Source of the DNA: Roseateles sp. SL47
GTDB taxonomy: Bacteria > Pseudomonadota > Gammaproteobacteria > Burkholderiales > Burkholderiaceae_C
Assembly: GCF_026625885.1 (NCBI RefSeq)
Contig: NZ_CP113068.1
Span: 3,348,001 to 3,412,000 of the forward strand
Reading direction: 5' to 3'
Length of the DNA: 64,000 nt
In this document: positions 1-64,000 of the stretch, one piece after another
Numbering within the stretch: the stretch's first letter is position 1
Layout: each line of letters opens with the position of its first letter
Translations under genes and position numbers: made by a program
The notes under the pieces: model-generated
What the model saw: the letters and a program-made list of their open reading frames with translations, nothing else
Database searches by the model: none
What the model was told of the DNA's origin: nothing

Positions 1-40
1 GGCTGATTGTCGGGGTGGCGCGCCGCTACACTGCCGCCCC

Positions 41-679
41 ATGAAGAACATTGTGATCCTGATCTCCGGCCGTGGCTCCAACATGGAGGCCATCGTCAAG
101 GCATGCGCGGCCGAGCAGTGGCCCGCCCGCATTGCTGCGGTGATCAGCAACCGTCCGGATGCCGGCGGCCTGGCTTTTGCCCAGTCGCATGGCATTGCCA
201 CCGCCGTGGTGGACCACAAGGCCTTTGGCCGGGGCGACGAAGCCCGCATGGCCTTTGATGCAGAACTGAAACGCGTCATTGATGGCTTCTCGCCCGATCT
301 GGTGGTGCTGGCCGGCTTCATGCGCATCCTCACGGCCGGTTTCACCAGCCATTACGAAGGCCGCATGCTCAATATCCATCCGTCGCTGCTGCCGGCCTTC
401 ACCGGGCTGCATACCCATCAGCGGGCGATCGAGTCCGGCTGTCGTGTGGCCGGTGCCACCGTGCATTTTGTGACCGCCGAGCTGGACCATGGCCCCATCG
501 TGGCGCAGGCCGTGGTGCCGGTCCTGGATGGTGACGATGAATCCGCGCTGGCCGCACGGGTGCTGCAGCAGGAACATCGCATGTATCCCAGCGCCGTACG
601 CTGGTTTGTGGAGGGGGCGCTGGAAATCCAGGGCGCGGCGGTGCGGCATCGCGGCGGTGTGCCGCAGATGTTCAGCTGA
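41..679 (+). CDS. purN: Phosphoribosylglycinamide formyltransferase
   Basis: Cytoplasmic enzyme of de novo purine synthesis that moves a formyl group from 10-formyl-tetrahydrofolate to GAR. The 212-residue product matches the usual family length. The N-terminal SGRGSN phosphate-binding motif is at residues 9-14, NIHPSLLP at 111-118 supplies the catalytic Asn111 and His113, and Asp149 of ELDHGP completes the triad. There is no Shine-Dalgarno sequence. A -10-like TACACT (27-32) ends 8 bases before the ATG, so the message may be leaderless. The next gene downstream is on the opposite strand and ends right after the purN stop. Identity is firm from the active-site motifs. Confidence 0.97.
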   Translation: MKNIVILISGRGSNMEAIVKACAAEQWPARIAAVISNRPDAGGLAFAQSHGIATAVVDHKAFGRGDEARMAFDAELKRVIDGFSPDLVVLAGFMRILTAGFTSHYEGRMLNIHPSLLPAFTGLHTHQRAIESGCRVAGATVHFVTAELDHGPIVAQAVVPVLDGDDESALAARVLQQEHRMYPSAVRWFVEGALEIQGAAVRHRGGVPQMFS

Positions 680-1336
680 TCAGCCCAGCAGGCTGGCCAG
701 CAGGTTGATGGTCAGCGCCAGCACCACGGTGTTGAAAGCGAAGGACAAAACCGCCTGCACCAGCACCAGCCGCCGGATGTGCCGGGCGCTCACCATCACA
801 TCCGACGTCTGGGATGTGGCGGCCAGCGTCACCGAAAAATACAGAAAGTCGGTGTAATCCGGCTGTCCGTCGTCCCCGGGAAACTCCAGCCCGTGAGGTG
901 CCTGGGGGCCGCTGTGGAAGAGGCTGGCATAGGCCAGCGCAAATTCCACCGGCAGCAGCAGCCAGGAACTCGTCACCGTGCCCAGGGCCACCAGCAGATG
1001 GGGCCAGCCGTGGCTCACCCCGAGTTGCCGCACCTGGGCCAGTTCCAGCGCCAACGCCGCCAGGCTGAGCAGAGCCCCCACCATGGCCAGGCCCAGGACG
1101 GTGGGCATGCCCTCGGCAATTGCCTTGGCCTGCGCCTGCACCGCATCCACGGGCGCACGCAGCATCATCGCCAGCACCAGCACCAGGTAGACCCAGACGC
1201 CGCTGCTCCAGCCGATCAGCACCTGCGTGGACCAGGGCAGGTCCTCTGCCCAGGGCAGGACGGTGGCGAGCACGGCCCCCAGAACGGCCCCAATCAGGAG
1301 TCGTGGGCGCTGACGAAGCTGATGGAGCAGGGGCAT
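680..1336 (-). CDS. DUF1345 family inner-membrane protein
   Basis: Predicted integral membrane protein of 218 residues with four or five hydrophobic segments (about 13-28, 38-58, 80-100, 115-135, 190-215). The conserved DUF1345 stretch DYTDFLYFSVTLAATSQTSD lies at about 160-179, between the last two membrane segments. The biochemical role of the family is not established. The gene starts 9 bases after the stop of the DUF1653 gene on the same strand, so the two are probably co-transcribed. It ends back to back with purN. The family call is good; no function is inferred. Confidence 0.85.
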   Translation of the reverse strand: MPLLHQLRQRPRLLIGAVLGAVLATVLPWAEDLPWSTQVLIGWSSGVWVYLVLVLAMMLRAPVDAVQAQAKAIAEGMPTVLGLAMVGALLSLAALALELAQVRQLGVSHGWPHLLVALGTVTSSWLLLPVEFALAYASLFHSGPQAPHGLEFPGDDGQPDYTDFLYFSVTLAATSQTSDVMVSARHIRRLVLVQAVLSFAFNTVVLALTINLLASLLG

Positions 1337-1345
1337 GGTCCGCCG

Positions 1346-1594
1346 TCAGTCCCCGATGCGCACAAAACGCTGTACGGTCTGACCGTCCACCTCCAGCGTG
1401 CCGAAGAACATGGCATGCGGGCGCACCCAGAGGCCCGAGCTGTTGTAGAGCGGGGCATACACCACCAACGCTTCCAGCGTTTCGCTGTGGCGGGCCACCC
1501 CGTGGACCTGGTAGTGCCCGCCCTTGTAATGACGGTAGCGGCCGGCGGGCGTGACAGGGAGCGCAGGCAGCGGATGCGGGTCTTGGTCGCTCAT
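1346..1594 (-). CDS. DUF1653 domain protein
   Basis: Small cytoplasmic protein of 82 residues. The core PAGRYRHYKGGHYQVHGVAR, followed by ETLEALVVYAPLYNSSGLWV and a terminal FVRIGD, is typical of DUF1653, a compact beta-rich domain of unknown function. The start used is the ATG at 1594; a longer in-frame reading would run into the coding region of the divergent methyltransferase gene. It is the first gene of a two-gene unit with the DUF1345 membrane protein. Its start lies 37 bases from that of the divergent gene, so both promoters must sit in a very short interval. Confidence 0.85.
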   Translation of the reverse strand: MSDQDPHPLPALPVTPAGRYRHYKGGHYQVHGVARHSETLEALVVYAPLYNSSGLWVRPHAMFFGTLEVDGQTVQRFVRIGD

Positions 1595-1631
1595 CGTGGG
1601 GCTGGGGTCGGGAGACTGAGATAATTTGGGA

Positions 1632-2897
1632 ATGCATCCTAATGCCCTCCTCGAACTTTGCGCCGAACTTGTCGACAGCCTGATGCTGTTCGACTCGCCG
1701 GCAGATACCCTGGTTTCCGCGTTTTTCCGCCAGCACAAGGCCCTGGGCCAGCGCGAACGCCACACCCTGGCGGAAACCGCCTATGGCGTGCTGCGCCACC
1801 GCCTGCTGTTCCAGCATCTGGCCCAGTCGGGCCGTGGGCCGATGTCGCGCCGGCTGGCCATCCTGGGCTGGGAGGGCAATGAAGCCTTCCTGCGCGGCGC
1901 GCTGACGGACCAGGAGCAGCACTGGCTGCAGCAGGTCCGGTCGGTAGACCGCAAGCAATTGCCCGAGCGCCTGCGCCACAACCTGCCGGACTGGCTGGTC
2001 GAGCCGCTGCAAAAGCGGCTGGACAAGGACCAGTTCTGGGCCCTGGCGGACGCGCTCAACGAATCCGCCCCGCTGGACCTGCGGGTCAACCTGCTCAAGG
2101 CCCGCCGGGAAGAGGTGCAGGCGGCGCTGGAGGCCAAGGGCTTCAAGTCCACGCCCACTCCGTTCTCCCCCTGGGGCCTGCGGCTGGAAGGCAAGCCGGC
2201 GCTGCAGAAGCTGGAGGTGTTCACCAGCGGTCAGGTGGAAGTCCAGGACGAAGGCAGCCAGTTGCTCTCCCTGCTGACCGAAGCCAAGCGCGGCGAGATG
2301 GTGGTGGATTTCTGTGCGGGTGCGGGCGGCAAGACCCTGGCCCTGGGCGCCGCCATGCGCAACACCGGCCGTCTTTATGCATTTGATGTGTCCGGCCACC
2401 GCCTGGACAAGCTCAAGCCGCGCCTGGCGCGCAGCGGCCTGTCCAACGTCTACCCGGTCCAGCTCACCACCGAGCGGGACGACCGCGTCAAGCGCCTGGC
2501 CGGCAAGGTGGACCGGGTGCTGGTGGACGCGCCCTGTTCCGGCCTGGGCACGCTGCGGCGCAACCCCGACCTGAAATGGCGCCAGACGCCGCAGGGCATC
2601 CAGGAGCTGCAGGCCAAGCAGTTGGCCATCCTGAACAGCGCTTCCCGCATGCTCAAGTCGGGCGGGCGGCTGGTCTATGCCACCTGCAGCCTGCTGGAGG
2701 AGGAAAATGAAGCGGTGGCGAAAGCATTTTCCGAAGCTCATCCGGAATTCACCCTGCAGCCGGTGCCTGACATCCTCCGCCATGCCCAGGTGCCCGAAGA
2801 CCGCGTCGACGCCCTGTGCGAGAACGGTTTCCTGCGGCTGTGGCCGCATCGTCACCAGAGTGACGGCTTTTTTGCGGCCGTCTGGACCCGCCAATAA
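1632..2897 (+). CDS. RsmB/NOP-family SAM-dependent rRNA (cytosine-C5) methyltransferase
   Basis: Predicted RNA m5C methyltransferase of 421 residues. The Rossmann SAM-binding motif VDFCAGAGGKTLALG is near residue 224. DAPCSGLGTLRRNPD, with the motif IV Cys, is near 299, and YATCSLLEEEN, with the motif VI Cys, is near 350; these are the two catalytic cysteines. A NusB-like helical N-terminus precedes them. The ATG at 1632 is preferred over the TTG at 1626, because a -10-like GATAAT occupies 1620-1625 directly before the TTG. The ATG then lies 6 bases behind the hexamer, as expected for a leaderless mRNA. The exact rRNA position is not predictable; rsmB itself or an RsmB paralogue are both possible. 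Confidence 0.88.
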   Translation: MHPNALLELCAELVDSLMLFDSPADTLVSAFFRQHKALGQRERHTLAETAYGVLRHRLLFQHLAQSGRGPMSRRLAILGWEGNEAFLRGALTDQEQHWLQQVRSVDRKQLPERLRHNLPDWLVEPLQKRLDKDQFWALADALNESAPLDLRVNLLKARREEVQAALEAKGFKSTPTPFSPWGLRLEGKPALQKLEVFTSGQVEVQDEGSQLLSLLTEAKRGEMVVDFCAGAGGKTLALGAAMRNTGRLYAFDVSGHRLDKLKPRLARSGLSNVYPVQLTTERDDRVKRLAGKVDRVLVDAPCSGLGTLRRNPDLKWRQTPQGIQELQAKQLAILNSASRMLKSGGRLVYATCSLLEEENEAVAKAFSEAHPEFTLQPVPDILRHAQVPEDRVDALCENGFLRLWPHRHQSDGFFAAVWTRQ

Positions 2898-3070
2898 ACG
2901 AGACTTTTTGACGATTTGGTCAAATCCGGTCCCGTGGAGGGATGTACGCCTATCGAAGTCAACAAAGACCGGCGTTAATTGGGTTTGATCAAAGACCGAA
3001 TCTAGGGAGGCTCGCCTACAATGAGGCTTCCTGTGGACAACTAGCTCTTGATGAGCAGGGTTAGGACCGA
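2898..3070 (+). promoter_or_regulatory. Upstream region of the desaturase gene
   Basis: This 173-base gap is comparatively AT-rich. TACAAT at 3017-3022 is a good -10 candidate and would give a leader of about 40 bases, though no convincing -35 stands 17 bases ahead of it. A perfect 10-base palindrome TTTGATCAAA (2984-2993) and a related TTTGGTCAAA (2915-2924) lie upstream. They could be sites for a regulator of lipid genes, but that is a guess from symmetry alone. Confidence 0.35.
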
Positions 3071-4294
3071 ATGAACGTATTGATGAATGTGCATGACGCC
3101 CTCGTGAACTGGCTGGCTTATGGCCTGCTGGACGCGAGCTGGTGGCAGATCCTGGCTTACACGCTGGTCGTGACCCACATCACGATCGCCGCCGTCACGA
3201 TCTTTCTGCACCGTGCCCAGGCGCACCGCGCACTGGACCTGGGCCCCATCCCGTCGCACTTCTTCCGTTTCTGGCTCTGGATGACCACCGGCATGGTCAC
3301 GCGTGAGTGGGTGGCCATCCACCGCAAGCACCACGCCAAGTGCGAAACCGAAGAAGATCCGCACAGCCCCATCACCCGTGGCATCAAAACGGTGATGACC
3401 CGTGGTGCCGAGCTCTATCGCTCGGAAGCCAAGAACGAAGAAACCATCAAGAAGTTCAGCCACGGCGTGCCGGACGACTGGATGGAGCGCAACGTCTACA
3501 CCCGCCACTCGGTGCTGGGCGTGGCCTCGATGATGATCATCAACCTGGCGCTGTTCGGCATCATCGGCATGTCCATCTGGGCCATCCAGATGGCGTGGAT
3601 CCCGTTCTGGGCCGCAGGTGTCATCAACGGTGCGGGCCACTACTGGGGTTATCGCAACTTCGAGGCACAGGATGCCTCCACCAACGTCTCGCCCTGGGGC
3701 CTGATCATCGGTGGTGAAGAGCTGCACAACAACCACCACACCTACCCCACGTCGGCCAAGTTCTCGGTCAAGCCCTTCGAATTCGACATCGGCTGGGGTT
3801 ACATCCGTGCCATGGAAATGATCGGCTGGGCCAAGGTCCGCAAGACGGCCCCGCAGATGCGAACCGGTGAACTGAAGGCCGTGGCCGACAAGGACACCCT
3901 GGAAGCCATCATTGCCAACCGCTATGAAGTCATGGCGCGTTATGCCCGTGAACTGCGCGGCGCCTGCAAGGAAGAGCTGCGCAAGCTCAAGGCTGCCGGC
4001 GAACAGCACAGCGTGAAGTTCCATCAGTTCAAGCTGGCCACCCGGTGGCTGCACCGTGACGCCGAAAAGATCCCGACCGCCTATCAGGCGCAGATCGACG
4101 GCGCCCGCGCGGCCAGCCCGGTGCTGGACAAGCTGGTCACCATGCGTGAAGAGCTGCGTCAGCTATGGACGCGTACCAATGTCTCCGCCGAGCAGCTGGT
4201 GCACGACCTGCAAGCCTGGTGCCGCAAGGCGGAAGAAAGCGGCATCGCTGAACTGCGCGCTTTTGCACTGAGCCTGCGTACCGTGCGAGTGTGA
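3071..4294 (+). CDS. Membrane fatty acid desaturase (acyl-CoA/acyl-lipid delta-9 type)
   Basis: Integral-membrane di-iron desaturase of 407 residues that would introduce a cis double bond into membrane acyl chains. The three histidine boxes are complete: HRAQAH (47-52), HRKHH (84-88) and HNNHH (219-223). Hydrophobic segments lie around 25-47, 62-78 and 165-195. The C-terminal 150 residues are charged, probably cytoplasmic and longer than the minimal family core. The start ATG follows TAGGA at suitable spacing. The gene is monocistronic, with its own upstream region and a strong terminator. Cold or fluidity control would be typical of the family, but the sequence does not show it. Confidence 0.92.
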   Translation: MNVLMNVHDALVNWLAYGLLDASWWQILAYTLVVTHITIAAVTIFLHRAQAHRALDLGPIPSHFFRFWLWMTTGMVTREWVAIHRKHHAKCETEEDPHSPITRGIKTVMTRGAELYRSEAKNEETIKKFSHGVPDDWMERNVYTRHSVLGVASMMIINLALFGIIGMSIWAIQMAWIPFWAAGVINGAGHYWGYRNFEAQDASTNVSPWGLIIGGEELHNNHHTYPTSAKFSVKPFEFDIGWGYIRAMEMIGWAKVRKTAPQMRTGELKAVADKDTLEAIIANRYEVMARYARELRGACKEELRKLKAAGEQHSVKFHQFKLATRWLHRDAEKIPTAYQAQIDGARAASPVLDKLVTMREELRQLWTRTNVSAEQLVHDLQAWCRKAEESGIAELRAFALSLRTVRV

Positions 4295-4332
4295 ACATGC
4301 GGGTCTGAGCTTCCTTCAGCTCCCTCCCCCTG

Positions 4333-4365
4333 AAAGGGCACCTGAGACAGGTGCCCTTTTTTTTT
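4333..4365 (+). terminator. Rho-independent terminator after the desaturase gene
   Basis: A perfect 11-base-pair inverted repeat (AAAGGGCACCT at 4333-4343, AGGTGCCCTTT at 4349-4359) with a 5-base loop runs into an uninterrupted T tract to 4365. It lies 38 bases after the desaturase stop. Confidence 0.95.
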
Positions 4366-4539
4366 CTGAGCTCCTTGGCGTCCCTGTGAGGGCAGAGGGC
4401 TGCGGAAGTGAATGAGTGATTGACTTGCACAAGGCATGGTTTGCAGCAGTCACGCACCCACGTGCCGTGGATCGATTGCAGGGGTCGGCCAAAAATCCAT
4501 CGCTTCGACCCAGGACCCACCGGACTTTCGGTGGTGTCG

Positions 4540-5097
4540 ATGAAAGCCATCAATCTAGGAGCCGATGTGGAGTTTGCTTTCACCCTCAAGTACCAACTGT
4601 CCAGAGCGGAGGGACACCAGCGGGAGGTTGTGGAGCGCCTGATGGATACCGGATGCGGTGACGCGCTGATCCGAAACAGTCCGCCCGGGCGGTTGTCGCT
4701 GGCCTTCCACCGTGCTGCCGAGTCCCCGGACGAAGCGCTGATGAGCGCGCTGAAGGACATTCGATCGTCGCTGCCCGCCGCCCGCCTGATTGAAGCCGGG
4801 CCGGACCTGGTCGGCCTGACCGATGTGGCAGAGCTGGTGGGGGTGACGCGCCAGAACATGCGTAAGCTGATGCTGACCCACATGGCCAGCTTTCCGCCTC
4901 CCGTGCACGAAGGCAATGCGTCGTCGGTCTGGCATCTCTCCCATGTGCTGGCCTGGATGGCCTCGCGTGGGGGGTATGTGCTGGACCCGTCGGTGGTGGG
5001 CATGTCGCGTACGGCCATGCAGGTCAATCTGATCAAGGAACAGCAGCATCTGGACCGTGGTGACGGGGAGGCGGTGCTGAGGGCGCTGGTGCTCTGA
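4540..5097 (+). CDS. Helix-turn-helix DNA-binding protein, unknown regulon
   Basis: Hypothetical 185-residue cytoplasmic protein. Residues 91-111 (VGLTDVAELVGVTRQNMRKLM) form a clear helix-turn-helix of the MerR/AlpA excisionase-like type. A short segment VWHLSHVLAWM (130-140) follows, like the wing or substrate strand of those small winged helices. The first 85 residues have no recognisable domain. The ATG at 4540 gives the start; in-frame sequence upstream is of atypical composition and unlikely to be coding. The stop lies 18 bases before the xerD start on the same strand, so co-transcription with the recombinase is plausible. Confidence 0.7.
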   Translation: MKAINLGADVEFAFTLKYQLSRAEGHQREVVERLMDTGCGDALIRNSPPGRLSLAFHRAAESPDEALMSALKDIRSSLPAARLIEAGPDLVGLTDVAELVGVTRQNMRKLMLTHMASFPPPVHEGNASSVWHLSHVLAWMASRGGYVLDPSVVGMSRTAMQVNLIKEQQHLDRGDGEAVLRALVL

Positions 5098-5115
5098 GCA
5101 CCGCGCACGGATGGC

Positions 5116-6219
5116 ATGATGTGGGCCATGGCTTCCCCCGATGTCTCTCCCCCGGCCACTCCTGCCTCCTCTGGCAAAAGGTCGTCCGCTGCAAGGGTTG
5201 GCACCAACACTAGCGCCAACACCAACACCAACGCCAACACCAACACCAGCGCCACGGTCGGCGTGATCGTCGGCGTGATCGCTGATGAGAGGGCCGCTCC
5301 CACTTTGACCGCGCCCCAGCGGGAACGCCGTGAGGCCAGCCAGCGCGGCATTGACGCCTTTGTGGACGGCCTCTGGATCGAGGAGGGGCTCTCGAAGAAT
5401 TCCCAGTTGGCCTACCGTCGCGACCTGCAGCTGCTGGCAGATTGGCTGGCCACCCTCGACCGCAGCCTGGACCAGACCACTGAGGTTGATCTGATGGCCT
5501 ATGCCCAATCGCGTCACACGCAGAGCAAGACCAGTTCGGCCAACCGTCGCCTGTCGGTGTTCAAGCGCTATTTCCGTTGGGCCCTGCGTGAAAACCGCAT
5601 GCAGGCCGACCCGACACTCAAGCTCACCGCCGCACGAGCTCCGCTACGGGTGCCGCGCACGCTGTCGCAGGAGCAGGTGGAAGCGCTGCTGTCGGCACCC
5701 GATGTGGAGACCGCCCAGGGCCTGCGGGACCGCGCCATGCTGGAACTGATGTATGCCAGCGGGCTGCGGGTGACCGAACTCGTCACGCTCAAGAGTGTGC
5801 ATGTCGGTCTTCGGGAGGCTGTGCTGCGTGTGACTGGCAAGGGCAACAAGGAGCGGCTGGTGCCCTTTGGCGAAGAGGCTCATGCCTGGCTGCTGCGTTA
5901 TCTGCGCGAGGCCCGGCCCGAACTGCTGAAGACCCAGGCCACCGATGAGCTGTTCCTCACCAAATTCGGCTCCGGCATGGTGCGTGAAACGTTCTGGCGA
6001 CTGGTCAAGAAATATGCGGTGGTGGCGGGCATCACCAGTCCACTGTCTCCGCACACCCTGCGCCATGCCTTCGCCACCCATCTGCTCAACCATGGCGCCG
6101 ACCTGCGCGCGGTGCAGCTGTTGCTTGGCCATGCAGATCTGTCCACCACACAGATCTACACCCATGTGGCACGTGAGCGGCTCAAGGTGCTGCACGCCAC
6201 CCACCATCCCCGAGGCTGA
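5116..6219 (+). CDS. xerD: Site-specific tyrosine recombinase XerD
   Basis: Tyrosine recombinase that with XerC resolves chromosome dimers at dif. The catalytic set is complete: Arg218 (ASGLRVTEL), Lys242 (GKGNKERL), His313 and Arg316 (SPHTLRHAFATHLL), His339 (LLGHADLSTTQIY) and the nucleophile Tyr348. The N-terminal SAM-like core-binding domain spans about 75-165. At 367 residues it is some 70 longer than usual XerD. The extra N-terminus is a Thr/Asn/Ala low-complexity stretch encoded by tandem repeats. A GTG at 5263 or 5275 would give a normal-sized protein, so the true start is uncertain. The C-terminal sequence and catalytic residues make the family certain; XerD over XerC rests on overall resemblance. 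Confidence 0.9.
   Translation: MMWAMASPDVSPPATPASSGKRSSAARVGTNTSANTNTNANTNTSATVGVIVGVIADERAAPTLTAPQRERREASQRGIDAFVDGLWIEEGLSKNSQLAYRRDLQLLADWLATLDRSLDQTTEVDLMAYAQSRHTQSKTSSANRRLSVFKRYFRWALRENRMQADPTLKLTAARAPLRVPRTLSQEQVEALLSAPDVETAQGLRDRAMLELMYASGLRVTELVTLKSVHVGLREAVLRVTGKGNKERLVPFGEEAHAWLLRYLREARPELLKTQATDELFLTKFGSGMVRETFWRLVKKYAVVAGITSPLSPHTLRHAFATHLLNHGADLRAVQLLLGHADLSTTQIYTHVARERLKVLHATHHPRG
5203..5280 (+). repeat. Tandem 18-bp and 12-bp repeats in the 5' part of xerD
   Basis: An 18-base unit (first copy ACCAACACTAGCGCCAAC, 5203-5220) is repeated almost exactly at 5221-5238 and partly at 5239-5253. Two copies of GTCGGCGTGATC follow at 5257-5268 and 5269-5280. All unit lengths are multiples of three, encoding TNTSAN-type repeats and VGVI-VGVI. 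Confidence 0.9.
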
Positions 6220-6363
6220 ACCGGCGACCGACCCAGGGGCGGGGACAGGCGCGGGGAGCGGTCGGGAGGGCCGCGTCGATGGAGACAGCAAAGCCCAGAT
6301 GGCACGGCCGAACCCGGATCGAAGCGGCGGCCACCAAGAGCGGTCAGAAACTCGATTCGCGCC

Positions 6364-9057
6364 ATGTATTCCATCCCTACCTCTCAGGCGTTCCCCGCCA
6401 TGTCTGGCGGTCTGGTGTCCGTCCCTGCAGGCGGTGGTGGAAACCGGAGCAGCGCCGCCCCTTGCAAGTCTCTGCACAGCCCTGCGGTTGATCTGAAGGG
6501 CCAGTACGCCCTTCCCCCCGCCGGCCGGGAAGACGCCGCCGTGAGCGGCCATCGCTTCGCCAGTGCCGACCCCAAGCTCCCGCCGCCGCAGCTCATGGCC
6601 CTGCCCGGGGCCTCCCATGATGCTGACGCATCCGCCCAGATGCTGCGGTTTCTGTCCTCGCTCCACCAGGAGGGGCGCACCGACCTGGCGGTGATCGACG
6701 GCAACGACGCGCCCCAGCAGGACCTGCTCTCCCGTCTCATCGCCTCCGGTGAGCCCACGCAATTCAACAGCGCCGGCACGCAGTGCGCCGCCTGGGTGGA
6801 GCAACAAGGGGGTGAACACTGGCTGTGCTTCGACCTTCAAAACAGCCATGGCTTGGATGCCACCCATCGTGTTTGTCTGCACAACATCGACCTGCAGGCG
6901 GCGCCCGACAAACTGATGGAGCAGGTGGCCGCCTTGGATCAATCAGCGCGCAAACACCAGGCTGAGGTCGCAGCGGACCCCATGCTTTCAGACACCCGGC
7001 ATCCAGCTTCCCTCACGCCCCCTGGCGGCGTGGCCCTGGCCTGCAGCGACGGGCGCAGCCTGTCCGGGTCCGCGCTGGTGCTTCTGGACGCACAGCAACG
7101 TTTCCGTCGCGTGATGGACGTTGTGAACGGACTGGAATCGGCCCCGCTGGAGCAAGCGCAACGGATGGTCGAAGCCGTCATGGATCCGTTGGTCATTCAG
7201 CATCAGAAGCAGTTGCTCCTGCTGCAAGGGCGCGACTGGTTGGGCGCGGAGTTCGGCTCCTTGCCTCAGCAGAAGGTGGATGCCGGGTTGAATGTGCTCA
7301 AGGACGCAGTGCGTGCCCAGCTGGACCCCTGGATGGTCACGGTTTCTTCCACGCAAGAGTTGCAGAAGGCGGATACCTCCCAGCCGCAGCTGCCGCCCCC
7401 GTTGGCGACCCCGTCTTTGTCTGCATCAACGATCCCCCCGACGACAGCATCAACACCCCCATCCACGTCATCCGTGGCCGCTCCTGCCTCACGACGCCCG
7501 GTCCCCCCGCCGCCGGTGCCTCAGCGTCTCGACCCTCAATCCTCCCCCGCTCGCGCGGCCCCAACACCGTCCTCCGCAGGTTCGGTGTCATCCGCACCAG
7601 CTCCGTCCAACAAGGCCAAGGACGAGGCCGAGCAGGCCAACGCCCAACCCTCCGCCAAAGCCAATGCCAATGCGGCCGCGAGTCCCCGCCCGGCACGTCC
7701 TGCACCGTCATCGGCACCAGCTCCAGCTCCAGCAGCTCCAGCTCCAGCAGCTCCAGCTCCAGCTGCAGCTCCAGCAGCGCCACCCCCAACCGCTCGTCGC
7801 CGACCACCGGAGCCACCGGTCGATCCAACCGCTCGTCGCCCACCACCGGAGCCACCGGTCGATCCAACCGCTCGTCGCCGACCACCGGAGCCACCGGTCG
7901 ATCCAACCGCTCGTCGCCCACCACCGGAGCCACCGGTCGATCGTGCAGCGCAGCGGCCGACTGCAGGCAGTCCACCGCCCACCTCGGCCCTGCGAGGGCC
8001 CGCATCGCCCCTTCTCCCTGCCAAGCGGCCGACCGTTCCTCCACCGCCCGTCCCGGTGAAGCCCAGGGATGCTGCCGCCCCACCGGACCCCGCCAGCATT
8101 CCTACCGTCCCCACGCTCGCCGAACTGACGGACGCCGGCAACCCCGCCAAGCCGGTGATGTCCACCACAGAGAACGATGTGGCTTTCAACGCACTGGCCG
8201 ACGCCATCCTGCGCGGCACTCCACTCGACATCGGACAGTTCGGCCGTTCGCTCACCAAGGCCCAGGAGGCGGAGCTTGTGGCCCTCGGCGAGCTGAGTGC
8301 ACTCGCTGACGCCCTGGAGGAGGGCTCACCGGCGCCTCCCCTCCAGGGGCCGAGCCCATCGCTGAAAGCCTCACTCGCCAACAGCCCGGTCGACACCGAC
8401 TCCCCTGCGGATCTCCCGCTGCCCACCGAGTTCCCGCCCCCTTACGTCGAAAAACCGCTGACGTTCGACCTCAACGTCAAGAGCGTACTGACCGACAGCG
8501 ATAAGAGGACGGTCAAGGAGTTCGGCAAGGGGCTGGAGGTGGCCATGGCGAATCCTGAGGTGCTCCATCTAGCCATGGACGACCTGGTGGCTGCCTTCCA
8601 AAAGCCCAAGGAGTCCCTCATGAGCCGGTTCGCCCGCTGGATGAGGCCCGAGGCGGCCCGCGCTCAAGCGCTGCAGCTTCAGGGCATGGTCATTGGCCGC
8701 CTGACCGCCGGAGTGCTGCGGCTCGCCAATGAATTCATTCCCTCCGATCCAGCGATGGCGTCGCAGAAGTACCGGACCGAACGCGCCCACTTTATCGAGC
8801 AGGAACTGGTCAGAATGCTGAAGGAGCGCCTTGCCCGGCTGTCACCCGAAGATCGCACCCAGGTGCTGGGCCAACTGGACGATCCGCGCAGCGGCCCTCT
8901 GGCCGCTTGGTTGAACAAGGACCTGCCGGCCGACCGGAAGGAGCTGCAACAGCACCCTGCGGATATTCCAGCGAAACTCGCGGACCACTCCATCTCCAGC
9001 CTGATCATGACCCACCAAATTGTGCGGGACGCCCTGAAACGGGTGCGCGCCGAGTAA
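6364..9057 (+). CDS. Large Pro-rich repeat protein, effector-like, unknown function
   Basis: An 897-residue protein I do not recognise. Residues 1-42 contain no Asp or Glu and are rich in Ser, Pro and Gly, and no Sec signal peptide is visible. This is the style of type III secretion N-termini. Residues about 90-345 look globular, with helical stretches around 250-330. Residues about 350-620 are an extended Pro/Ala/Ser linker containing four 13-residue repeats (475-526). Residues about 670-897 are a mainly helical C-terminal domain with several Arg/Lys-rich helices. No catalytic motif was seen. The gene stands alone between xerD and lrp, with no PIP box or clear Shine-Dalgarno near the ATG. 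Coding is supported by codon bias over the whole length; effector status is inference. Confidence 0.6.
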   Translation: MYSIPTSQAFPAMSGGLVSVPAGGGGNRSSAAPCKSLHSPAVDLKGQYALPPAGREDAAVSGHRFASADPKLPPPQLMALPGASHDADASAQMLRFLSSLHQEGRTDLAVIDGNDAPQQDLLSRLIASGEPTQFNSAGTQCAAWVEQQGGEHWLCFDLQNSHGLDATHRVCLHNIDLQAAPDKLMEQVAALDQSARKHQAEVAADPMLSDTRHPASLTPPGGVALACSDGRSLSGSALVLLDAQQRFRRVMDVVNGLESAPLEQAQRMVEAVMDPLVIQHQKQLLLLQGRDWLGAEFGSLPQQKVDAGLNVLKDAVRAQLDPWMVTVSSTQELQKADTSQPQLPPPLATPSLSASTIPPTTASTPPSTSSVAAPASRRPVPPPPVPQRLDPQSSPARAAPTPSSAGSVSSAPAPSNKAKDEAEQANAQPSAKANANAAASPRPARPAPSSAPAPAPAAPAPAAPAPAAAPAAPPPTARRRPPEPPVDPTARRPPPEPPVDPTARRRPPEPPVDPTARRPPPEPPVDRAAQRPTAGSPPPTSALRGPASPLLPAKRPTVPPPPVPVKPRDAAAPPDPASIPTVPTLAELTDAGNPAKPVMSTTENDVAFNALADAILRGTPLDIGQFGRSLTKAQEAELVALGELSALADALEEGSPAPPLQGPSPSLKASLANSPVDTDSPADLPLPTEFPPPYVEKPLTFDLNVKSVLTDSDKRTVKEFGKGLEVAMANPEVLHLAMDDLVAAFQKPKESLMSRFARWMRPEAARAQALQLQGMVIGRLTAGVLRLANEFIPSDPAMASQKYRTERAHFIEQELVRMLKERLARLSPEDRTQVLGQLDDPRSGPLAAWLNKDLPADRKELQQHPADIPAKLADHSISSLIMTHQIVRDALKRVRAE
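7786..7941 (+). repeat. Four tandem 39-bp in-frame repeats
   Basis: Copies start at 7786, 7825, 7864 and 7903. They encode PTARRRPPEPPVD and PTARRPPPEPPVD alternately, so the array is effectively two 78-base units that differ only at the codon for Arg or Pro. Identity between copies is nearly complete, which indicates recent duplication. A (GCTCCAGCA)-type Ala/Pro microsatellite precedes the array at about 7720-7780. Confidence 0.95.
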
Positions 9058-9084
9058 TAGAGCAGGGCGCCGCGAGGCGCCTGA

Positions 9085-9558
9085 TCAGCGCACCGGGAAA
9101 CCTGCGGGTGGTTTGATCTCCTCCAGGCAGATCATGGAGCGCACATCCGCCACCCCGTCCAGCTGCATCAGCTTGTCCGTGAGGAAGGTGGAAAGGCCTT
9201 TCAGGTTGCTGGCTGCCACCTTCAGCAGGTAGTCGCAGTCCCCCGAGACGGTGTGGCACTCCAGGATTTCGGGGAAGTCGCGGATCAGGGATTCGATCTC
9301 CCGCACCCGGGCAAAGGCCTGCGCCGTGATGTTGAGGCTGACATAGGCCACCACCTCCAAGCCCAGGGACTGGGGCGCGACGTCCGCCCGATAGCCCCGC
9401 AGCACGCCGCGTTCCTCCAAGGCACGCACGCGGCGAAAGCACTGGGGCGCCGACAGATGCACCTGGCTGGCCAGGTCCACATTGGAAATGCGTCCGTCGC
9501 GCTGGAGGATGTCCAGGATCTTTCGGTCGATGGCATCCAGCCCGGTCTTCTCATTCAT
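9085..9558 (-). CDS. Lrp/AsnC-family transcriptional regulator
   Basis: Amino-acid-responsive DNA-binding protein of 157 residues, the standard family length. The N-terminal HTH (LDAIDRKILDILQRDGRISN then VDLASQVHLSAPQCFRRVRA) occupies about 8-50. The C-terminal RAM ligand-binding domain (about 70-145) carries the typical VSGDCDYLLKV segment. It is transcribed divergently from marC with 113 bases between the starts, so autoregulation and control of marC are possible but not shown. The effector amino acid cannot be read from sequence. A short GC-rich hairpin (9066-9081) lies at its 3' side. Confidence 0.93.
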   Translation of the reverse strand: MNEKTGLDAIDRKILDILQRDGRISNVDLASQVHLSAPQCFRRVRALEERGVLRGYRADVAPQSLGLEVVAYVSLNITAQAFARVREIESLIRDFPEILECHTVSGDCDYLLKVAASNLKGLSTFLTDKLMQLDGVADVRSMICLEEIKPPAGFPVR

Positions 9559-9671
9559 GAGGGGAGGGAGAGTTCACGTTTTTGAGCGATTTTAGTGAAG
9601 TTGACGCAGGAAAGTTTCGCTGACAAGGCACAGCGATCGCCGCCCGCGCAGCCTTCGGGGACAATCCGGGC

Positions 9672-10274
9672 ATGGATCACAGTTTTCTCTCTGCTCTCAT
9701 TCTTTTGCTGCTGGTGCTCGACCCCCTGGGCAGCTTGCCGATCTTCATCCCCATCATGCGGAACGTGCCCAAGGAACGCCGCATCAAGGTGGCCTTGCGC
9801 GAAGTCAGCATCGCCTTTGGGGTGCTGCTGGTGTTCATGTTTCTGGGCGACAGCTTCTTGCGGCTGATGCACCTGTCTGAACGTTCGCTGGAGGTGGCGG
9901 GCGGCGTCATCCTGATCATCATCGCCATCCGCATGATCTTCAGCCACGCGGGGGACAGCGCTTATGGCGCGGATACCGGCCGCGAGCCATTGATCTTCCC
10001 ACTGGCGGTGCCGTTGCTGGCCGGCCCGTCGGCCATGGCCACCGTGCTGCTGCTGGCGTCGCGCCAGCCGGACCGCATTGCCGAGTGGATCGGCGCCTTG
10101 TTCACCGCCATGGTGCTGTCGTTCCTGGCGCTCATCCTGGCGGATCGGATCCGCAAGCTGCTGGGAGACTCGGTGGTGTCGGCGCTGGAAAAACTGATGG
10201 GGCTGGTGCTGACCGCCATCGCCGTGGAGATGATTCTGGCGGGCCTGAAGCGCTATTTCATCGGCGGGCTCTGA
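9672..10274 (+). CDS. MarC/YhgN-family inner-membrane protein
   Basis: Polytopic membrane protein of 200 residues with six hydrophobic segments. The conserved DPLGSLPIF segment (17-25) and the VPLLAGPSAMATVLLL segment are hallmarks of the MarC (UPF0056) family. Despite the name, the family is not an established multidrug efflux system; its substrate is unknown. GACAAT (9660-9665) ends only 6 bases before the ATG and no Shine-Dalgarno is visible, which suggests a leaderless mRNA. Its neighbour is the divergent Lrp regulator. Confidence 0.9.
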   Translation: MDHSFLSALILLLLVLDPLGSLPIFIPIMRNVPKERRIKVALREVSIAFGVLLVFMFLGDSFLRLMHLSERSLEVAGGVILIIIAIRMIFSHAGDSAYGADTGREPLIFPLAVPLLAGPSAMATVLLLASRQPDRIAEWIGALFTAMVLSFLALILADRIRKLLGDSVVSALEKLMGLVLTAIAVEMILAGLKRYFIGGL

Positions 10275-10288
10275 CCCGATCCGGCGAC

Positions 10289-10915
10289 TCAGAGAAAGCG
10301 CGGCTGCTCCCGGGCCGCCTGCGCGTCCCGAGCGGCCTGCGCCGCCCACTCGTCCTCCTCCGGCACCGCCTCGGCAAGGGCGCGCGCACAAGCCGGGGAC
10401 TGGGTCCATTCCTGCGCGGTGATCCCATAGACGGTGGCATCGCTTCCATACCATTGTTCGGTGCCCCGGAGCCGCATCCCCAGCCGCTGCATCACTTGCG
10501 CGGAATTCAGGTTCTCCGGTACGCAGACCGCAGTGAGATCCGGCGCCGCCAAATAGTCAAACGCAAACCTCGCCATGCGACGGGCCGCTTCGGAGGCGAG
10601 CCCTTGCCCCCATCGGTCGCGCCGCAAGCGCCAGCCGATCTCCAGGGGCTGCGTCTGGTCCTTGCCCAGGTGCTGGATGCAGCCGGCGCCCACCAGTTCC
10701 CCGGTGCTCCGCTCGAAAAAACTCCACCAGGAATAGCCCCACTGCTTCCAGCGCTGCTTCACGCGGTCGATGCCGGCCTGCGTCTCCTCCAGCGACTCGG
10801 GGTGGCCACTCAGGTAACGCATGACCTCCGGATCGCTGTTGAGCGCGTGGAGGCCGGCCAAATGGCTGTCATCAAAGGGCTCCAGGCGTAGCCGAGGCGT
10901 GAGCAGTTGAGTCAT
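10289..10915 (-). CDS. GNAT acetyltransferase, RimJ/RimL type
   Basis: Acetyl-CoA-dependent N-acetyltransferase of 208 residues. The opening TPRLRLEPFDDSHLAGL, the central EIGWRLRRDRWGQGLASEAA (the acetyl-CoA pyrophosphate-binding Q/R-x-x-G-x-G/A loop) and FAFDYLAAPDLTAVCVPENL are typical of the Acetyltransf_3 (RimJ/RimL) group. The C-terminal 35 residues are a charged Ala-rich tail outside the domain. The substrate is unknown; members modify ribosomal proteins, other protein N-termini or small amines. The gene is convergent with marC. Confidence 0.85.
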   Translation of the reverse strand: MTQLLTPRLRLEPFDDSHLAGLHALNSDPEVMRYLSGHPESLEETQAGIDRVKQRWKQWGYSWWSFFERSTGELVGAGCIQHLGKDQTQPLEIGWRLRRDRWGQGLASEAARRMARFAFDYLAAPDLTAVCVPENLNSAQVMQRLGMRLRGTEQWYGSDATVYGITAQEWTQSPACARALAEAVPEEDEWAAQAARDAQAAREQPRFL

Positions 10916-11116
10916 GCGGTGACTCTACACCGGGCGGTCGGGAGGGGGGGCCGTGTACCGGCACCGTGCCCTGTAGAGCGGCGGCCGCGCCCGTGGCGGG
11001 AAGGCCACGCCCCTTCACCTTCGTCGGCATCGGGCCTATCCTCCCTCGGAAAGGGGGCGGCGCGCAGCTTGCTCCTGTGCTGCAATCATGACTCAAACGG
11101 CAAGGCGGGCAGCGGC

Positions 11117-11746
11117 ATGGCTCAAGAGTTTGACAAAGGCCCCAAGGCTTGGTGGATCCGGCTGCGTCGTCGCTGGCAGGCAGGCGGGGGCGCCCTTCGG
11201 CAAGAAGCCCCGGTCAGCCTCCAGGCCGACGAGACGCAGTTGATGGACTCCCTCAAACGTGAGGCCGCCCGTGCCCAACGCCACGGCCACGACGGCGCCC
11301 TGGTGCTGCTGGAACTGGACCCGTGGGTGCGCCTGCAGCATCAATTCGGTGCTGATTGCACACATGCACTGGATGAACGCCTGGCCCAATTGGCCCAGCA
11401 GCAATTGCGCGGGGGCGACTGGTTGCTGCCATTGCCGCATGGGGTCTGGGCGGTTTATCTTCCCTGTACCGACCCGCTAGGCGCACTGGACGCGGCCGAC
11501 CGTCTGCGCCATCGCATTTCCCTGCTGGATTACCGCTGGTCCGGCCAGCCGTTGCCGCTGAGCGCCAGCCTTGGCCTGGCCCATTGGCAGGACTGGAAAC
11601 GGGAACCGCAGCAGGGGGCGGACCAACTGTTGCAGCAGGCCCGCCAGGCCCTGGCCATGGCACGAGGCGCGGGCTGCAACTGCGTGCGGGCCTATGCAGT
11701 CACGCCGTCCGGGCGTAACCGTTACAGCGGCACCCGACCGGCATAA
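11117..11746 (+). CDS. Degenerate GGDEF-domain protein
   Basis: A 209-residue protein whose fold pattern follows a GGDEF (diguanylate cyclase) domain. It has the KREAARAQRHGHDGALVLLELD opening strand, the GADCTHALDERLAQLAQQQL helix, SASLGLAHW late in the fold and the terminal LLQQARQALAMARGAGCNCV. The signature loop at about 105-116 reads LPLPHGVWAVYLP, so GGDEF is replaced by PHGVW, and the metal- and substrate-binding residues are missing. It should not make c-di-GMP; a receptor or scaffold role is inference. There is no signal peptide. The ATG at 11117 is chosen because upstream sequence is of poor coding character. It is convergent with the AttH-like gene, overlapping its 3' end by 25 bases. 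Confidence 0.72.
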   Translation: MAQEFDKGPKAWWIRLRRRWQAGGGALRQEAPVSLQADETQLMDSLKREAARAQRHGHDGALVLLELDPWVRLQHQFGADCTHALDERLAQLAQQQLRGGDWLLPLPHGVWAVYLPCTDPLGALDAADRLRHRISLLDYRWSGQPLPLSASLGLAHWQDWKREPQQGADQLLQQARQALAMARGAGCNCVRAYAVTPSGRNRYSGTRPA

Positions 11747-13098
11747 CCGGTCATCTCCAGATAGCCCCAGCCCTTGAGCGTGCCGGCGTCATCCAGCACG
11801 CGGACCACGCCTTCCCAATACAGAAATCCGGTGCTCCGGCGGGCATCGATTTCCTGGGCATCAAACATCGCTTCGATGCGCCACAGGCCTTGGGGGGTGC
11901 GGATGCGCCAGCGCACTGGGTAACGCGCCAGGCTGGTCGGGCTGGTCCAGAAGGCTTCGGCCTCAAAGCTCACCTGGCGCTCCAGGTCCTGCTGACGGCC
12001 GGCCGGGTGGCGCCAGGTGCCGCCGGTCCACAGGGTGCTGCCGTCATGTCGCCGCATCTGAAACAGCATCAGTGCCGAGCCGTCCAGCAGATTCAGGCCC
12101 AGCCAGTCCCAGCCCACCGACCGGTTCGGGTTCTCATCGCCGCCGCGGCCCAGATAGGCGTGGCTCCATTCGTGGTCCAGCCAGCATTGGGCCTGGACAG
12201 GCTGGGCGGGCTTGCCGTCCACCGCCAGTTCGCCTTGGCCGTGCAACTGCGGCTCGCTGACATACCGGCTGGCCTGTTGCGGCTGCGGACCTTTTTGCGA
12301 CCAGCCCTGTCGGCCCTGCAGCAAGGGCGGGAGCGGCGCGGCCAGCGACAGCGACAGGGCCACGTTGGCCGGCTCGCTGCGGAACGCCAGTTGGTAGCGG
12401 CTCAACCCGTCGGCACCGGTGCTGCGGGCGAGCGACCAGTCCCCAAGGCGCAGGCGGGCGTCCGTCTCGTCGGTGAAGGCATTGGCAAAGCCCTGGCGCA
12501 GCAGCCGCTGGTCGTGGTGCAGGCGCTGACGGGCAAGATCGGTGACCGCCATGTGCCCCAGCATGATCTGTGACGGCGCAAAGCGGCTGTTCAGCGGGCG
12601 TTGCAACGGCCGTTGGATGCGGAAGAAGGTCAGCTGGAAACCGTAGGCGGGGGCCGGTGACAGCTGCTCTGGCTGCTCCGACTGCGCCGGCTGCTCAGGC
12701 CGAGGGCCTCCCTGCGGTGCCCCTTGCCCGCGGCTCGAACGCTCCCCTGCAGCGCCGCGCTTGGTCGGGTCCGATGCGTCGGATGGCCGAAGTACCCCCG
12801 TCACATACCACCACTCCACACGCGTCTCTGGATGCGATCCATGGTCGCGCGGAAACACTAGCGGTGCGTTCGATAGTGGGGGCGGGTCGGTGGCGTTCAT
12901 GTCGGGAGCATCCGCCGCATTCGTGGCATTTGCGGCGTGCGCGGCATCGCTCCCTGCGGCGCCTGCGCCCACCAGGCCCAGCACTGAACCCCGGGCCAGA
13001 GAACCAACCGTGCCCACGCTTCCCACACGCCCCAGCGCCGCCAGGCCGGCCAGCGCGCGCCCACCCATCCCCAACAGCAGCGGTCGTCGTCCGATCAT
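11722..13098 (-). CDS. AttH/CrtC-like lipocalin-fold protein of an ABC system
   Basis: A 458-residue exported protein of the AttH / carotenoid 1,2-hydratase-like family (double calycin fold). The family motif ETRVEWWYVTGVL is near residue 90. LDHEWSHAYLG and VGWDWLGLNLLDG follow in the second half. The first 40 residues begin [20 protein letters not shown], a Tat-like twin-Arg segment followed by a hydrophobic stretch. An insertion of Gln/Gly/Pro-rich sequence sits near 110-150. The start codon overlaps the permease stop by one base (TGATG), so translation is coupled. AttH proteins are typically encoded beside an FtsX-type permease and ATPase, as here. Its substrate is unknown, and carotenoid hydration is not implied. 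Confidence 0.82.
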   Translation of the reverse strand: MIGRRPLLLGMGGRALAGLAALGRVGSVGTVGSLARGSVLGLVGAGAAGSDAAHAANATNAADAPDMNATDPPPLSNAPLVFPRDHGSHPETRVEWWYVTGVLRPSDASDPTKRGAAGERSSRGQGAPQGGPRPEQPAQSEQPEQLSPAPAYGFQLTFFRIQRPLQRPLNSRFAPSQIMLGHMAVTDLARQRLHHDQRLLRQGFANAFTDETDARLRLGDWSLARSTGADGLSRYQLAFRSEPANVALSLSLAAPLPPLLQGRQGWSQKGPQPQQASRYVSEPQLHGQGELAVDGKPAQPVQAQCWLDHEWSHAYLGRGGDENPNRSVGWDWLGLNLLDGSALMLFQMRRHDGSTLWTGGTWRHPAGRQQDLERQVSFEAEAFWTSPTSLARYPVRWRIRTPQGLWRIEAMFDAQEIDARRSTGFLYWEGVVRVLDDAGTLKGWGYLEMTGYAGRVPL

Positions 13099-15878
13099 CA
13101 CCAGTCCTCCCGCACCGCGCGCAGGGCCTCGCCCTGGCGCGAGCCCAGGGCCCGGGCGCCCGCCACTGCGGCGGTCATGCCGGTCGCCACCAGGCTGGCC
13201 AGCAGCAGTTCCGCCACCCGTGACCAAGGCACCTGCCAATCCATGCTCCAGTGGAAGCTCTGAGGATTGAGGCGGAACACCAGCACGGCGCTGATGGCCA
13301 AACCGACCAGCAAGCCCATCAACGCGCCGGCCAGGCCTTGGATCAAGGTCTCTCCCAGCACCAGCCGACGCAGCATGGCGCGTGTCAGCCCCAGATGCAG
13401 CAGCAACCCGAATTCACGCCGGCGGGCGAGCAACTGGGCCGACAGGCTGGCCGCTACGCCAAACAAGCCCAGCCCCAGCCCCACCGCCTGCAGCCAGTAG
13501 GTGATGGCGAAGCTGCGGTCGAACATCGCCAGCGAAAACCGCCGCAGTTCACCCGCGGAGGCCATCTCCACCGACTCCGGGGAGGGGGCCAACTGCCGCA
13601 CGGCGGACTGCACCGCCTGCAGGTCAGCGTCGGGTGTCAGCCACAGGGCGAGTTCGGTCAAGGTGTCGTCGCCACTGGCCTGGGTCCAGTCGGCCCGTTC
13701 CAGCAGCACGGCGGAGGACTGGCGGCTGTAGTCGCGCCACACGCCTTGCACGGCGGCGGCCACATCCTTGCCGGCCACTCGCAGGGTCAGGGGGGCGCCC
13801 GGTTGAAGGTTCAAGGCATCGCGCATGGCCTCGTTGATGTAGACCCCCAGCACCCCTTTGGGTGCAGGGACCGTCGCGCCTTGCAGCGGCAGAGTGTGGT
13901 CCAGTGGACGAGCCAGCAGCGTGGCGCGGTCCTGCCTGCCATCGGCCAGGCGCAGGCCGATTTCCCGGGTGCGCTGAGCCTCCACGCGGGTCACCCCGGG
14001 CAAGGCCGCTGCCTTGACCAGCAGGGCCGGGGCCAGAGGCCTCGCCTGTTCGGCGGTGTCGCGGGCGGTCTGTCGCAGGTAAAGGTCGGCGGGCAGCATC
14101 TGCATCAGCCATTGGTCCAGGGACAGCCGGAAGCTGGCGATCATCACCAGCATGGCCACCGCCAGGGCCAAGGCCACAAGCACACCCGCAATCAGGCGGC
14201 CGGCTTCACCGGCCTGGTCCCGGGCCCGCTCCACGGCCAGCAAGGGCAGGGCTGAGCGGGCGGCACGACGGCGCATCAGCCCGGTGATCAGTTGCAGCAG
14301 CCAGGGCACGCTGCCCAAGGCGCCCAACAGCAGCGCCACCATCGCGCCGTAGGCACCGAGCGGCAGGCCGGCGATGGGGGGCAGAGCGGCCAGCGGCGCT
14401 GCAAGCAGCAGCAGGGCAGGGCCCAGCAACCACCAGCGCCGGTCCGGTGCGCCGCTGCCCAGGCCCTTGAGCACCTGCGCCGCAGGCAGGCGCCTGAGGC
14501 GGGCCAGCGGCAGGGCGGCCGCACCCAGGCTGACCACGGGGCCCAGCAACAGCAGCCCAAGGATCGAAGCGGTGGACGTTTGCAGCGCCGGGCGCGCGCC
14601 GGACAAGCCCATCATGCCGCTGCCCAGGTCGCCGCCCAACTGGCGCAGGCCGAGCTCGGCCAGGGCCAGCGCCAGCAGCAACCCCAATACGGCGCCGGCC
14701 AGGCCCAGCAACAGCGCTTCGGCCAGCAGCAGACCCAGCCGTTGGCGGCTGCTCATGCCCAGCACGCCCAGCAACGCCAGTTGCGGCAGGCGTTGGGCCA
14801 CGGAGAGGCTGTGTACCGCAAACACCATGAAAGCACCCACAAACAACGCCATCAGCGACAGCACGCCCAGGTTCAACCGGTAGGCCTGGGTCAACCGGCG
14901 TGCATCGTCGGCCTGCTGGCGGGCCTGATCCTGCGGGGCGATGGCCCGCAGGCCGTCGGGCCACTGGGTGGGGGCGGCATGGCCCGTCGCCATGCGCAGC
15001 AGGATGGCGTCCAGCTCTCCGGGGCGCTGCAGCAGCGCCTGGGCCCAGGCGATGTCCATGATGATCAGCGCCTGGTTGCTGTCCGGTACGCTGGCGGCTA
15101 CGGTCAGTCGGGTCTGGCCACCGGGCAGGTCGATGGAGAGGGTGCTTGGCAGCGGCGACGGCGAAGGAGCGCGGCCGCGTGATGAGTCTGTGGAGCGCGC
15201 GGAATCCGTGGAACTCGCAGATCCTGCTGATCCTGCTGATCCTGCTGATCCTGCTGATCCTGCTGATCCTGCTGATCCCGCTGCACCAGTTGAGTCCACT
15301 GGATCCGCTGACCTCGATGCATCCGCAGAGCTGGCAGAACCCCTCGCAGTCGTTGAAGGCGCCGGATTCGTCCCTGCCGCCGGTGCTCCCGCAACCAACT
15401 GCCGCAGAGCCGCATCACTGATCAACACCGCCGGCGCCGACAACGCATCCGCGATGCCGCCGCCGTCCGCTCGCGGCCACCACTGCGGATGGAAGCTGCC
15501 CATCTGCAGCAGATCCAGGCCCAGCAAACGCAGCCGCACCCAGCGCCCATCCGCTGCCTGCACCCGCACACTGCCTTCCAGCCTTGGCGCCAGCGCGGCA
15601 ATGTCGGTTCGTGCGGCCAGCGTCGCATACACCTCGTCGGTCAGCGCGGCAGCACCGGGGCTGGCCTGCACTTCCAGATCCGCCTGAGCGCTGCTTTGCC
15701 GCGCCGCCGCCTCAAACTGGGCCAGCGCCGATCCATTGATCCAATGCACCGCGCCCGCCAGCGCCAGCCCCAGCGCAATCGTCAGCAACGCCGCCAGTTG
15801 GCGCCCCCATTGAAGCCGCAGCGCTGGCCAGGACAAGTGCCACCACCAACCCCACGCTTGGCGCAGCGCGCGCATCAT
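13098..15878 (-). CDS. ABC transporter permease, FtsX/MacB superfamily
   Basis: Inner-membrane permease of 926 residues with the duplicated FtsX arrangement. There is an N-terminal membrane segment (about 25-45), a large periplasmic domain, three membrane segments around 345-470, a central pair, a second periplasmic domain and three more C-terminal segments. This matches the AttF/AttG or YbbP-like group rather than LolC. The periplasmic domain of the first half carries a GSA tandem repeat and a Ser/Ala/Asp-rich insertion. Both ends are joined to neighbours by TGATG overlaps, with the ATPase stop upstream and the AttH-like start downstream. With the ATPase it probably acts in envelope lipid or lipoprotein handling; the substrate is unknown. 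Confidence 0.87.
15221..15283 (-). repeat. 9-bp tandem repeat in the permease gene
   Basis: Six perfect copies of ATCCTGCTG (plus strand, starting at 15221, 15230, 15239, 15248, 15257 and 15266) are followed by one variant ATCCCGCTG at 15275. On the coding strand this gives a run of Gly-Ser-Ala triplets inside a periplasmic loop. Copy-number change would keep frame. Confidence 0.95.
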
Positions 15879-16543
15879 CAAGCGTCCACCAGTTGGCCGC
15901 CGTCCAGGCGCAGCCGGCGGTCCGCCAGGGCGGCTGCATGGGCGGAATGGGTCACCAGCAAACAAGCCGCGCCCTGTTGCTGCAGTTGCTGGCGCAGCAG
16001 CTGCATGACCTGGTCGGCATGGCGAGGGTCCAGATTGCCAGTGGGTTCATCCGCCAGCACCAGCGCCGGCCGATGCACCAGCGCCCGCGCAATCGCCACC
16101 CGTTGCAACTGCCCGCCGGAGAGTTGTCGAGGCAGGTGCCGCGCACGGTCGGACAGGCCCACGGCTGCGAGCATCTCGTCCACACGCGTGGGGTCCGGCG
16201 CGCCCTGCAGCAGCAGGGGCAAGCCGATGTTGTCTCGCACCGTCAGGTGGGGCAGCACATGAAAGGCCTGGAACACGAACCCCAGCCGTTCCCGCCGCAG
16301 GGCGGCCTGGCCTGATTCGTCCAGCGTGAGGATGTCCTGGCCATCCAGCAACACCTGGCCGTCGTCCAGGGGCTCCAGGGCCGCCAGTCCATTGAGCAGG
16401 GTGGATTTGCCGCTGCCGGATTCACCCAGCAGCGCCAGCAGCTCGCCACGCCGCAGTTGCAGGTCCAAGCGCTCAAAGAGGGTTTGGCCGCCAAACCGTT
16501 TGGTCAGGCCGGTGGCTTGCAGCAGCGGTGGGGCAACGGACAT
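15878..16543 (-). CDS. ABC transporter ATP-binding protein (LolD/MacB type)
   Basis: Cytoplasmic ATPase of 221 residues. Walker [10 protein letters not shown] is at 40-48, the Q-loop is in [15 protein letters not shown], the signature is LSGGQLQR, Walker B is [13 protein letters not shown] and the switch His is in LLVTHS. The DEPTGNLD form and short length are typical of the subfamily that drives FtsX-like permeases. Its start lies 17 bases after the miaA stop, and its stop overlaps the permease start. The ABC genes therefore appear to ride on the mutL-rlu-miaA transcript. Confidence 0.93.
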
Positions 16544-16560
16544 CAGGGCTCATCCTCGCG

Positions 16561-17544
16561 CTAGGGCTCGGGCAGGTTCTCGATCAGGGCGATGACCTGG
16601 GCCTGCGCCTCCGGGTGTTCCGCCGCCACCACGCGGCGCGTCGGCATGCTGCGCAGCCAGGTGATCTGACGTTTGGCCAATTGCCGGGTGGCTGCCGTGC
16701 CGCGTTCCTGCAAGGCGGCCAGGTCCGGTTCGGAGCGGCCCAGGGCCGCGGCTTCGTCCAGCAGTTCCCAGGCCTGCCGGTAGCCGACGCAGCGCATCGA
16801 TGGCAGGTCCAGGGTCAGATCACCCCGGGCCCGCAAGTGGCGCACTTCATCGACCAATCCCGCCTGCAGCATCTGGGCAAACCGCTCACCCAGCCGCTGA
16901 TGCAGCCAGGCACGCGCAGCATCGCTAGGCTCCAGCGACACCAGCGGCCAGTCCACCCCTTCGCTGCGCTGGCGCTGGTAGAGCGCCGACATCGGCTCCC
17001 CGGCCAGCAGGCAGACCTCCAGCGCGCGCTGGATGCGTTGGCTGTCCATCGGGGCCAGGCGGGCTGCGGTCTCCGGGTCGAGTGTGGCGAGCCAGGCATG
17101 CAGTGCCGGCCAGCCTTCGCGGCTGGCGCGGGCATCCAGCTCCGAGCGCAGCGCCGGATCCGCCAGGGGCAGGGCCGACAGACCGTCGAACAAGGCCTTG
17201 AAATACAGCATGGTGCCGCCCACCAGCAGCGGGCGCGCGCCACGGGCCTGGATGTGCGGGACCAGCGCCATCGTGTCGCGCACGAACTGGGCGGCGGAAT
17301 AGCTGTCGGTCGGCGGCAGGATGTTGATCAGGTGGTGCGGCACCTCCGCCAGTTCAGCGGCGCTGGGCTTGGCCGTGCCGATGTCCATGCCCTGGTACAC
17401 CAGCGCGGAATCGACACTGATGATCTCCACCGGTTGCCGACGGGCCAGCGCCAGGGCGGCGGCCGTCTTGCCGCAGCCCGTGGGCCCGGCCAGACACAGG
17501 GGCCGCAGGCTCAAAAGCGCTCCCACGGTGCCAGGTAACGCCAT
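16561..17544 (-). CDS. miaA: tRNA dimethylallyltransferase MiaA
   Basis: Transfers a dimethylallyl group to A37 of tRNAs reading UNN codons, the first step toward ms2i6A. The 327-residue product has the P-loop GPTGCGKT at 20-27, the [16 protein letters not shown] segment, [10 protein letters not shown] and the tRNA-binding [10 protein letters not shown] and [12 protein letters not shown] motifs. The ATG at 17544 gives the normal length and overlaps the 3' end of the pseudouridine synthase gene by 34 bases. Linkage to mutL is conserved in many proteobacteria. Here a pseudouridine synthase sits between them, so two RNA-modification genes are neighbours. Confidence 0.97.
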
Positions 17545-19403
17545 TGGCCGGCCGGCAGTTGGCCCAGCGGAATGCGGCCGATGCGCACACGCTTGAGCGC
17601 CAGCACCTTCAGGCCCACCATCTCGCACATCCGGCGGATCTGGCGCTTGCGGCCCTCCCGCAGCACAAAGCGCAGCTGGTCCTCATTGGCCCAGCTCACC
17701 TTGGCGGGTTTCAGCTCCACGCCGTCCAGCTCCAGGCCGTGATTGAGCAGGGCCAGGCCGCGCGGGTCCAGCTGATGCTGGGCCGGTACGTCGCTCGGGC
17801 CCTGTTCCATCGCCACGCGCACCAGGTATTCCTTCTCGACGGTGGAGTCTTCACCGATCAAGTGGCGCGCAATGCGGCCGTCCTGGGTGAGCACCAGCAG
17901 GCCGGTGGAGTCGATGTCCAGGCGGCCGGCTGGGGCCAGATTGCGCCCGTGGCCCGGCGCCCAATGGATGCTGGCCGGATCGTCCGACCAATGGGTGTCC
18001 GCCTTCACCAGCACCGAGGCGGGTTCATAACCGTCCTCGGCCTGGCCGGAGACATAACCGATGGGCTTGTGCAGCAGGATGGTCACCCGTTGCGACTGCT
18101 GTTCACGTGCGGCCGGGTCGATCTCGATCTTCACGTCCGGGCCGACCCGCTGGCCGAGTTCGGCCATCTTGCCGTCCACCGTCACCCAGCCGGCATCGAT
18201 CCATTCGTCCGCTTCGCGGCGGGAAGCCAGGCCCAGTTCGCTCATGCGCTTGGACAGGCGTTCGCCTTCGGACGGATCAGCCAGACGCTGGGGCGCGGGC
18301 TGGCGGGGGCGGGCCTCGTGATCGCCGTCGGCCTCCGCGCCATACCGGTGGCCAGCGGGACGGTCGGCGATGGCGCGCGGGCCATGGGGGCGGTCATCAC
18401 GCGACGGTTCGCCATAACGGCCGCTGCCGGCTGGGGCCGGGCGTTCGTAGCGGCCATCACGGGCGGGGCCTTGGCCTTCCTGGCGGCTGTAGCGGTCATC
18501 GGGACGGCCCGGGCCGCCGTAGCTGGCACGTCCGTCGCCACGCGGGCCACCGCGATAGCCGGTGTCAGGGCCACGGTCCTGGCCTCGGCCCTGGTAGCCC
18601 TCCCGGTCGCCACCGGGGCCGCGCCCCTGGTAGCCGCCCTGGTAGCCACCCCCTTGGTAGCCACCCTGATGGCCACCGGAATAGCGGCCCTGATTTCCAC
18701 TCGGGTTTCCGCCCTGATAGCGGCCTTCATTCCCGCCCTGGTAGCCGGCTTGATTCCCGCGTGGGTAGCCGCCTTGATGGCCACCCTGGTAGCCGCCCTG
18801 ATCTCTTCCCTGGTCTCTGCCCTGATAGCGTCCCTGCGAACGGTCACCACCATATGGTGGCCGATCGCCACGCGGGCCCTGCCGATCCTGCGATCCGCCC
18901 GCAAAGCGGTCCTCGCGCCCATAGCGATCTTCGCGATGGGCACGGCTTTCCTGCGTGTAGCGGCTGCCGTGGTCGTCGCGCTGGTTGTGCAGGCCGCCGA
19001 AACCCGGACCCCGAGACGGTGCGCCCTGGCCGGGACCGCGGGGGCCGCGGTCCTGCTCCGGACGCCCACCCCGCGGCCCAGCCTGGCGAGGGTCGCCGCG
19101 GCGATCCGCGCCGGGACGTCCGCCACGATCTCCACCCCGTCCGCCGCGGTCATCTCCACGCCCCGGGCCCCGCTGATCAAAGCGCTGGTCGGGTCGTCCG
19201 CCTGGCCGGCGCTCGTCCTGCGACTCCTCGGAGCGCCGCTGTTCATAAGCCGCCTGGCGTTCCGCCCGGTCGGCCTGGGCCTGGGCGAGGGTCGGGCGGG
19301 GCTTGCCCACACCGCCGCCGCCGCGCACGGGGGCACGGCGGGGGCCGGTGCCGGACGGCTTGTCGCTGGCCGGTTTGTTCTTGTTGAGTTTGATCGTGGC
19401 CAT
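17511..19403 (-). CDS. RluB/RsuA-family pseudouridine synthase with long RGG-rich N-terminus
   Basis: Converts uridine to pseudouridine in rRNA. The S4 RNA-binding domain ([20 protein letters not shown]) begins near residue 382. The catalytic motif [17 protein letters not shown], with its active-site Asp, is near 493, and [20 protein letters not shown] closes the domain. Total length is 630 residues, far above the usual 240-300. Residues about 1-375 are disordered, made of Arg, Gly, Asp, Gln and Tyr with many RGG, GGYQGG and RDQ repeats, and would bind RNA non-specifically. Family assignment is firm; the target site (23S large-subunit RluB or RluF-like) is not determinable. It lies between mutL and miaA on one strand. 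Confidence 0.9.
18580..18830 (-). repeat. Degenerate Gly-Tyr-Gln-Gly coding repeats
   Basis: The coding strand carries many imperfect copies of a unit encoding YQGG or GGYQGG (for example TACCAGGGCGGC), spaced irregularly through the disordered part of the pseudouridine synthase. The unit drifts in length by multiples of three. The opposite strand therefore also has a long open frame without being a gene. Confidence 0.75.
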
Positions 19404-19468
19404 GTCGGTACTACGTCAGGAGAAAAGGGGAAAAGGTGTTGCCAGCCCAGGCGCCAAAGCGCACGGGT

Positions 19469-21523
19469 TCAGCGACCCCGCAAAAACAGTCCGTCCAGAT
19501 CACGCACGGTGAGCTGGCGCCAGGTGGGGCGACCATGGTTGCACTGATCGGCGCGCTCCGTGCGCTCCATGTCGCGCAAGAGGGCATTCATTTCATCGAG
19601 ATTGAGCTGGCGGTTCGCCCGCACCGCGCCGTGGCAGGCCATGGTCGCAAGGATCTCATGCTGAGCCCGTTCAATCGCATGGCTGGCATCGAACTGTGCC
19701 AACTCTGCCAGCACTCCGCGCGCCAGTTCCACCACATCACCGCCCGCCAGCAGGGCCGGGCGCTCCCGCACCGCCAGCACTTTGGCGGAGAGGGGAGCAA
19801 TGTCCAGCCCGAGGCGCTGCAAGGTGTCGGCCTGCGCTTCCGCCGTGGCGATTTCCTGTGGGGTGGCGGAGAAGGTGACCGGTATCAGCAAGGGCTGGGC
19901 CTCGATGCGGGTCTCGCCAAGGGCCGCCTTGAGCCGTTCATAAACCACCCGCTCATGGGCGGCATGCATGTCCACGATCACCAGACCCTGGGCATTTTCG
20001 GCCAGGATGTAGATGCCCTGGATCTGCGCAATGGCCCGGCCAAGCGGCCATTCGCCGGCTTGGGTGGAGGGCAGCGGAGACGCGGGCACACCACTGGCGA
20101 CGCCAGCGCCCAGGCCACCAGCGGGCGACACGGGCAGGCCGGGCCTGGACGTTGAATACAAGGCTTCGGCTTGTTCCAGTGCCAGTGCGGTCTGGGCGCG
20201 CGTGGGGATGGGGGCGCGCCAGGCGTTGCCGACGCCTGCCCCCCACGATTTGCCCGATCCGTGTGCTGCTGAATCCCCCAGGCCGCCCGAAGCCCCGACT
20301 GCCCCGGGGGCGGCACCGCTGCCGCCGTCGGCGAGATCATGGGTGCCGTCATGGGCCCCGCCCTCGGTCGCCGGCGCCATGGGCCGCTCCCAGGCGGCCG
20401 TACCGCTCCAGGTGGTGGGCACCGTCGGCCCACGAGCGGGGGCGTTGTCGCCCAGTGACGCGTCCGCTGCCGCATCGGTGGTCCGGCTCAGCGCCAGCGC
20501 GGCCACCACGGCGCGCCGCACCTGCTGGTGGATTTCCCGGCCATCCCGGAACCGGACTTCGATCTTGGTCGGGTGCACATTCACATCCACCAGCTCCGGG
20601 CTGATGTCGATGAACAGCACATAGCTGGGTTGACGCTGGCCATGCAGCACATCGTCAAAAGCGGAACGGATGGCGTGCGCAATCAGCTTGTCCCGCACAT
20701 AGCGGCCGTTCACATACACATATTGCATGTCCGCCCGGCTGCGGGCGGCCTCGGGCAGGCCGACGCGGCCATGGATGCGCAGGGGCCCGACTTCCGCCCC
20801 CACATCGCGGCTCTGGCTGACGAAATCGTCATTGAGCACTTCCGAGACCCGCTGGGCCAGCGACGACGCGCGCCACTGGTCCACCAGCTTGCCCTCATGC
20901 CAGACGGTGAACCCCACGTCCGGCCGGGCCAGCGCATGGCGGCGCAGGGCTTCCAGGCAGTGGCCCAGCTCGGTGCCTTCGGATTTCAGGAACTTGCGTC
21001 GCGCCGGGGTGTTGAAAAACAGCTCCCGCACCTCGACGCTGGTCCCCCGCGCCCGAGCCGCCGGGCTGAGTTCGCCGCTGCGGGCATCCAGCCGCCAGGC
21101 ATGCGGCGCGCCATCAAACCGGGACACCAGCGACAGCTCGGCCACCGACGACACGGCCGCCAGCGCCTCCCCACGGAAGCCCATGGTGGCGACCGACTCC
21201 AGCTCTTCCAGATTGCGGATCTTGCTGGTGGCATGACGCTTGATGGCCAGCGGCAGCTCCATGTCAGGGATGCCGCAGCCGTCGTCCTCCACCACCAGGC
21301 TGCGGATGCCGCCGGCCAGCAGCTTGAGCTGAATCTGGCTGGCACCCGCGTCCAGCGCGTTGTCCACCAGCTCGCGCACGACCGACGCCGGACGCTCCAC
21401 CACCTCGCCAGCGGCAATCTGGCTGATGAGTTCATCCGGGAGTTCGCAAATCGAGCGTCGCGAGGGGGCAGCAGGTGCGCCGCCGGGCGGCACGGTCGCC
21501 GGTGGGGCGAGAGAGGCATCCAT
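19469..21523 (-). CDS. mutL: DNA mismatch repair protein MutL
   Basis: GHKL ATPase that links MutS mismatch recognition to strand incision. The N-terminal ATPase motifs are all present: ELVDNALDAGA, DDGCGIP, RHATSKI and TMGFRGEAL. The C-terminal dimerisation domain contains DMHAAHERVVYE, which fits the metal-dependent endonuclease pattern D-x-H-A-x2-E-x4-E. This MutL is thus likely a nicking enzyme, unlike E. coli MutL. A Pro/Gly/Ala-rich linker of about 120 residues joins the domains. The ATG at 21523 gives 684 residues; TACAAT (21533-21538, complement) ends 9 bases before it, so the leader is minimal. It heads the minus-strand run continuing into rlu and miaA. Confidence 0.97.
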   Translation of the reverse strand: MDASLAPPATVPPGGAPAAPSRRSICELPDELISQIAAGEVVERPASVVRELVDNALDAGASQIQLKLLAGGIRSLVVEDDGCGIPDMELPLAIKRHATSKIRNLEELESVATMGFRGEALAAVSSVAELSLVSRFDGAPHAWRLDARSGELSPAARARGTSVEVRELFFNTPARRKFLKSEGTELGHCLEALRRHALARPDVGFTVWHEGKLVDQWRASSLAQRVSEVLNDDFVSQSRDVGAEVGPLRIHGRVGLPEAARSRADMQYVYVNGRYVRDKLIAHAIRSAFDDVLHGQRQPSYVLFIDISPELVDVNVHPTKIEVRFRDGREIHQQVRRAVVAALALSRTTDAAADASLGDNAPARGPTVPTTWSGTAAWERPMAPATEGGAHDGTHDLADGGSGAAPGAVGASGGLGDSAAHGSGKSWGAGVGNAWRAPIPTRAQTALALEQAEALYSTSRPGLPVSPAGGLGAGVASGVPASPLPSTQAGEWPLGRAIAQIQGIYILAENAQGLVIVDMHAAHERVVYERLKAALGETRIEAQPLLIPVTFSATPQEIATAEAQADTLQRLGLDIAPLSAKVLAVRERPALLAGGDVVELARGVLAELAQFDASHAIERAQHEILATMACHGAVRANRQLNLDEMNALLRDMERTERADQCNHGRPTWRQLTVRDLDGLFLRGR

Positions 21524-21612
21524 AGGGGGGGCATTGTAGAAGAGGGACCCGAACCCGGGGGCAGGCCCAACCGCCACATGGGGGAAGCCCGGCACCGCCA
21601 TAATGCGCCGCC
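21524..21612. promoter_or_regulatory. Divergent mutL/dedA promoter region
   Basis: An 89-base interval between divergent starts. A minus-strand TACAAT lies at 21533-21538, 9 bases from the mutL ATG. A plus-strand CATAAT lies at 21599-21604, 8 bases from the dedA ATG. Neither start has a Shine-Dalgarno. The -35 positions are GC-rich and poor, so the -10 assignments rest on sequence and position only. Confidence 0.5.
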
Positions 21613-22260
21613 ATGGATGTCCTGCATTTCCTCATCGATTTCGTCCTCCACGTGGACGCGCATCTGGCCGAATTTGTCACCCAGTACGGGGCATGGGTCT
21701 ATGCGCTGTTGTTCCTGATCGTCTTTGTGGAGACCGGTGTGGTGGTGATGCCCTTTCTGCCGGGGGATTCACTGCTGTTTGTGGTGGGTGCCCTGTGCGG
21801 GGCGGGTGTGATGAACCTGCCGCTGGCCATGGGGGTGCTGCTGGTGGCCGCCATCCTGGGGGACCAGTGCAACTACACCATCGGGCGGACCCTGGGGCCC
21901 AAGGTCTTCCAGTGGGAGCAGTCCCGCTTCTTCAACAAGCGGGCCTTTGATGCGGCCCATGAGTTCTACGAACGCCATGGCGGCATCACCATCGTGCTGG
22001 CCCGCTTCATGCCGTTCATCCGCACCTTTGCCCCCTTTGTGGCCGGCGTGGCGGCCATGAGCCGGGCCCGGTTCACGGCCTACAACGTCGGCGGCGCCGT
22101 GCTGTGGGTGGTGGGGCTGACGCTGGCGGGATTTCTCTTCGGCAACATCCCGTTTGTGCAGACGCATCTGAGCAAGATCATCTGGGCCATGATCCTGGTG
22201 CCGGGTCTGATCGCGCTGTATGGGGGCTGGAAGGCCTCGCGCAAGCCGGCGCAGGCGTGA
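21613..22260 (+). CDS. DedA-family inner-membrane protein
   Basis: Polytopic membrane protein of 215 residues. DedA signatures are FVETGVVVMPFLPGDSLLF (about 38-56), GDQCNYTIGRTLGP and the VLARFMPFIRTFAPFVAGVA segment with the conserved Arg residues. The family is needed for envelope integrity and proton-motive-force balance, and some members act as undecaprenyl-phosphate or phospholipid flippases. It is probably leaderless (CATAAT 8 bases from the ATG). It is divergent from mutL and followed by 265 bases before the tricorn gene. Confidence 0.93.
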   Translation: MDVLHFLIDFVLHVDAHLAEFVTQYGAWVYALLFLIVFVETGVVVMPFLPGDSLLFVVGALCGAGVMNLPLAMGVLLVAAILGDQCNYTIGRTLGPKVFQWEQSRFFNKRAFDAAHEFYERHGGITIVLARFMPFIRTFAPFVAGVAAMSRARFTAYNVGGAVLWVVGLTLAGFLFGNIPFVQTHLSKIIWAMILVPGLIALYGGWKASRKPAQA

Positions 22261-22320
22261 TGGCGGCGGATCGGCCGGACCTGGCCTGACCGGGACTGAC
22301 CGCCACTGCCTGCGGGACTA

Positions 22321-22344
22321 CCGGACAGCCGGACAGCCGGACAG
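22321..22344 (+). repeat. Three tandem 8-bp repeats
   Basis: CCGGACAG is repeated perfectly three times (22321, 22329, 22337) with a decayed fourth copy. It lies in the non-coding stretch between dedA and the tricorn-like gene. Nothing else was recognised in 22261-22525 except TATTCT at about 22478, a weak -10 candidate. Confidence 0.8.
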
Positions 22345-22525
22345 CCAGACTGCGGCCAACCGCGCCTGACCGCCCCTCCTTGCGAAGATCTGCACTGCAG
22401 CAGTCTTCGGGAAATCCCCAGGCCCAGGCGTGCGAGAACCCGGGGGGTGAGCTTCGGCACGGCCGGTCCGGCCCGCTATTCTGCGGCGCTGGTTTCAACC
22501 GTCCTTCACCTGGACCCGAGCCCCC

Positions 22526-25500
22526 ATGCAACTGAGTTCCTTGAGCCAGGCGGTCGCCCTGGCGCTGAGCCTTGCCGCCGGCATCGCTGTCACGCCCACC
22601 CTGGCGCAGTCTGCGGTGTCGTCATCGGCCCGCGCATCCGCTTCCAACGCTGGTGCCGCCAGCCTGCTGCTGCGTCAGCCCGCCGTGTCGGCCCGGCAAC
22701 TCGCGTTTGTCTACGGCGGCGCGCTGTGGGTGGCCAGCCGGGACGGCAGCCAGCCTCGCCAGTTGGCGGCCCGGGTGTCGTCGGAGTTCGCTCCGCATTT
22801 CTCGCCAGACGGGCAGTGGATCGCCTACTCCGCCACCTATGACGGCAACACCGATGTGTATGTGGTGGCTGCGGCTGGCGGCCAGCCGCGCCGCTTGACC
22901 TGGCATGGCAGCACCGACCAGGTGACCGGTTGGAGCGCGGACGGCAAGCGGGTGCTGTTTGCCTCACCCCGCCAGGTGCTCAACAACCGCAGCAACCAGT
23001 TGTATGAAGTCCCGCTGGAGGGCGGTTTCGAGCAGCAGGTGATGAAGGCCGTGGCGTATGAGGGCAGCTGGAGCCCGGATGGCCGGCTGCTCGCCTATCG
23101 CCCCTATCGCCAGGCCAACAACGGCACCAGCGGGTGGCGCCAAAGCCGCGGGGGCACCACGCCGCCGATCTGGATCCTCGACCCCAAGGGCAAGACCTGG
23201 GAAGAGATTCCCCACGTCAATGCCACCGATTCCAACCCGGTCTGGATGGGCGACGAGATCGTTTTTATCTCGGACCGCAATGACGGTGCGGCCAACCTCT
23301 TCGCGTATCACACCAAGACCAAGGCGCTGCGCCAGCTCACCCACGAAACCGTGTGGGATGTGAAAACGGCCGATGGCCGTGATGGGCGCATCGTCTATGA
23401 AGTGGGCGGTCGTCTCAAGGAGATCAGCCTTTCGGGCGGCGAACCGGTGACGCTCGACATCCGCCTGAGCGAACCCAGTGCCCAGGCGCGGGTGCAGTGG
23501 AAGGATGCGGCCCGCACCATCACCAGCGTGGCCCTGTCGGCCACCGGCAAGCGGGTGCTGGTGAGTGCGCGCGGCGAGGTCTTCACCGTGCCGGTGAAGG
23601 ACGGGGTGGTGCGTAACCTCACCCAGACCTCGGGCGTGCGTGAGAAGGACGCTTTGTGGAGCCCGGACGGCCAGCAGGTGGCCTACATCTCGGACGAACC
23701 CGGTATGCGCCATCAGGTCGTGCTGCGAGATCAACTGGGGGACCAGGCCAACGGCAAGGCCCCGCGCAAGATCCTGCTGCCAGAGACCGGGTACTACCGC
23801 CTGCTGGATTGGTCGCCGGACGGGGCCCGTCTGGTGGTGCAGGACAACCACCTCAATCTCTATCAATTGCCGCTGTCCGGCGCGCAGTCCGGCCAGCTCC
23901 AGAAGATCGACACCAGCCTGCGTCGTCAGAGCTTCGATGTGGGCTTCTCACCGGATGGCCGCTGGCTGGCCTACACCGTGACCGGGCGCAATCATTTCAG
24001 CCAGATCCGCATCCACGACTTCCAGACCGGCCAGCAGCACACGCTGACCGATGGGTTGAGCCATGCGGAACTGCCGGTGTTCTCCAGCAAGGGCGATGTG
24101 CTGTATTTCGCCGCCTCGGTGAACTCGGGTCCGGCCCAGGTGGGCCTGGACATGTCCACGCAGGAACGTTCACTGCGCATGGGGCTGTTTGCGGCCGTGC
24201 TGCGCGCCGATGGCAAATCGCCGCTGCTGCCCAAGGCGGGGGATGAAGAGGCCAAGGGGCGCGTGGGGGAGGGCGACGACCAGGACAAGGACAAGTCCGT
24301 CGACCCCAAGGCCGACCCCAAGGCCGACGACAAGAAGGCTGCGGACAAGAAGGACGCTGACAAGAAGGACAGCAAGGCCAAGCCCGTCCGCATCGACTTT
24401 GCCGGCCTGCAGGACCGCATCATCGGCCTGCCGGTGGCGCAGGCCCGTTACGACCATCTGGGCGTTGCGGCGGATGGCGCGCTGTTCTTCATCGAGCGTG
24501 ACCAGCCGGGCACCAGCATCGAGCCCCCCGGCGCCGAGGGCAAGGAGCGGGGCGAGCTGTTCCGGTTTGACTTCGAAGAAAAGAAGGTCAAGGCCGTCAA
24601 GCACGGGCTGCGGGACTACTCGCTGAGCGCCGATGGCAAGAAGATCCTGTTCGACCTGGGTGGGGGCCGCCTGGAGGTGGCGGACGCCCGCGACAAGATC
24701 GATGCCAAACCGGTGGACGTGTCCGGCCTGCGTGTGCGCATCGACCCGCGTGCGGAATGGCGCCAGATCTTCGACGAGACCTGGTGGATGGAGAAGGAAT
24801 TCTTCTACGACCCGAAGCTGCATGGCCTGGACTGGAAGGGCGTTTATCAGCGTTATCTGCCGCTGCTGGCCCATGTGCAGCGCCGTGAAGACCTGAACGA
24901 CCTGATGGTGGACATGATCGGTGAGCTGCAGGTGGCCCACAACCGGGTGGGCGGCGGTGATGTGCTGACCGAACCCAAGGTGGCCGTCGGCCTGCTGGGG
25001 GCGGACTTCAGCTTTGAAGGCGGCCACTACCGCATCAGCAGGATCTTCCAGGGCGACCGCTGGAATCCGTTCCTGAAGGCGCCGCTGGCGGCCCCGGGCC
25101 TGAATGTGAAGGAAGGCGACTACCTGCTGGCGGTGAATGGCCGCCCGGTGGATGGTGAGCACAACCTCTTCCAGCAACTCGAAAACACCGTGGGCAAGCC
25201 GGTGCAACTGACCATTGCCAGCGATGCCAAGGGCCAGGGCGCACGGCAGGTGCAGGTGGAGCCGATTGCCAGCGAAGTGGCCTTGCGCCAGTGGGCCTGG
25301 GTGGATCACAACCGCCGCGAGGTGGACCGTCTCAGCGGCGGCAAGCTGGCCTATGTGTACATGCCGGACACGGCGACCCAGGGCTTTCAGCACTTCAACC
25401 GCATGTTCTTCGCTCAGGTGGACAAGCAGGGGCTGGTGATGGATGACCGCCGCAACGGAGGCGGCCAGGCGGCCAACTACGTGACGGAAGTGCTGGGCCG

Positions 25501-25951
25501 TGCCTATCTGGGCAGCTGGAAGGACCGGGACGGCCTGGTCTATGACACCCCGGGGGGTGCCATTTACGGGCCCAAGGCCATGCTGATCGACCAGGACGCC
25601 GGCTCCGGTGGGGATTTCATGCCCTATGCCTTCCGCCGCACGGGGCTGGGTCCGCTGATTGGCAAGCGCACCTGGGGCGGTCTGATCGGCATTGCAGCCA
25701 ATCCGCCGCTGATCGATGGCGGCAATCTGGTGGTGCCGTTCTTCCGCTTCTTCACGCCGGAAGGGGAGTGGCGCATCGAAAACGAAGGTGTTGCACCGGA
25801 CATCGATGTGAACCTCGACCCGGTGGCGGTGAATGAGGGTCGCGATGTGCAGCTGGAAGCCGCCGTGGCCAATGTGATGGAGCGGCTCAAGAGCTGGAAG
25901 CCGATTCAGCGCACCGAGCCGCCCGCCATGCCGACGAAGCTGGGCGGCTGA
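22526..25951 (+). CDS. Tricorn-like S41-family protease with beta-propeller, exported
   Basis: A 1141-residue protein with a Sec signal peptide (about 1-28, cleavage near LAQ-S). TolB/PD40-type beta-propeller repeats (FSPDGQWIAYSATYDGNTDV, WSADGKRVLF and others) cover about 50-560. A very Lys/Asp-rich linker (about 590-620) follows, then a second propeller-like region, a C1-type helical domain (EKEFFYDPKLHGLDWKGVY), a PDZ-like domain (about 850-910) and the S41 catalytic domain. The likely nucleophile is Ser1027 in DQDAGSGGDF. This is the tricorn protease homologue layout; it probably degrades peptides in the periplasm. It is monocistronic on the plus strand. Confidence 0.92.
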   Translation: MQLSSLSQAVALALSLAAGIAVTPTLAQSAVSSSARASASNAGAASLLLRQPAVSARQLAFVYGGALWVASRDGSQPRQLAARVSSEFAPHFSPDGQWIAYSATYDGNTDVYVVAAAGGQPRRLTWHGSTDQVTGWSADGKRVLFASPRQVLNNRSNQLYEVPLEGGFEQQVMKAVAYEGSWSPDGRLLAYRPYRQANNGTSGWRQSRGGTTPPIWILDPKGKTWEEIPHVNATDSNPVWMGDEIVFISDRNDGAANLFAYHTKTKALRQLTHETVWDVKTADGRDGRIVYEVGGRLKEISLSGGEPVTLDIRLSEPSAQARVQWKDAARTITSVALSATGKRVLVSARGEVFTVPVKDGVVRNLTQTSGVREKDALWSPDGQQVAYISDEPGMRHQVVLRDQLGDQANGKAPRKILLPETGYYRLLDWSPDGARLVVQDNHLNLYQLPLSGAQSGQLQKIDTSLRRQSFDVGFSPDGRWLAYTVTGRNHFSQIRIHDFQTGQQHTLTDGLSHAELPVFSSKGDVLYFAASVNSGPAQVGLDMSTQERSLRMGLFAAVLRADGKSPLLPKAGDEEAKGRVGEGDDQDKDKSVDPKADPKADDKKAADKKDADKKDSKAKPVRIDFAGLQDRIIGLPVAQARYDHLGVAADGALFFIERDQPGTSIEPPGAEGKERGELFRFDFEEKKVKAVKHGLRDYSLSADGKKILFDLGGGRLEVADARDKIDAKPVDVSGLRVRIDPRAEWRQIFDETWWMEKEFFYDPKLHGLDWKGVYQRYLPLLAHVQRREDLNDLMVDMIGELQVAHNRVGGGDVLTEPKVAVGLLGADFSFEGGHYRISRIFQGDRWNPFLKAPLAAPGLNVKEGDYLLAVNGRPVDGEHNLFQQLENTVGKPVQLTIASDAKGQGARQVQVEPIASEVALRQWAWVDHNRREVDRLSGGKLAYVYMPDTATQGFQHFNRMFFAQVDKQGLVMDDRRNGGGQAANYVTEVLGRAYLGSWKDRDGLVYDTPGGAIYGPKAMLIDQDAGSGGDFMPYAFRRTGLGPLIGKRTWGGLIGIAANPPLIDGGNLVVPFFRFFTPEGEWRIENEGVAPDIDVNLDPVAVNEGRDVQLEAAVANVMERLKSWKPIQRTEPPAMPTKLGG

Positions 25952-26277
25952 TTCGATGGATGCCGGGCCGCCGCCCCGTGGGGCGGCGCCTCTGGACGGG
26001 TCCTTCGGGGCCCGTCTGCGTTTCAGGCTCTTGGGGATGTCACCGGAATGCCTGGGGGTTCTTGTGAACTTTGCCGCGCCTGGGGACTGTCAAATTTCCC
26101 GACAACTGACGATGGAAGTTCGTGATCAACTTCACAAACGAGCGCAAGGGACTGTCGAAGCTTTTTACAGTGACACGGCATCCCTACGGTTAGGGATAAA
26201 CAAATCAACAACTTAGTGCGGTGGCACACATTTCGCTACTTGGAAAGGGTTTTGATACCTTTGAAAAGACTCTCCCC
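25952..26277 (+). other. Intergenic region before the PEP-CTERM gene
   Basis: This interval of 326 bases holds the two hairpins (25970-26016) and then a more AT-rich stretch from about 26060. That stretch probably contains the PEP-CTERM promoter; TACAGT and TAGGGATAAA at 26165-26200 are weak -10 candidates. No coding sequence was identified in it. Confidence 0.5.
25970..26016 (+). terminator. Two successive hairpins after the tricorn-like gene
   Basis: The first stem is GCCGCCCC/GGGGCGGC (25970-25987) with a 2-base loop. The second is a 9-pair stem (25995-26003 with 26008-26016, one G-U) closed by a TTCG tetraloop. The T tract after the second is weak, so termination efficiency is uncertain. 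Confidence 0.55.
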
Positions 26278-26856
26278 ATGCTGAATCGTTTGATTGCCCG
26301 CCTTGCGCTGGTCACCGCCGGGCTGATGGCTGCCGCACTGCCCGCTGCCGCTGCGACTGTGACGTTTGAGGATCTGGGCACCCGGGTTTCGTACGTGAAC
26401 CCTGTTGCCGATCGCTATGCCAGCCAAGGTCTGGTGTTCAGCTCCAACACCACCTACTGGACCTACGACCACCTGGATACCGGGAGTGGCGCCGGCAACT
26501 ATTCGCTGGGGTCCTACAACTGGGACAACATCACCGGCTACTTCACCACGGCGGTGAACAGCCTGTCCCTGTGGGTGGGCGACGAAGGCGGCGACATGGA
26601 CTTCGCGACGCTGAATGTGTATGACAGCGCCAACCGTCTGTTGACGTCGGTGTCTGGCAGCGGCGCAAGCTGGTTCCAACTGAGCGTGAACACGTCTTCC
26701 AACATTGCCCGCTTTGAGATCGTGGAGCGCAACCGCGTCGCGATCGACAACCTGACTTTCTCCGCCAACAACGTGCCTGAACCGGGCACCCTGGCGCTGG
26801 CCGGCCTGGCCATGGTGGGCGTGGCGCTGGTGCGTCGCCGCCGCACGCAAGCTTGA
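26278..26856 (+). CDS. PEP-CTERM sorting-domain exported protein
   Basis: Secreted protein of 192 residues with a signal peptide (about 1-23, ending LPAAAA). A beta-rich passenger has the TVTFEDLGTRVSYVNPVADR opening and a YASQGLVFSSNT stretch seen in PEP-CTERM anchored proteins. The C-terminal tail has VPEPGTLALAGLAMVG, a membrane segment and the RRRR stop. An exosortase (EpsH/XrtA-type) would cleave at the PEP motif; none lies in this window. The ATG at 26278 is chosen because it starts directly before the signal peptide. Export for a biofilm or exopolysaccharide matrix is the usual inference. Confidence 0.92.
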   Translation: MLNRLIARLALVTAGLMAAALPAAAATVTFEDLGTRVSYVNPVADRYASQGLVFSSNTTYWTYDHLDTGSGAGNYSLGSYNWDNITGYFTTAVNSLSLWVGDEGGDMDFATLNVYDSANRLLTSVSGSGASWFQLSVNTSSNIARFEIVERNRVAIDNLTFSANNVPEPGTLALAGLAMVGVALVRRRRTQA

Positions 26857-26883
26857 GATCTGACCACCGACCCGGTGGTTGCA

Positions 26884-26911
26884 AAAAAGCCGGTGCATGC
26901 ACCGGCTTTTT
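26884..26911. terminator. Bidirectional terminator between the PEP-CTERM gene and amiC
   Basis: A perfect 13-pair inverted repeat (AAAAAGCCGGTGC at 26884-26896, GCACCGGCTTTTT at 26899-26911) has a 2-base centre. T tracts stand on both strands, so it can serve both convergent genes. Confidence 0.93.
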
Positions 26912-26989
26912 CATTTGCGGTCTATCGCGACAGATGCCTGTCTCGTGAGGAGCATGAGACCTGACGCTGAAAGGCGCCATGCTGCGCCC

Positions 26990-28447
26990 TCAGAGCGACC
27001 GATGCCTCGCCGCCAGCGGCGGATTCTTCGCAAAGTACCGGGCGATGCCGGTCGCCAGGGCCTTCACCAGATCGTCCTGATAGTCCGGATTCCGCAGCTT
27101 CGACTCTTCTTCCGGGTTGGAGATAAACGCCGTCTCCACCAGGATGGACGGCACATCCGGCGCCTTCAGCACCGCAAATCCGGCCTGTTCCACGCTGCCC
27201 TTGTGCAGCTTGCCCACTTTGCCAATCTGCCCCAGCACTTCGCCGCCAAGCTTCAGGCTGTCCTTGATCTGAGCCGTGGTGCTCATGTCCAGCATCGTTT
27301 GCAGCACCACCGCGTCTTTCACACCCTTGGTGTTGACGCCGCCCACGATGTCCGCCGCGTTTTCCTTGTTGGCCATCCAACGCGCCGCCGTGGAACTGGC
27401 CCCGCTGGTCGACAACGCAAATACCGACGCCCCGCGCGCCTGGGGCGTGATGAAGGCATCCGCATGGATGGACACAAACAAATCGGCCTGCACCCGCCGT
27501 GCCTTGCGCACCCGCTCACCGAGCGGCACAAAGAAGTCGGCGTCCCGCGTCATCATCACGCGGATCTTCGGATTGCTGTTGAGCCGGTCACGCAGTTTCA
27601 GGCCAATGGCCAGCACCACATCCTTTTCCTTCAAGCCGCTGGGTCCGATGGCGCCCGGGTCTTCCCCGCCGTGGCCCGGGTCGATCGCAATCACGATCAG
27701 CCGGTCCAGCTTGGCCTGACTCATCTCCGGCGCCACTTCCTTCAGCGGCGGGGCCGCAGGGGGCGCGGGCGTCGGCACGGTGCCGGCCGGTCGTGAGGCC
27801 GGCCGGGCGGGGGCAGGGGCCCTGGCGAACGCCCGTTCCGCTTCAGAGGCCGAGGGCTGCGGGCGGCCGATCTTGTCGATCAACTCCCCCAGCGCATCCT
27901 GCACCGACTGGGCCGCCGCCTGTTCCGCCGCTTCCTTCTCGCGGACCAGATCCAGCAGCGGGTCCCGCTCCTGCACCGGGTAGAGGTCCAGGACCAGACG
28001 GTTTTTGTAGGCGGCCACCGGCTCGATGGTGAAGACCTGCGGCGCAATCGGCTGCTTCAGGTCAAACACGATGCGCACCACGCGCGGCTGGTTCTGCCCC
28101 ACTCGCACCGCAGCGATGAACGGATCATCCGGCCGCACCTTGCCCAGCAGCTCGCGCAGGTCCGGGCTCAGTTCCAGGCCGTCGATATCAATCACCAGCC
28201 GGTCCGGATGGGCGGCCAGAAAACTCTTGGCGGCCAGTGCCCGATCCGATTCCAGCGTCACCCGGGTGTAGTCATCCGCGGGCCAGACGCGCACCGCGAG
28301 GATGGACGCCGCACTGCCGCCACCCGAGCCTGCAGCCGCTCGGGCCGAGGGCAGCGCCGCCGGCCAGACCGGCACACTGAGCACAAGGGCACCCATCTGG
28401 CGAAGGGCGCGGCGACGCGGGGCTGAGGTCCGGAGGTCTCCAGTCAT
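26990..28447 (-). CDS. amiC: N-acetylmuramoyl-L-alanine amidase AmiC type
   Basis: Periplasmic zinc amidase that removes stem peptides from peptidoglycan at the division septum. The product has 485 residues. The N-terminus has a Tat-like PRRRALRQMGALVLSV followed by a hydrophobic stretch and AMAA-type cleavage. The AMIN septal-targeting domain covers about 50-150, then a Pro/Ala linker (200-240). The Amidase_3 domain has DPGHGGEDPGAIG, the zinc Glu in GLKEKD, the His of SIHADAF and the catalytic Glu of LVETAFISNPEEE. It overlaps tsaE by 4 bases (ATGA). The tsaE-ami order is the ancestral one, but mutL is displaced 5.5 kb away. Confidence 0.95.
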   Translation of the reverse strand: MTGDLRTSAPRRRALRQMGALVLSVPVWPAALPSARAAAGSGGGSAASILAVRVWPADDYTRVTLESDRALAAKSFLAAHPDRLVIDIDGLELSPDLRELLGKVRPDDPFIAAVRVGQNQPRVVRIVFDLKQPIAPQVFTIEPVAAYKNRLVLDLYPVQERDPLLDLVREKEAAEQAAAQSVQDALGELIDKIGRPQPSASEAERAFARAPAPARPASRPAGTVPTPAPPAAPPLKEVAPEMSQAKLDRLIVIAIDPGHGGEDPGAIGPSGLKEKDVVLAIGLKLRDRLNSNPKIRVMMTRDADFFVPLGERVRKARRVQADLFVSIHADAFITPQARGASVFALSTSGASSTAARWMANKENAADIVGGVNTKGVKDAVVLQTMLDMSTTAQIKDSLKLGGEVLGQIGKVGKLHKGSVEQAGFAVLKAPDVPSILVETAFISNPEEESKLRNPDYQDDLVKALATGIARYFAKNPPLAARHRSL

Positions 28448-28944
28448 GCTTGATCGAGTTGTCGGGTCAGTTCGGCCAGCAGGTCCACGCCGCGGGGCGT
28501 GTGGGCGTGGGCGAGGACCTGGCGGCTGTCGTCATCCGCCACGTCCAGGGTGAGGTGAAGGTCGGGGGGCGGCAGCATGCCGGCCGCTTTCTGCGGCCAT
28601 TCGCTGAGCTTCAGCCCCGGGGCTGCAAAGACGTCGCGGAACCCGGCGTCTTCCCATTCGCGCGGGTCATTGAACCGGTAGAAGTCGAAATGATGCGCGG
28701 GCAGACCCTGGAGGCCGGGCGGTCGATAGTCCTCCACCACCGCATAGCTGGGGCTCTTGATGCGGCCCTCCACCCCCAGCGCCCGCAGCAGATGCCGCAC
28801 CAGGCTGGTCTTGCCGGCGCCCAGGCCGCCTTCGAGTTCGATGCTGACGTCCGTCAGTTGCGGACACCGGGCCAACGCCTGCGCAAATGCCTCGCAGGCG
28901 GCCTCATCAGGCCAACGGTATTGGCGGGTTTCTAAAATGCTCAA
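28444..28944 (-). CDS. tsaE: tRNA threonylcarbamoyladenosine biosynthesis ATPase TsaE
   Basis: P-loop ATPase of the TsaBDE complex that makes t6A37 of tRNA. The 166-residue product has Walker A GGLGAGKTSLVRHLL, the family segment KSPSYAVVEDY and HFDFYRFNDPREWEDAGF. Only a TTG at 28944 fits the N-terminus, since no ATG precedes the conserved region. Its first base lies 5 bases from the ATG of the divergent queG gene. The stop overlaps the amiC start, so the two are translationally coupled. Confidence 0.93.
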   Translation of the reverse strand: MSILETRQYRWPDEAACEAFAQALARCPQLTDVSIELEGGLGAGKTSLVRHLLRALGVEGRIKSPSYAVVEDYRPPGLQGLPAHHFDFYRFNDPREWEDAGFRDVFAAPGLKLSEWPQKAAGMLPPPDLHLTLDVADDDSRQVLAHAHTPRGVDLLAELTRQLDQA

Positions 28945-28949
28945 AACCT

Positions 28950-30074
28950 ATGGAATCCTTGCTGAACGTTCCCGACCGAACGCCCCATCCGCTTGATGCG
29001 TTGACGGGTGACATCCGCGCCTGGGCGCTTGAGCTCGGATTCTCACAGATTGGTGTGGCTCACGTCGATCTCACCGACGCCGAGGCCGGACTGCAGGCAT
29101 GGTTGGATGCCGGCTTCCATGGCGACATGCATTACATGGCCGCCCACGGCATGAAGCGGGCCCGGCCCGCCGAGCTGGTGCCTGGCACGCTGTGTGTGCT
29201 GACCGCCCGCATGGACTATCTGCCGGCCAGCCTGCAGCCCGACTGGCAGCAGCGTGAATACCACGCCCTGGCCGACCCCGCGCGGGCGCAGGTCTCGCTC
29301 TACGCCCGGGGCCGGGACTATCACAAGGTGCTGCGCCAGCGTCTGCAGCAACTTGCGGACCGCATCCAGGCCGCCGTGGGGCCGCTGGGCCACCGTGTCT
29401 TCACCGATTCGGCGCCGGTGCTGGAGGTGGAACTGGCCAGCCGATCCGGCATCGGCTGGCGCGGCAAACACACGCTGACCCTGCACCGGGACGTCGGCTC
29501 CATGTTTTTCCTGGGGGAGATCTACCTGGATCTGGCCCTGCCGCCCAGCGAGCCGGTCACGGCCCACTGTGGCCAGTGCCGGGCCTGCCTGGACGCATGC
29601 CCCACCGGCGCCATCGTCGCGCCCTACCGTCTGGATGCCCGGCGCTGCATCAGCTACCTGACCATCGAGCAGGACGGCCCCATTCCGGAAGCCTTGCGGC
29701 CCGCCATGGGCAACCGCATCTACGGCTGCGACGACTGCCAGCTGGCCTGTCCCTGGAACAAGTTTGCCCGGCGCCAGGCGCTGCCGGACTTCGACTGGCG
29801 CGAGCCCCTGGGCCATGCCACGCTCTTGCAGTTGTGGGCCTGGGACGAAGCCACCTTCCTCAAACGCACCGAGGGTTCCGCCATCCGCCGCATCGGCCAT
29901 GCCCGCTGGCGCCGCAATCTGGCGGTGGCCATGGGCAATGCGCTGCGCCAACCGCTGGATGCCGCACTGCGTGCGTCGCTCCGGCAAGCCTTGTGCGAGG
30001 TACAACCGGCAGCTTCACCGTTGCTTGCGCAACACATTGAATGGGCGCTTGGTCAAGATTGCGACCATACGTAA
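28950..30074 (+). CDS. queG: Epoxyqueuosine reductase QueG
   Basis: Cobalamin- and iron-sulfur-dependent enzyme that reduces epoxyqueuosine to queuosine in tRNA. The 374-residue product carries two 4Fe-4S motifs, CGQCRACLDACPTGA and CDDCQLACPWNKFA. It also has the DUF1730 N-terminal half and the typical YARGRDYHKVLR segment. The ATG at 28950 is used; TAAAAT at 28933-28938 is a -10 candidate inside the tsaE reading frame. It is divergent from tsaE as in E. coli, and the neighbour on both sides concerns tRNA modification. Confidence 0.96.
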   Translation: MESLLNVPDRTPHPLDALTGDIRAWALELGFSQIGVAHVDLTDAEAGLQAWLDAGFHGDMHYMAAHGMKRARPAELVPGTLCVLTARMDYLPASLQPDWQQREYHALADPARAQVSLYARGRDYHKVLRQRLQQLADRIQAAVGPLGHRVFTDSAPVLEVELASRSGIGWRGKHTLTLHRDVGSMFFLGEIYLDLALPPSEPVTAHCGQCRACLDACPTGAIVAPYRLDARRCISYLTIEQDGPIPEALRPAMGNRIYGCDDCQLACPWNKFARRQALPDFDWREPLGHATLLQLWAWDEATFLKRTEGSAIRRIGHARWRRNLAVAMGNALRQPLDAALRASLRQALCEVQPAASPLLAQHIEWALGQDCDHT

Positions 30075-30146
30075 TTCCGCTAGCGTTTCATGGCAGCGGC
30101 ACTCCTTAAGCTCCGGTATCGCATTTCTTCCCCCGACGAGGAGACC

Positions 30147-31124
30147 ATGAACCGTCGCAAGTTGTTCCAACACGGGCTGCTCCTGGGCGGCCTGAGCCTG
30201 TGCAGTACGCTGGCCCTGGCCCAGACCTATCCCACCAAGCCGGTCAAGCTGGTGGTTCCGTTCGCCCCTGGTGGCACCACCGACATCATCGCCCGCGTGG
30301 TGGCGCAACACATCAATGGTCCGCTGGGGCAGACCATGATCGTGGAGAACAAGGCGGGTGGTGGCGGCATCATCGGTGCCAACGAAACCGCCAAGGCTGC
30401 GGCAGATGGTTATTCGCTGGGCGTGGCCACGGTGTCCACCACCGCCGCCAACCCGGCCATCAACCCGAAGGTGCCCTACAACCCGCTGGTGGACTTCACA
30501 CCCGTCATCAACATTGCGGCCACGCCCAATGTGATCGCGGTGCATCCGTCCTTCCCGGCCAAGGACTACAAGGGCTTCCTGGCCGAGCTCAAGAAGAACC
30601 CCGGCAAGTACAGCTATTCCAGCTCCGGGACCGGCGGCATCGGCCATCTGCAGATGGAGCTCTACAAGAGCCTGGCCGGTGTGTTTGTGACCCACATCCC
30701 GTATCGCGGTGCCGGCCCGGCCTTGAACGACACGGTGGCCGGCCAGGTGCCGATGATCTTTGACAACCTGCCGTCGGCGCTGCCCTTCATCAAGGATGGC
30801 CGCCTGATCGCGATTGCCGTGGCCGCCCCGCAGCGCCTGGCGGTGCTGCCGAATGTGCCCACCTTCAAGGAAGTGGGGCTGGAGCCGGTGAACCGCATGG
30901 CGTTCTATGGAATCTATGGCCCGAAGAACCTGCCCAAGGAGGTGGTGGCCAAGATCAATGAGGCGGTCCGCAAGACGGTGGAGAACCCTGAAGTGAAGAA
31001 GCGGATCGAAGAGACCGGCTCCATCATCGCGGTCAACACCCCGGAGCAGTTCTCGGCGCAGATCAAGGCGGAATACGACGTCTACAAGAAGGTCGTGGAG
31101 ACACAGAAGCTGAAGCTGGATTGA
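30147..31124 (+). CDS. Tripartite tricarboxylate transporter receptor (Bug/TctC) protein
   Basis: Periplasmic solute-binding protein of 325 residues. Signal peptide [18 protein letters not shown] ending ALAQ (about 1-26). The Bug family signatures are [38 protein letters not shown] and the [20 protein letters not shown] stretch. A GAGGAG Shine-Dalgarno stands before the ATG. No TctA or TctB membrane genes are adjacent, which is common for the large stand-alone Bug families of Burkholderiales. The ligand is probably a carboxylate but cannot be named. Confidence 0.95.
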
Positions 31125-31147
31125 TGACCCTGGCGCTTCGGAAATAA

Positions 31148-31182
31148 AAAGGGCGCCGCTCCCAGATGGGGCGGCGCCCTTT
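31148..31182. terminator. Terminator between the Bug gene and the small peptide gene
   Basis: A 12-pair inverted repeat (AAAGGGCGCCGC at 31148-31159, GCGGCGCCCTTT at 31171-31182) is present. On the minus strand it is followed by TTTTTATTTC, so it best terminates the 58-residue peptide gene. It may also stop the Bug transcript. Confidence 0.85.
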
Positions 31183-31247
31183 GACTTGATGCCGGCACGA
31201 TTGCGGCCGGATTACGGCACGATTACGGCCCGATTGCGCGGGCCGAC

Positions 31248-31283
31248 TGTGTCAGAGCCTGTGTCAGAGCCTGTGTCAGCGCC
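31248..31283. repeat. Three tandem 12-bp repeats
   Basis: TGTGTCAGAGCC occurs at 31248-31259 and 31260-31271, with TGTGTCAGCGCC at 31272-31283. A second loose repeat built on CGATTACGGCC lies just upstream (31197-31240). Both are in the non-coding 3' side of the small peptide gene. Confidence 0.85.
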
Positions 31284-31307
31284 CTGATGAGTGCCGGTGA
31301 AGGGGCC

Positions 31308-31484
31308 TCAGAACGGACGGGCGGACAGGCCGCCGATCAGGTTGCCCAGCAGGCCGGAGGCCAAGCCACCGCCAATGCCTTGCTGGCCGCCTTGAGAGGC
31401 GCCGCCCAACAGTTGCTGAACAGCGCCGCCGGCCACTTGGCCGACTGCACCTTGGGCGAGGCCACCGATAAGAGCTGGAATCAT
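31308..31484 (-). CDS. 58-residue Gly-rich hydrophobic peptide, unknown
   Basis: A small open frame with strong signs of being a real gene. The start ATG at 31484 follows an AGGAGA Shine-Dalgarno by 6 bases, and a terminator with a minus-strand T tract lies 126 bases beyond the stop. The peptide (MIPALIGGLAQGAVGQVAGG, then AVQQLLGGASQGGQQG and GLLGNLIGGLSARPF) is about one third glycine and has repeated G-x3-G spacing. It has one Arg and no Lys, Asp or Glu. It resembles membrane-active or self-assembling peptides such as bacteriocin-like or harpin/pilin-like products. I recognise no family, and no immunity or export gene is adjacent. Confidence 0.6.
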   Translation of the reverse strand: MIPALIGGLAQGAVGQVAGGAVQQLLGGASQGGQQGIGGGLASGLLGNLIGGLSARPF

Positions 31485-32062
31485 GAAAGTTCTCCTGGAA
31501 TGAAATGAATGCCGACAGGGGTGTCGCAGTTCCAGCCGGCATGTCGCCTGATTGCCCCCCCGGAGGCCAGCGGTGATCCGCTGGCGCGGCAGGACTGACC
31601 TGTGCTTCCCGAACGCAGGGCGCGCGAAACACTGCGCCGACAGGGAGCACAGGCCGGCTTGGCCGGAACTGCGGCATGCCGACACGGAAACTCCGCGACA
31701 TGCATCCCCCTAGTGGCCCCTGGCATCGGTTCGGCCTGCCCACTTTTTTGCAGCGATGCCGAGATTCCCCCCCTCATCAAGGTCAGTGTCCTCGCGGGAC
31801 GCTGGGGATGGCGCCAGATTTCAGATCATGAAACGAATCAGCCGGTATGTAAAAAGCCGCTGTGCTGCACCGCCGCAAAATTTCTCATCATGGAGAAGCG
31901 GCTTTCACGATACGGTTTTATAGATTTAAGTTATTGATTTTTAAGGGAATAATTTTGAGTCTTATATAAGACATATCACTCCACGAAGCTCCCGTCGCCG
32001 CCTAATCTTGAGTCCAGGCCATCCCCGATTTTTGCTTTTCTCAACTTGGACAGGAGCTTCCC
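31485..32062. other. AT-rich intergenic region upstream of aceA
   Basis: 578 bases with no supported gene. The part from about 31800 to 31985 is strikingly AT-rich for this chromosome. It holds 9-base inverted arms AAAGCCGCT (31853-31861) and AGCGGCTTT (31897-31905), a TTGATT (31934-31939) usable as a -35 element, and a 14-base palindrome at 31959-31972. It is the presumed control region of isocitrate lyase. Confidence 0.5.
31959..31972. promoter_or_regulatory. Palindromic operator candidate upstream of aceA
   Basis: GTCTTATATAAGAC is a perfect 14-base palindrome, 90 bases before the aceA ATG. Its symmetry and position suggest a dimeric regulator of the glyoxylate shunt. The regulator is unknown; similar TATA-centred palindromes near central-carbon genes are a recollection I could not verify. 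Confidence 0.45.
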
Positions 32063-33361
<1,299 letters not shown>

Positions 33362-33524
33362 GGACGGCAGAGAGAGAACCCCAGACCACTCTGAGGCCTC
33401 GCGAGCGGGGCTCAGACGTCGCTGATGGGTGGGGAACGGGTTCTCAGGCACGCGTTTTGCCCCGGATGTGGGCTACCGGACAGAGCGCTGTCCGGCGGCG
33501 ACGTTTATTCCGGAGTTTTGACGA

Positions 33525-33992
33525 ATGACCGACGTTTCGCCCACGGCCCTGCGGGTGCTCGTCATTGATGACGACCCTGAAGGCGCCCGCACCCTCAGCG
33601 AGCTGTTCCGCTGTTATGGATGCGCCACGGCCGTGGCCTATAGCGGCCGGGTGGGGCTGCGGCTGGCGAAACTGTTCAAGCCGGAACTGGTGTTTGTCGA
33701 CTTCGACATGCCGGACATGAATGGGCTGGAGGTGGTGTCCGAAGCGAAGGTGATTGATGCCGAAGCCGGGCGACGGGCCACCTATGTCTGCCTGACCGGC
33801 GGCGGGCCGGAGATCACGCAGGACAAGGCGGATGCCGCAGGGTTCAGCCGCCTGCTCTACAAACCGCTGCGGGTGACCGATCTGCTGGCGGTGCTGTTGA
33901 CGGCGCGGCCTGGCAATTTCGCGGCCGGGACCGATGTGCCGGCCATTCGCCCGGCCCGCCATCCTTATCCGGACCGGACCCCGCGCCATTGA
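33525..33992 (+). CDS. Single-domain response regulator
   Basis: Receiver-only protein of 155 residues (CheY-like fold). Acidic pocket IDDDPEG (about 14-20), phosphoacceptor Asp59 in VDFDMPDMNG, Thr91 in CLTGGG and Lys113 in YKPL are all in place, so phosphorylation is expected. There is no output domain; the C-terminal 30 residues are Pro/Arg-rich and disordered. No histidine kinase is adjacent. A GGAG Shine-Dalgarno precedes the start. It lies between aceA and the convergent iron alcohol dehydrogenase gene. Confidence 0.9.
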   Translation: MTDVSPTALRVLVIDDDPEGARTLSELFRCYGCATAVAYSGRVGLRLAKLFKPELVFVDFDMPDMNGLEVVSEAKVIDAEAGRRATYVCLTGGGPEITQDKADAAGFSRLLYKPLRVTDLLAVLLTARPGNFAAGTDVPAIRPARHPYPDRTPRH

Positions 33993-34004
33993 TCACCCGT
34001 CGCC

Positions 34005-35150
34005 TCACATCGATGCCTCCAGCATGCGGCGGTAGTCACTGCTATTGGCCTCGCGTGGGTTGGTCTTGTGGCAGTGGTCGCGTTCGGCGCGCGCGATGAG
34101 GGCGTCGTACAAGTCCTTGCTCACGCCCATTTCAGACAGGGTGGTGGGCAGGCCCAGACGGGCCGTCAGCGCCTTGACGGCTGCGGCCAGTTCGTCGGCG
34201 GAGGTCCCTTCGGTCAGCCCCATCGCATGAGCCATGCGGGCGATCTTGTCGCCTTGGCGCATGCTGGTGTGCTCACTGTTGAAACGGATCACCGCCGGCA
34301 GGAACACCGCATTCAGCGTGCCGTGGTGCAGGGTGGGCATCAGGCCGCCCAGCGCATGGCTCAGGGAATGCACGCAGCCCAGGCCTTTCTGGAAGGCGAG
34401 GGCGCCCAGCGTGCTGGCGGCCATCAGGTCCAGGCGAGCCGCCATGTCGTCCCCATGACGGGTGGCCTGTTCCACCTGGCGCCACCCGCGGCGCAGACCT
34501 TCCAGTGCCATGCCGTCCGCCGCTGGATTGAAGGCCGCCGACATGAAGGTCTCCATGCAATGCGCCATCGCGTCCATGCCGGTGGCGGCGGTCAGCGCCG
34601 GGGGGAGCCGGCGGGTGAGCTCCGGGTCACAAATGGCGGACTTGGGCAACAGCTCCCAGTTGTGAAAGCCCAGCTTGCGACCGTCCTGCACGATGATGAT
34701 GGCGCCACGCGCCACTTCCGAACCGGTGCCCGCCGTGGTGGGCATTGCAATCAGCGGTGCGGCCCGGTGGGTGATCTGGTCGGCACCACCTTCGATGGTG
34801 GCGTATCGGGTCAAGGGGCCTTCATGGGTGGCGGCAATGGCCACGCCCTTGGCCAGGTCGATGCTGGAGCCGCCGCCGACGGCAATCAGCCCGTCGCAGT
34901 GCTGTTCCCGGAAGAGGGCGGCCGCTTCCAGCACAGCGGCTTCGGTCGGATTGGGCGGTGTACGGTCAAACACAACGGGCGGGGCCAGCGACCAGTGCGC
35001 CAGCACCTGGTCCAGCACACCGGCCGCCCGAACGCCCGCATCGGTGACCACCAGCGGGCGCTGGAGGCCCACCCGCGCGCATTCGGACATCAGCAGGCGG
35101 CGGGCGCCAGCTTCCATGTGGATGTGAGTCAGGTATTGAATCAACGCCAT
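34005..35150 (-). CDS. Iron-containing alcohol dehydrogenase (type III)
   Basis: NAD(P)-dependent, metal-requiring alcohol dehydrogenase of 381 residues. The cofactor-binding GGGSSIDLAKGVA and PTTAGTGSEVARGA motifs are present. Metal-ligand histidines fall in GMDAMAHCMETF, CVHSLSHALGG and the later DHCHKTNPR segment. The start ATG at 35150 follows GGAGA. The sequence resembles the Burkholderiales proteins that act on small alcohols or semialdehydes; the substrate is not predictable. It is divergent from the alpha/beta hydrolase gene, with 117 bases between starts. Confidence 0.92.
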   Translation of the reverse strand: MALIQYLTHIHMEAGARRLLMSECARVGLQRPLVVTDAGVRAAGVLDQVLAHWSLAPPVVFDRTPPNPTEAAVLEAAALFREQHCDGLIAVGGGSSIDLAKGVAIAATHEGPLTRYATIEGGADQITHRAAPLIAMPTTAGTGSEVARGAIIIVQDGRKLGFHNWELLPKSAICDPELTRRLPPALTAATGMDAMAHCMETFMSAAFNPAADGMALEGLRRGWRQVEQATRHGDDMAARLDLMAASTLGALAFQKGLGCVHSLSHALGGLMPTLHHGTLNAVFLPAVIRFNSEHTSMRQGDKIARMAHAMGLTEGTSADELAAAVKALTARLGLPTTLSEMGVSKDLYDALIARAERDHCHKTNPREANSSDYRRMLEASM

Positions 35151-35267
35151 CAGGGGTCTCCGGGGGCCAAGGGGGCACAGGCGCGCGTTGGGGGACAATG
35201 CGGCACCACTCGCTAGTCCCCTTCTCACTGCCAAAGCAGGCTTGCAGCGTAAGCCCTGGAGTTCCCG

Positions 35268-36242
35268 TTGAGTAGCACCTTGTTGACACCGCGCATGGCC
35301 GCGGTGCTGGAGCGCATCCACCGCGCCAACCGTCCGGCCTTCCACAGCCTCACGCCCAAGCAGGCCCGCATCGCTTACCTGATGGGGGCCGAGATCCTGG
35401 ACCTTCCTCGGGCCAACCTGCCCCGTATCGAGAACCTGCGCATTCCCGGCCCGGCGGGCGTACTGTCGGCCCGGCTGTATGCCGCCACCGAGCGTGCCGC
35501 CGGCGAGCTGCCGGTGCTGCTGTACTTCCATGGGGGTGGTTTTGTGATCGGCAGCCTGGAAACCCACGACAGCCTGTGCCGCCAGCTGGCACTGCGCAGT
35601 GGTGCGGCGGTGCTGGCGCTGGACTATCGGCTGGCCCCGGAACATCCGTTCCCGGCAGCGGTGGATGACTGCTGGGCGGCGCTGCGCTGGCTGATGCAGG
35701 CGGCACCCTCGCTGGGCCTGGACCCCGCCCGCATCGCCGTGGGCGGTGACAGTGCCGGTGGCACGCTGGCGGCGGTGACGGCGCTGCATGCGCGCGACAT
35801 CCAGGCCGAGCTGGGCCATGCGCTGGCCTTGCAACTGCTGATCACGCCGGGGGCCACCGCCCATGCGGACACGGATTCCCACCGCCGGTTCGCCCAGGGG
35901 CACCTGCTGGAGGCCGACACCATTGCCTGGTTCTTCAATCAATACCTGCCTGAATCTCGGCGGGACGACTGGCGCTTTGCGCCGCTGAATGCGGACGACC
36001 ATGAAGGGGTGGCCCCAGCCTGTTTCATCCTGGCGGAAGCCGACCCGCTGATCGATGAAGGCGTGGCGTACGCCGATCTGTTGCGTGCCTGCGGCAACGA
36101 GGTGCAGCTGGAGCTGTATCGTGGCGTGACGCATGATTTCATCAAAATGGGCCGCAGCATTCCGGAAGCCGAGCAGGCCATGGATGCCTGCGCTCTGGCA
36201 CTTCAACGCGCCTTCCACCTGGAAAAGGCTTCCACGACATGA
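35268..36242 (+). CDS. Alpha/beta hydrolase, hormone-sensitive lipase (HSL) family
   Basis: Carboxylesterase of 324 residues. The oxyanion-hole HGGG is at 88-91, the nucleophile elbow GDSAGG (160-165) holds Ser162, and the acid and base are Asp259 (LAEADPL) and His289 (GVTHDF). YRLAPEHPFPA is the HSL signature. The TTG at 35268 is preceded by CTGGAG at good spacing; an ATG at 35295 is the alternative. It ends in an ATGA overlap with the thioesterase-GNAT gene, so the two are translationally coupled and probably act in one pathway on acyl esters. Confidence 0.9.
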   Translation: MSSTLLTPRMAAVLERIHRANRPAFHSLTPKQARIAYLMGAEILDLPRANLPRIENLRIPGPAGVLSARLYAATERAAGELPVLLYFHGGGFVIGSLETHDSLCRQLALRSGAAVLALDYRLAPEHPFPAAVDDCWAALRWLMQAAPSLGLDPARIAVGGDSAGGTLAAVTALHARDIQAELGHALALQLLITPGATAHADTDSHRRFAQGHLLEADTIAWFFNQYLPESRRDDWRFAPLNADDHEGVAPACFILAEADPLIDEGVAYADLLRACGNEVQLELYRGVTHDFIKMGRSIPEAEQAMDACALALQRAFHLEKASTT

Positions 36243-37126
36243 ACCACGCACCGTCCGTCCCTGCCGTGCCCACCCGCGGGCGCTTCCGTTTCATGGAGCG
36301 GCTGCGAGTGCGGTGGTCGGAAATCGACGCCCAGCAGATTGTTTTCAACGGGCACTACCTGACCTATTTCGACACGGCGGTGGGCGGCTACTGGCGGGCG
36401 CTGGCGCTGCCGTACGCGCAGACGATGCAGACCCTGGGGGGCGATTTGTTCGTGCGCAAGTCCACCGTGGAATATCTGCAGGCGGCGCATTACGACGAGC
36501 TGCTGGATGTGGGTGTGCGCACTGAGCGGGTGGGCACCACCTCACTGACGGTGGCCTGCGCAGTCTTCCGGGGTGACGAATGCCTGGTGCATGGCGAGCT
36601 GGTGTATGTATTTGCCGATGCCAGCAGCCGCGAGCCGCAAGCGGTGCCACCGCCGTTGCGGGACCTGCTGCTGAGCTTTGAACGCCATGAGCTGATGACC
36701 GTGGCCAAGGTGGGCCACTGGGCTGACCTGGGCGCGGATGCACATCGCATCCGTCAGGCGGTCTTTGTGGAAGAGCAGCGGATTCCGGCCGAGATGGAGT
36801 GGGATGCGGCGGATGAGGGCTGCACGCATGCGGTGGCCTACAACCGGCTGGGCCGGCCGCTGGCCACCGGGCGCCTGCTGGAGCATGTGCCGGGTGTGGC
36901 CAAGATCGGCCGCATGGCGGTGCTGTCGCCGATGCGCGGCAGCCGGGTGGGCCGTCAGGTGCTGGATGCGTTGATGCAGGCGGGCCGCGAGCGGGGCTAC
37001 CGCGAAGTGTTGCTGCATGCGCAACTCAGCGCCGAAGGGTTCTATACCCGCGCCGGTTTTCAGCGCCGGGGGCCGGTCTTTGAGGAGGCGGGCATCCAGC
37101 ACGTGGAGATGGTGCGGGCGCTGTAG
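36239..37126 (+). CDS. Acyl-CoA thioesterase (hotdog) - GNAT acetyltransferase fusion
   Basis: A 295-residue two-domain protein. Residues about 19-150 are a 4-hydroxybenzoyl-CoA/YbgC-type hotdog thioesterase: RVRWSEIDAQQIVFNGHYLT contains the catalytic Asp30, and RKSTVEYLQAAHYDELLDVG follows. Residues about 160-295 are a GNAT domain of the ElaA-like type, with GRMAVLSPMRGSRVGRQVLD as acetyl-CoA loop and LHAQLSAEGFYTRAGFQ near the end. Such fusions are known from Burkholderiales genomes. The joint substrate is unknown; both halves use CoA thioesters. It is coupled by ATGA overlap to the upstream esterase. Confidence 0.88.
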   Translation: MNHAPSVPAVPTRGRFRFMERLRVRWSEIDAQQIVFNGHYLTYFDTAVGGYWRALALPYAQTMQTLGGDLFVRKSTVEYLQAAHYDELLDVGVRTERVGTTSLTVACAVFRGDECLVHGELVYVFADASSREPQAVPPPLRDLLLSFERHELMTVAKVGHWADLGADAHRIRQAVFVEEQRIPAEMEWDAADEGCTHAVAYNRLGRPLATGRLLEHVPGVAKIGRMAVLSPMRGSRVGRQVLDALMQAGRERGYREVLLHAQLSAEGFYTRAGFQRRGPVFEEAGIQHVEMVRAL

Positions 37127-37153
37127 GCGCCGCCGACCGCTTGGTCTCGCGAA

Positions 37154-38104
37154 TCACCCAGCGCGATTGCCATCTTCGCGAGTGCGGTGGTCGGCTTCGA
37201 GTGCCCTGAAGCGCCCTGGGCTCACGCCTCGCTCCCGCTTGAAGGCGTTGCTGAACGCGGTGTCCGATGCATAACCGACCCGCTCGGCGATGGCCATCAG
37301 GCTGGCGTCACCGGTGCGCAGCGCGTCAGCGGCCAACGTCATGCGCCAGCGTGTCAGGTAGTCGAGCGGCGGTAGGCCCACCCGCTCGCGGAACCGTGTG
37401 CTGAAGGCCGTGCGCGACATGCCGATGGCCCGCGCGAGATCGTCCACCGTCCAGCGCCGTCCCACATCCCCGTGCATCATGGAGAGTGCCCGGCCTATGG
37501 AGGCATCTGCCATTGCCCCCAGCCACCCCGGTGGTTGATGCGCCGAGGCGAGATGCGCGCGCAGGATTTGCACCAGCACCAGGTTGGCCAGGCTGGCGGC
37601 GGCAACGTTGGCGCCAGGCGCCGAGGCAACTGTTTCCATTGCCACCAGAGGCAGCAGGGCCGCAAGCGGCGCGTTGAAGGCGCCGCCCGCAGGAATGTGT
37701 ACCACTGGCGGCAGGAGCCGCAGCAGTGCCTGCGCACCAACATCATCATGGAAGGTGAATCGGCCTGCAGCGACAACGTTGAGTTCGCCAACGTCGCCAT
37801 AACGCACGATGCCGTCTGTGCCCATGTGGCTTGAAAACACGGCCACGCCGTCCTCCGGCGCAAGGTCCGGATCGCTCGCCACGCAGTAGGGGCGCCCGTC
37901 CGTCAGCAGGTAGAAATCGCCCGCCGCCAGCCGGACGGGTGTGCCGCCCTCGACCCAGAGCCAACGAGAGCCCTGCAACACCCCCCCGAACTTCATATGC
38001 CGATAGGACGGGAACCGAAGCGCCCAGTGCCCCCGCCCCTCCATGCGAGCCGACAGCACGCTCTGGACCCGCAGAAGCGCCAGCACATCGGACAAGGGAT
38101 CCAT
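37154..38104 (-). CDS. AraC-family transcriptional regulator with cupin N-domain
   Basis: DNA-binding regulator of 316 residues. The N-terminal cupin domain (Cupin_6 type) starts at MDPLSDVLALLRVQSVLSAR, and the two HTH motifs of the C-terminal AraC domain lie in about 215-305 (VDDLARAIGMSRTAFSTRFR; LMAIAERVGYASDTAFSNAF). The ATG at 38104 is preferred because MDPLSDVL is the usual family opening; a longer start at 38143 would run into the divergent control region. The adjacent divergent aldo/keto reductase is the likely target, as in many such pairs. Confidence 0.93.
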   Translation of the reverse strand: MDPLSDVLALLRVQSVLSARMEGRGHWALRFPSYRHMKFGGVLQGSRWLWVEGGTPVRLAAGDFYLLTDGRPYCVASDPDLAPEDGVAVFSSHMGTDGIVRYGDVGELNVVAAGRFTFHDDVGAQALLRLLPPVVHIPAGGAFNAPLAALLPLVAMETVASAPGANVAAASLANLVLVQILRAHLASAHQPPGWLGAMADASIGRALSMMHGDVGRRWTVDDLARAIGMSRTAFSTRFRERVGLPPLDYLTRWRMTLAADALRTGDASLMAIAERVGYASDTAFSNAFKRERGVSPGRFRALEADHRTREDGNRAG

Positions 38105-38134
38105 GTTTGAACGATTGATGATGAATTGCGTTGT

Positions 38135-38151
38135 TTTGATCATAGATCAAA
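38135..38151. promoter_or_regulatory. Inverted repeat between the araC-type gene and the aldo/keto reductase gene
   Basis: TTTGATC-ATA-GATCAAA is a perfect 7-base inverted repeat around a 3-base centre. It lies in the 107-base divergent interval and is a good operator candidate for the AraC regulator or another dimer. Confidence 0.5.
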
Positions 38152-38211
38152 TGCGACTGGCGTTTCAGAATGCGATCCGCATGGCGTCTTCGCCATTTTT
38201 TAAAGAGCAAC

Positions 38212-39291
38212 ATGAACCCTCAGATGCGCTACTCCCAACTCGGTCGGACCGGGCTTTTTGTGTCGCGGTTCTGCCTCGGCGGAATGACTTTCGGAGGCGC
38301 CGATACGCCTGCGGGGGCGGCGATTGGACGCCTGTCACAGGAGGAGACCCAGACCATCGTCAGCCAGGCGCTGGATGCCGGCATCAACTTCATTGACACG
38401 GCCGACGTCTACGGTGGTGGCGGCTCCGAGACGGTGTTGGGCGAGGCATTGAAGCTGCGGCGAAACGAGGTGGTGCTCGCGACCAAGCTGCACGCACGTG
38501 TCGGCCCGGGGCCCAATGACGTCGGGCAATCGCGGCTGCACATCATGACGGCCCTGGAGCAGAGCTTGAGGCGCCTGCAGACCGATCGCATCGACCTCTA
38601 CCAGATCCACGGCTTTGATCCGATCACGCCGATGGAGGAGGTGTTGCGTGCGCTTGATGACGCGGTGCGCAGCGGCAAGGTGCGCTACGTCGGTTGCTCC
38701 AATCTGGCGGCCTGGCAACTGATGAAGGCGATCGGTGTGGCCGAACGAGACCGCCTGACGCGGTTCGCCTCCCTCCAGGCGTATTACTCCTTGGCGGGGC
38801 GGGACATCGAACACGAACTGGTGCCCGCCGTCACCGACGCACAGGTCGGCCTGCTGTGCTGGAGCCCGCTGGCGGGCGGACTGCTGTCCGGCAAGTTCGA
38901 TCGCCAGGGCAGCAGCGACACAACCGCGCGCCGCGCGTTGATCGCCTTTCCACCGGTGGACGAAACCCGGGTGTACGACATCATCGATGCGCTGAAGGTC
39001 GTGGCCCTTCGGCACAGCACCACGCCCGCACAGGTCGCGTTGGCTTGGCTGCTTGCGCGTCCGGCGGTGACCAGCGTCATCATCGGCATCAAGCGGCCCG
39101 AGCAGTTGGCGGACAACCTGGGTGCGTTAGATCTGGTGTTGGCGGAGGAGGACCACGCCCTGCTGGACGAGGTCAGCCGACCCACCGCCGCCTACCCGGG
39201 CTGGATCCAGACCTATAACGCCAGGAGCCGTTACCCGGCTGGACATCCATTCCAAGGGTCGAGTTGGAGCCTCGGCGAACGGCCGCTGTAG
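38212..39291 (+). CDS. Aldo/keto reductase
   Basis: NADPH-dependent oxidoreductase of 359 residues with the TIM-barrel AKR fold. The catalytic tetrad is complete: Asp62, Tyr67 (FIDTADVYGGG), Lys92 (ATKLHARV) and His133 (LYQIHGFDP). The C-terminal cofactor segment SVIIGIKRPEQLADNLGALD is present. It is closest to the YajO/Tas-like AKR families with ARVGPGPNDVGQSR. The start ATG follows AAAGAG. Regulation by the divergent AraC protein is inferred from position and the intervening inverted repeat. Confidence 0.94.
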   Translation: MNPQMRYSQLGRTGLFVSRFCLGGMTFGGADTPAGAAIGRLSQEETQTIVSQALDAGINFIDTADVYGGGGSETVLGEALKLRRNEVVLATKLHARVGPGPNDVGQSRLHIMTALEQSLRRLQTDRIDLYQIHGFDPITPMEEVLRALDDAVRSGKVRYVGCSNLAAWQLMKAIGVAERDRLTRFASLQAYYSLAGRDIEHELVPAVTDAQVGLLCWSPLAGGLLSGKFDRQGSSDTTARRALIAFPPVDETRVYDIIDALKVVALRHSTTPAQVALAWLLARPAVTSVIIGIKRPEQLADNLGALDLVLAEEDHALLDEVSRPTAAYPGWIQTYNARSRYPAGHPFQGSSWSLGERPL

Positions 39292-39332
39292 GCCTTGACG
39301 GGTGTCCTTGCGCTACCACGCAGCAATGAAGC

Positions 39333-40631
39333 TCAACGGGTGTCGAGCTTGCCACTCAGGCTGAGCGGCGACGTCAATTGCCCGGTGCGGCCGAGCCAGA
39401 CCTGCGCGGGCCCCATGAGCCAGTCACGCGCTTGAGGTGCCTGCTTGAGCTGCCAGTCCAGAAAGGCCAGGCTGGTTTTCTGGGCGGCGATGAAGGCCAG
39501 CTGATCTTCCTGCAGCCGGTGCCAGTCCGGCTGGTCCGGTACCGGCTGCAACATCCGGCTGCCCGGGTTCATGCCGCCACCGGGGCCCCCGCCCATACCG
39601 CCACCCATGCCACCGCCTCGGCGACCACGACTGCCGCCATCTCCACCTCCGCCACCGCCCGCACCACTGCCGGCATCGCGGGAACCATCGGCATTCCTGC
39701 CGTTGCGGCCCTGGGCACCCGGGGCGGTGTCGTTGCCGGCCAAAGTGGCGTGCGTGATGCCCGGCAGCGACAACAGCCAGGCGTTGTCCTTTGGCATGGA
39801 TTCAAAGGGCAGGGTGCGCCAGCGCGGCTGTTCCACCAGCCCGAGAACGTCGGTGTCCTGCGGGCCGGTGAGGCCCAGCACCGGCAACAGCACGGCGGCA
39901 TATCGGTCCGCAGCGCGGGCATCCATCACCTGCGGGCTGATCACCACCACAGCCTTCAGTTGTACGCTGGAGGCTGTCCAGCGGGTGCCATCACCAAGCG
40001 ATTCCCCCGCCAAGGCCATGGCCGCCTGTGCGCCCAGTTCATAACCCGCCACGGCGGTCCGCGTCCAGTCCAGGGCACTCCACGGGAGTTCACCGCTGCG
40101 GCCCCGGCGTTGCGCTTCCGCCAGCACCGCGTCCAGAGTGGCTAGGCGCTGGCGCAGTGGCGGCTGGGCATAGTGCTGCTGACCCAGACGTTTGAATTCC
40201 GCCGCCCGGGCGAGATCCGAAGCCCATGCCTGTGCATCCGTTTCCAGCGGCTGCAGCGACACGACGGCATAACCCGCCGAGGCCCAGGTCTGGCGCCACT
40301 TCCGCCCCGCGATGTCGGATTCGCCGAGACCCGGCAGGTAGACCACCACCGGCCGGGGCGTGCCAGATGCGGCGGCGGTGCCCAGGGTCAGGGTGACCCG
40401 GAACACATCATTCTTGAGCCGCCAGGACTGGGTGATCTCGCTCACGGGCTCGCTGCCCGGGCCATTAGCCGTGCCATTAAGCGATCCGCTTCCCGACCCG
40501 CCGACCGGTGAATAGCCCTGCGCCGCAAAGCTCTGCTGCTGCCGCTGCTCGTCCAATCGCGCCTTGGGGGGCCCTCCGCACCCAGCCAGCAGAACACAAG
40601 CCCCCACGATGGCGGCCATGGAGGTGGCCAT
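39333..40631 (-). CDS. Predicted lipoprotein, alpha/beta-hydrolase-like, unknown
   Basis: Exported protein of about 432 residues with a lipobox LLAGC near the N-terminus (Cys18 from the chosen start). The middle has a VVVYLPGLGESDIAGRKWRQ segment and AVAGYELGAQAAMALAGES, where a nucleophile Ser would be expected. This suggests a serine-hydrolase-like fold (DUF3530/dienelactone-like) with a Glu or Gln in place of Ser. A Gly/Arg-rich, disordered insertion with GGMGGGMGGGPGGG spans about 325-365. The start is uncertain: ATG 40631 has a GGAAAGGG Shine-Dalgarno but a signal with no positive residue. Upstream in-frame ATG 40721 or TTG 40661 would add ERARS and a run of Ser-Leu-Pro repeats. Confidence 0.6.
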   Translation of the reverse strand: MATSMAAIVGACVLLAGCGGPPKARLDEQRQQQSFAAQGYSPVGGSGSGSLNGTANGPGSEPVSEITQSWRLKNDVFRVTLTLGTAAASGTPRPVVVYLPGLGESDIAGRKWRQTWASAGYAVVSLQPLETDAQAWASDLARAAEFKRLGQQHYAQPPLRQRLATLDAVLAEAQRRGRSGELPWSALDWTRTAVAGYELGAQAAMALAGESLGDGTRWTASSVQLKAVVVISPQVMDARAADRYAAVLLPVLGLTGPQDTDVLGLVEQPRWRTLPFESMPKDNAWLLSLPGITHATLAGNDTAPGAQGRNGRNADGSRDAGSGAGGGGGGDGGSRGRRGGGMGGGMGGGPGGGMNPGSRMLQPVPDQPDWHRLQEDQLAFIAAQKTSLAFLDWQLKQAPQARDWLMGPAQVWLGRTGQLTSPLSLSGKLDTR

Positions 40632-40653
40632 GGAACGCGCCCTTTCCAGCGGC

Positions 40654-40698
40654 GAGGGCAACGACGGCAACGAGGGCAACGAGGGCAACGAGGGCAGT
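40654..40698 (-). repeat. 9-bp tandem repeats at the lipoprotein 5' end
   Basis: Five units based on GAGGGCAAC (plus strand) begin at 40654, 40663, 40672, 40681 and 40690, with single-base variants. On the coding strand they encode Ser-Leu-Pro runs if the gene starts upstream. They span the -10 to leader region if it starts at 40631. Confidence 0.9.
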
Positions 40699-40807
40699 GA
40701 TGTGACCAAGGGGAGCGGCATGACAAGCTGAGGCATAGGAAGCAAGGGAGCGCGCGGCACAGGCCGCGACGCTACCCAGTGTCTGTGAACCGGAGGTGTC
40801 TGCCTTG

Positions 40808-42547
40808 TCAATGCCCCGCTGCTGGCACGGGGTTGCCCGCCTCATGCTCCAGCGGCGCATTGAACCGCTGCAGCACATGACGGCTCATGCCCCGGGCCAG
40901 TTCTTCTTCCCCATAGAACACGGTGCCCAGCTGTTCCTTGCGCAACAGCGCCGATTCCTCTTCGCCATGGGTACGCAGTACGATTTCGATACCGGGATTG
41001 AGCTGCCTCGCAATGTTCGCCATCTGCCGTGCCTTCATCGAATCCGGCAGGGCCACCACCAGCATGGCGGCCTTGGCGATATGGGCCTGGATCAGCACCA
41101 TCGGGTCGCTCGCATCCCCGCTCACCGCTGCGCGGCCCTGCCTGCGCAAGGCCTCCACGGTCTCCCGGTTCTGCTCGGCCACCACGATGGGGATGTGACG
41201 CTCATCCAGCGCCTGCGCAATGCGCCGGCCCACGCGGCCATACCCCACCAGCACCACCTGGCCTTCCAGGAACTCCCGCTCGGTGGACATTGGCAGTTCG
41301 GCATAGGGGTCGTCCCGCTGCTCCAGCTTGCGGGCAAAGGCCGAGCGGGCCAATACCCAGCGCTGCACCGGCCCGACCATGGCAAACATCAGCGGGTTCA
41401 GGGCGATGGAAATCATGGCGCCCGCCAGCACCAGGTTCATGCCTTCCTTGGGCAGCAGGCCCAGTTGCAGACCCAGGCCCGCCAGGATGAAGCTGAACTC
41501 TCCGATCTGCGCCAGGCTGGCCGACACCGTCATGGCGGTGTTGAGCGGATAGCGGAACACCAGCACCAGCGCCGTGGCGGCCAGCGCCTTGCCCACCATG
41601 ATGACCGCGACGGTGGCCAGCACCTGCCAGGGTTGGTTCACCACCGTCATCGGGTCCACCAGCATGCCCACCGACACAAAGAACAGCACCGAGAACGAAT
41701 CCCGCAGCGGCAACGATTCTTCGGCGGCCCGATGGCTGTACTCCGACTCCCGCATCACCATGCCGGCGAAGAAAGCGCCCAGCGCAAAGGACACGTGGAA
41801 CAGTTCGGACGCCCCATAAGCGATGCCGATGGCCACGGCAATCACCATCAGCGTGAACAGCTCCCGCGAGCCGGTGCGCGCCACCTGCCACAGCATCCAG
41901 GGCAGCACCCGGCGGCCCACCACCAGCATCAGCACCACAAAGGCGGTGATGTAGGCCAGCGTCTCGGCCAGGGTCTGCCACAGGGGCGTCTGGCCGGCCG
42001 TCTCCGTGGCTACCGTGCCGCCGAGCATTGGCGCCAACGGCGGCAGCAGCACCAGGATCAGCACCGTGGCCAGGTCTTCCACCACCAGCCAGCCGATCGC
42101 AATGCGGCCGTTGACCGAATCCATGGCGCCTCGGGCTTCCAGCGCCTTGAGCAGCACCACCGTGCTGGCGCAGGAGAGCGCCAGGCCAAACACCAGAGCC
42201 CCGCCGAAGCTCCAGCCCCAGCTCATGGCCAGGCCCATGCCCAGCAGGGTCGCGACCGTCATCTGCACCACCGCGCCGGGCAGTGCAATGCGTTTGACGG
42301 CCATCAGGTCCTTGAGCGAGAAGTGCAGCCCGACGCCGAACATCAGCAGCATCACGCCGATTTCAGACAGCTGGGAGGCGATGCCGATGTCCGCCACATA
42401 GCCGGGCGTGGCCGGGCCGATGGCCACACCGGCCAGCAAATACCCCACCAGGGCCGGCAGGCGCAGACGTTCTGCAATGAAGCCGAGGATGAGCGCCAGG
42501 CCGAAGCCGGCTGCCAGGGTGCTGATCAGGGAGACGTTGTGTTCCAT
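40808..42547 (-). CDS. CPA2 monovalent cation:proton antiporter (YbaL/KefC type)
   Basis: Inner-membrane antiporter of 579 residues. About 12 membrane segments precede a TrkA-N regulatory domain (VVLVGYGRVGRRIAQALDE, near 430) that binds NAD(H) or nucleotide. The GVMLLMFGVGLHFSLKDL and SVGMLVDPMTVV segments are family typical. The TrkA-N region with a short tail is more like YbaL than the glutathione-gated KefB/KefC. The start overlaps the DUF4936 stop by one base (TGATG), so it is translationally coupled as the third gene behind ygfZ. Confidence 0.9.
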   Translation of the reverse strand: MEHNVSLISTLAAGFGLALILGFIAERLRLPALVGYLLAGVAIGPATPGYVADIGIASQLSEIGVMLLMFGVGLHFSLKDLMAVKRIALPGAVVQMTVATLLGMGLAMSWGWSFGGALVFGLALSCASTVVLLKALEARGAMDSVNGRIAIGWLVVEDLATVLILVLLPPLAPMLGGTVATETAGQTPLWQTLAETLAYITAFVVLMLVVGRRVLPWMLWQVARTGSRELFTLMVIAVAIGIAYGASELFHVSFALGAFFAGMVMRESEYSHRAAEESLPLRDSFSVLFFVSVGMLVDPMTVVNQPWQVLATVAVIMVGKALAATALVLVFRYPLNTAMTVSASLAQIGEFSFILAGLGLQLGLLPKEGMNLVLAGAMISIALNPLMFAMVGPVQRWVLARSAFARKLEQRDDPYAELPMSTEREFLEGQVVLVGYGRVGRRIAQALDERHIPIVVAEQNRETVEALRRQGRAAVSGDASDPMVLIQAHIAKAAMLVVALPDSMKARQMANIARQLNPGIEIVLRTHGEEESALLRKEQLGTVFYGEEELARGMSRHVLQRFNAPLEHEAGNPVPAAGH

Positions 42548-42870
42548 CAGGTGCCGCCCACCGGTCCGGCGAGGGCGGCAAAGACCTCGCGGTGGCGGGG
42601 CCCCTGGGCGAAGGGGCCCAGGGCGGCGGCAAGCTTGGCTTCCACGCCCACGGCATCCGCCAGCGGGGGCGCATAGATTTCCATCCAGGTCTGGAAGACC
42701 GGGTCATGGTCGCGGCGCTTCAGCAGCCGCACCGGCTGGCCGTCGCGAGCGGCCTCGAAGGCGGCCAGGGCGGCGGCTGCCTGGTCCAGATGAACGCGGT
42801 AATACACATACAGCTCGGGGCTCCGGGCGTCTTGCGCGCCGGGAGGGCCGTGGTAGGTGACCGCGCTCAT
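42547..42870 (-). CDS. DUF4936 family protein
   Basis: Small cytoplasmic protein of 107 residues. The YVYYRVHLDQAAAALAAFEA opening and the RRDHDPVFQTWMEIYAPPLA core match the DUF4936 family, which in Burkholderiales is nearly always encoded next to ygfZ. It has no known function. Its start overlaps the ygfZ stop by 4 bases (ATGA), and its stop overlaps the ybaL start. Confidence 0.87.
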   Translation of the reverse strand: MSAVTYHGPPGAQDARSPELYVYYRVHLDQAAAALAAFEAARDGQPVRLLKRRDHDPVFQTWMEIYAPPLADAVGVEAKLAAALGPFAQGPRHREVFAALAGPVGGT

Positions 42871-43841
42871 TGAGGTTCTCCGACGATGTAGGGAAGGGGT
42901 TGATGCGTCAGCAGCGGACCTTCGGCGCTGCCCAGATGCAGGCTGCCGCTCTCCAGCGCGGCCAGCTTGACCTCGGCCAGCAGTACCTCCCGCCCGTCGG
43001 AGCGGCCGGTGGCCGCGACCAGCCCGGCAGGTTGCCCCGGATCTTCGCTATGAAAGATCTCCTGGGCGAGTTGCGGCTGTGCGCCTTCCGCCACCAGGAA
43101 GGGATGGGTGCGGCGCTTGATGGTGCCGCGGTACTGGCTGCGGGCCACCACTTCCTGGCCGGGATAGCAGCCCTTCTGGAAATTCACGCCCCCGATCAGC
43201 TCCAGATTCACCATCTGGGGCACGAACTGCTCCACCGTGGCGCCACGCACCCAGGCCAGACCGGCGCGCACATCCAGGCCGTGCCAGTCGGCCAGGTCCA
43301 CCTCGGGCAGGGCGGGGGCGGGGGCGCTGGCCGGCTGCAGCAGCAGGAAGCGCGGGCCGATGCCATCATCCGGCAGCCGGGTGACCTGGGCATCGGTGCC
43401 GTCGGCCGTCGCCAAACGCCCGACCTGCCAGGTCTGGGCCGGCGCTGCAGCCCCCAGCCAGGTGGCAGCCACGTCGCCGGACAGCCCCCAGGCGGCCCAG
43501 TCGCCGCTGGCATCGGTCAGTTTGCATTTCGCACGCAAGACAAACATCGACAACCGTTTCAGCGTGGCCGGCAGCACGTCGGCGGGCAGGGCCATCAGCA
43601 CGGTCTGGTCGTCCGGCTTGACCGCCAGCAGCGTGGCCAGCAATCGGCCCTTGGCGGAACAGTAACCCGCCAGGCGGGCCTGCTGAAGCGTCTGCAGGGC
43701 CAGGTCCTGGGTCAGCTGCGAGTGCAGGAACTTGGCCGCTTCTTCGCCCTGGGCGCGCATCACGCCGAAATCGGTCAGGCGGACGGCGCCCCTCACCGGG
43801 GGGGCGGACACGGGGGGGATGGGGTGCGAATTCTGGGTCAT
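42867..43841 (-). CDS. ygfZ: Folate-binding Fe/S assembly protein YgfZ
   Basis: Tetrahydrofolate-dependent protein that supports iron-sulfur enzyme maintenance such as MiaB. The 324-residue product carries the signature KGCYPGQEVVAR near the centre, with the essential Cys, and GCVT-like N- and C-terminal parts. The ATG at 43841 is chosen over 43850 and 43856, because a -10-like GATAAT (complement of 43849-43854) ends 7 bases before it and occupies the alternative starts. It is divergent from mltG. Confidence 0.94.
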   Translation of the reverse strand: MTQNSHPIPPVSAPPVRGAVRLTDFGVMRAQGEEAAKFLHSQLTQDLALQTLQQARLAGYCSAKGRLLATLLAVKPDDQTVLMALPADVLPATLKRLSMFVLRAKCKLTDASGDWAAWGLSGDVAATWLGAAAPAQTWQVGRLATADGTDAQVTRLPDDGIGPRFLLLQPASAPAPALPEVDLADWHGLDVRAGLAWVRGATVEQFVPQMVNLELIGGVNFQKGCYPGQEVVARSQYRGTIKRRTHPFLVAEGAQPQLAQEIFHSEDPGQPAGLVAATGRSDGREVLLAEVKLAALESGSLHLGSAEGPLLTHQPLPYIVGEPQ

Positions 43842-43887
43842 GGGACCCATTATCATCAGCCCCGCATTTCATAGAGGGTGTCCGGTC

Positions 43888-44952
43888 TTGGCGCGCGCAG
43901 GAAACAAGTCAAAACAACGGGGAGCACGGCCCGCCCGCAGCTCCGGCGGGCGGGGCCTGGGCGGCTGGCTGGCACGGCTGGTGCTAGCTGCACTGCTGCT
44001 GGTGGGCGGTGCTGCCGGGCTGGCCGTCTGGTGGCTGCAGCAGCCGCTGGCGCTGGCCAAACCCAGTGTGGAACTCTCCATCGAGCCGGGCACACCGCCC
44101 CTGCAGGTGGCCCAGGCCTGGGTGGGCGCGGGTGTGCAAAGTGATGCCCGACTGCTGTATGAATGGTTCCGCTGGTCCGGCCAGGCCCGCAAGATCCGGG
44201 CAGGCAGTTATGAGGTCCATGAGGGCATCACGCCCCGGGAACTGCTGGACAAGATGGTTCGCGGGGACCAGACGCTGGAGCAACTGCGCATCATCGAAGG
44301 CTGGAATCTGCGCCAGTTGCGGGCCGCCCTGGCCGCCGCGCCGGCCCTCAAGCAAACCACCGCCACCCTGAGCGAGACCGAGCTGATGGCCGCCATCGGC
44401 GCGCCGGGTGTGCGGGCTGAAGGGCGGTTCTTCCCGGACACCTATGCCTACAGCCGCGGCGTGAGCGACATCACCGTGCTCAAGCGTGCTTACGCGCTGA
44501 TGAGCAAGCGGCTGGAATCCGCCTGGGCCGGCCGCAGTGACGGCCTGCCCTTGCGCAGCCCGGAAGAGGCCCTGGTGCTGGCCTCCATCGTGGAGAAAGA
44601 AACCGGTGCCGCCTCCGACCGCGGTCTGGTGGCGGCGGTGTTCATCAACCGGCTGAAGGTGGGCATGCCGCTGCAGACCGACCCGACCGTCATCTACGGG
44701 CTGGGGGAGGGCTTTGACGGCAACCTGCGCAAGATCCATCTGCAGACCGATTCCCCCTACAACAGCTACCTGCGCGGCGGCCTGCCGCCGACCCCGATCT
44801 CGATGCCGGGCCTGGCCTCGCTGCAGGCGGCGCTGCATCCAACGCCCTCCAAGGCGCTGTACTTCGTGGCGCGGGGCGACGGCACCAGCCAGTTCAGCGA
44901 CGACCTCGCCGCGCATAATCGCGCGGTCAACAAATACCAGCGCGGCCACTGA
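43888..44952 (+). CDS. mltG: Endolytic peptidoglycan transglycosylase MltG
   Basis: Inner-membrane lytic transglycosylase that cuts nascent glycan strands. One N-terminal membrane anchor (about 27-50) follows a very basic segment. A LysM-like region and the YceG domain come next, with EGRFFPDTYAYSRG, ASIVEKETG (the catalytic Glu) and NSYLRGGLPPTPISMPG. No ATG fits; TTG 43888 behind AGAGGG is used, giving 354 residues. It heads the conserved mltG-tmk-holB-pilZ-tatD run, with 36 bases to tmk. Confidence 0.93.
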   Translation: MARAGNKSKQRGARPARSSGGRGLGGWLARLVLAALLLVGGAAGLAVWWLQQPLALAKPSVELSIEPGTPPLQVAQAWVGAGVQSDARLLYEWFRWSGQARKIRAGSYEVHEGITPRELLDKMVRGDQTLEQLRIIEGWNLRQLRAALAAAPALKQTTATLSETELMAAIGAPGVRAEGRFFPDTYAYSRGVSDITVLKRAYALMSKRLESAWAGRSDGLPLRSPEEALVLASIVEKETGAASDRGLVAAVFINRLKVGMPLQTDPTVIYGLGEGFDGNLRKIHLQTDSPYNSYLRGGLPPTPISMPGLASLQAALHPTPSKALYFVARGDGTSQFSDDLAAHNRAVNKYQRGH

Positions 44953-44988
44953 GCCTCGCGTCATGGAACCAGAGCGGAAAACACAGCG

Positions 44989-45600
44989 GTGACCGGCAGA
45001 TTCATCACCTTCGAAGGCATTGACGGGGCCGGCAAGTCCACCCACATCGAGCGGGTGGCCCAACACCTGCGTGCGCAGGGCGCCAGCCTGGTCCAGACGC
45101 GCGAGCCCGGGGGCACGGCGCTGGCCGAATCGCTGCGGGCGCTGTTCCTGCATCAGGACATGGACGGCCTGACCGAAGCGCTGCTGGTGTTTGCCGCGCG
45201 GCGGGACCACCTCCAGCGGGTCATCGCCCCGGCCCTGGCCCTCGGCCAGACGGTGCTGTGCGACCGTTTCACCGATGCCAGCTTCGCCTACCAGGGCGGT
45301 GGGCGCGGCATGGACTGGCAGGTGCTCAACACCCTGGCCGGCTGGGTGCAGCAGGGGCGCGAACCGGACCTGACCTTCTGGTTTGATGTGGACCCGGCCG
45401 TGGCCGCCGAACGGCGTGCCCAGGCCCGCGAGGCCGACCGGCTGGAGCAACTGGACCTGGACTTCTTCACCCGTGTGCGCGCTGCTTATGCCCGCCGCGC
45501 CAAGGAGGCGCCGGCCCGGTTTGTCCGGATCGATGCCAGCCTGAGCATTGAAGGCGTGGGCCGGCAGGTGCTGCTGGCGCTGGAAGATCGGGGATGGTGA
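44989..45600 (+). CDS. tmk: Thymidylate kinase
   Basis: Phosphorylates dTMP to dTDP. The 203-residue product has the P-loop [11 protein letters not shown] (8-18), the DR(F/Y) motif in [20 protein letters not shown] and a LID region. The start is GTG at 44989. Its last 7 bases overlap the holB start, so they are coupled. The tmk-holB pair is conserved across proteobacteria and serves DNA replication. Confidence 0.97.
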
Positions 45601-46649
45601 GCCCTGTGAGCGAAGACACTGGTGACATCGCGGCCCTGGCCCGGGACGGGCAACTGCCGCTGCCCTGGCTGGCGGCACCTCTGCAACAGGCCCTGACCCA
45701 GGGCCGCAGCCATGCGCTGCTGCTGCAGGGGCCGGCGGGGGTGGGGCAATTCGACCTGGCCTTGCTGCTGGCCCAGGCCTGGCTGTGCGAGAGCCGCGCA
45801 GCGCCGGACCAGCCCGGTTGCGGCCGATGCGCCAGTTGCCATCTGCTGCGGTCCCGCTCGCACCCGGACTTCCAGGTGCTGTTGCCCGAGGCGCTGCGCG
45901 AACCGCTGGGCTTTGGCGCCCAGGATGCCGAAGGCAGTGACACCAAGGCCAGCAAGACCAAACCCAGCCGGGAAATCAAGATCGAGGCGGTGCGCCAGGT
46001 GCTGTCTTTTTCCCAGGTCAGCGCGGCGCGGGGCAAGGCCAAGGTGGTGGTGGTGTATCCGGCCGAGGCTCTGAACACGGTGGCCGCCAATGCGCTGCTC
46101 AAGACGCTGGAAGAGCCACAAGGCCTGCTGCGTTTTGTGCTGGCCAGTGCCGCACCGCAGCAATTGCTCCCCACCATCCGCAGCCGATGCCAGCCCTTGC
46201 AGATGGCGCTGCCGGCGCGGGACGCTGCCGTCACCTGGCTGACTGGCCAGGGCGTGGCCTCGCCCGAGGTGCTGCTGGACGCCACCGGTGGCCGGCCACA
46301 GGAGGCATTGCTCTGGAGCGAAGAAGGGATTGCCGCCAAGACCTGGCTGGAACTGCCCCGGCGGATTGCCAAGGGCGAAGCCCAGGCGCTGACCGATTGG
46401 CCGGTGCCCCGTGCGATTGCGGCCATGCAGCGCCTGGTCCACGACCTGATGCGGATAGCCCACGGTGCCCCGCCCAGCTTCTTCCCGCGGGACGCGTTGC
46501 CCAAGTTGCCGGCGGTCCGTACGGCGCTGGACCACTGGGCCCGCACCCTCCAGCAAGCGGCCCGCCATGCCGAACATCCGCTCAACGCCGGGCTCCTGAT
46601 GGAATCCCTGGTGGCCCAGGGGCAGCAGGCCATGCGGCCGGCGCGCTGA
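45594..46649 (+). CDS. holB: DNA polymerase III subunit delta'
   Basis: Clamp-loader subunit of 351 residues. The degenerate P-loop [10 protein letters not shown] lacks the Lys-Thr pair, as is normal for delta'. The zinc cysteines sit in [18 protein letters not shown] with one further Cys upstream (WLCE). [19 protein letters not shown] is the sensor-like helix and [19 protein letters not shown] is the SRC motif. The start ATG lies inside the tmk end. It is followed after 145 bases by the pilZ gene. Confidence 0.95.
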
Positions 46650-46794
46650 AGGGGCGCGGCAGCTGCGCCTGCGGGGGCGCATCTGTGACCCTTTGTGGCC
46701 GTTGTTGCCTTCTGATGCCAATTGCTTGGCGCGCCGCGCAAGCTTCGGGTGGGGAGAAGCCCCGCAGAGCGCTGGACACCGCTAGACTCCCGCC

Positions 46795-47217
46795 ATGAGC
46801 GAACTCACCCTCAAGCCCATGAGCGCAGCCACGCCTTCCCCCACGGCTGCCGGTGCCTCCGGCGCCCCCGCTGCCGCCCCGCGGCCCAGCGTGATTCAGC
46901 TTGTGTTCAAGGAAAAGGGTGCCCTGTATGCCGCCTACATCCCGATTTTCTCGGAAGGGGGCGTGTTTGTGCCCACCACCCGGGACTACAAGCTGGGCGA
47001 CGACATCTATCTGCTGATGAGCCTGCCGGAAGATCCGCAGCGTTATCCGGTGGCCGGCAAGGTGGCCTGGATCACCCCCGCCAATGCGCCGGGCGGCCGG
47101 ACGCAGGGGGTGGGTGTGCGTTTTCCCGGGGATGAAAAAACCCGGGTGATTCGGCTGAAAATCGAGGAAGTGCTGGGGACGGCCATTTCTTCGGCCAAAC
47201 CGACACAAACCATCTGA
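46795..47217 (+). CDS. pilZ: PilZ-domain protein (type IV pilus assembly, PilZ subfamily)
   Basis: A 140-residue protein ending in a PilZ fold (VIQLVFKEKGALYAAYIPIF to GVRFPGDEKTRVIRLKIEEV). In P. aeruginosa the holB-linked PilZ is needed for type IV pilus biogenesis and lacks strong c-di-GMP binding. The RxxxR switch is likewise not evident here. The N-terminal 33 residues are Ala/Pro-rich. TAGACT (46783-46788) ends 6 bases before the ATG and there is no Shine-Dalgarno, so it is probably leaderless, with its own promoter within the cluster. Confidence 0.92.
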   Translation: MSELTLKPMSAATPSPTAAGASGAPAAAPRPSVIQLVFKEKGALYAAYIPIFSEGGVFVPTTRDYKLGDDIYLLMSLPEDPQRYPVAGKVAWITPANAPGGRTQGVGVRFPGDEKTRVIRLKIEEVLGTAISSAKPTQTI

Positions 47218-47339
47218 GCCTACTCTTGCGGACCACCAGCCGCTGCCCATGAACCGTTGAATCTGCAAGGTTCGACGCCATGGGGCACCGCCTGGACCCC
47301 GACCTGCGCGCGGCCCGACCGCGCGCCTTGTTTTCAGCA

Positions 47340-48125
47340 ATGTTCATCGATTCCCACTGCCACCTGAATTTCCCCGAACTCAAGGCCCAGTTGCCGCAGC
47401 TGCTGCAGGCCATGGCCCAGGCGCGGGTGGTTCAGGCGGTGTGCATCAGTACCACCATGGACGAATTTGCCGAGGTGAAGGCCCTGGCGGACGCCCATGA
47501 CGAACTGTTTGCCACCGTCGGTGTGCATCCAGACACCGAAGACATGCGGGAGCCCACCCTGGAGCAACTGGTGGCGGAGGCGGCCCATCCCAAGGTGGTG
47601 GCCATCGGTGAGACGGGCTTGGACTATTACCGCCTGAATGGCCGCAGCGTGGAAGACATGCAATGGCAGCGCGAGCGCTTCCGCACCCACATCCGCGCCG
47701 CCCGGCAGACGGGCAAGCCGCTGGTCATTCACACCCGCGCCAGCGCGGAAGACACCCTTCGGCTGATGCGGGAGGAGGGCGCCAGCCAGCCTGGTGGGGT
47801 GCTGCACTGCTTCACCGAGTCCATGGAAGTGGCCCGGGCCGCCCTGGACCTGGATTTCCACATTTCCTTCTCCGGCATCGTGACCTTCAAGAATGCCGCC
47901 GATCTGCGCGACGTGGCCCGCATGGTGCCGCTGGACCGCATGCTGATCGAGACGGACAGCCCCTACCTGGCGCCCGTGCCCTACCGGGGCAAGACCAACC
48001 AGCCGGCCTATGTGCCGCATGTGGCGGCGCTGATTGCCGAGCTGCGCGGGCTCTCGGTGGAGGAGCTGGCTGGCCACTGCACCACCAACACCCGGCGCCT
48101 GTTCCGGATGCCCCAGGCTGCGTGA
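47340..48125 (+). CDS. tatD: TatD-family metal-dependent deoxyribonuclease
   Basis: Hydrolase of 261 residues with TIM-barrel fold. Metal ligands are His6 and His8 (MFIDSHCHLN), Glu in AIGETGLDYY, His in VIHTRASAE, His in VLHCFTES and Asp in LIETDSPYL. Closest members are the YcfH-like group found beside holB, with 3'-exonuclease activity in DNA repair. The ATG at 47340 directly begins the conserved domain; the preceding in-frame sequence is not conserved. Confidence 0.93.
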   Translation: MFIDSHCHLNFPELKAQLPQLLQAMAQARVVQAVCISTTMDEFAEVKALADAHDELFATVGVHPDTEDMREPTLEQLVAEAAHPKVVAIGETGLDYYRLNGRSVEDMQWQRERFRTHIRAARQTGKPLVIHTRASAEDTLRLMREEGASQPGGVLHCFTESMEVARAALDLDFHISFSGIVTFKNAADLRDVARMVPLDRMLIETDSPYLAPVPYRGKTNQPAYVPHVAALIAELRGLSVEELAGHCTTNTRRLFRMPQAA

Positions 48126-48171
48126 TTTACAGTCGGTCCCGAATCGGACAACGGACTGTGAAGGGGCAGAT

Positions 48172-48960
48172 ATGGCGGCGAAGGTACAAACCCGGAGGGT
48201 GCTGGCCACCCTGACAGCCCTGGCGAGTCTGACGGCGCTGGGCAGCACGGTTGCCGTGGCGCAGACCGGCGGCGCACGGGCACCCGCTGGCAGCCCGTCG
48301 TCGCCGTCAGCCCCGTCATCAACCTCGCCATCACCCGATAAGCCCGCAGCCTCCCCGCTGCATGAAGCCGCACGTTTTGACCATGCCGGCGCGGTGATGA
48401 AGCTGTTGCTGGCCGGCGCCGACCCCAACGCACGGGATGCGCAGCGCAACACGCCCCTGCATGTGGCCATTCGCGAGGAGTCGGAGAACGCCTTCAACGG
48501 GCTGCTGAAGTCACCCGCCACCGATGTGAACGCCATCAATCAGGCCGGTGAAACCCCGCTGATGCTGGCGGCCATCAAGGGCCGGCTGCCCTGGGTGAAG
48601 ACCCTGGTGGAGCGCGGCGCCCATGTGAACGAGGCCGGCTGGTCACCGCTGCACTATGCGGCCTCCGGCCCCAATGAGGCGGTGGTCCGCTGGCTGCTGG
48701 AGCAGGGCGCGGCGCTGAATGCCCGCTCACCCAACGGCACCACACCGCTGATGATGGCCGCTGGTTATGGAGGCCTGAGCAGCGTGGAAGTGCTGCTGGC
48801 CGCCAATGCCGATGTGCGTTTGAAGAACGATGTCGGCCTGACGGCGGCGGATTTTGCGCGTCGTGCGGGGCAGGATGATCTGGCGAAGAAGCTCGACGAG
48901 AGGATCGCCAAGGGCGTGCGCGCGGCGGGGCACCCGGTCGAGCCCTCCCAATCCAAGTAA
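48172..48960 (+). CDS. Exported ankyrin-repeat protein
   Basis: A 262-residue protein with a Sec signal peptide (about 1-31, ending VAVAQ) and a Ser/Pro linker. Four to five ankyrin repeats follow from about 61 (SPLHEAARFDHAGAVMKLLL; TPLHVAIREESENAF; TPLMLAAIKGRLPWVKTLVE; SPLHYAASGPNEAVVRWLLE; TPLMMAAGYGGLSSVEVLLA). The repeat set is complete and ends with a helical cap. AGGGGCA precedes the ATG. It lies 46 bases after tatD and may be in the same transcript. The binding partner is unknown; periplasmic ankyrin proteins often protect against oxidative stress or bind catalase (inference). Confidence 0.87.
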   Translation: MAAKVQTRRVLATLTALASLTALGSTVAVAQTGGARAPAGSPSSPSAPSSTSPSPDKPAASPLHEAARFDHAGAVMKLLLAGADPNARDAQRNTPLHVAIREESENAFNGLLKSPATDVNAINQAGETPLMLAAIKGRLPWVKTLVERGAHVNEAGWSPLHYAASGPNEAVVRWLLEQGAALNARSPNGTTPLMMAAGYGGLSSVEVLLAANADVRLKNDVGLTAADFARRAGQDDLAKKLDERIAKGVRAAGHPVEPSQSK

Positions 48961-49139
48961 AGACCGTGATCTTTGTCGCGAGTGCTGTCCCGCAAGGCAC
49001 TGCCAAAAATGCAAGTGATGGATGTCGTGCCAGCGCAAGCCGCGAAACATAGCGATGCCCGTCGCCATCGCGAGGGTTCGCAACGCAGCATGGGCGCGAA
49101 AGACGCGGTTTCATTGCAGGAGCTTGTGGGACAGCACAC

Positions 49140-49243
49140 TAGGAGTTTGTCTGACAGCGGTTATGGTGCGGGGCCGACTATGTCGGAACGAGCCGGGCTC
49201 CTACAGTTCACCTCACGCTGAACTGTTTCCACGGAGCCGCACC
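49140..49243 (+). promoter_or_regulatory. Structured leader region of the small acidic protein gene
   Basis: Contains TGTCGGAA (49181-49188), CTCCTAC (49198-49204) overlapping CTACAGT (49201-49207), and an 8-base inverted repeat ACAGTTCA/TGAACTGT (49203-49210 with 49219-49226). The final segment CACGGAGCCGCACCA is shared with the leader of the DUF1328 gene. The order of elements suggests a promoter of a stress-type sigma factor; this is inference. Confidence 0.45.
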
Positions 49244-49507
49244 ATGCACACCGCCTTCCAGGATTTCGCCGCCAACCCCTTTGCCATGTTGCTCGATCCG
49301 GAGCGCGTGGCTCAGCAGGTGGCCCGTTCCGAACGTTTGCAGCGCCTGCGCAGCCAGGTGTACCGTCCGCTGGACAAGCCGCTGATTGCCCACCGGGGCG
49401 GGGCCGACGTGGCCAGTTTCGACGAAGACATCGACGGCGCCGAATTGAGCGATGCCGACCTGCTGCCGCTGGACGGAGCGGACACGGACGAAGGTCTGGC
49501 GGCCTGA
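49244..49507 (+). CDS. Small acidic conserved protein, unknown
   Basis: An 87-residue cytoplasmic protein (MHTAFQDFAANPFAMLLDPE, with ERVAQQVARSERLQRLRSQV in the middle). The C-terminal half is very acidic (DEDIDGAELSDADLL). I recall similar short proteins in Burkholderiales but no function. The ATG at 49244 is embedded in the conserved leader segment shared with the DUF1328 gene, so control is probably common to both. No Shine-Dalgarno stands at normal spacing, although GGAG occurs 8 bases upstream. Confidence 0.7.
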   Translation: MHTAFQDFAANPFAMLLDPERVAQQVARSERLQRLRSQVYRPLDKPLIAHRGGADVASFDEDIDGAELSDADLLPLDGADTDEGLAA

Positions 49508-49742
49508 GCGGCCGCTCGGGTCGTGTGGAGGCTGGCTGCCGCTCGCGTGTGCTGTCGGCCATGAAGGGCGCCGAGGAGGGGCTTGATGCGTTCTGGCTGC
49601 GTTCGCTTGTGCTGTCGGCGCTGTCGGTTTTGTCTGACCTCCGCTTCCGATCGCCGACTACACCGGACGCCCGGCACCACGAATAGCATGGAATCAACGA
49701 TCCCCTTCATGCCAACGCATTGAATCGATTTGGGAGAACTTC

Positions 49743-50426
49743 ATGCCAGCCTCGAACTTCCCCGCAGTGTTCCTGGCCGTGCTGCTGCCGACCGGCGTGG
49801 CGGGCGCCGAATCGGCATCGCCCCAGGCGCTGTCCTCTTCGTTGCTGGATGACCGCGTGGAATTGACCGGCCACAGCCTGGCCGACCGGGTGCAGGGCCT
49901 GTCGGTTCGACGGGTGAGCGTCACCCAAAGTGCTGCCGAACCGCTGGCCACGGCGCGCTGGTCCAGCGCCACCGGCAGCTGGTATGGGCGTGCTGAGACC
50001 GCCCGACAGACGATGGTGTGGGGCCAGCCGTTTGCCAGCAATGGTCTTCGGGTCGGGCTGGGTGTGGAGCAGCGTGGGCCAGCCATTGGCGGTGGCCTGT
50101 ATCAAAACCCTTATCGCGGCCGGCGCGCTGGCGCCGCTGGCGACTCCGGTGTGCTGCTGGGTGTGGCCATGCCCATGACGGCACGGTCACATGTGTTTGT
50201 TCAAACGCCGCTGGTGGAAGGCGAGCCTGCTGCCTATGAGGACCTCAGCCTCAACGGGCGGGAGTCTCAGGGCCGACAAGTGCGGGTGGGCCTGGTGTTC
50301 AGCAGCCGCAAGGCGTATGCCGACCTGCGCAAAGGGCTTCGCATGGAGCTGAGCGGGCAGTCGTCCCTGGCGGTCAGGCCGCGCGGCGGCGGCAAGGTGG
50401 CGCTGACCTTTCAAAAGATCTTTTGA
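49743..50426 (+). CDS. Exported protein with outer-membrane barrel features, unknown
   Basis: A 227-residue protein with a signal peptide (about 1-22, MPASNFPAVFLAVLLPTGVA). The rest alternates polar and hydrophobic residues in short strands, is Gly-rich in the centre (GLRVGLGVEQRGPAIGGGLY) and ends GGGKVALTFQKIF. The C-terminal Phe is typical of BAM-inserted barrel proteins. A GGGAGA Shine-Dalgarno is present. I recognise no family. It stands alone between the small acidic protein and the convergent pectate lyase, sharing a bidirectional terminator with it. Confidence 0.68.
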   Translation: MPASNFPAVFLAVLLPTGVAGAESASPQALSSSLLDDRVELTGHSLADRVQGLSVRRVSVTQSAAEPLATARWSSATGSWYGRAETARQTMVWGQPFASNGLRVGLGVEQRGPAIGGGLYQNPYRGRRAGAAGDSGVLLGVAMPMTARSHVFVQTPLVEGEPAAYEDLSLNGRESQGRQVRVGLVFSSRKAYADLRKGLRMELSGQSSLAVRPRGGGKVALTFQKIF

Positions 50427-50447
50427 AACGGCCGTGCGGAAGACAAC

Positions 50448-50476
50448 AAAAAACCGGGCCGGTGCCCGGTTTTTTT
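50448..50476. terminator. Bidirectional terminator between 49743-50426 and the pectate lyase gene
   Basis: A 12-pair inverted repeat (AAAAAACCGGGC at 50448-50459, GCCCGGTTTTTT at 50464-50475) with a 4-base loop has a T tract on both strands. Confidence 0.93.
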
Positions 50477-50510
50477 GGGTCTGCAACTGAAGCTCGGACA
50501 GTCGAAGGAT

Positions 50511-50571
50511 CGACTGCAGCTCGGCTGCAGCTCAACTGGCGCTCGACTGCAGCTCAACTGCAGCTCAACTT
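50511..50571. repeat. Degenerate 11-bp direct repeats at the pectate lyase 3' end
   Basis: The unit CTGCAGCTCAA occurs exactly at two or three sites, with variants CTGCAGCTCGG and CTGGCGCTCGA, between the gene end and the terminator. It continues into the last codons of the pectate lyase (stop at 50554-50556). Confidence 0.8.
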
Positions 50572-51924
50572 CGCCAGATTGGTCCCAGCACCCGCCACCG
50601 AGGGCAGCTTTGCCTTCACGCAGCTCGGCGCATCGGGTGTGTAGCTGTAGGGGAGAGTCACCGGGAAAGTGGCCGTGGTGGTCCAGGTGGTGGCATTCAC
50701 CCAGGGGCTGCTGCTTCCATCCGTCCAGCTGATGCCGTAGGTGCTGAAATCCGCCGGCTGGGTGATGTTGTTGTTGCGCAGTTCCCAGTAGCCGACGGCG
50801 GAGCTGTCCCGCGACGTGACCGGGTTCTTGGCATTCTCGAAGTAGTTGGATTCGATCAGCGAATAGCCACCCATACGGACGTTGATGCCGGACGCCGTGA
50901 TCCCGCTGTAGAGGTTGTTGTAGAGATGGGTGTAGCCACCCCGTTGCAGCGGTAGGCGTGAGCCGACATTGGCGTAGTAGTTGTGATGGAAGGTGACATA
51001 GCGGTCACCCAGATCGGTATCACTGCTGCCCATCAGCCCGACCTTGTGATGGTCATGCAGATAGTTGTAGCTGTAGGTGATGTGATGGGCGCCCGCCTTG
51101 TTGTCCACCAGGCCGTCGAACTCCAGATCCCCAGCGCCCGAGCACTCCACCAGCGAGCTGAACAGCGTGTTGTGGTCCACCCAGATGTAGCCCGGGTATT
51201 TGCCGCTCTGGCCTTCGATGCCGATGGCGTCGATCGACCCTGGCAGCAGGCCGATGGTCATGTTGCGGATGATGATGTTGGTCGACGCGGCCTTGATGGC
51301 CAGCCCGAAATTCGCTGCCGAGCCGTTGGCACCCTGGAGGGTGATGTCGCTCTTGTTCTTGATCTCGACGATGTCCCCGGCGGCCTTCTTCCACTGCGTG
51401 CAGGGATCGGGGATGGTTGAGAAATCAAAGCTGCCGGTGTAGGTGATGACCAGGCCGCCACTGCCACTGTAGGCATCGATGGCGGCCTGGATTTGCGCGG
51501 CGGTACTGGCAGACACCGCCGTTGTGGAGCCGCCGCCGGTCACGGTGCCGGCGAAGCCACCGCTGGTGGTGTCGGTGGTGGTGGGTGTGGAGGGCGCAGG
51601 AGCCGGGGAGGCTGCGGGGGTGGGGGCCGGCGAAGGAGCCGGGGTCGGGGACGGTGTAGGGGCCGGCGTCGCGGCAGGTGAGGGTGCCGGTGACGGGGAA
51701 GGCGACGGTGTGGTGGTGGTGGTGGTGGTGCCTGAACTGTCTGAGGCCGCCGGTGCGGGGGTGGGGGCGCTCACCGGGGTGCTGGTGCCGGTGCCTGTTG
51801 TGCTGACGTCGGTGCTGCTGCTACCACCGCCACCGCAGCCGACGGTGAGCATGGAGGCTGCCAGCGCGGCAGCAAAGTAGCGGAGCTGAGCCAGTTCCAC
51901 TGGGCCGAGTTCTGAACGTTTCAT
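50554..51924 (-). CDS. Pectate lyase (PL1 family) lipoprotein
   Basis: Extracellular or surface enzyme that cleaves pectate by beta-elimination. The 456-residue product has lipobox TVGCGGGG (Cys at about 30) and a long Thr/Ser/Pro/Ala linker (about 33-120). The right-handed beta-helix domain follows, with calcium/substrate residues in VDNKAGAHHITYSYNYLHDH and the catalytic Arg motif SRLPLQRGG. An Asn-rich ladder NNNITQ follows. Its linker is a tract of alternating Pro and Ser or Ala (SPSPSPAPSP). The ATG at 51924 gives a usual lipoprotein signal length. It suggests plant cell-wall degradation. Confidence 0.93.
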   Translation of the reverse strand: MKRSELGPVELAQLRYFAAALAASMLTVGCGGGGSSSTDVSTTGTGTSTPVSAPTPAPAASDSSGTTTTTTTPSPSPSPAPSPAATPAPTPSPTPAPSPAPTPAASPAPAPSTPTTTDTTSGGFAGTVTGGGSTTAVSASTAAQIQAAIDAYSGSGGLVITYTGSFDFSTIPDPCTQWKKAAGDIVEIKNKSDITLQGANGSAANFGLAIKAASTNIIIRNMTIGLLPGSIDAIGIEGQSGKYPGYIWVDHNTLFSSLVECSGAGDLEFDGLVDNKAGAHHITYSYNYLHDHHKVGLMGSSDTDLGDRYVTFHHNYYANVGSRLPLQRGGYTHLYNNLYSGITASGINVRMGGYSLIESNYFENAKNPVTSRDSSAVGYWELRNNNITQPADFSTYGISWTDGSSSPWVNATTWTTTATFPVTLPYSYTPDAPSCVKAKLPSVAGAGTNLAKLSCS

Positions 51925-52397
51925 GGGTATCCGTGTTCGCGTCAAAGCGCAGCCGTCGCCCGCTTGATGGCGGATTCAACGGCTGCTTCCATGCCTTTGC
52001 AGACACGTCACAGACCTCACGTGCATGCCGATGCCAAGGCGCCCTCGTCTCTTGGGTGGATCGCCGTTGTGTGGGTGTAGGTACGGTGTCCACGCTCTGT
52101 CGTGGCCGATGCATTCACCGGCCGGCGCATGCTAGGAGATGTTCGCTTTACGTAGCCGTAACGTGCGGTAAAGAGTGTGAGGGCTGATGTGAGAACGGGA
52201 TGTGCCCCCGCTTTTTAGGCCGAGCGAGCGATCGGGCCCAAGAAAAAAGCGCTCCGAGGAGCGCTTGTCATGCAGATGGCTGCACCGGGGGACCGGGACT
52301 GTTGTTCGGGTTGTTGTCCGGCCCGCCGGCTCTGCCTGCAGGCGTCCGCTGAAGCTTCAGCATTCGCCCCCCACGGGGGTGTTCACAACGGGGTGAA
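51925..52397. other. Intergenic region between the pectate lyase and Cys-repeat genes
   Basis: 473 bases without a supported gene. It holds the minus-strand terminator of the Cys-repeat gene (52243-52266) and must hold the pectate lyase promoter near 51930-52150. A clear -35/-10 pair was not found. No repeat or RNA gene was recognised in the rest. Confidence 0.5.
52243..52266 (-). terminator. Terminator downstream of the Cys-repeat gene
   Basis: AAGCGCTCC/GGAGCGCTT is a 9-pair stem (52247-52255 with 52258-52266). On the minus strand it is followed by TTTTTTCTT, a good rho-independent signal for the gene at 52398-52943. Confidence 0.88.
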
Positions 52398-52943
52398 TCA
52401 ACGCTGGTTGTAGCGAGCCTTGGCGGAGTTCACGCAGACGTCCTTCGCATCACCCGCCAGGGGGCTGCACTTTTCGGAAGCCAGCTTGTAGTCCGCCTTG
52501 ACACGCGCCTCTTCGGCATCGTCCACGGCCTCGGCGACCTTCTTGTTCATCTTGGTGTCCGCCTTGGCCTTTTCATAGGTGGTCTTGGCTTCACGGTTGC
52601 AGACGTCCTTGGCATCGCCGGAACGGTCATCGCATCGTTCCTTGGCCACTTCGTAGCGGGCTTCGTAACGCGCGTCCATCAGCTTGGCTTCATCTTTGCC
52701 GTTGCCGGAGTAGTTGTATTCCAGCTGGGCGAGCGCTACCTTCTCGCGGCCCTTGGCTTCTTCGACACAGATGTCCTTGGCATTGCCGGACATCCTGTCG
52801 CAGGCTTCCTTGTCTGCCTTGTAGGTCATCTTGATGTCGTCTTTGGCGCCATCGTAGACCGACTTGGAGAAATTGGCGGCCTGGGCCATGCCACAGCACA
52901 GGGCGGCGGCGGCAAACAGGGCAGTGAAGGTGGGCTTGTTCAT
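52398..52943 (-). CDS. Periplasmic protein with three C-x10-C repeats
   Basis: A 181-residue protein with a signal peptide (about 1-22, ending AQA-A). Mature sequence is helical, Lys/Ala/Asp/Glu-rich and has three copies of a segment C-x3-(S/A)-G-(N/D)-A-K-D-(I/V)-C. The cysteine pairs are 48/59, 104/115 and 159/170, a spacing of 55-56 residues. Each pair could form a disulphide or hold a ligand in the periplasm. Helical segments between the repeats look like coiled coil. I recognise no function; the repeat regularity and export are clear. It has its own terminator, and the next gene on the strand is the DUF1328 gene. Confidence 0.75.
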   Translation of the reverse strand: MNKPTFTALFAAAALCCGMAQAANFSKSVYDGAKDDIKMTYKADKEACDRMSGNAKDICVEEAKGREKVALAQLEYNYSGNGKDEAKLMDARYEARYEVAKERCDDRSGDAKDVCNREAKTTYEKAKADTKMNKKVAEAVDDAEEARVKADYKLASEKCSPLAGDAKDVCVNSAKARYNQR

Positions 52944-53024
52944 GGTGGTCCTATCCGTGTTGTTGTGAAGCTTTTTGCCGTCGAGTCGGCACCACTGCGT
53001 GAGGCCGTGCTCGAAGGTGCAAGG

Positions 53025-53186
53025 TCATTTGCGCAGCAGACTCATCACGAAGGTCGCGACGGCCATGATCACGAAGACAAAGAAAAGGATCTTCGCAATG
53101 CTGGCCGCACCGGCGGCGATACCGCCAAAACCGAACAGTGCAGCAATCAGGGCAATGACGAAGAAGACGACGGCGTAGTGCAGCAT
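53025..53186 (-). CDS. DUF1328 small membrane protein
   Basis: A 53-residue peptide ([20 protein letters not shown], with [20 protein letters not shown] in the middle and SLLRK at the end). It has two hydrophobic segments (3-24 and 27-50) separated by a Gly/Ala turn, which is the DUF1328 (YtjA) pattern. It was identified from direct translation. AGGAGA stands 7 bases before the ATG. Members are stress-associated in Gram-negatives; the function is not known. Its leader contains the same 15-base segment as the leader of the small acidic protein gene. Confidence 0.88.
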
Positions 53187-53320
53187 CTGGGTTCTCCTGG
53201 TGCGGCTCCGTGCCGCAATGGAATTGACTGTAGTGACCCGCCGGTTCGACCCGCGCAGGCCCGGGCCGCGATGTGGCGTAGGAGAGCCAACGCGGGCTTG
53301 TAGGAGCAGACCTACCGCCC
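53187..53320 (-). promoter_or_regulatory. Structured leader region of the DUF1328 gene
   Basis: Read on the minus strand it has CTCCTAC elements (complements of GTAGGAG at 53278-53284 and 53300-53306) and a CTACAGT (complement of 53227-53233) about 40 bases before the ATG. CACGGAGCCGCACCA (complement of 53198-53212) follows. GTAGG/CCTAC (53300-53304, 53311-53315) can form a small stem. Confidence 0.45.
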
Positions 53321-53354
53321 CGCGCCCTCCGGCGATCCAGCACCTGCACAGACG

Positions 53355-53379
53355 AAAAAAAGCGCCTTGCGGCGCTTTT
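53355..53379 (-). terminator. Terminator of the beta-propeller amidohydrolase gene
   Basis: AAAAGCGCC (53358-53366) and GGCGCTTTT (53371-53379) form a 9-pair stem with a TTGC loop. On the minus strand it leads into TTTTTTTC, so it ends the gene at 53417-56794. Confidence 0.9.
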
Positions 53380-53416
53380 GGGGGAGCAGGGAAGGACTCA
53401 GGCCCTCGGGCCGGCC

Positions 53417-56400
53417 TTAGTCTTCATGGCCATGACCATGCTGCACGCCTGCGGCCTCGGCGTCCACCGGCGCTGCCGCATCCTTGCCGTCGAAGAAGAA
53501 CGGCTTGCGTGCTTTCTGGCGCGGCCAGACTTCATTCATGGTCGGGATGTCGTACAGACGGCCACCCAGCATCACCTTGCTGATGCGGTCGCTCTGACGG
53601 ATGTCCTTGAGGATGTCGCCCTCCAGCACCACCAGGTCGGCCAGCTTGCCGGCCTCCAGGGAGCCGATGTCCTTCTCCAGGCCGAGGTAGCGGGCCGGAT
53701 TGAGCGTGGCGCTGCGCAGCGCCTCCAGCGGCGACATGCCACCCAGGCCCAGCATCCACAGTTCCCAGTGAGCGCCCAGCCCTTCACGCTGACCGTGGGC
53801 ACCAATGTTCACCGGCACGCCGGCGCGTTGCAGTTCGGTCGCGGTCTTGGCCACCTGGATGACGTTGAAGTCTTCCTCCGGCGCGGTTTCGCGACGGACG
53901 CTGCGCGGCTCCAGCACGCTCTTGGGCACGAACTTGCTCAGGATGGGATGGCGCCAGACATCGGTGCGTGCATACCAGTAATGCTCACCGTCGAGGCCGC
54001 CGTAGGCCACGTTCAGCGTCGGGGTGTAGCCCACCTGGGTCTGCGGCCACAACTGCTTGACGTCTTCATAGACCTTGGGCACGGGGAGCGCATGTTCAAT
54101 GCCGGTGTGGCCGTCCACCACCATGCTCATGTTCATCTGATAGAGGCTGCCGCCTTCCGGCACCACCATCATGTGGGTCTCACGGGCGGCTTCCAGCACC
54201 TGCTGACGCTGGTCGCGACGAGGCTGGTTGTAGCTCTTCACACTGAAGGCGCCCGCTGCCTGCAAGCGCTTCAGATGCGTGGTGGCGTCGTCCAGGCTGT
54301 TGATGACGGCGGAGAAGTCCGCCTTGGCCCCGTACAGCACCGTGCCCGTGGAGAAGATGCGCGGTCCCACCACACGGCCGGTGCGTTGCATCTCCGCCTG
54401 GGTGAAGATGTCGCTGGTGCGGTTGGAGGGGTCATGCAGCGTCGTCAGGCCGAAGGCCAGCGACGCATAGTTCACCCAGCTCTGCTGGGGGATGATCTCG
54501 GTCTCCGCCATCGCGCCGTGCCAGTGAACATCGATCAGGCCGGGGATGATGGTCTTGCCTCGGGCCTCCAGGGTCTGTGTGCCCGCCGGAATGCTCACCT
54601 CGGCGCGGCTGCCGATGGCCTTGATGCGGTCGTTTTCCACCAGCACTACGCCGTCTTCAATCACCTGATCGGGCTGGCTGGCCTTCATGGTGATCAGGCG
54701 CGCACCCACGATGGCAAAGCGGCCCTGCGGCTTGTCGGCCACCAGGGTCGGGCCGATCTTGCGGCCGTGCTCCTCGGCCTTGAAGCCGGGGCGTGTGGCA
54801 TCCGCCAGCGAGACGGTGAACAGCTCATTGCCCAGCGCGTAATGCAGCGAGCGGCTGTCGGCCGACCATTGCAGATCGTCCGCCGCATTCACGTCCAGCT
54901 TGGTCACCGGCATGGCATCGGCCTTGGGGCCGACCGTCAGCGGCTTGCCGCTGGGGGCCAGTGGGGTGACATAGGTGTGGAAGCGTTCGTTGAAGCCCAG
55001 ATACTGGCCATCCGGCGACACGGTGAAGGTGGTGGCGAATTCGCTTTTGGTCACCACGGTTTCTTCATGCTCGTCCAGCTTCAGGCGCACCAGTTGATGC
55101 AGGGCATCCACCTCGCCGGTCTGCTGGGTGCGGGTGACGTAGAGGGTGTTGCTGTCCGCGCCGAACTGCGGCAGTTCACCGTCCTTGGTGACGCGGCGGG
55201 GGTGGCCCTTACCGTCGGCACTGGCGACGTACACGCCAGGCTCCATGCCGTTCCACGGGGATGTGAGGTAGCCGCCGCGGGCCTTGCGGTAGGCCACCGT
55301 CTTGCCGTCTGGCGAGAAGACCGGATAGAGATATTTGCCCGGTTCAGGTGTGAGCACCGTCTCGCGGCCGGAGGCCAGGTCCAGCTTGCGGACACGCGCC
55401 TGCTCGCCATCGTTCCAGCTCACGTAGACGAGTTCGCGGCCGTCGCGCGAGAAGCTGGGGAAGTATTCAAAGCGCTCCGTCTGCTGCGTCAGGCGACGGG
55501 CTTCTCCCACCGGTTCGCCATTGCGCAGTTCGTTCTGGTAGAGATAACCGGCGGCGGAATAAACCACCCGCTTGCCGTCCGGAGCGACGCGCACCCAACG
55601 CAGCATGCGGGAATCAAAGCGGTCCGGTGCCACCGCCTGGGCGAACCGGACGGCCGGGCGAATCTCGCGTTCATCCTTCACATGGAAGGGAATCTCCGCC
55701 GCCGTTGAGGTGAAGGGGTCAATGCGCCAGAGCTTGCCCTGGGCCCAGGCCACCACCTGCTTGCTGTCCGGGGTCCATGCAATGCCCGGATAAACGCCGT
55801 GCACCGACCAGGCTTCCTGGAGGTCCCGCTCCAGGCCGGTCCAGGTGGGCACTTCGCGGCCGGTTTTCAGGTCCTTGAGGAAGAGGGTGGTCTGGCTGCC
55901 AGCGTCCGTGCGCAGGCGCCGGATGAAGGCGAGATAACGGCCGTCCGGTGACGGGGTGGGGCGGATGGCGCCACCCGGGCCGGTGACAAAGGCCTCATTG
56001 CTGCCGTCCGTCAGGTTCTGGCGATAGATGCGGAAGATCTCGCCATTGCTGTCCTTGTTGTATTCGAAGGAGCGGCCGGGGGTGCTGTCCTGGGAGTAGT
56101 AGAAGAACTTGCCATCAGGCGAGATGGCGGGTTCGCCGAGGTCCTTCTGCCAGTTCGGTTTTTCATTGAGCTGCTGGCCTTTGCCGCCGCTTAATGAATA
56201 CATCCAGATTTCGCCGCTGCCCAGCGAGCGGGTGCCGGTGAAATGTTTGCGAGCCAGCAGATATTTGCCGCTGGGATGCCACACCGGGTTGTTGAGCAGT
56301 CGGAAGTCCTCGGTGGTGATCGCGCGGGCCTGGGTGCCGTCGGTGTTCATCACCCAGATGTTGTCGCCACCGCCCGCATCGGAAACGAAGGCGATCTGCT

Positions 56401-56794
56401 TGCCATCCGGCGAGAAGCGCGGCTGCATCTCCCAGGCCATGGAGTGCGTCAGGGGCTTGGCCTCGCCGCCGCCGATGGGCATCAGGTAGAGGTCGCCCAG
56501 CAGGTCGAAGACGACCTGCTGGCCATCGGGACTGACGTCGACCGACATCCAGGTGCCGCTGCGCACATCCAGTTGGGCGGTCCGCTTCTCTCCCGGGGGC
56601 GCGTTCACATTCCACTTGGCGGGCGCCGAGGCCGCGCTCGCCGGGGCGGCTGCGGAAGGCGCCGCGGCGGGCGCGTCGGCGGCCAGGGCCGGAGCCGCGT
56701 TCAGCGCGATGCTCAGAGCAGCGGCGCATAAAGCAATCACGCCCGCGGAGGCGGGCGTGAGGGGGAAGAAAGGGGCGGGCTTGATCAGCGTCAT
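53417..56794 (-). CDS. Exported beta-propeller amidohydrolase
   Basis: A 1125-residue protein. The signal peptide covers about 1-39 (ending ALAA). A long Ala-rich linker and many TolB-type WD40-like repeats follow ([50 protein letters not shown]). An amidohydrolase domain starts near 695, with the metal-binding HWH in [14 protein letters not shown] and further His in [10 protein letters not shown]. It ends with HGHGHED. Such TolB-amidohydrolase proteins are predicted cyclic amide, imidazolone or peptide hydrolases; the substrate is not known. It is separate from the tricorn protein, although both have propellers and signals. Confidence 0.9.
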
Positions 56795-56919
56795 GGTCAG
56801 GCGAGGCGTGGCACCACCTCGGGCTATGAATAACCCTCAGGATACCCAGCAGGTCTGCAAAGGACATGCTGGTTTCCTCGCCCATGACGAATGGCAGTTT
56901 GTATAGCGCCCAGGCTTCG

Positions 56920-58827
56920 TCAGGACCGCGCCATGGCCGCCCCCTTGTTGACGGAAGTGCCCCGGAACACCGCCAAGCGCTGCGCATAGGGGTCCAGCGC
57001 ATCCTCCGGCTGCTTCAGTTCGAAGCCGGTGACAGTGGCAAAGCGCTCCGGGGAGACCAGGCCTTGGGTGGACAGTTCATCCACCAGTGCGAGCAGCGCT
57101 GCACGATGCAGGGTGATGAGATCCGTCGCCCGGTCGTGTTCTGCCTGCAGCATCGCCTCGATGGCGGCATTGCTGGGTTCGACGTCGGTGCACAGGTGGT
57201 CGTCACTGTTGGAGGTGACGTCGCATCGGCCGATGCGTGCGCCCATGCCTTGGTGACGGAGCATGCGCGCCGCCGTTTCCGTGGCCTTGCGCAGATCACT
57301 CTCAGCACCGCTGGAAGCAAGCTCTGGGCCAAACACCAGATGCTCCGCCGCCCGGCCCGCCAGGCTGGTGCAGATGGAATCCCGCAGATTGCGCTGTGAC
57401 CAGACCTTGCGGCCGGTGTAGAGGTTGTAGCCGCCCTCAAAGCTGGCCACATGGATCTTCATCTCCTGAGGCGCCCGGCCAAAGAGCAGCGCATGCACCA
57501 GCCCGTGCCCCGCCTCATGGACCGCCAGCAATGCGCGGAAGTCGGCATTGGTGCGTTGACGCAGACGATTGATCTCGAAGGGCTCGGAGATGACGTGTGA
57601 CTGCCCACGCCAATGGGCCAGTAGACGTCGACCATCTGCGGTCAGCCCAACGCCATCTCCAGCGTCCGCCCCTTGCTCCATGGCCCAGAGTGCCGCCTTG
57701 GCCAGGCCCGCCCCCAAAATGGCATGAATCGACGAAAACAGCGGCCGGGTCCCTTGCGCCGGGAATACCCCGTTGGCGTAGATCTGCTGATGCACGGTCC
57801 GGTCGATCGAGAAGCGCAGCCCGCAACGCGTCTGTGCATCATCAGCATACTGGGTGCAATGCCGCTCAATCAGCCGCTCATAGGCGCGACGGGGGAGCGA
57901 CGGGTAGATCACATGCTCATTGCCGAGCCGTGCCACCTGCTCCGGTTTGAAACGTTGGTTGAGCGCCTTCTTGATGTCGATGACGCTCAGTTGGCCGGTG
58001 AGGGCGTGGAAGATGTCGGCATCGCTGTCGCAGTCGTCCACACTGGTGGCCAGGTCGACAAAGGCTTCGTCCAGATTGCCGCAGACAAACACCAACAGCC
58101 GGCTGTAATCGGTTTCCCATCGATGCTGGCCACGCTCGCGAAACGCCCGGAGTCGCTGCTGGATCTCGTCGGGCGACCAGGCCATGATCTCCATCAGCGG
58201 GGCGTCCAGCTTCAGATTGCGTTGCAGTTCCCGGGCTTCCCAAGGGCGCAGCTTGAGCCGGAGTTTGACGTCCTCCGGCTCCTCGCGTTCCGCCTGAAAC
58301 GCCGACTCTGCCAGTGACGATTCGATGTCCGTCAGCAAGGACAGTGAAGGGGGCAGACGACCATCCGACAACAGCGCCCAGACGTCCGGGTAGCGCTCCA
58401 CCCGCACTTCATTGCGCTTGGTGTCGATGGTCCGAAAACGCTGGAATTCATCCAGCACCAGAATGCCAGGCTCCACCTCGCGCACGCCCGATTCGGCCAG
58501 GATGCCGGAGATGCTCTGCGCGCTGCGCCATCCGGCGCCGTTGGAGAAGCCGTCCATCTGGACTTCCACAAAGCGATCGTAAAAGCCCAGCAGTTGCGCC
58601 AGGCGTCGCACCAGCTGGGTCTTGCCGGTCCCCGTCAGACCCCAAAGGCAGACGATCACCGGTCGCGTGACGAGGGCTGGCAGCACATACCACGCCCGCA
58701 CCGAATCAATGACCCGGTCAATGATGGCGTCTATGCCAAACAGTTCAGTTTTCAGCTGAATGGCGACCTGTTGAAGGTGCTGATGTCGTTGCGTCAGGGT
58801 CTGACGCCATTCCTGGGAATTACTCAT
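56920..58827 (-). CDS. Soluble Clp-type AAA ATPase fused to FtsH-type M41 peptidase
   Basis: A 635-residue protein with two enzymatic halves. The N-terminal AAA+ part has Walker A GLTGTGKT (63-70), Walker B VLDEFQR (124-130), a sensor-1-like FVCGNLDEAF (about 247-256) and a sensor-2-like GTRPLFSSIHAIL (359-371), as in ClpX/ClpA-D2 proteins. The C-terminal part has HEAGH (437-441) and the third-ligand region LAGRAAEHLVFG-x9-SDLRKATE with Asp511, as in FtsH. No membrane segment is present and no typical FtsH AAA domain. This is thus a soluble chimera that could unfold and degrade selected proteins. It overlaps the upstream 80-residue gene by 8 bases. Confidence 0.82.
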   Translation of the reverse strand: MSNSQEWRQTLTQRHQHLQQVAIQLKTELFGIDAIIDRVIDSVRAWYVLPALVTRPVIVCLWGLTGTGKTQLVRRLAQLLGFYDRFVEVQMDGFSNGAGWRSAQSISGILAESGVREVEPGILVLDEFQRFRTIDTKRNEVRVERYPDVWALLSDGRLPPSLSLLTDIESSLAESAFQAEREEPEDVKLRLKLRPWEARELQRNLKLDAPLMEIMAWSPDEIQQRLRAFRERGQHRWETDYSRLLVFVCGNLDEAFVDLATSVDDCDSDADIFHALTGQLSVIDIKKALNQRFKPEQVARLGNEHVIYPSLPRRAYERLIERHCTQYADDAQTRCGLRFSIDRTVHQQIYANGVFPAQGTRPLFSSIHAILGAGLAKAALWAMEQGADAGDGVGLTADGRRLLAHWRGQSHVISEPFEINRLRQRTNADFRALLAVHEAGHGLVHALLFGRAPQEMKIHVASFEGGYNLYTGRKVWSQRNLRDSICTSLAGRAAEHLVFGPELASSGAESDLRKATETAARMLRHQGMGARIGRCDVTSNSDDHLCTDVEPSNAAIEAMLQAEHDRATDLITLHRAALLALVDELSTQGLVSPERFATVTGFELKQPEDALDPYAQRLAVFRGTSVNKGAAMARS

Positions 58828-59062
58828 TCCAATCCTCTCTTCGCAGCAGCGCCTGGAGCGCGACGCGATCTGCGCGGCGCTGGGCGCCGCGGCTTTGGAT
58901 GTGTTGACCGGCACCACGCATGCCACGCTGGCCCATGGCGCGCGCCACGGGGTCTCGTGTTGCCGGGCTCGCTTCGAGCACCAGGCTCATGGGTTGTTTC
59001 ATGCGGCGCAGGGCCTTGACCCGCCCCTCCTGGAGGGCGCGGGAGCGGAGTTGTGAACTCAT
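58820..59062 (-). CDS. 80-residue basic protein, partner of the AAA-M41 protease
   Basis: A small, strongly basic protein (MSSQLRSRALQEGRVKALRR, then MKQPMSLVLEASPATRDPVA and GQRGMRGAGQHIQSRGAQRR, ending LLRREDWNE). No family is recognised. It precedes the AAA-M41 gene with an 8-base overlap, so the two are translated together and probably act together, as adaptor, substrate or inhibitor (inference). A consensus TTGACA (complement of 59134-59139) lies 70 bases upstream. The gap to a -10-like TATGGA is 20 bases, which is long. ATG 59062 is used; an upstream in-frame start would run into non-coding sequence. Confidence 0.65.
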   Translation of the reverse strand: MSSQLRSRALQEGRVKALRRMKQPMSLVLEASPATRDPVARAMGQRGMRGAGQHIQSRGAQRRADRVALQALLRREDWNE

Positions 59063-59643
59063 TTGATGTCCGAAAAGCAATTGCCCCGGCTTCGTGGGCG
59101 CTCTGGCTCCATACCGTCTCCGCCGAACCGGCCTGTCAAGAGGCGTGCGGCAAGGCGCCACTCACTGCCGGCGCACAGGCGCAGAGCGTGAATGAGCCCT
59201 GCAGCCATGCGCCTTCAAGGGGCACTGCAGCAGGAGACGAGTGGGTCAGAGGTGCCGAGATCGGCGAGGCAATGCATGCCGCGCGGTCTGAGGCCGTATC
59301 TGGAACAGACACGGTTCAGCCGGGGCTGGAGAACCGTGTTCAGTCGATCGTCGTGATGATGAACAGGGAGGACATAGCGGGAATCTCCGTCATGCGGGCG
59401 CTGTCGTGGGCGCCTTCAGCAATGGGGGCGAATGATGCGTGCAGTGCGCCTGGCTTGCAAGCATGGCAATGAAGACGTTGCGCCGAGCCAACGGGCCCCG
59501 CTGTCCTCCCGGACAGGGGGCCTGTGCAGCGATTCACATCGACGGATCAGGCAATTGATGACGCCGATTGAGGACGTCGATTGATGGCGCCGATTGATGG
59601 CGCCGATTCATGGCGCCGACGAATCACGCCGCAGCGCGTGTGG
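59063..59643. other. Intergenic region between the AAA-M41 operon and fusA
   Basis: 581 bases without a supported gene. Content: the TTGACA promoter candidate at 59134-59139 (minus), a GC-rich hairpin GGCCCC/GGGGCC with TGTCC/GGACA (59494-59522) that lacks a T tract, and the 13-bp minisatellite (59554-59631) before the fusA stop. Weak open frames there lack a start signal and codon bias. Confidence 0.5.
59554..59631. repeat. Six tandem 13-bp repeats downstream of fusA
   Basis: Units start at 59554, 59567, 59580, 59593, 59606 and 59619. The consensus is ATTGATGGCGCCG with the central two copies identical. The unit is not a multiple of three and lies 12 bases beyond the fusA stop on the minus strand. 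Confidence 0.93.
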
Positions 59644-61746
59644 TCACTTGGCGCGCGCCGTCACAATGGCATCCGCCACGTTCTTCGGCGCTTCGGCGTA
59701 GTGCTTGAACTCCATCGTGTAGGTGGCGCGGCCTTGAGTGGCGGAACGCAGCGTGGTGGAGTAGCCGAACATCTCGGACAGGGGTACTTCCGCCTTGATG
59801 ATCTTGCCGCCGCCAATCATGTCGTCCATGCCCTGCACCATGCCTCGGCGGGACGACAGATCGCCCATCACCGTGCCGGCGTAGTCCTCGGGCGTTTCCA
59901 CTTCCACCGCCATCATCGGCTCCAGAATCACCGGATTGGCGCGGCGGCAGGCTTCCTTGAAGCCGATCGACGCCGCCATCTTGAAGGCGTTTTCGTTGGA
60001 GTCCACGTCATGGTAGGAGCCGAAGGTCAAGGTCACCTTCACATCCACCACCGGGTAGCCCGCCAGCACGCCGTTCGGCAGCGTATCGACCACGCCCTTT
60101 TCCACGGCGGGGATGTATTCACGGGGGACCACCCCGCCCTTGATGGCATCCACAAACTCGAAGCCCTTGCCGGGCTCCTGCGGTTCCACCGTCAGCACCA
60201 CGTGCCCATACTGGCCCTTGCCGCCAGACTGCCGCACGAACTTGCCTTCCACGTCCTGCACGGCCTTGCGGATGGTCTCGCGGTAGGCCACTTGCGGCTT
60301 GCCGACATTGGCCTCCACGCTGAACTCGCGCTTCATGCGGTCCACGATGATCTCCAGGTGCAGCTCGCCCATGCCGGAGATGATGGTCTGGCCCGACTCT
60401 TCATCGGTGCGCACGCGGAAGGAAGGATCCTCCGCCGCCAGACGCCCCAGCGCCAGGCCCATCTTTTCCTGGTCGGCCTTGCTCTTGGGTTCCACCGCCT
60501 GCGAAATCACGGGCTCCGGGAAGACCATCTTTTCCAGCGTGATGATGGCTTCAGGGTCACACAGCGTCTCGCCGGTGGTGACGTCCTTCAGGCCCACACA
60601 GGCGGCAATGTCGCCGGCCAGAATTTCCTTGATTTCTTCCCGCTGGTTGGCATGCATCTGCAGGATGCGGCCAATGCGTTCCTTCTTGCCACGCGTCGGG
60701 TTGTAGACCGAATCGCCGGACTTCAGAATGCCCGAATACACCCGCACGAAGGTGAGCTGCCCCACATAGGGGTCGGTCATCAGCTTGAAGGCGAGGGCGC
60801 TGAACTTCTCGTTGTCGTCGGCCTTGCGGCTGACGGGGTTCTCATCGTCATCGGTGCCGGTGACCGGAGGAATGTCCACCGGGGACGGCATGAAGTCGAT
60901 CACCGCATCCAGCATGCGCTGCACGCCCTTGTTCTTGAAGGCGGTGCCGCACAGCATCGGCTGGATTTCGCCGGCAATGGTGCGCTGGCGGATGGCCCGT
61001 TTAATCTCGTCCTCGGTCAACTCGCCGGATTCGAGATATTTGTTCATGATGTTTTCGTCGGCTTCCGCCGCCGCTTCCACCATCTTCTCGCGCCACTCTT
61101 CCGCCTGGGCACGCAGCTCGGCGGGGATGTCCTCATAGCTGAATTTCATGCCCTGCGAGGCTTCATCCCACAGGATGGCCTTCATCTTGAGCAGGTCGAT
61201 CACACCCTTGAACTGGTCTTCCGCCCCGATGGGCAGCACGATGGGCACCGGGTTGGCGCGCAAGCGGTCCACCATCATCTGGCGGACGCGGAAGAAGTCC
61301 GCACCAACGCGGTCCATCTTGTTCACAAAGGCCAGACGCGGCACCTTGTACTTGTTGGCCTGGCGCCAGACGGTCTCGGACTGCGGCTGCACGCCGCCCA
61401 CCGAGTCGTACACCATCACGGCACCATCCAGCACGCGCATGGAGCGTTCCACCTCGATGGTGAAGTCCACGTGCCCCGGGGTGTCGATGATGTTGATGCG
61501 GTGCTCGGGCAGGGACAGGTCCATGCCCTTCCAGAAGCAGGTGGTGGCCGCCGACGTGATGGTGATGCCGCGTTCCTGCTCCTGTTCCATCCAGTCCATG
61601 GTGGCGGCGCCGTCATGCACCTCGCCGATCTTGTGATTGACCCCGGTGTAGAAGAGGATGCGCTCGGTGGTGGTGGTCTTGCCGGCATCGATGTGGGCCG
61701 AAATACCGATATTGCGATAGCGCTCGATAGGGGTCTTGCGAGACAT
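59644..61746 (-). CDS. fusA: Elongation factor G, stand-alone copy
   Basis: Translocation GTPase of 700 residues. The G-domain motifs are [12 protein letters not shown] (17-28), [18 protein letters not shown] and the G5 segment. Domains II to V follow in order and the length is normal. The gene is not beside rpsL, rpsG or tuf. Many Burkholderiales carry a second fusA copy away from the str operon, so this may be that paralogue (inference). The C-terminal half retains [20 protein letters not shown] as in canonical EF-G. GGAG stands 10 bases before the ATG. Confidence 0.96.
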
Positions 61747-61880
61747 GGCGGACTCCAGGAGGTGAATAAGAGCAAAGCCTGATGAATGTACCCAGAACGT
61801 GAAGGCTGTGCCACCGGGCGCCGCAATCTCCCGGGTGAGGCGGGGGTGCCTCTTGAGGGGGGATCGCTGGCGTGGGCCGA

Positions 61881-62699
61881 TCAGGCTGGGGCGGAGCCTG
61901 CGCCCGAGTCAGAGCCAGAGGCAGAGGCAGAACCCGGAGCAGAGCCAGAGGCTGCGGACGCAGGAAGCAAATGGGCTTTCAGGACGGCATGGCTGCGCTC
62001 ATCGGCCAGGGCGGCTGCTCCGGCGTCGAAATGCTTCCCCCCGCGCCTGGCAAAGCCGTGGCGGGTGTTCGGATACTGGTGGAGTTCCAGCCCAAAGACG
62101 GGCCGCAGCGCCTGGGACATGGCCACCAGGGTGGACGGGGGAATGAAATCGTCCTGCGCGGCGAGGTGGATCAGCAGCGGGCAGGCAACGGTGTGGACCT
62201 CGTCGAGGTGGCGCTCGATGCCCACGCCGTAGTAGACAACGGCGGCGTCCGAGCGGCAGCAGGCCGCCACCCGGTAGCTGAGCAGGCCGCCGAGGCAATA
62301 GCCGACACACCCCACCTTGCGCGTCTGGCCGTCCAGCTGTCGCAGCCAGTCCATGACGTGCTGCAGATCGTTCACCCCCAGGTCCACATCAAACGACCGG
62401 CCCAGCGCCAGTGCTTCTTCGCGTTCGGTGTTGTCATGCTCGGAAAACAGCGCCCGGGGGCGCTGACGCCAGTACATGTCCGGGCACAGGGCGTGGAAGC
62501 CCTGGGCTGCCAGCCGGTCGCAGACCTGCTGCATGTCGGCATTCACGCCCAGCATCTCGTGCAGCACAACAACACCCGGCGCAGTGGCATCGCGGGCGCG
62601 TGCCAGGTAGGCGTCGATGACACCCGGCCGTCCATCCGGTTGGGGCAGGGTCTGGTTGAAGCGCCGGGGCGGGTGAAGGGGAGGGAAGGTGCTGCTCAT
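61881..62699 (-). CDS. Dienelactone hydrolase family protein
   Basis: Alpha/beta hydrolase of 272 residues that would open lactones or cleave esters. Nucleophile Cys135 in GYCLGG, acid Asp in AAQDDFIPP (183-184), His214 in NTRHGF and the Glu48 (HEMLG) are arranged as in dienelactone hydrolase. The last 27 residues (about 246-272) are a Ser/Gly/Ala-rich tail coded by short degenerate repeats near 61890-61960 and are dispensable in appearance. It lies downstream of the DoxX gene on the same strand with 90 bases between, and upstream of fusA by 134 bases. Confidence 0.9.
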
Positions 62700-62789
62700 C
62701 GGTGATCGACCGAGGCGCGGCCCCGGTCACAGTGCGTGGTGATCGGTCCCATCGCCCTCAATGTCTGAAACGGCCTGCGGGACAGCACA

Positions 62790-63242
62790 CTAAGGCCGCT
62801 GCTGCCAATCCGTCCAGGCGACGTAAAGGAATCCGCCGACCAGCCCCCAGTGCTCGAAGAAGCTGTTCATCAGCATGAATCGCTCCTGCCCGGTGGCGTC
62901 CCAGTAGCGGTTGGCCATGAAGGTGGCGGCTGCGGTGAACGCCGCCAGTGCCAGCGCACCCAGCCACCGCAACCGCCCGCTGAGGATGAGCGCCGAGGCG
63001 CCCAGCTCCAGCGCGATCACCAGACCGGCGAACAACGGTGCCGGCGCCAGCCCGAAGTGCTGCATCTCGCCGATGGCGCCGCCGAAGTCAAACAGCTTCA
63101 CCAGGCCGCCTTGCAGGTAGGCGGCGCAGAGCAGCAGCAAGGCGACCCAGCGCACCGGCCCGACGGCTGGGGCGCCGTTCAAGCCAGTGCTCGACTCGGC
63201 GTTCAACCCGGCACTCGACCCGGCGCTTGACCCGGCGCTCAT
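62790..63242 (-). CDS. DoxX-family membrane protein
   Basis: A 150-residue protein with four membrane segments (about 28-45, 63-85, 90-108, 125-145) and the DoxX-type LLLLCAAYLQGGLVKLFDFG and EMQHFGLAPAP stretches. Such proteins are found in oxidative-stress and thiosulfate pathways, but function here is unknown. The first 25 residues are a Ser/Ala/Gly low-complexity stretch (MSAGSSAGSSAGLNAESSTG) encoded by 12-bp repeats. The start overlaps the stop of the upstream amidohydrolase gene by 4 bases (ATGA), so they are coupled. Confidence 0.85.
   Translation of the reverse strand: MSAGSSAGSSAGLNAESSTGLNGAPAVGPVRWVALLLLCAAYLQGGLVKLFDFGGAIGEMQHFGLAPAPLFAGLVIALELGASALILSGRLRWLGALALAAFTAAATFMANRYWDATGQERFMLMNSFFEHWGLVGGFLYVAWTDWQQRP
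63183..63242 (-). repeat. 12-bp degenerate tandem repeats in the DoxX 5' end
   Basis: Plus-strand units such as CTCGACCCGGCG, CTTGACCCGGCG and CTCGACTCGGCG follow one another with small changes through the first codons. Unit length is a multiple of three, so copy number can change without loss of frame. Confidence 0.8.
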
Positions 63243-64000
63243 ACGGCCCAGCAGGCGCAGCCGAGGGCGCCCCAGAAGCTCTTCAGATCCGACACCGGGG
63301 CATTGCTGGCCCAGGCGCGCGCATGGTCGTGCTGGTGAACGGCGCAGTGGGTGGCGCAGTCGCAGCTGATCGTGCGCTGGATGGCGGCTTGAAGCGGACG
63401 GCCCTCCTTGTCGCCCCAACCGGCATACCCTCCGAAGCGGCTGACGGGTGACCAGTCTGGCAGCGGCAGGGGCGGCGAGGTTTCATCGTCCCCGCTGAAC
63501 TCGCCGGCGCCCCAGACCACCTTGCCGCCGACGACGGTCAGCAAGGCGCTTGTGTCGGCGATGTCGCTTTCGGCGCAGGCAAAGAAGTCCCGATCGGGCA
63601 CCACCAGATCGGCCAGCATGCCTTCCTGGATACGGCCCTTCTTGCCTTCCTCATTGCTGAACCACGTGACGTTTTCGGTCCACATCCGCAGGGCCTGTTC
63701 ACGGTCCAGGCAATTGCGCTGCGGCGTGAGCTGCAGGCCGCCGACGGTCTTGCCGGTGATCAGCCAGGACAGCGACACCCACGGGTTGTAGGAGGCCACG
63801 CGGGTGGCATCGGTGCCGGCGGAGACCTTCAGGCCCTTGTCCAGCATCTTGCGCACGGGCGGGGTGGCTTCAGCAGCGCCCGCGCCGTAGCGTTCCACGA
63901 AGTACTCGCCCTGATAGGCCATCCGATGCTGCACGGCCACACCGCCGCCCAGGGCGGCAATGCGGTCCATGGAGGCTTCGGAAATGGTCTCGGCATGGTC
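63239..64000 (-). CDS. Amidohydrolase (YtcJ-like), partial at the window edge
   Basis: The visible 253 residues are the C-terminal part of an Amidohydrolase_3-type enzyme. The frame stays open to the last base, so the N-terminus lies outside the window. GLKVSAGTDATRVASYNPW (with the catalytic or metal Asp) and NVTWFSNEEGKKGRIQEGML-ADLVVPDRDFF are typical of the domain end. The C-terminal tail contains several His and Cys residues (CDCATHCAVHQHDHA), an unusual metal-binding-like cluster. Its stop overlaps the DoxX start by 4 bases. Confidence 0.86.
   Translation of the reverse strand, partial: DHAETISEASMDRIAALGGGVAVQHRMAYQGEYFVERYGAGAAEATPPVRKMLDKGLKVSAGTDATRVASYNPWVSLSWLITGKTVGGLQLTPQRNCLDREQALRMWTENVTWFSNEEGKKGRIQEGMLADLVVPDRDFFACAESDIADTSALLTVVGGKVVWGAGEFSGDDETSPPLPLPDWSPVSRFGGYAGWGDKEGRPLQAAIQRTISCDCATHCAVHQHDHARAWASNAPVSDLKSFWGALGCACWAV

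Follow-up and report, generated by a model that had tools for sequence, protein, structure and literature searches.

The window analysed, a stretch of 64,000 nucleotides (positions 3348001-3412000) of a one-contig 6.39-Mb genome, contains an operon in which the gene for a small basic protein (P0002) is followed by that for a protease (P0001), both downstream of an RNA leader with a short open reading frame (ORF) of its own (Table 1). The 80-residue basic ORF and its overlap of 8 bases with the protease gene are as the earlier note had described them; the leader and the link to phages, both described below, had been missed.

Table 1. Features of the operon and its leader, with positions in the window (residues for protein domains).
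Feature	Position	Strand	Remarks
Protease P0001	56920..58827	-	635 aa, ATG at 58827
Clp D2-type AAA+ domain of P0001	residues ~9-420		profile matches, motifs
M41 zinc peptidase domain of P0001	residues ~426-607		profile matches, motifs
Small basic protein P0002	58820..59062	-	80 aa
Remnant of terminator-like hairpin, 3' arm AGCCGGGGC	59083..59091	-	5' arm degenerate here
Helix H2	59279..59326	-	starts at near-invariant GCCCCGGCTG; local fold of the window
Helix H1	59309..59339	-	ACACGGTTC ... GAACCGTGT, directly after the leader-ORF stop
Leader ORF	59340..59375	-	11 codons, MSSLFIITTID, then TGA
Shine-Dalgarno-like GACGGAGAT of leader ORF	59383..59391	-	
Promoter-like TTGCAA-17-CATCAT	59432..59460	-	by eye from alignment
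Inverted repeat CGTTGG..CGCAACG	59476..59493	-	just upstream of promoter-like -35

The C-terminal half of P0001 carries the M41 zinc site that had been claimed for it, with HEAGH at residue 437 and Asp511, i.e., the HExxH motif and third Asp ligand of M41 members, and scored 73.7 bits against Pfam PF01434 (cut-off 29.9). This half has the fold of the FtsH protease domain. The predicted model of P0001 is of middling confidence (pTM 0.49; residues 251-312 below pLDDT 50). The N-terminal half contains a Walker A motif (GLTGTGKT at 63), and the Walker B and sensor 2 motifs noted previously were found as GILVLDEF at 121 and GTRP at 359. The HExxH motif, Asp511, Walker A and B, and the sensor and arginine residues are all invariant in the aligned chromosomal and viral proteins. 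The same holds for a DCDxDAD motif that follows sensor 1 (residues 265-271), which is acidic and possibly metal-binding.

When a profile of the family's AAA half was compared with proteins of the same genome, ClpB scored 31.8 bits, Lon 16.3, HslU 9.5, and FtsH 1.6. Thus, of the Clp/HslU style that the earlier note had assigned to the ATPase half, the Clp part stood and the HslU part was weaker, supporting a half that, on these profile scores, would resemble the D2 module of ClpB/ClpA more than HslU; nor does it score as a canonical FtsH AAA domain. The NCBIfam FtsH model TIGR01241 matched residues 427-587 of P0001 only, at 62.1 bits against a cut-off of 600. P0001 does have a D2-type AAA+ module with a D2-small domain, as in Clp/HSP100 proteins, although the suggested assignment to AAA_2 was obtained for four of nine family members and not for P0001 itself, which Pfam places in PF00004 ('AAA'). 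The claim that a membrane segment is absent also held, as the highest 19-residue Kyte-Doolittle mean was 1.58 in P0001 and no membrane helix was detected by hydropathy in 35 family members (means ≤1.66); for comparison, the FtsH of the same genome has 10 windows >1.8. Hydropathy therefore supports P0001 as a putatively soluble protein that would lack an FtsH-type anchor.

FtsH proteases are membrane-anchored according to passages of a review (PMC9020784). Like them and the i-AAA and m-AAA proteases (MEROPS M41), P0001 has an M41 peptidase downstream of an AAA+ module on the same chain, with HExxH and a distal Asp, but it differs from FtsH in its Clp D2-type ATPase half, in the absence of an anchor by hydropathy, and in its small partner gene and leader. 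The FtsH/M41 half is recognized by NCBIfam and Pfam, some sources name a P0001-type protein 'cell division protease FtsH', and a few copies elsewhere contain an internal stop inside the matched stretch or lie in two pieces (L016, L024, and L081; L023 with L025 in genome G438), which may point to occasional decay of the gene. It is nevertheless very improbable that P0001 is an FtsH paralog that has decayed or moonlights, dead as a protease or as an ATPase, given the invariance of the catalytic, Walker, sensor, and arginine residues in chromosomal and viral proteins alike, the non-FtsH ATPase half, and the presence of an ordinary FtsH in the host genome, which scored 248 bits to PF01434 where P0001 scored 76 in the same search.

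With the HSP100 D2 modules of ClpB, ClpA, and ClpC, P0001 shares the large and small AAA+ subdomains and a GTRP at the place of sensor 2. Unlike those proteins, it has a single AAA+ module, an extra stretch at residues ~160-235 by our reading, the invariant DCDxDAD motif, and its own M41 peptidase, where Clp/HSP100 proteins act with a separate ClpP or as peptidase-free disaggregases. Lon and HslUV are also soluble ATP-dependent proteases, and Lon is likewise single-chain; their peptidases are of another catalytic type than M41, and the sequence match of Lon and HslU to P0001 is weak, as scored above. A literature search that covered mainly open-access papers and part of the matching titles found nothing on a Clp-M41 fusion, on viral proteases of the P0001 type, or on the operon leader, and the architecture seems to be an undescribed, phage-linked variant of AAA+ protease.

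P0002 has a pI of 11.9, with 17 K+R and 7 D+E residues, and represents an undescribed family: no credible known family was found in Pfam, NCBIfam, or PADLOC, and its predicted model was poor (65.5). It matched 224 of 230 candidate proteins (E ≤10), with 76-90% identity for the other 119 among the 120 matches listed, and of 8000 candidates scored in a profile search, 669 matched at E ≤10. The pairing with the protease that had been proposed as a check was borne out, as 71 of the 79 loci compared, many of which are close relatives and thus not independent cases, have the small gene next to the protease, and in each of the 71 the match is on the protease strand, upstream of that gene. P0002 is thus a real gene rather than a chance ORF. 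The 8-base overlap is kept in 22 of 23 Sphaerotilaceae-type loci; outside these, the gap from small gene to protease is ~16-285 nt, based on estimated protease starts, and ~810 nt in L056. In four loci (L072, L077, L079, and L102), the best match to P0002 covers its C-terminal part only. Among the eight loci lacking a match, one contig starts at the protease, one has 312 nt of upstream DNA, and six have readable upstream DNA in which the protease stands without a detectable small gene.

In a GTDB-based sample of 200 genomes from the family, the small protein was found in 26 at E ≤0.001, 19 of them strong, and 18 of those 19 also encode the protease, on a different contig in G415; G439 has the small gene without the protease, and G465 the protease without the small gene. 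An obligate toxin-antitoxin pair was considered and rejected, given the protease-only state of G465 and the six loci and the small-gene-only state of G439. Residues ~1-30 of P0002 are absent from a wider family of ~50-aa proteins, with which the C-terminal half is shared. With its own profile, this wider family was found in 58 of the 200 genomes at E ≤1e-6, in six of which the sole match is the operon-type or orphan small gene, and in 49 of which the protease was not found. These sequences suggest that the small protein may consist of two modules, an N-terminal one tied to the protease and a basic one of more general occurrence. The ~50-aa basic protein (MTSARKxKL..PKPRNPLVAAA..RKAGSHRKS) is widespread, as seen in L155, L156, L157, L160, and L161, and in L155, L157, and L161 lies downstream of genes that by eye are ogt-like and EamA-transporter-like; one member compared with NCBIfam gave no match.

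We favor a cognate adaptor as the role of the small protein; it is possible, though not probable, that it is instead a substrate or labile regulator kept low by the protease, the two forming a feedback pair in which release from proteolysis is the signal and the basic C-terminal half does the work. Such a pair would fit the overlapping or adjoining genes in the order small gene to protease, the persistence of the small gene without the protease in G439, and the wider family in 58 genomes, since its presence without the protease in 49 of them indicates that the ~50-aa domain has its own job. Conversely, the six loci in which the protease occurs but no small gene was detected, two of which (L094 and L096) have the leader directly before the protease, indicate that the protease is useful without that substrate.

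The leader was aligned across 66 loci, comprising 24 of Sphaerotilaceae type (the window included) and 42 others, with six dropped. A motif, GCCCCGGC, precedes the terminator-like arm in 63 of the 66; L060, L064, and L080 lack it, and the covariance model still detects the first two. Searched within limits of 6-14 codons and 8-18 nt to the motif, with ATG starts and a preference for Shine-Dalgarno sites, a short ORF was found to end just ahead of GCCCCGGC in all 63 leaders. The encoded peptides vary, yet the ORF has 9-11 codons, a TGA stop, and a stop-to-motif distance of 11-14 nt, each in 62 of 63, and a Shine-Dalgarno-like site in 61. In helix H1, the bases that directly follow the stop pair with those beyond the motif; across 35 sequences, 90.6% of cells were paired, vs 19-36% when slid out of register. 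Helix H2 begins at the motif and reuses the 3' strand of H1; 20 distinct sequences of Comamonadaceae type had 96.3% of cells paired, vs 13-47% when slid. The two predicted helices, having a strand in common, are mutually exclusive. A third, U-rich terminator-like hairpin (T) lies just before the start of the small gene, with a Shine-Dalgarno sequence after it; in most loci, the 3' arm of T starts 27-35 nt ahead of that gene. The window and L039, which represent two lineages, have a leader ~160 nt longer than usual (59092-59280 in the window), in which the terminator 5' arm is lost and the 3' arm kept.

Double-change cells exceeded every shuffle both for H1 (26 vs 8.7) and for H2 (8 vs 2.4). 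On stricter counts, neither helix was above shuffles: each has two pairs with a double change, a number reached in 236 of 500 shuffles for H1 and 67 of 500 for H2, and pair types were as high in 500 and 490 of 500 shuffles, respectively, making the putative covariation thin for H1 and H2 alone. T paired better one column off register on alignment A4 (83.9% vs 80.1%) and was thus recounted on A5, where H1 and T together were 96.4% paired in 26 sequences, with three pairs changed on both sides vs 0.9 in shuffles. Folded freely, 57 of the 63 leaders show T and only one shows H1, and T persists in 55 of 63 when the end of the leader ORF is blocked. Folding energies thus show no switch, so that any switch would have to be kinetic; with folding against a simple switch, the proposed control, in either direction, is read from the anatomy of the leader. 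A long-range pairing of GCCCCGGC with the terminator 3' arm, proposed by RNAalifold, wins in five of 63 single folds, that of the window among them, and was set aside as a lesser alternative, as H2 accounts for the same invariant bases.

Upstream of the leader, the promoter-like site of the window was not listed by a consensus scan, which did list TTGCCA-17-CACAAT at a like place in L067; a terminator scan listed T in L067 and not in L038 or the window. The inverted repeat, common to many related loci and listed by the scan as terminator-like, is possibly an operator. Neither this stretch of the window nor four related loci gave a match in Rfam, and a leader search of the window's own genome gave one match, the operon. 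In the 200-genome sample, 57 genomes matched, 14 strong and two weak matches lying at a small gene; the other 41 weak matches (E ~1e-5 to 1e-2) were taken as GC-rich background.

In leader-peptide attenuators of the trp and antibiotic-resistance types, a short leader ORF, exclusive helices, and a terminator-like hairpin precede the first gene. The operon leader has candidates for the same elements, and differs in its varied peptide with a nearly fixed UGA stop and stop-to-motif distance, and in lacking an Rfam match in the loci compared. A simpler account, an ordinary terminator and promoter with no translation-coupled regulation, would be in keeping with the plain intrinsic-terminator shape of T, with folding energies that favor T in nearly all states tested, and with stricter covariation counts no higher than in shuffles. 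It is improbable, however, in view of the conserved leader-ORF geometry (62 of 63), the shared strand and in-register pairing of H1 and H2, the position of T just before the start of the small gene with the Shine-Dalgarno sequence after it, and the retention of the leader before the protease without the small gene (L094 and L096) and on a phage.

To describe the distribution of the operon, genome contigs were scanned and the best 80 of 81 matching loci kept; most are from genera of Comamonadaceae or of Sphaerotilaceae type, and the others include one Cupriavidus and several MAGs. The protease was found in 19 of the 200 genomes of the family sample (E ≤1e-20), in 3 of 300 of an order sample (E ≤1e-10; full length in the window's own genome and the M41 part only in two), and in 2 of 229 of a class sample (E ≤1e-40), namely the own genome and G927. 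In a phylum sample, 382 of 398 genomes matched; among the matches listed, only two were full length, both in the same family, and the others covered the peptidase part alone, as FtsH would. The protease relative in G927 (L230, 5115-7025) is 34% identical and lies in an apparent hisA-hisF-[protease]-hisE-tatABC arrangement, with gene names assigned by eye. Apart from frames over the operon, no cluster of neighbor genes occurred in more than 31 of the 80 chromosomal loci, and no plasmid record matched the protease at 1e-20.

Among IMG/VR contigs, a scan with the chromosomal alignment recovered 10 loci; the match was partial in one and covered most of the protein, at 35-41% identity, in the other nine. 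A mixed alignment recovered 52, a count that includes near-duplicates and some contigs unverified as viral; 51 matched both the ATPase and peptidase parts, the remaining one being cut at a contig end. Identities to P0001 were 23-50%, and 31 of the 52 loci are on contigs >100 kb, the longest of 548 kb; with relatives on such very large phages, the protease family looks phage-linked. A comparison of 65 neighbor proteins from 15 loci gave matches to 94 PHROG families. Neighbor genes encode subunits of a T4-type clamp loader in L169 (2.1e-61) and L171 (5.5e-9) and a T4-type DNA polymerase in L174 (4e-169), with rIIA (L197 and L199) and an exonuclease (L176) within a few kb of the protease and a virion protein ~7 kb away (L204). 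One tested neighbor in L225 was a transposase, those tested in L195 and L220 (two) had no match, and no neighbor besides the protease was conserved in more than four of 42 viral loci. In GenBank phage records, three matched ~27% of P0001, in the M41 part, and none matched two of the viral relatives at 1e-15.

A quick maximum-likelihood tree built from 66 rows grouped the 25 chromosomal rows with L185 and L186 from IMG/VR in one starred clade. The larger starred clade around it (35 rows) adds eight viral rows, of which five are on contigs >100 kb. The phage contigs L185 and L186 are close relatives of each other (97% over the 3.5 kb common to both) and have genes for major head, portal, structural, and tail fiber proteins. 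Antisense to the structural genes, each carries the protease, a reading frame with the C-terminal motif of the small protein (E about 3e-5 to 5e-5), and the leader, which scored 27.5 and 34.2 bits. On other viral contigs, the small protein was not found by HMM or by a further search, and the leader gave a weak partial match in L208. Beside the cassette in L185 are small PIN-domain-like proteins (4056-4463 and 7550-7978), VapC-type by eye. The chromosomal clade likely derives from phage copies or has a common ancestor with them, although the tree has SH-aLRT support only, a midpoint root, long branches, and uneven composition, so that the direction of transfer is a likely reading and not proof.

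These relatives also bear on whether the cassette is a phage-type 'moron' for defense, superinfection exclusion, or takeover, with which phages would hit host proteins and which bacteria and other phages would keep against competing phages. The two-part matches in 51 of 52 IMG/VR loci, the genes within ~7 kb in some (the replication, rIIA, exonuclease, and virion genes named above, and a clamp loader also in L182), the antisense cassette beside the head and portal genes of L185/L186, and the patchy occurrence in chromosomes (19 of 200 genomes) point toward it. Nevertheless, the best PADLOC match was 1.3e-4, with weak partial ATPase matches for the protease and none for the small protein, no defense phenotype is known, the 52 loci carry the near-duplicates and unverified contigs already mentioned, and the window copy lies between genes that by our reading are fusA-like and TolB/amidohydrolase-like, with no evident island, making the moron reading rather unlikely.

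Domain make-up, intact catalytic motifs, gene pairing, leader anatomy, and viral relatives are all sequence-based, and in light of them the operon probably encodes a cytosolic, self-contained AAA+ protease with a small cognate adaptor, under control of the leader, and belonging to a phage-linked family. We infer that subunits of P0001, presumably six, would assemble into one Clp D2-type ATPase ring that unfolds substrate and threads it to the M41 zinc-peptidase domains on the same chains, combining Clp-style unfolding with FtsH-style cutting, ATP-dependent and without a membrane anchor. P0002 would be made in step with the protease as, most likely, its adaptor, docking on it through the N-terminal part peculiar to operon-type proteins and binding a target, perhaps RNA or ribosome-associated, through its basic C-terminal part. 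Expression would be set by the leader, in which the short ORF ends at the start of H1: with a ribosome on the leader UGA, H2 could form but H1 could not, and which of the two forms would govern read-through of T in those relatives that keep it, although both the switch and its direction are conjectural. The protease family has members on very large phages, and the chromosomal clade would have come from phage copies, by phage-to-host transfer, or share ancestry with them. A bolder extension, which we regard as quite unlikely, is that a phage-born Clp-motor and M41 protease was captured along with a leader that senses termination at UGA and a small protein that provides targeting, such that disturbed translation, e.g., upon attack by a rival phage, would turn the protease on, forming an immune or takeover cassette wholly or partly common to very large phages, a smaller tailed phage, and chromosomes.

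A soluble single-chain Clp-M41 machine would be an additional protease, encoded on very large viral contigs, some of which have replication genes close to it. Its bacterial version is accompanied by a small protein family with a wider ~50-aa relative in many genomes, and the precise geometry of the leader makes the question of ribosome sensing testable.
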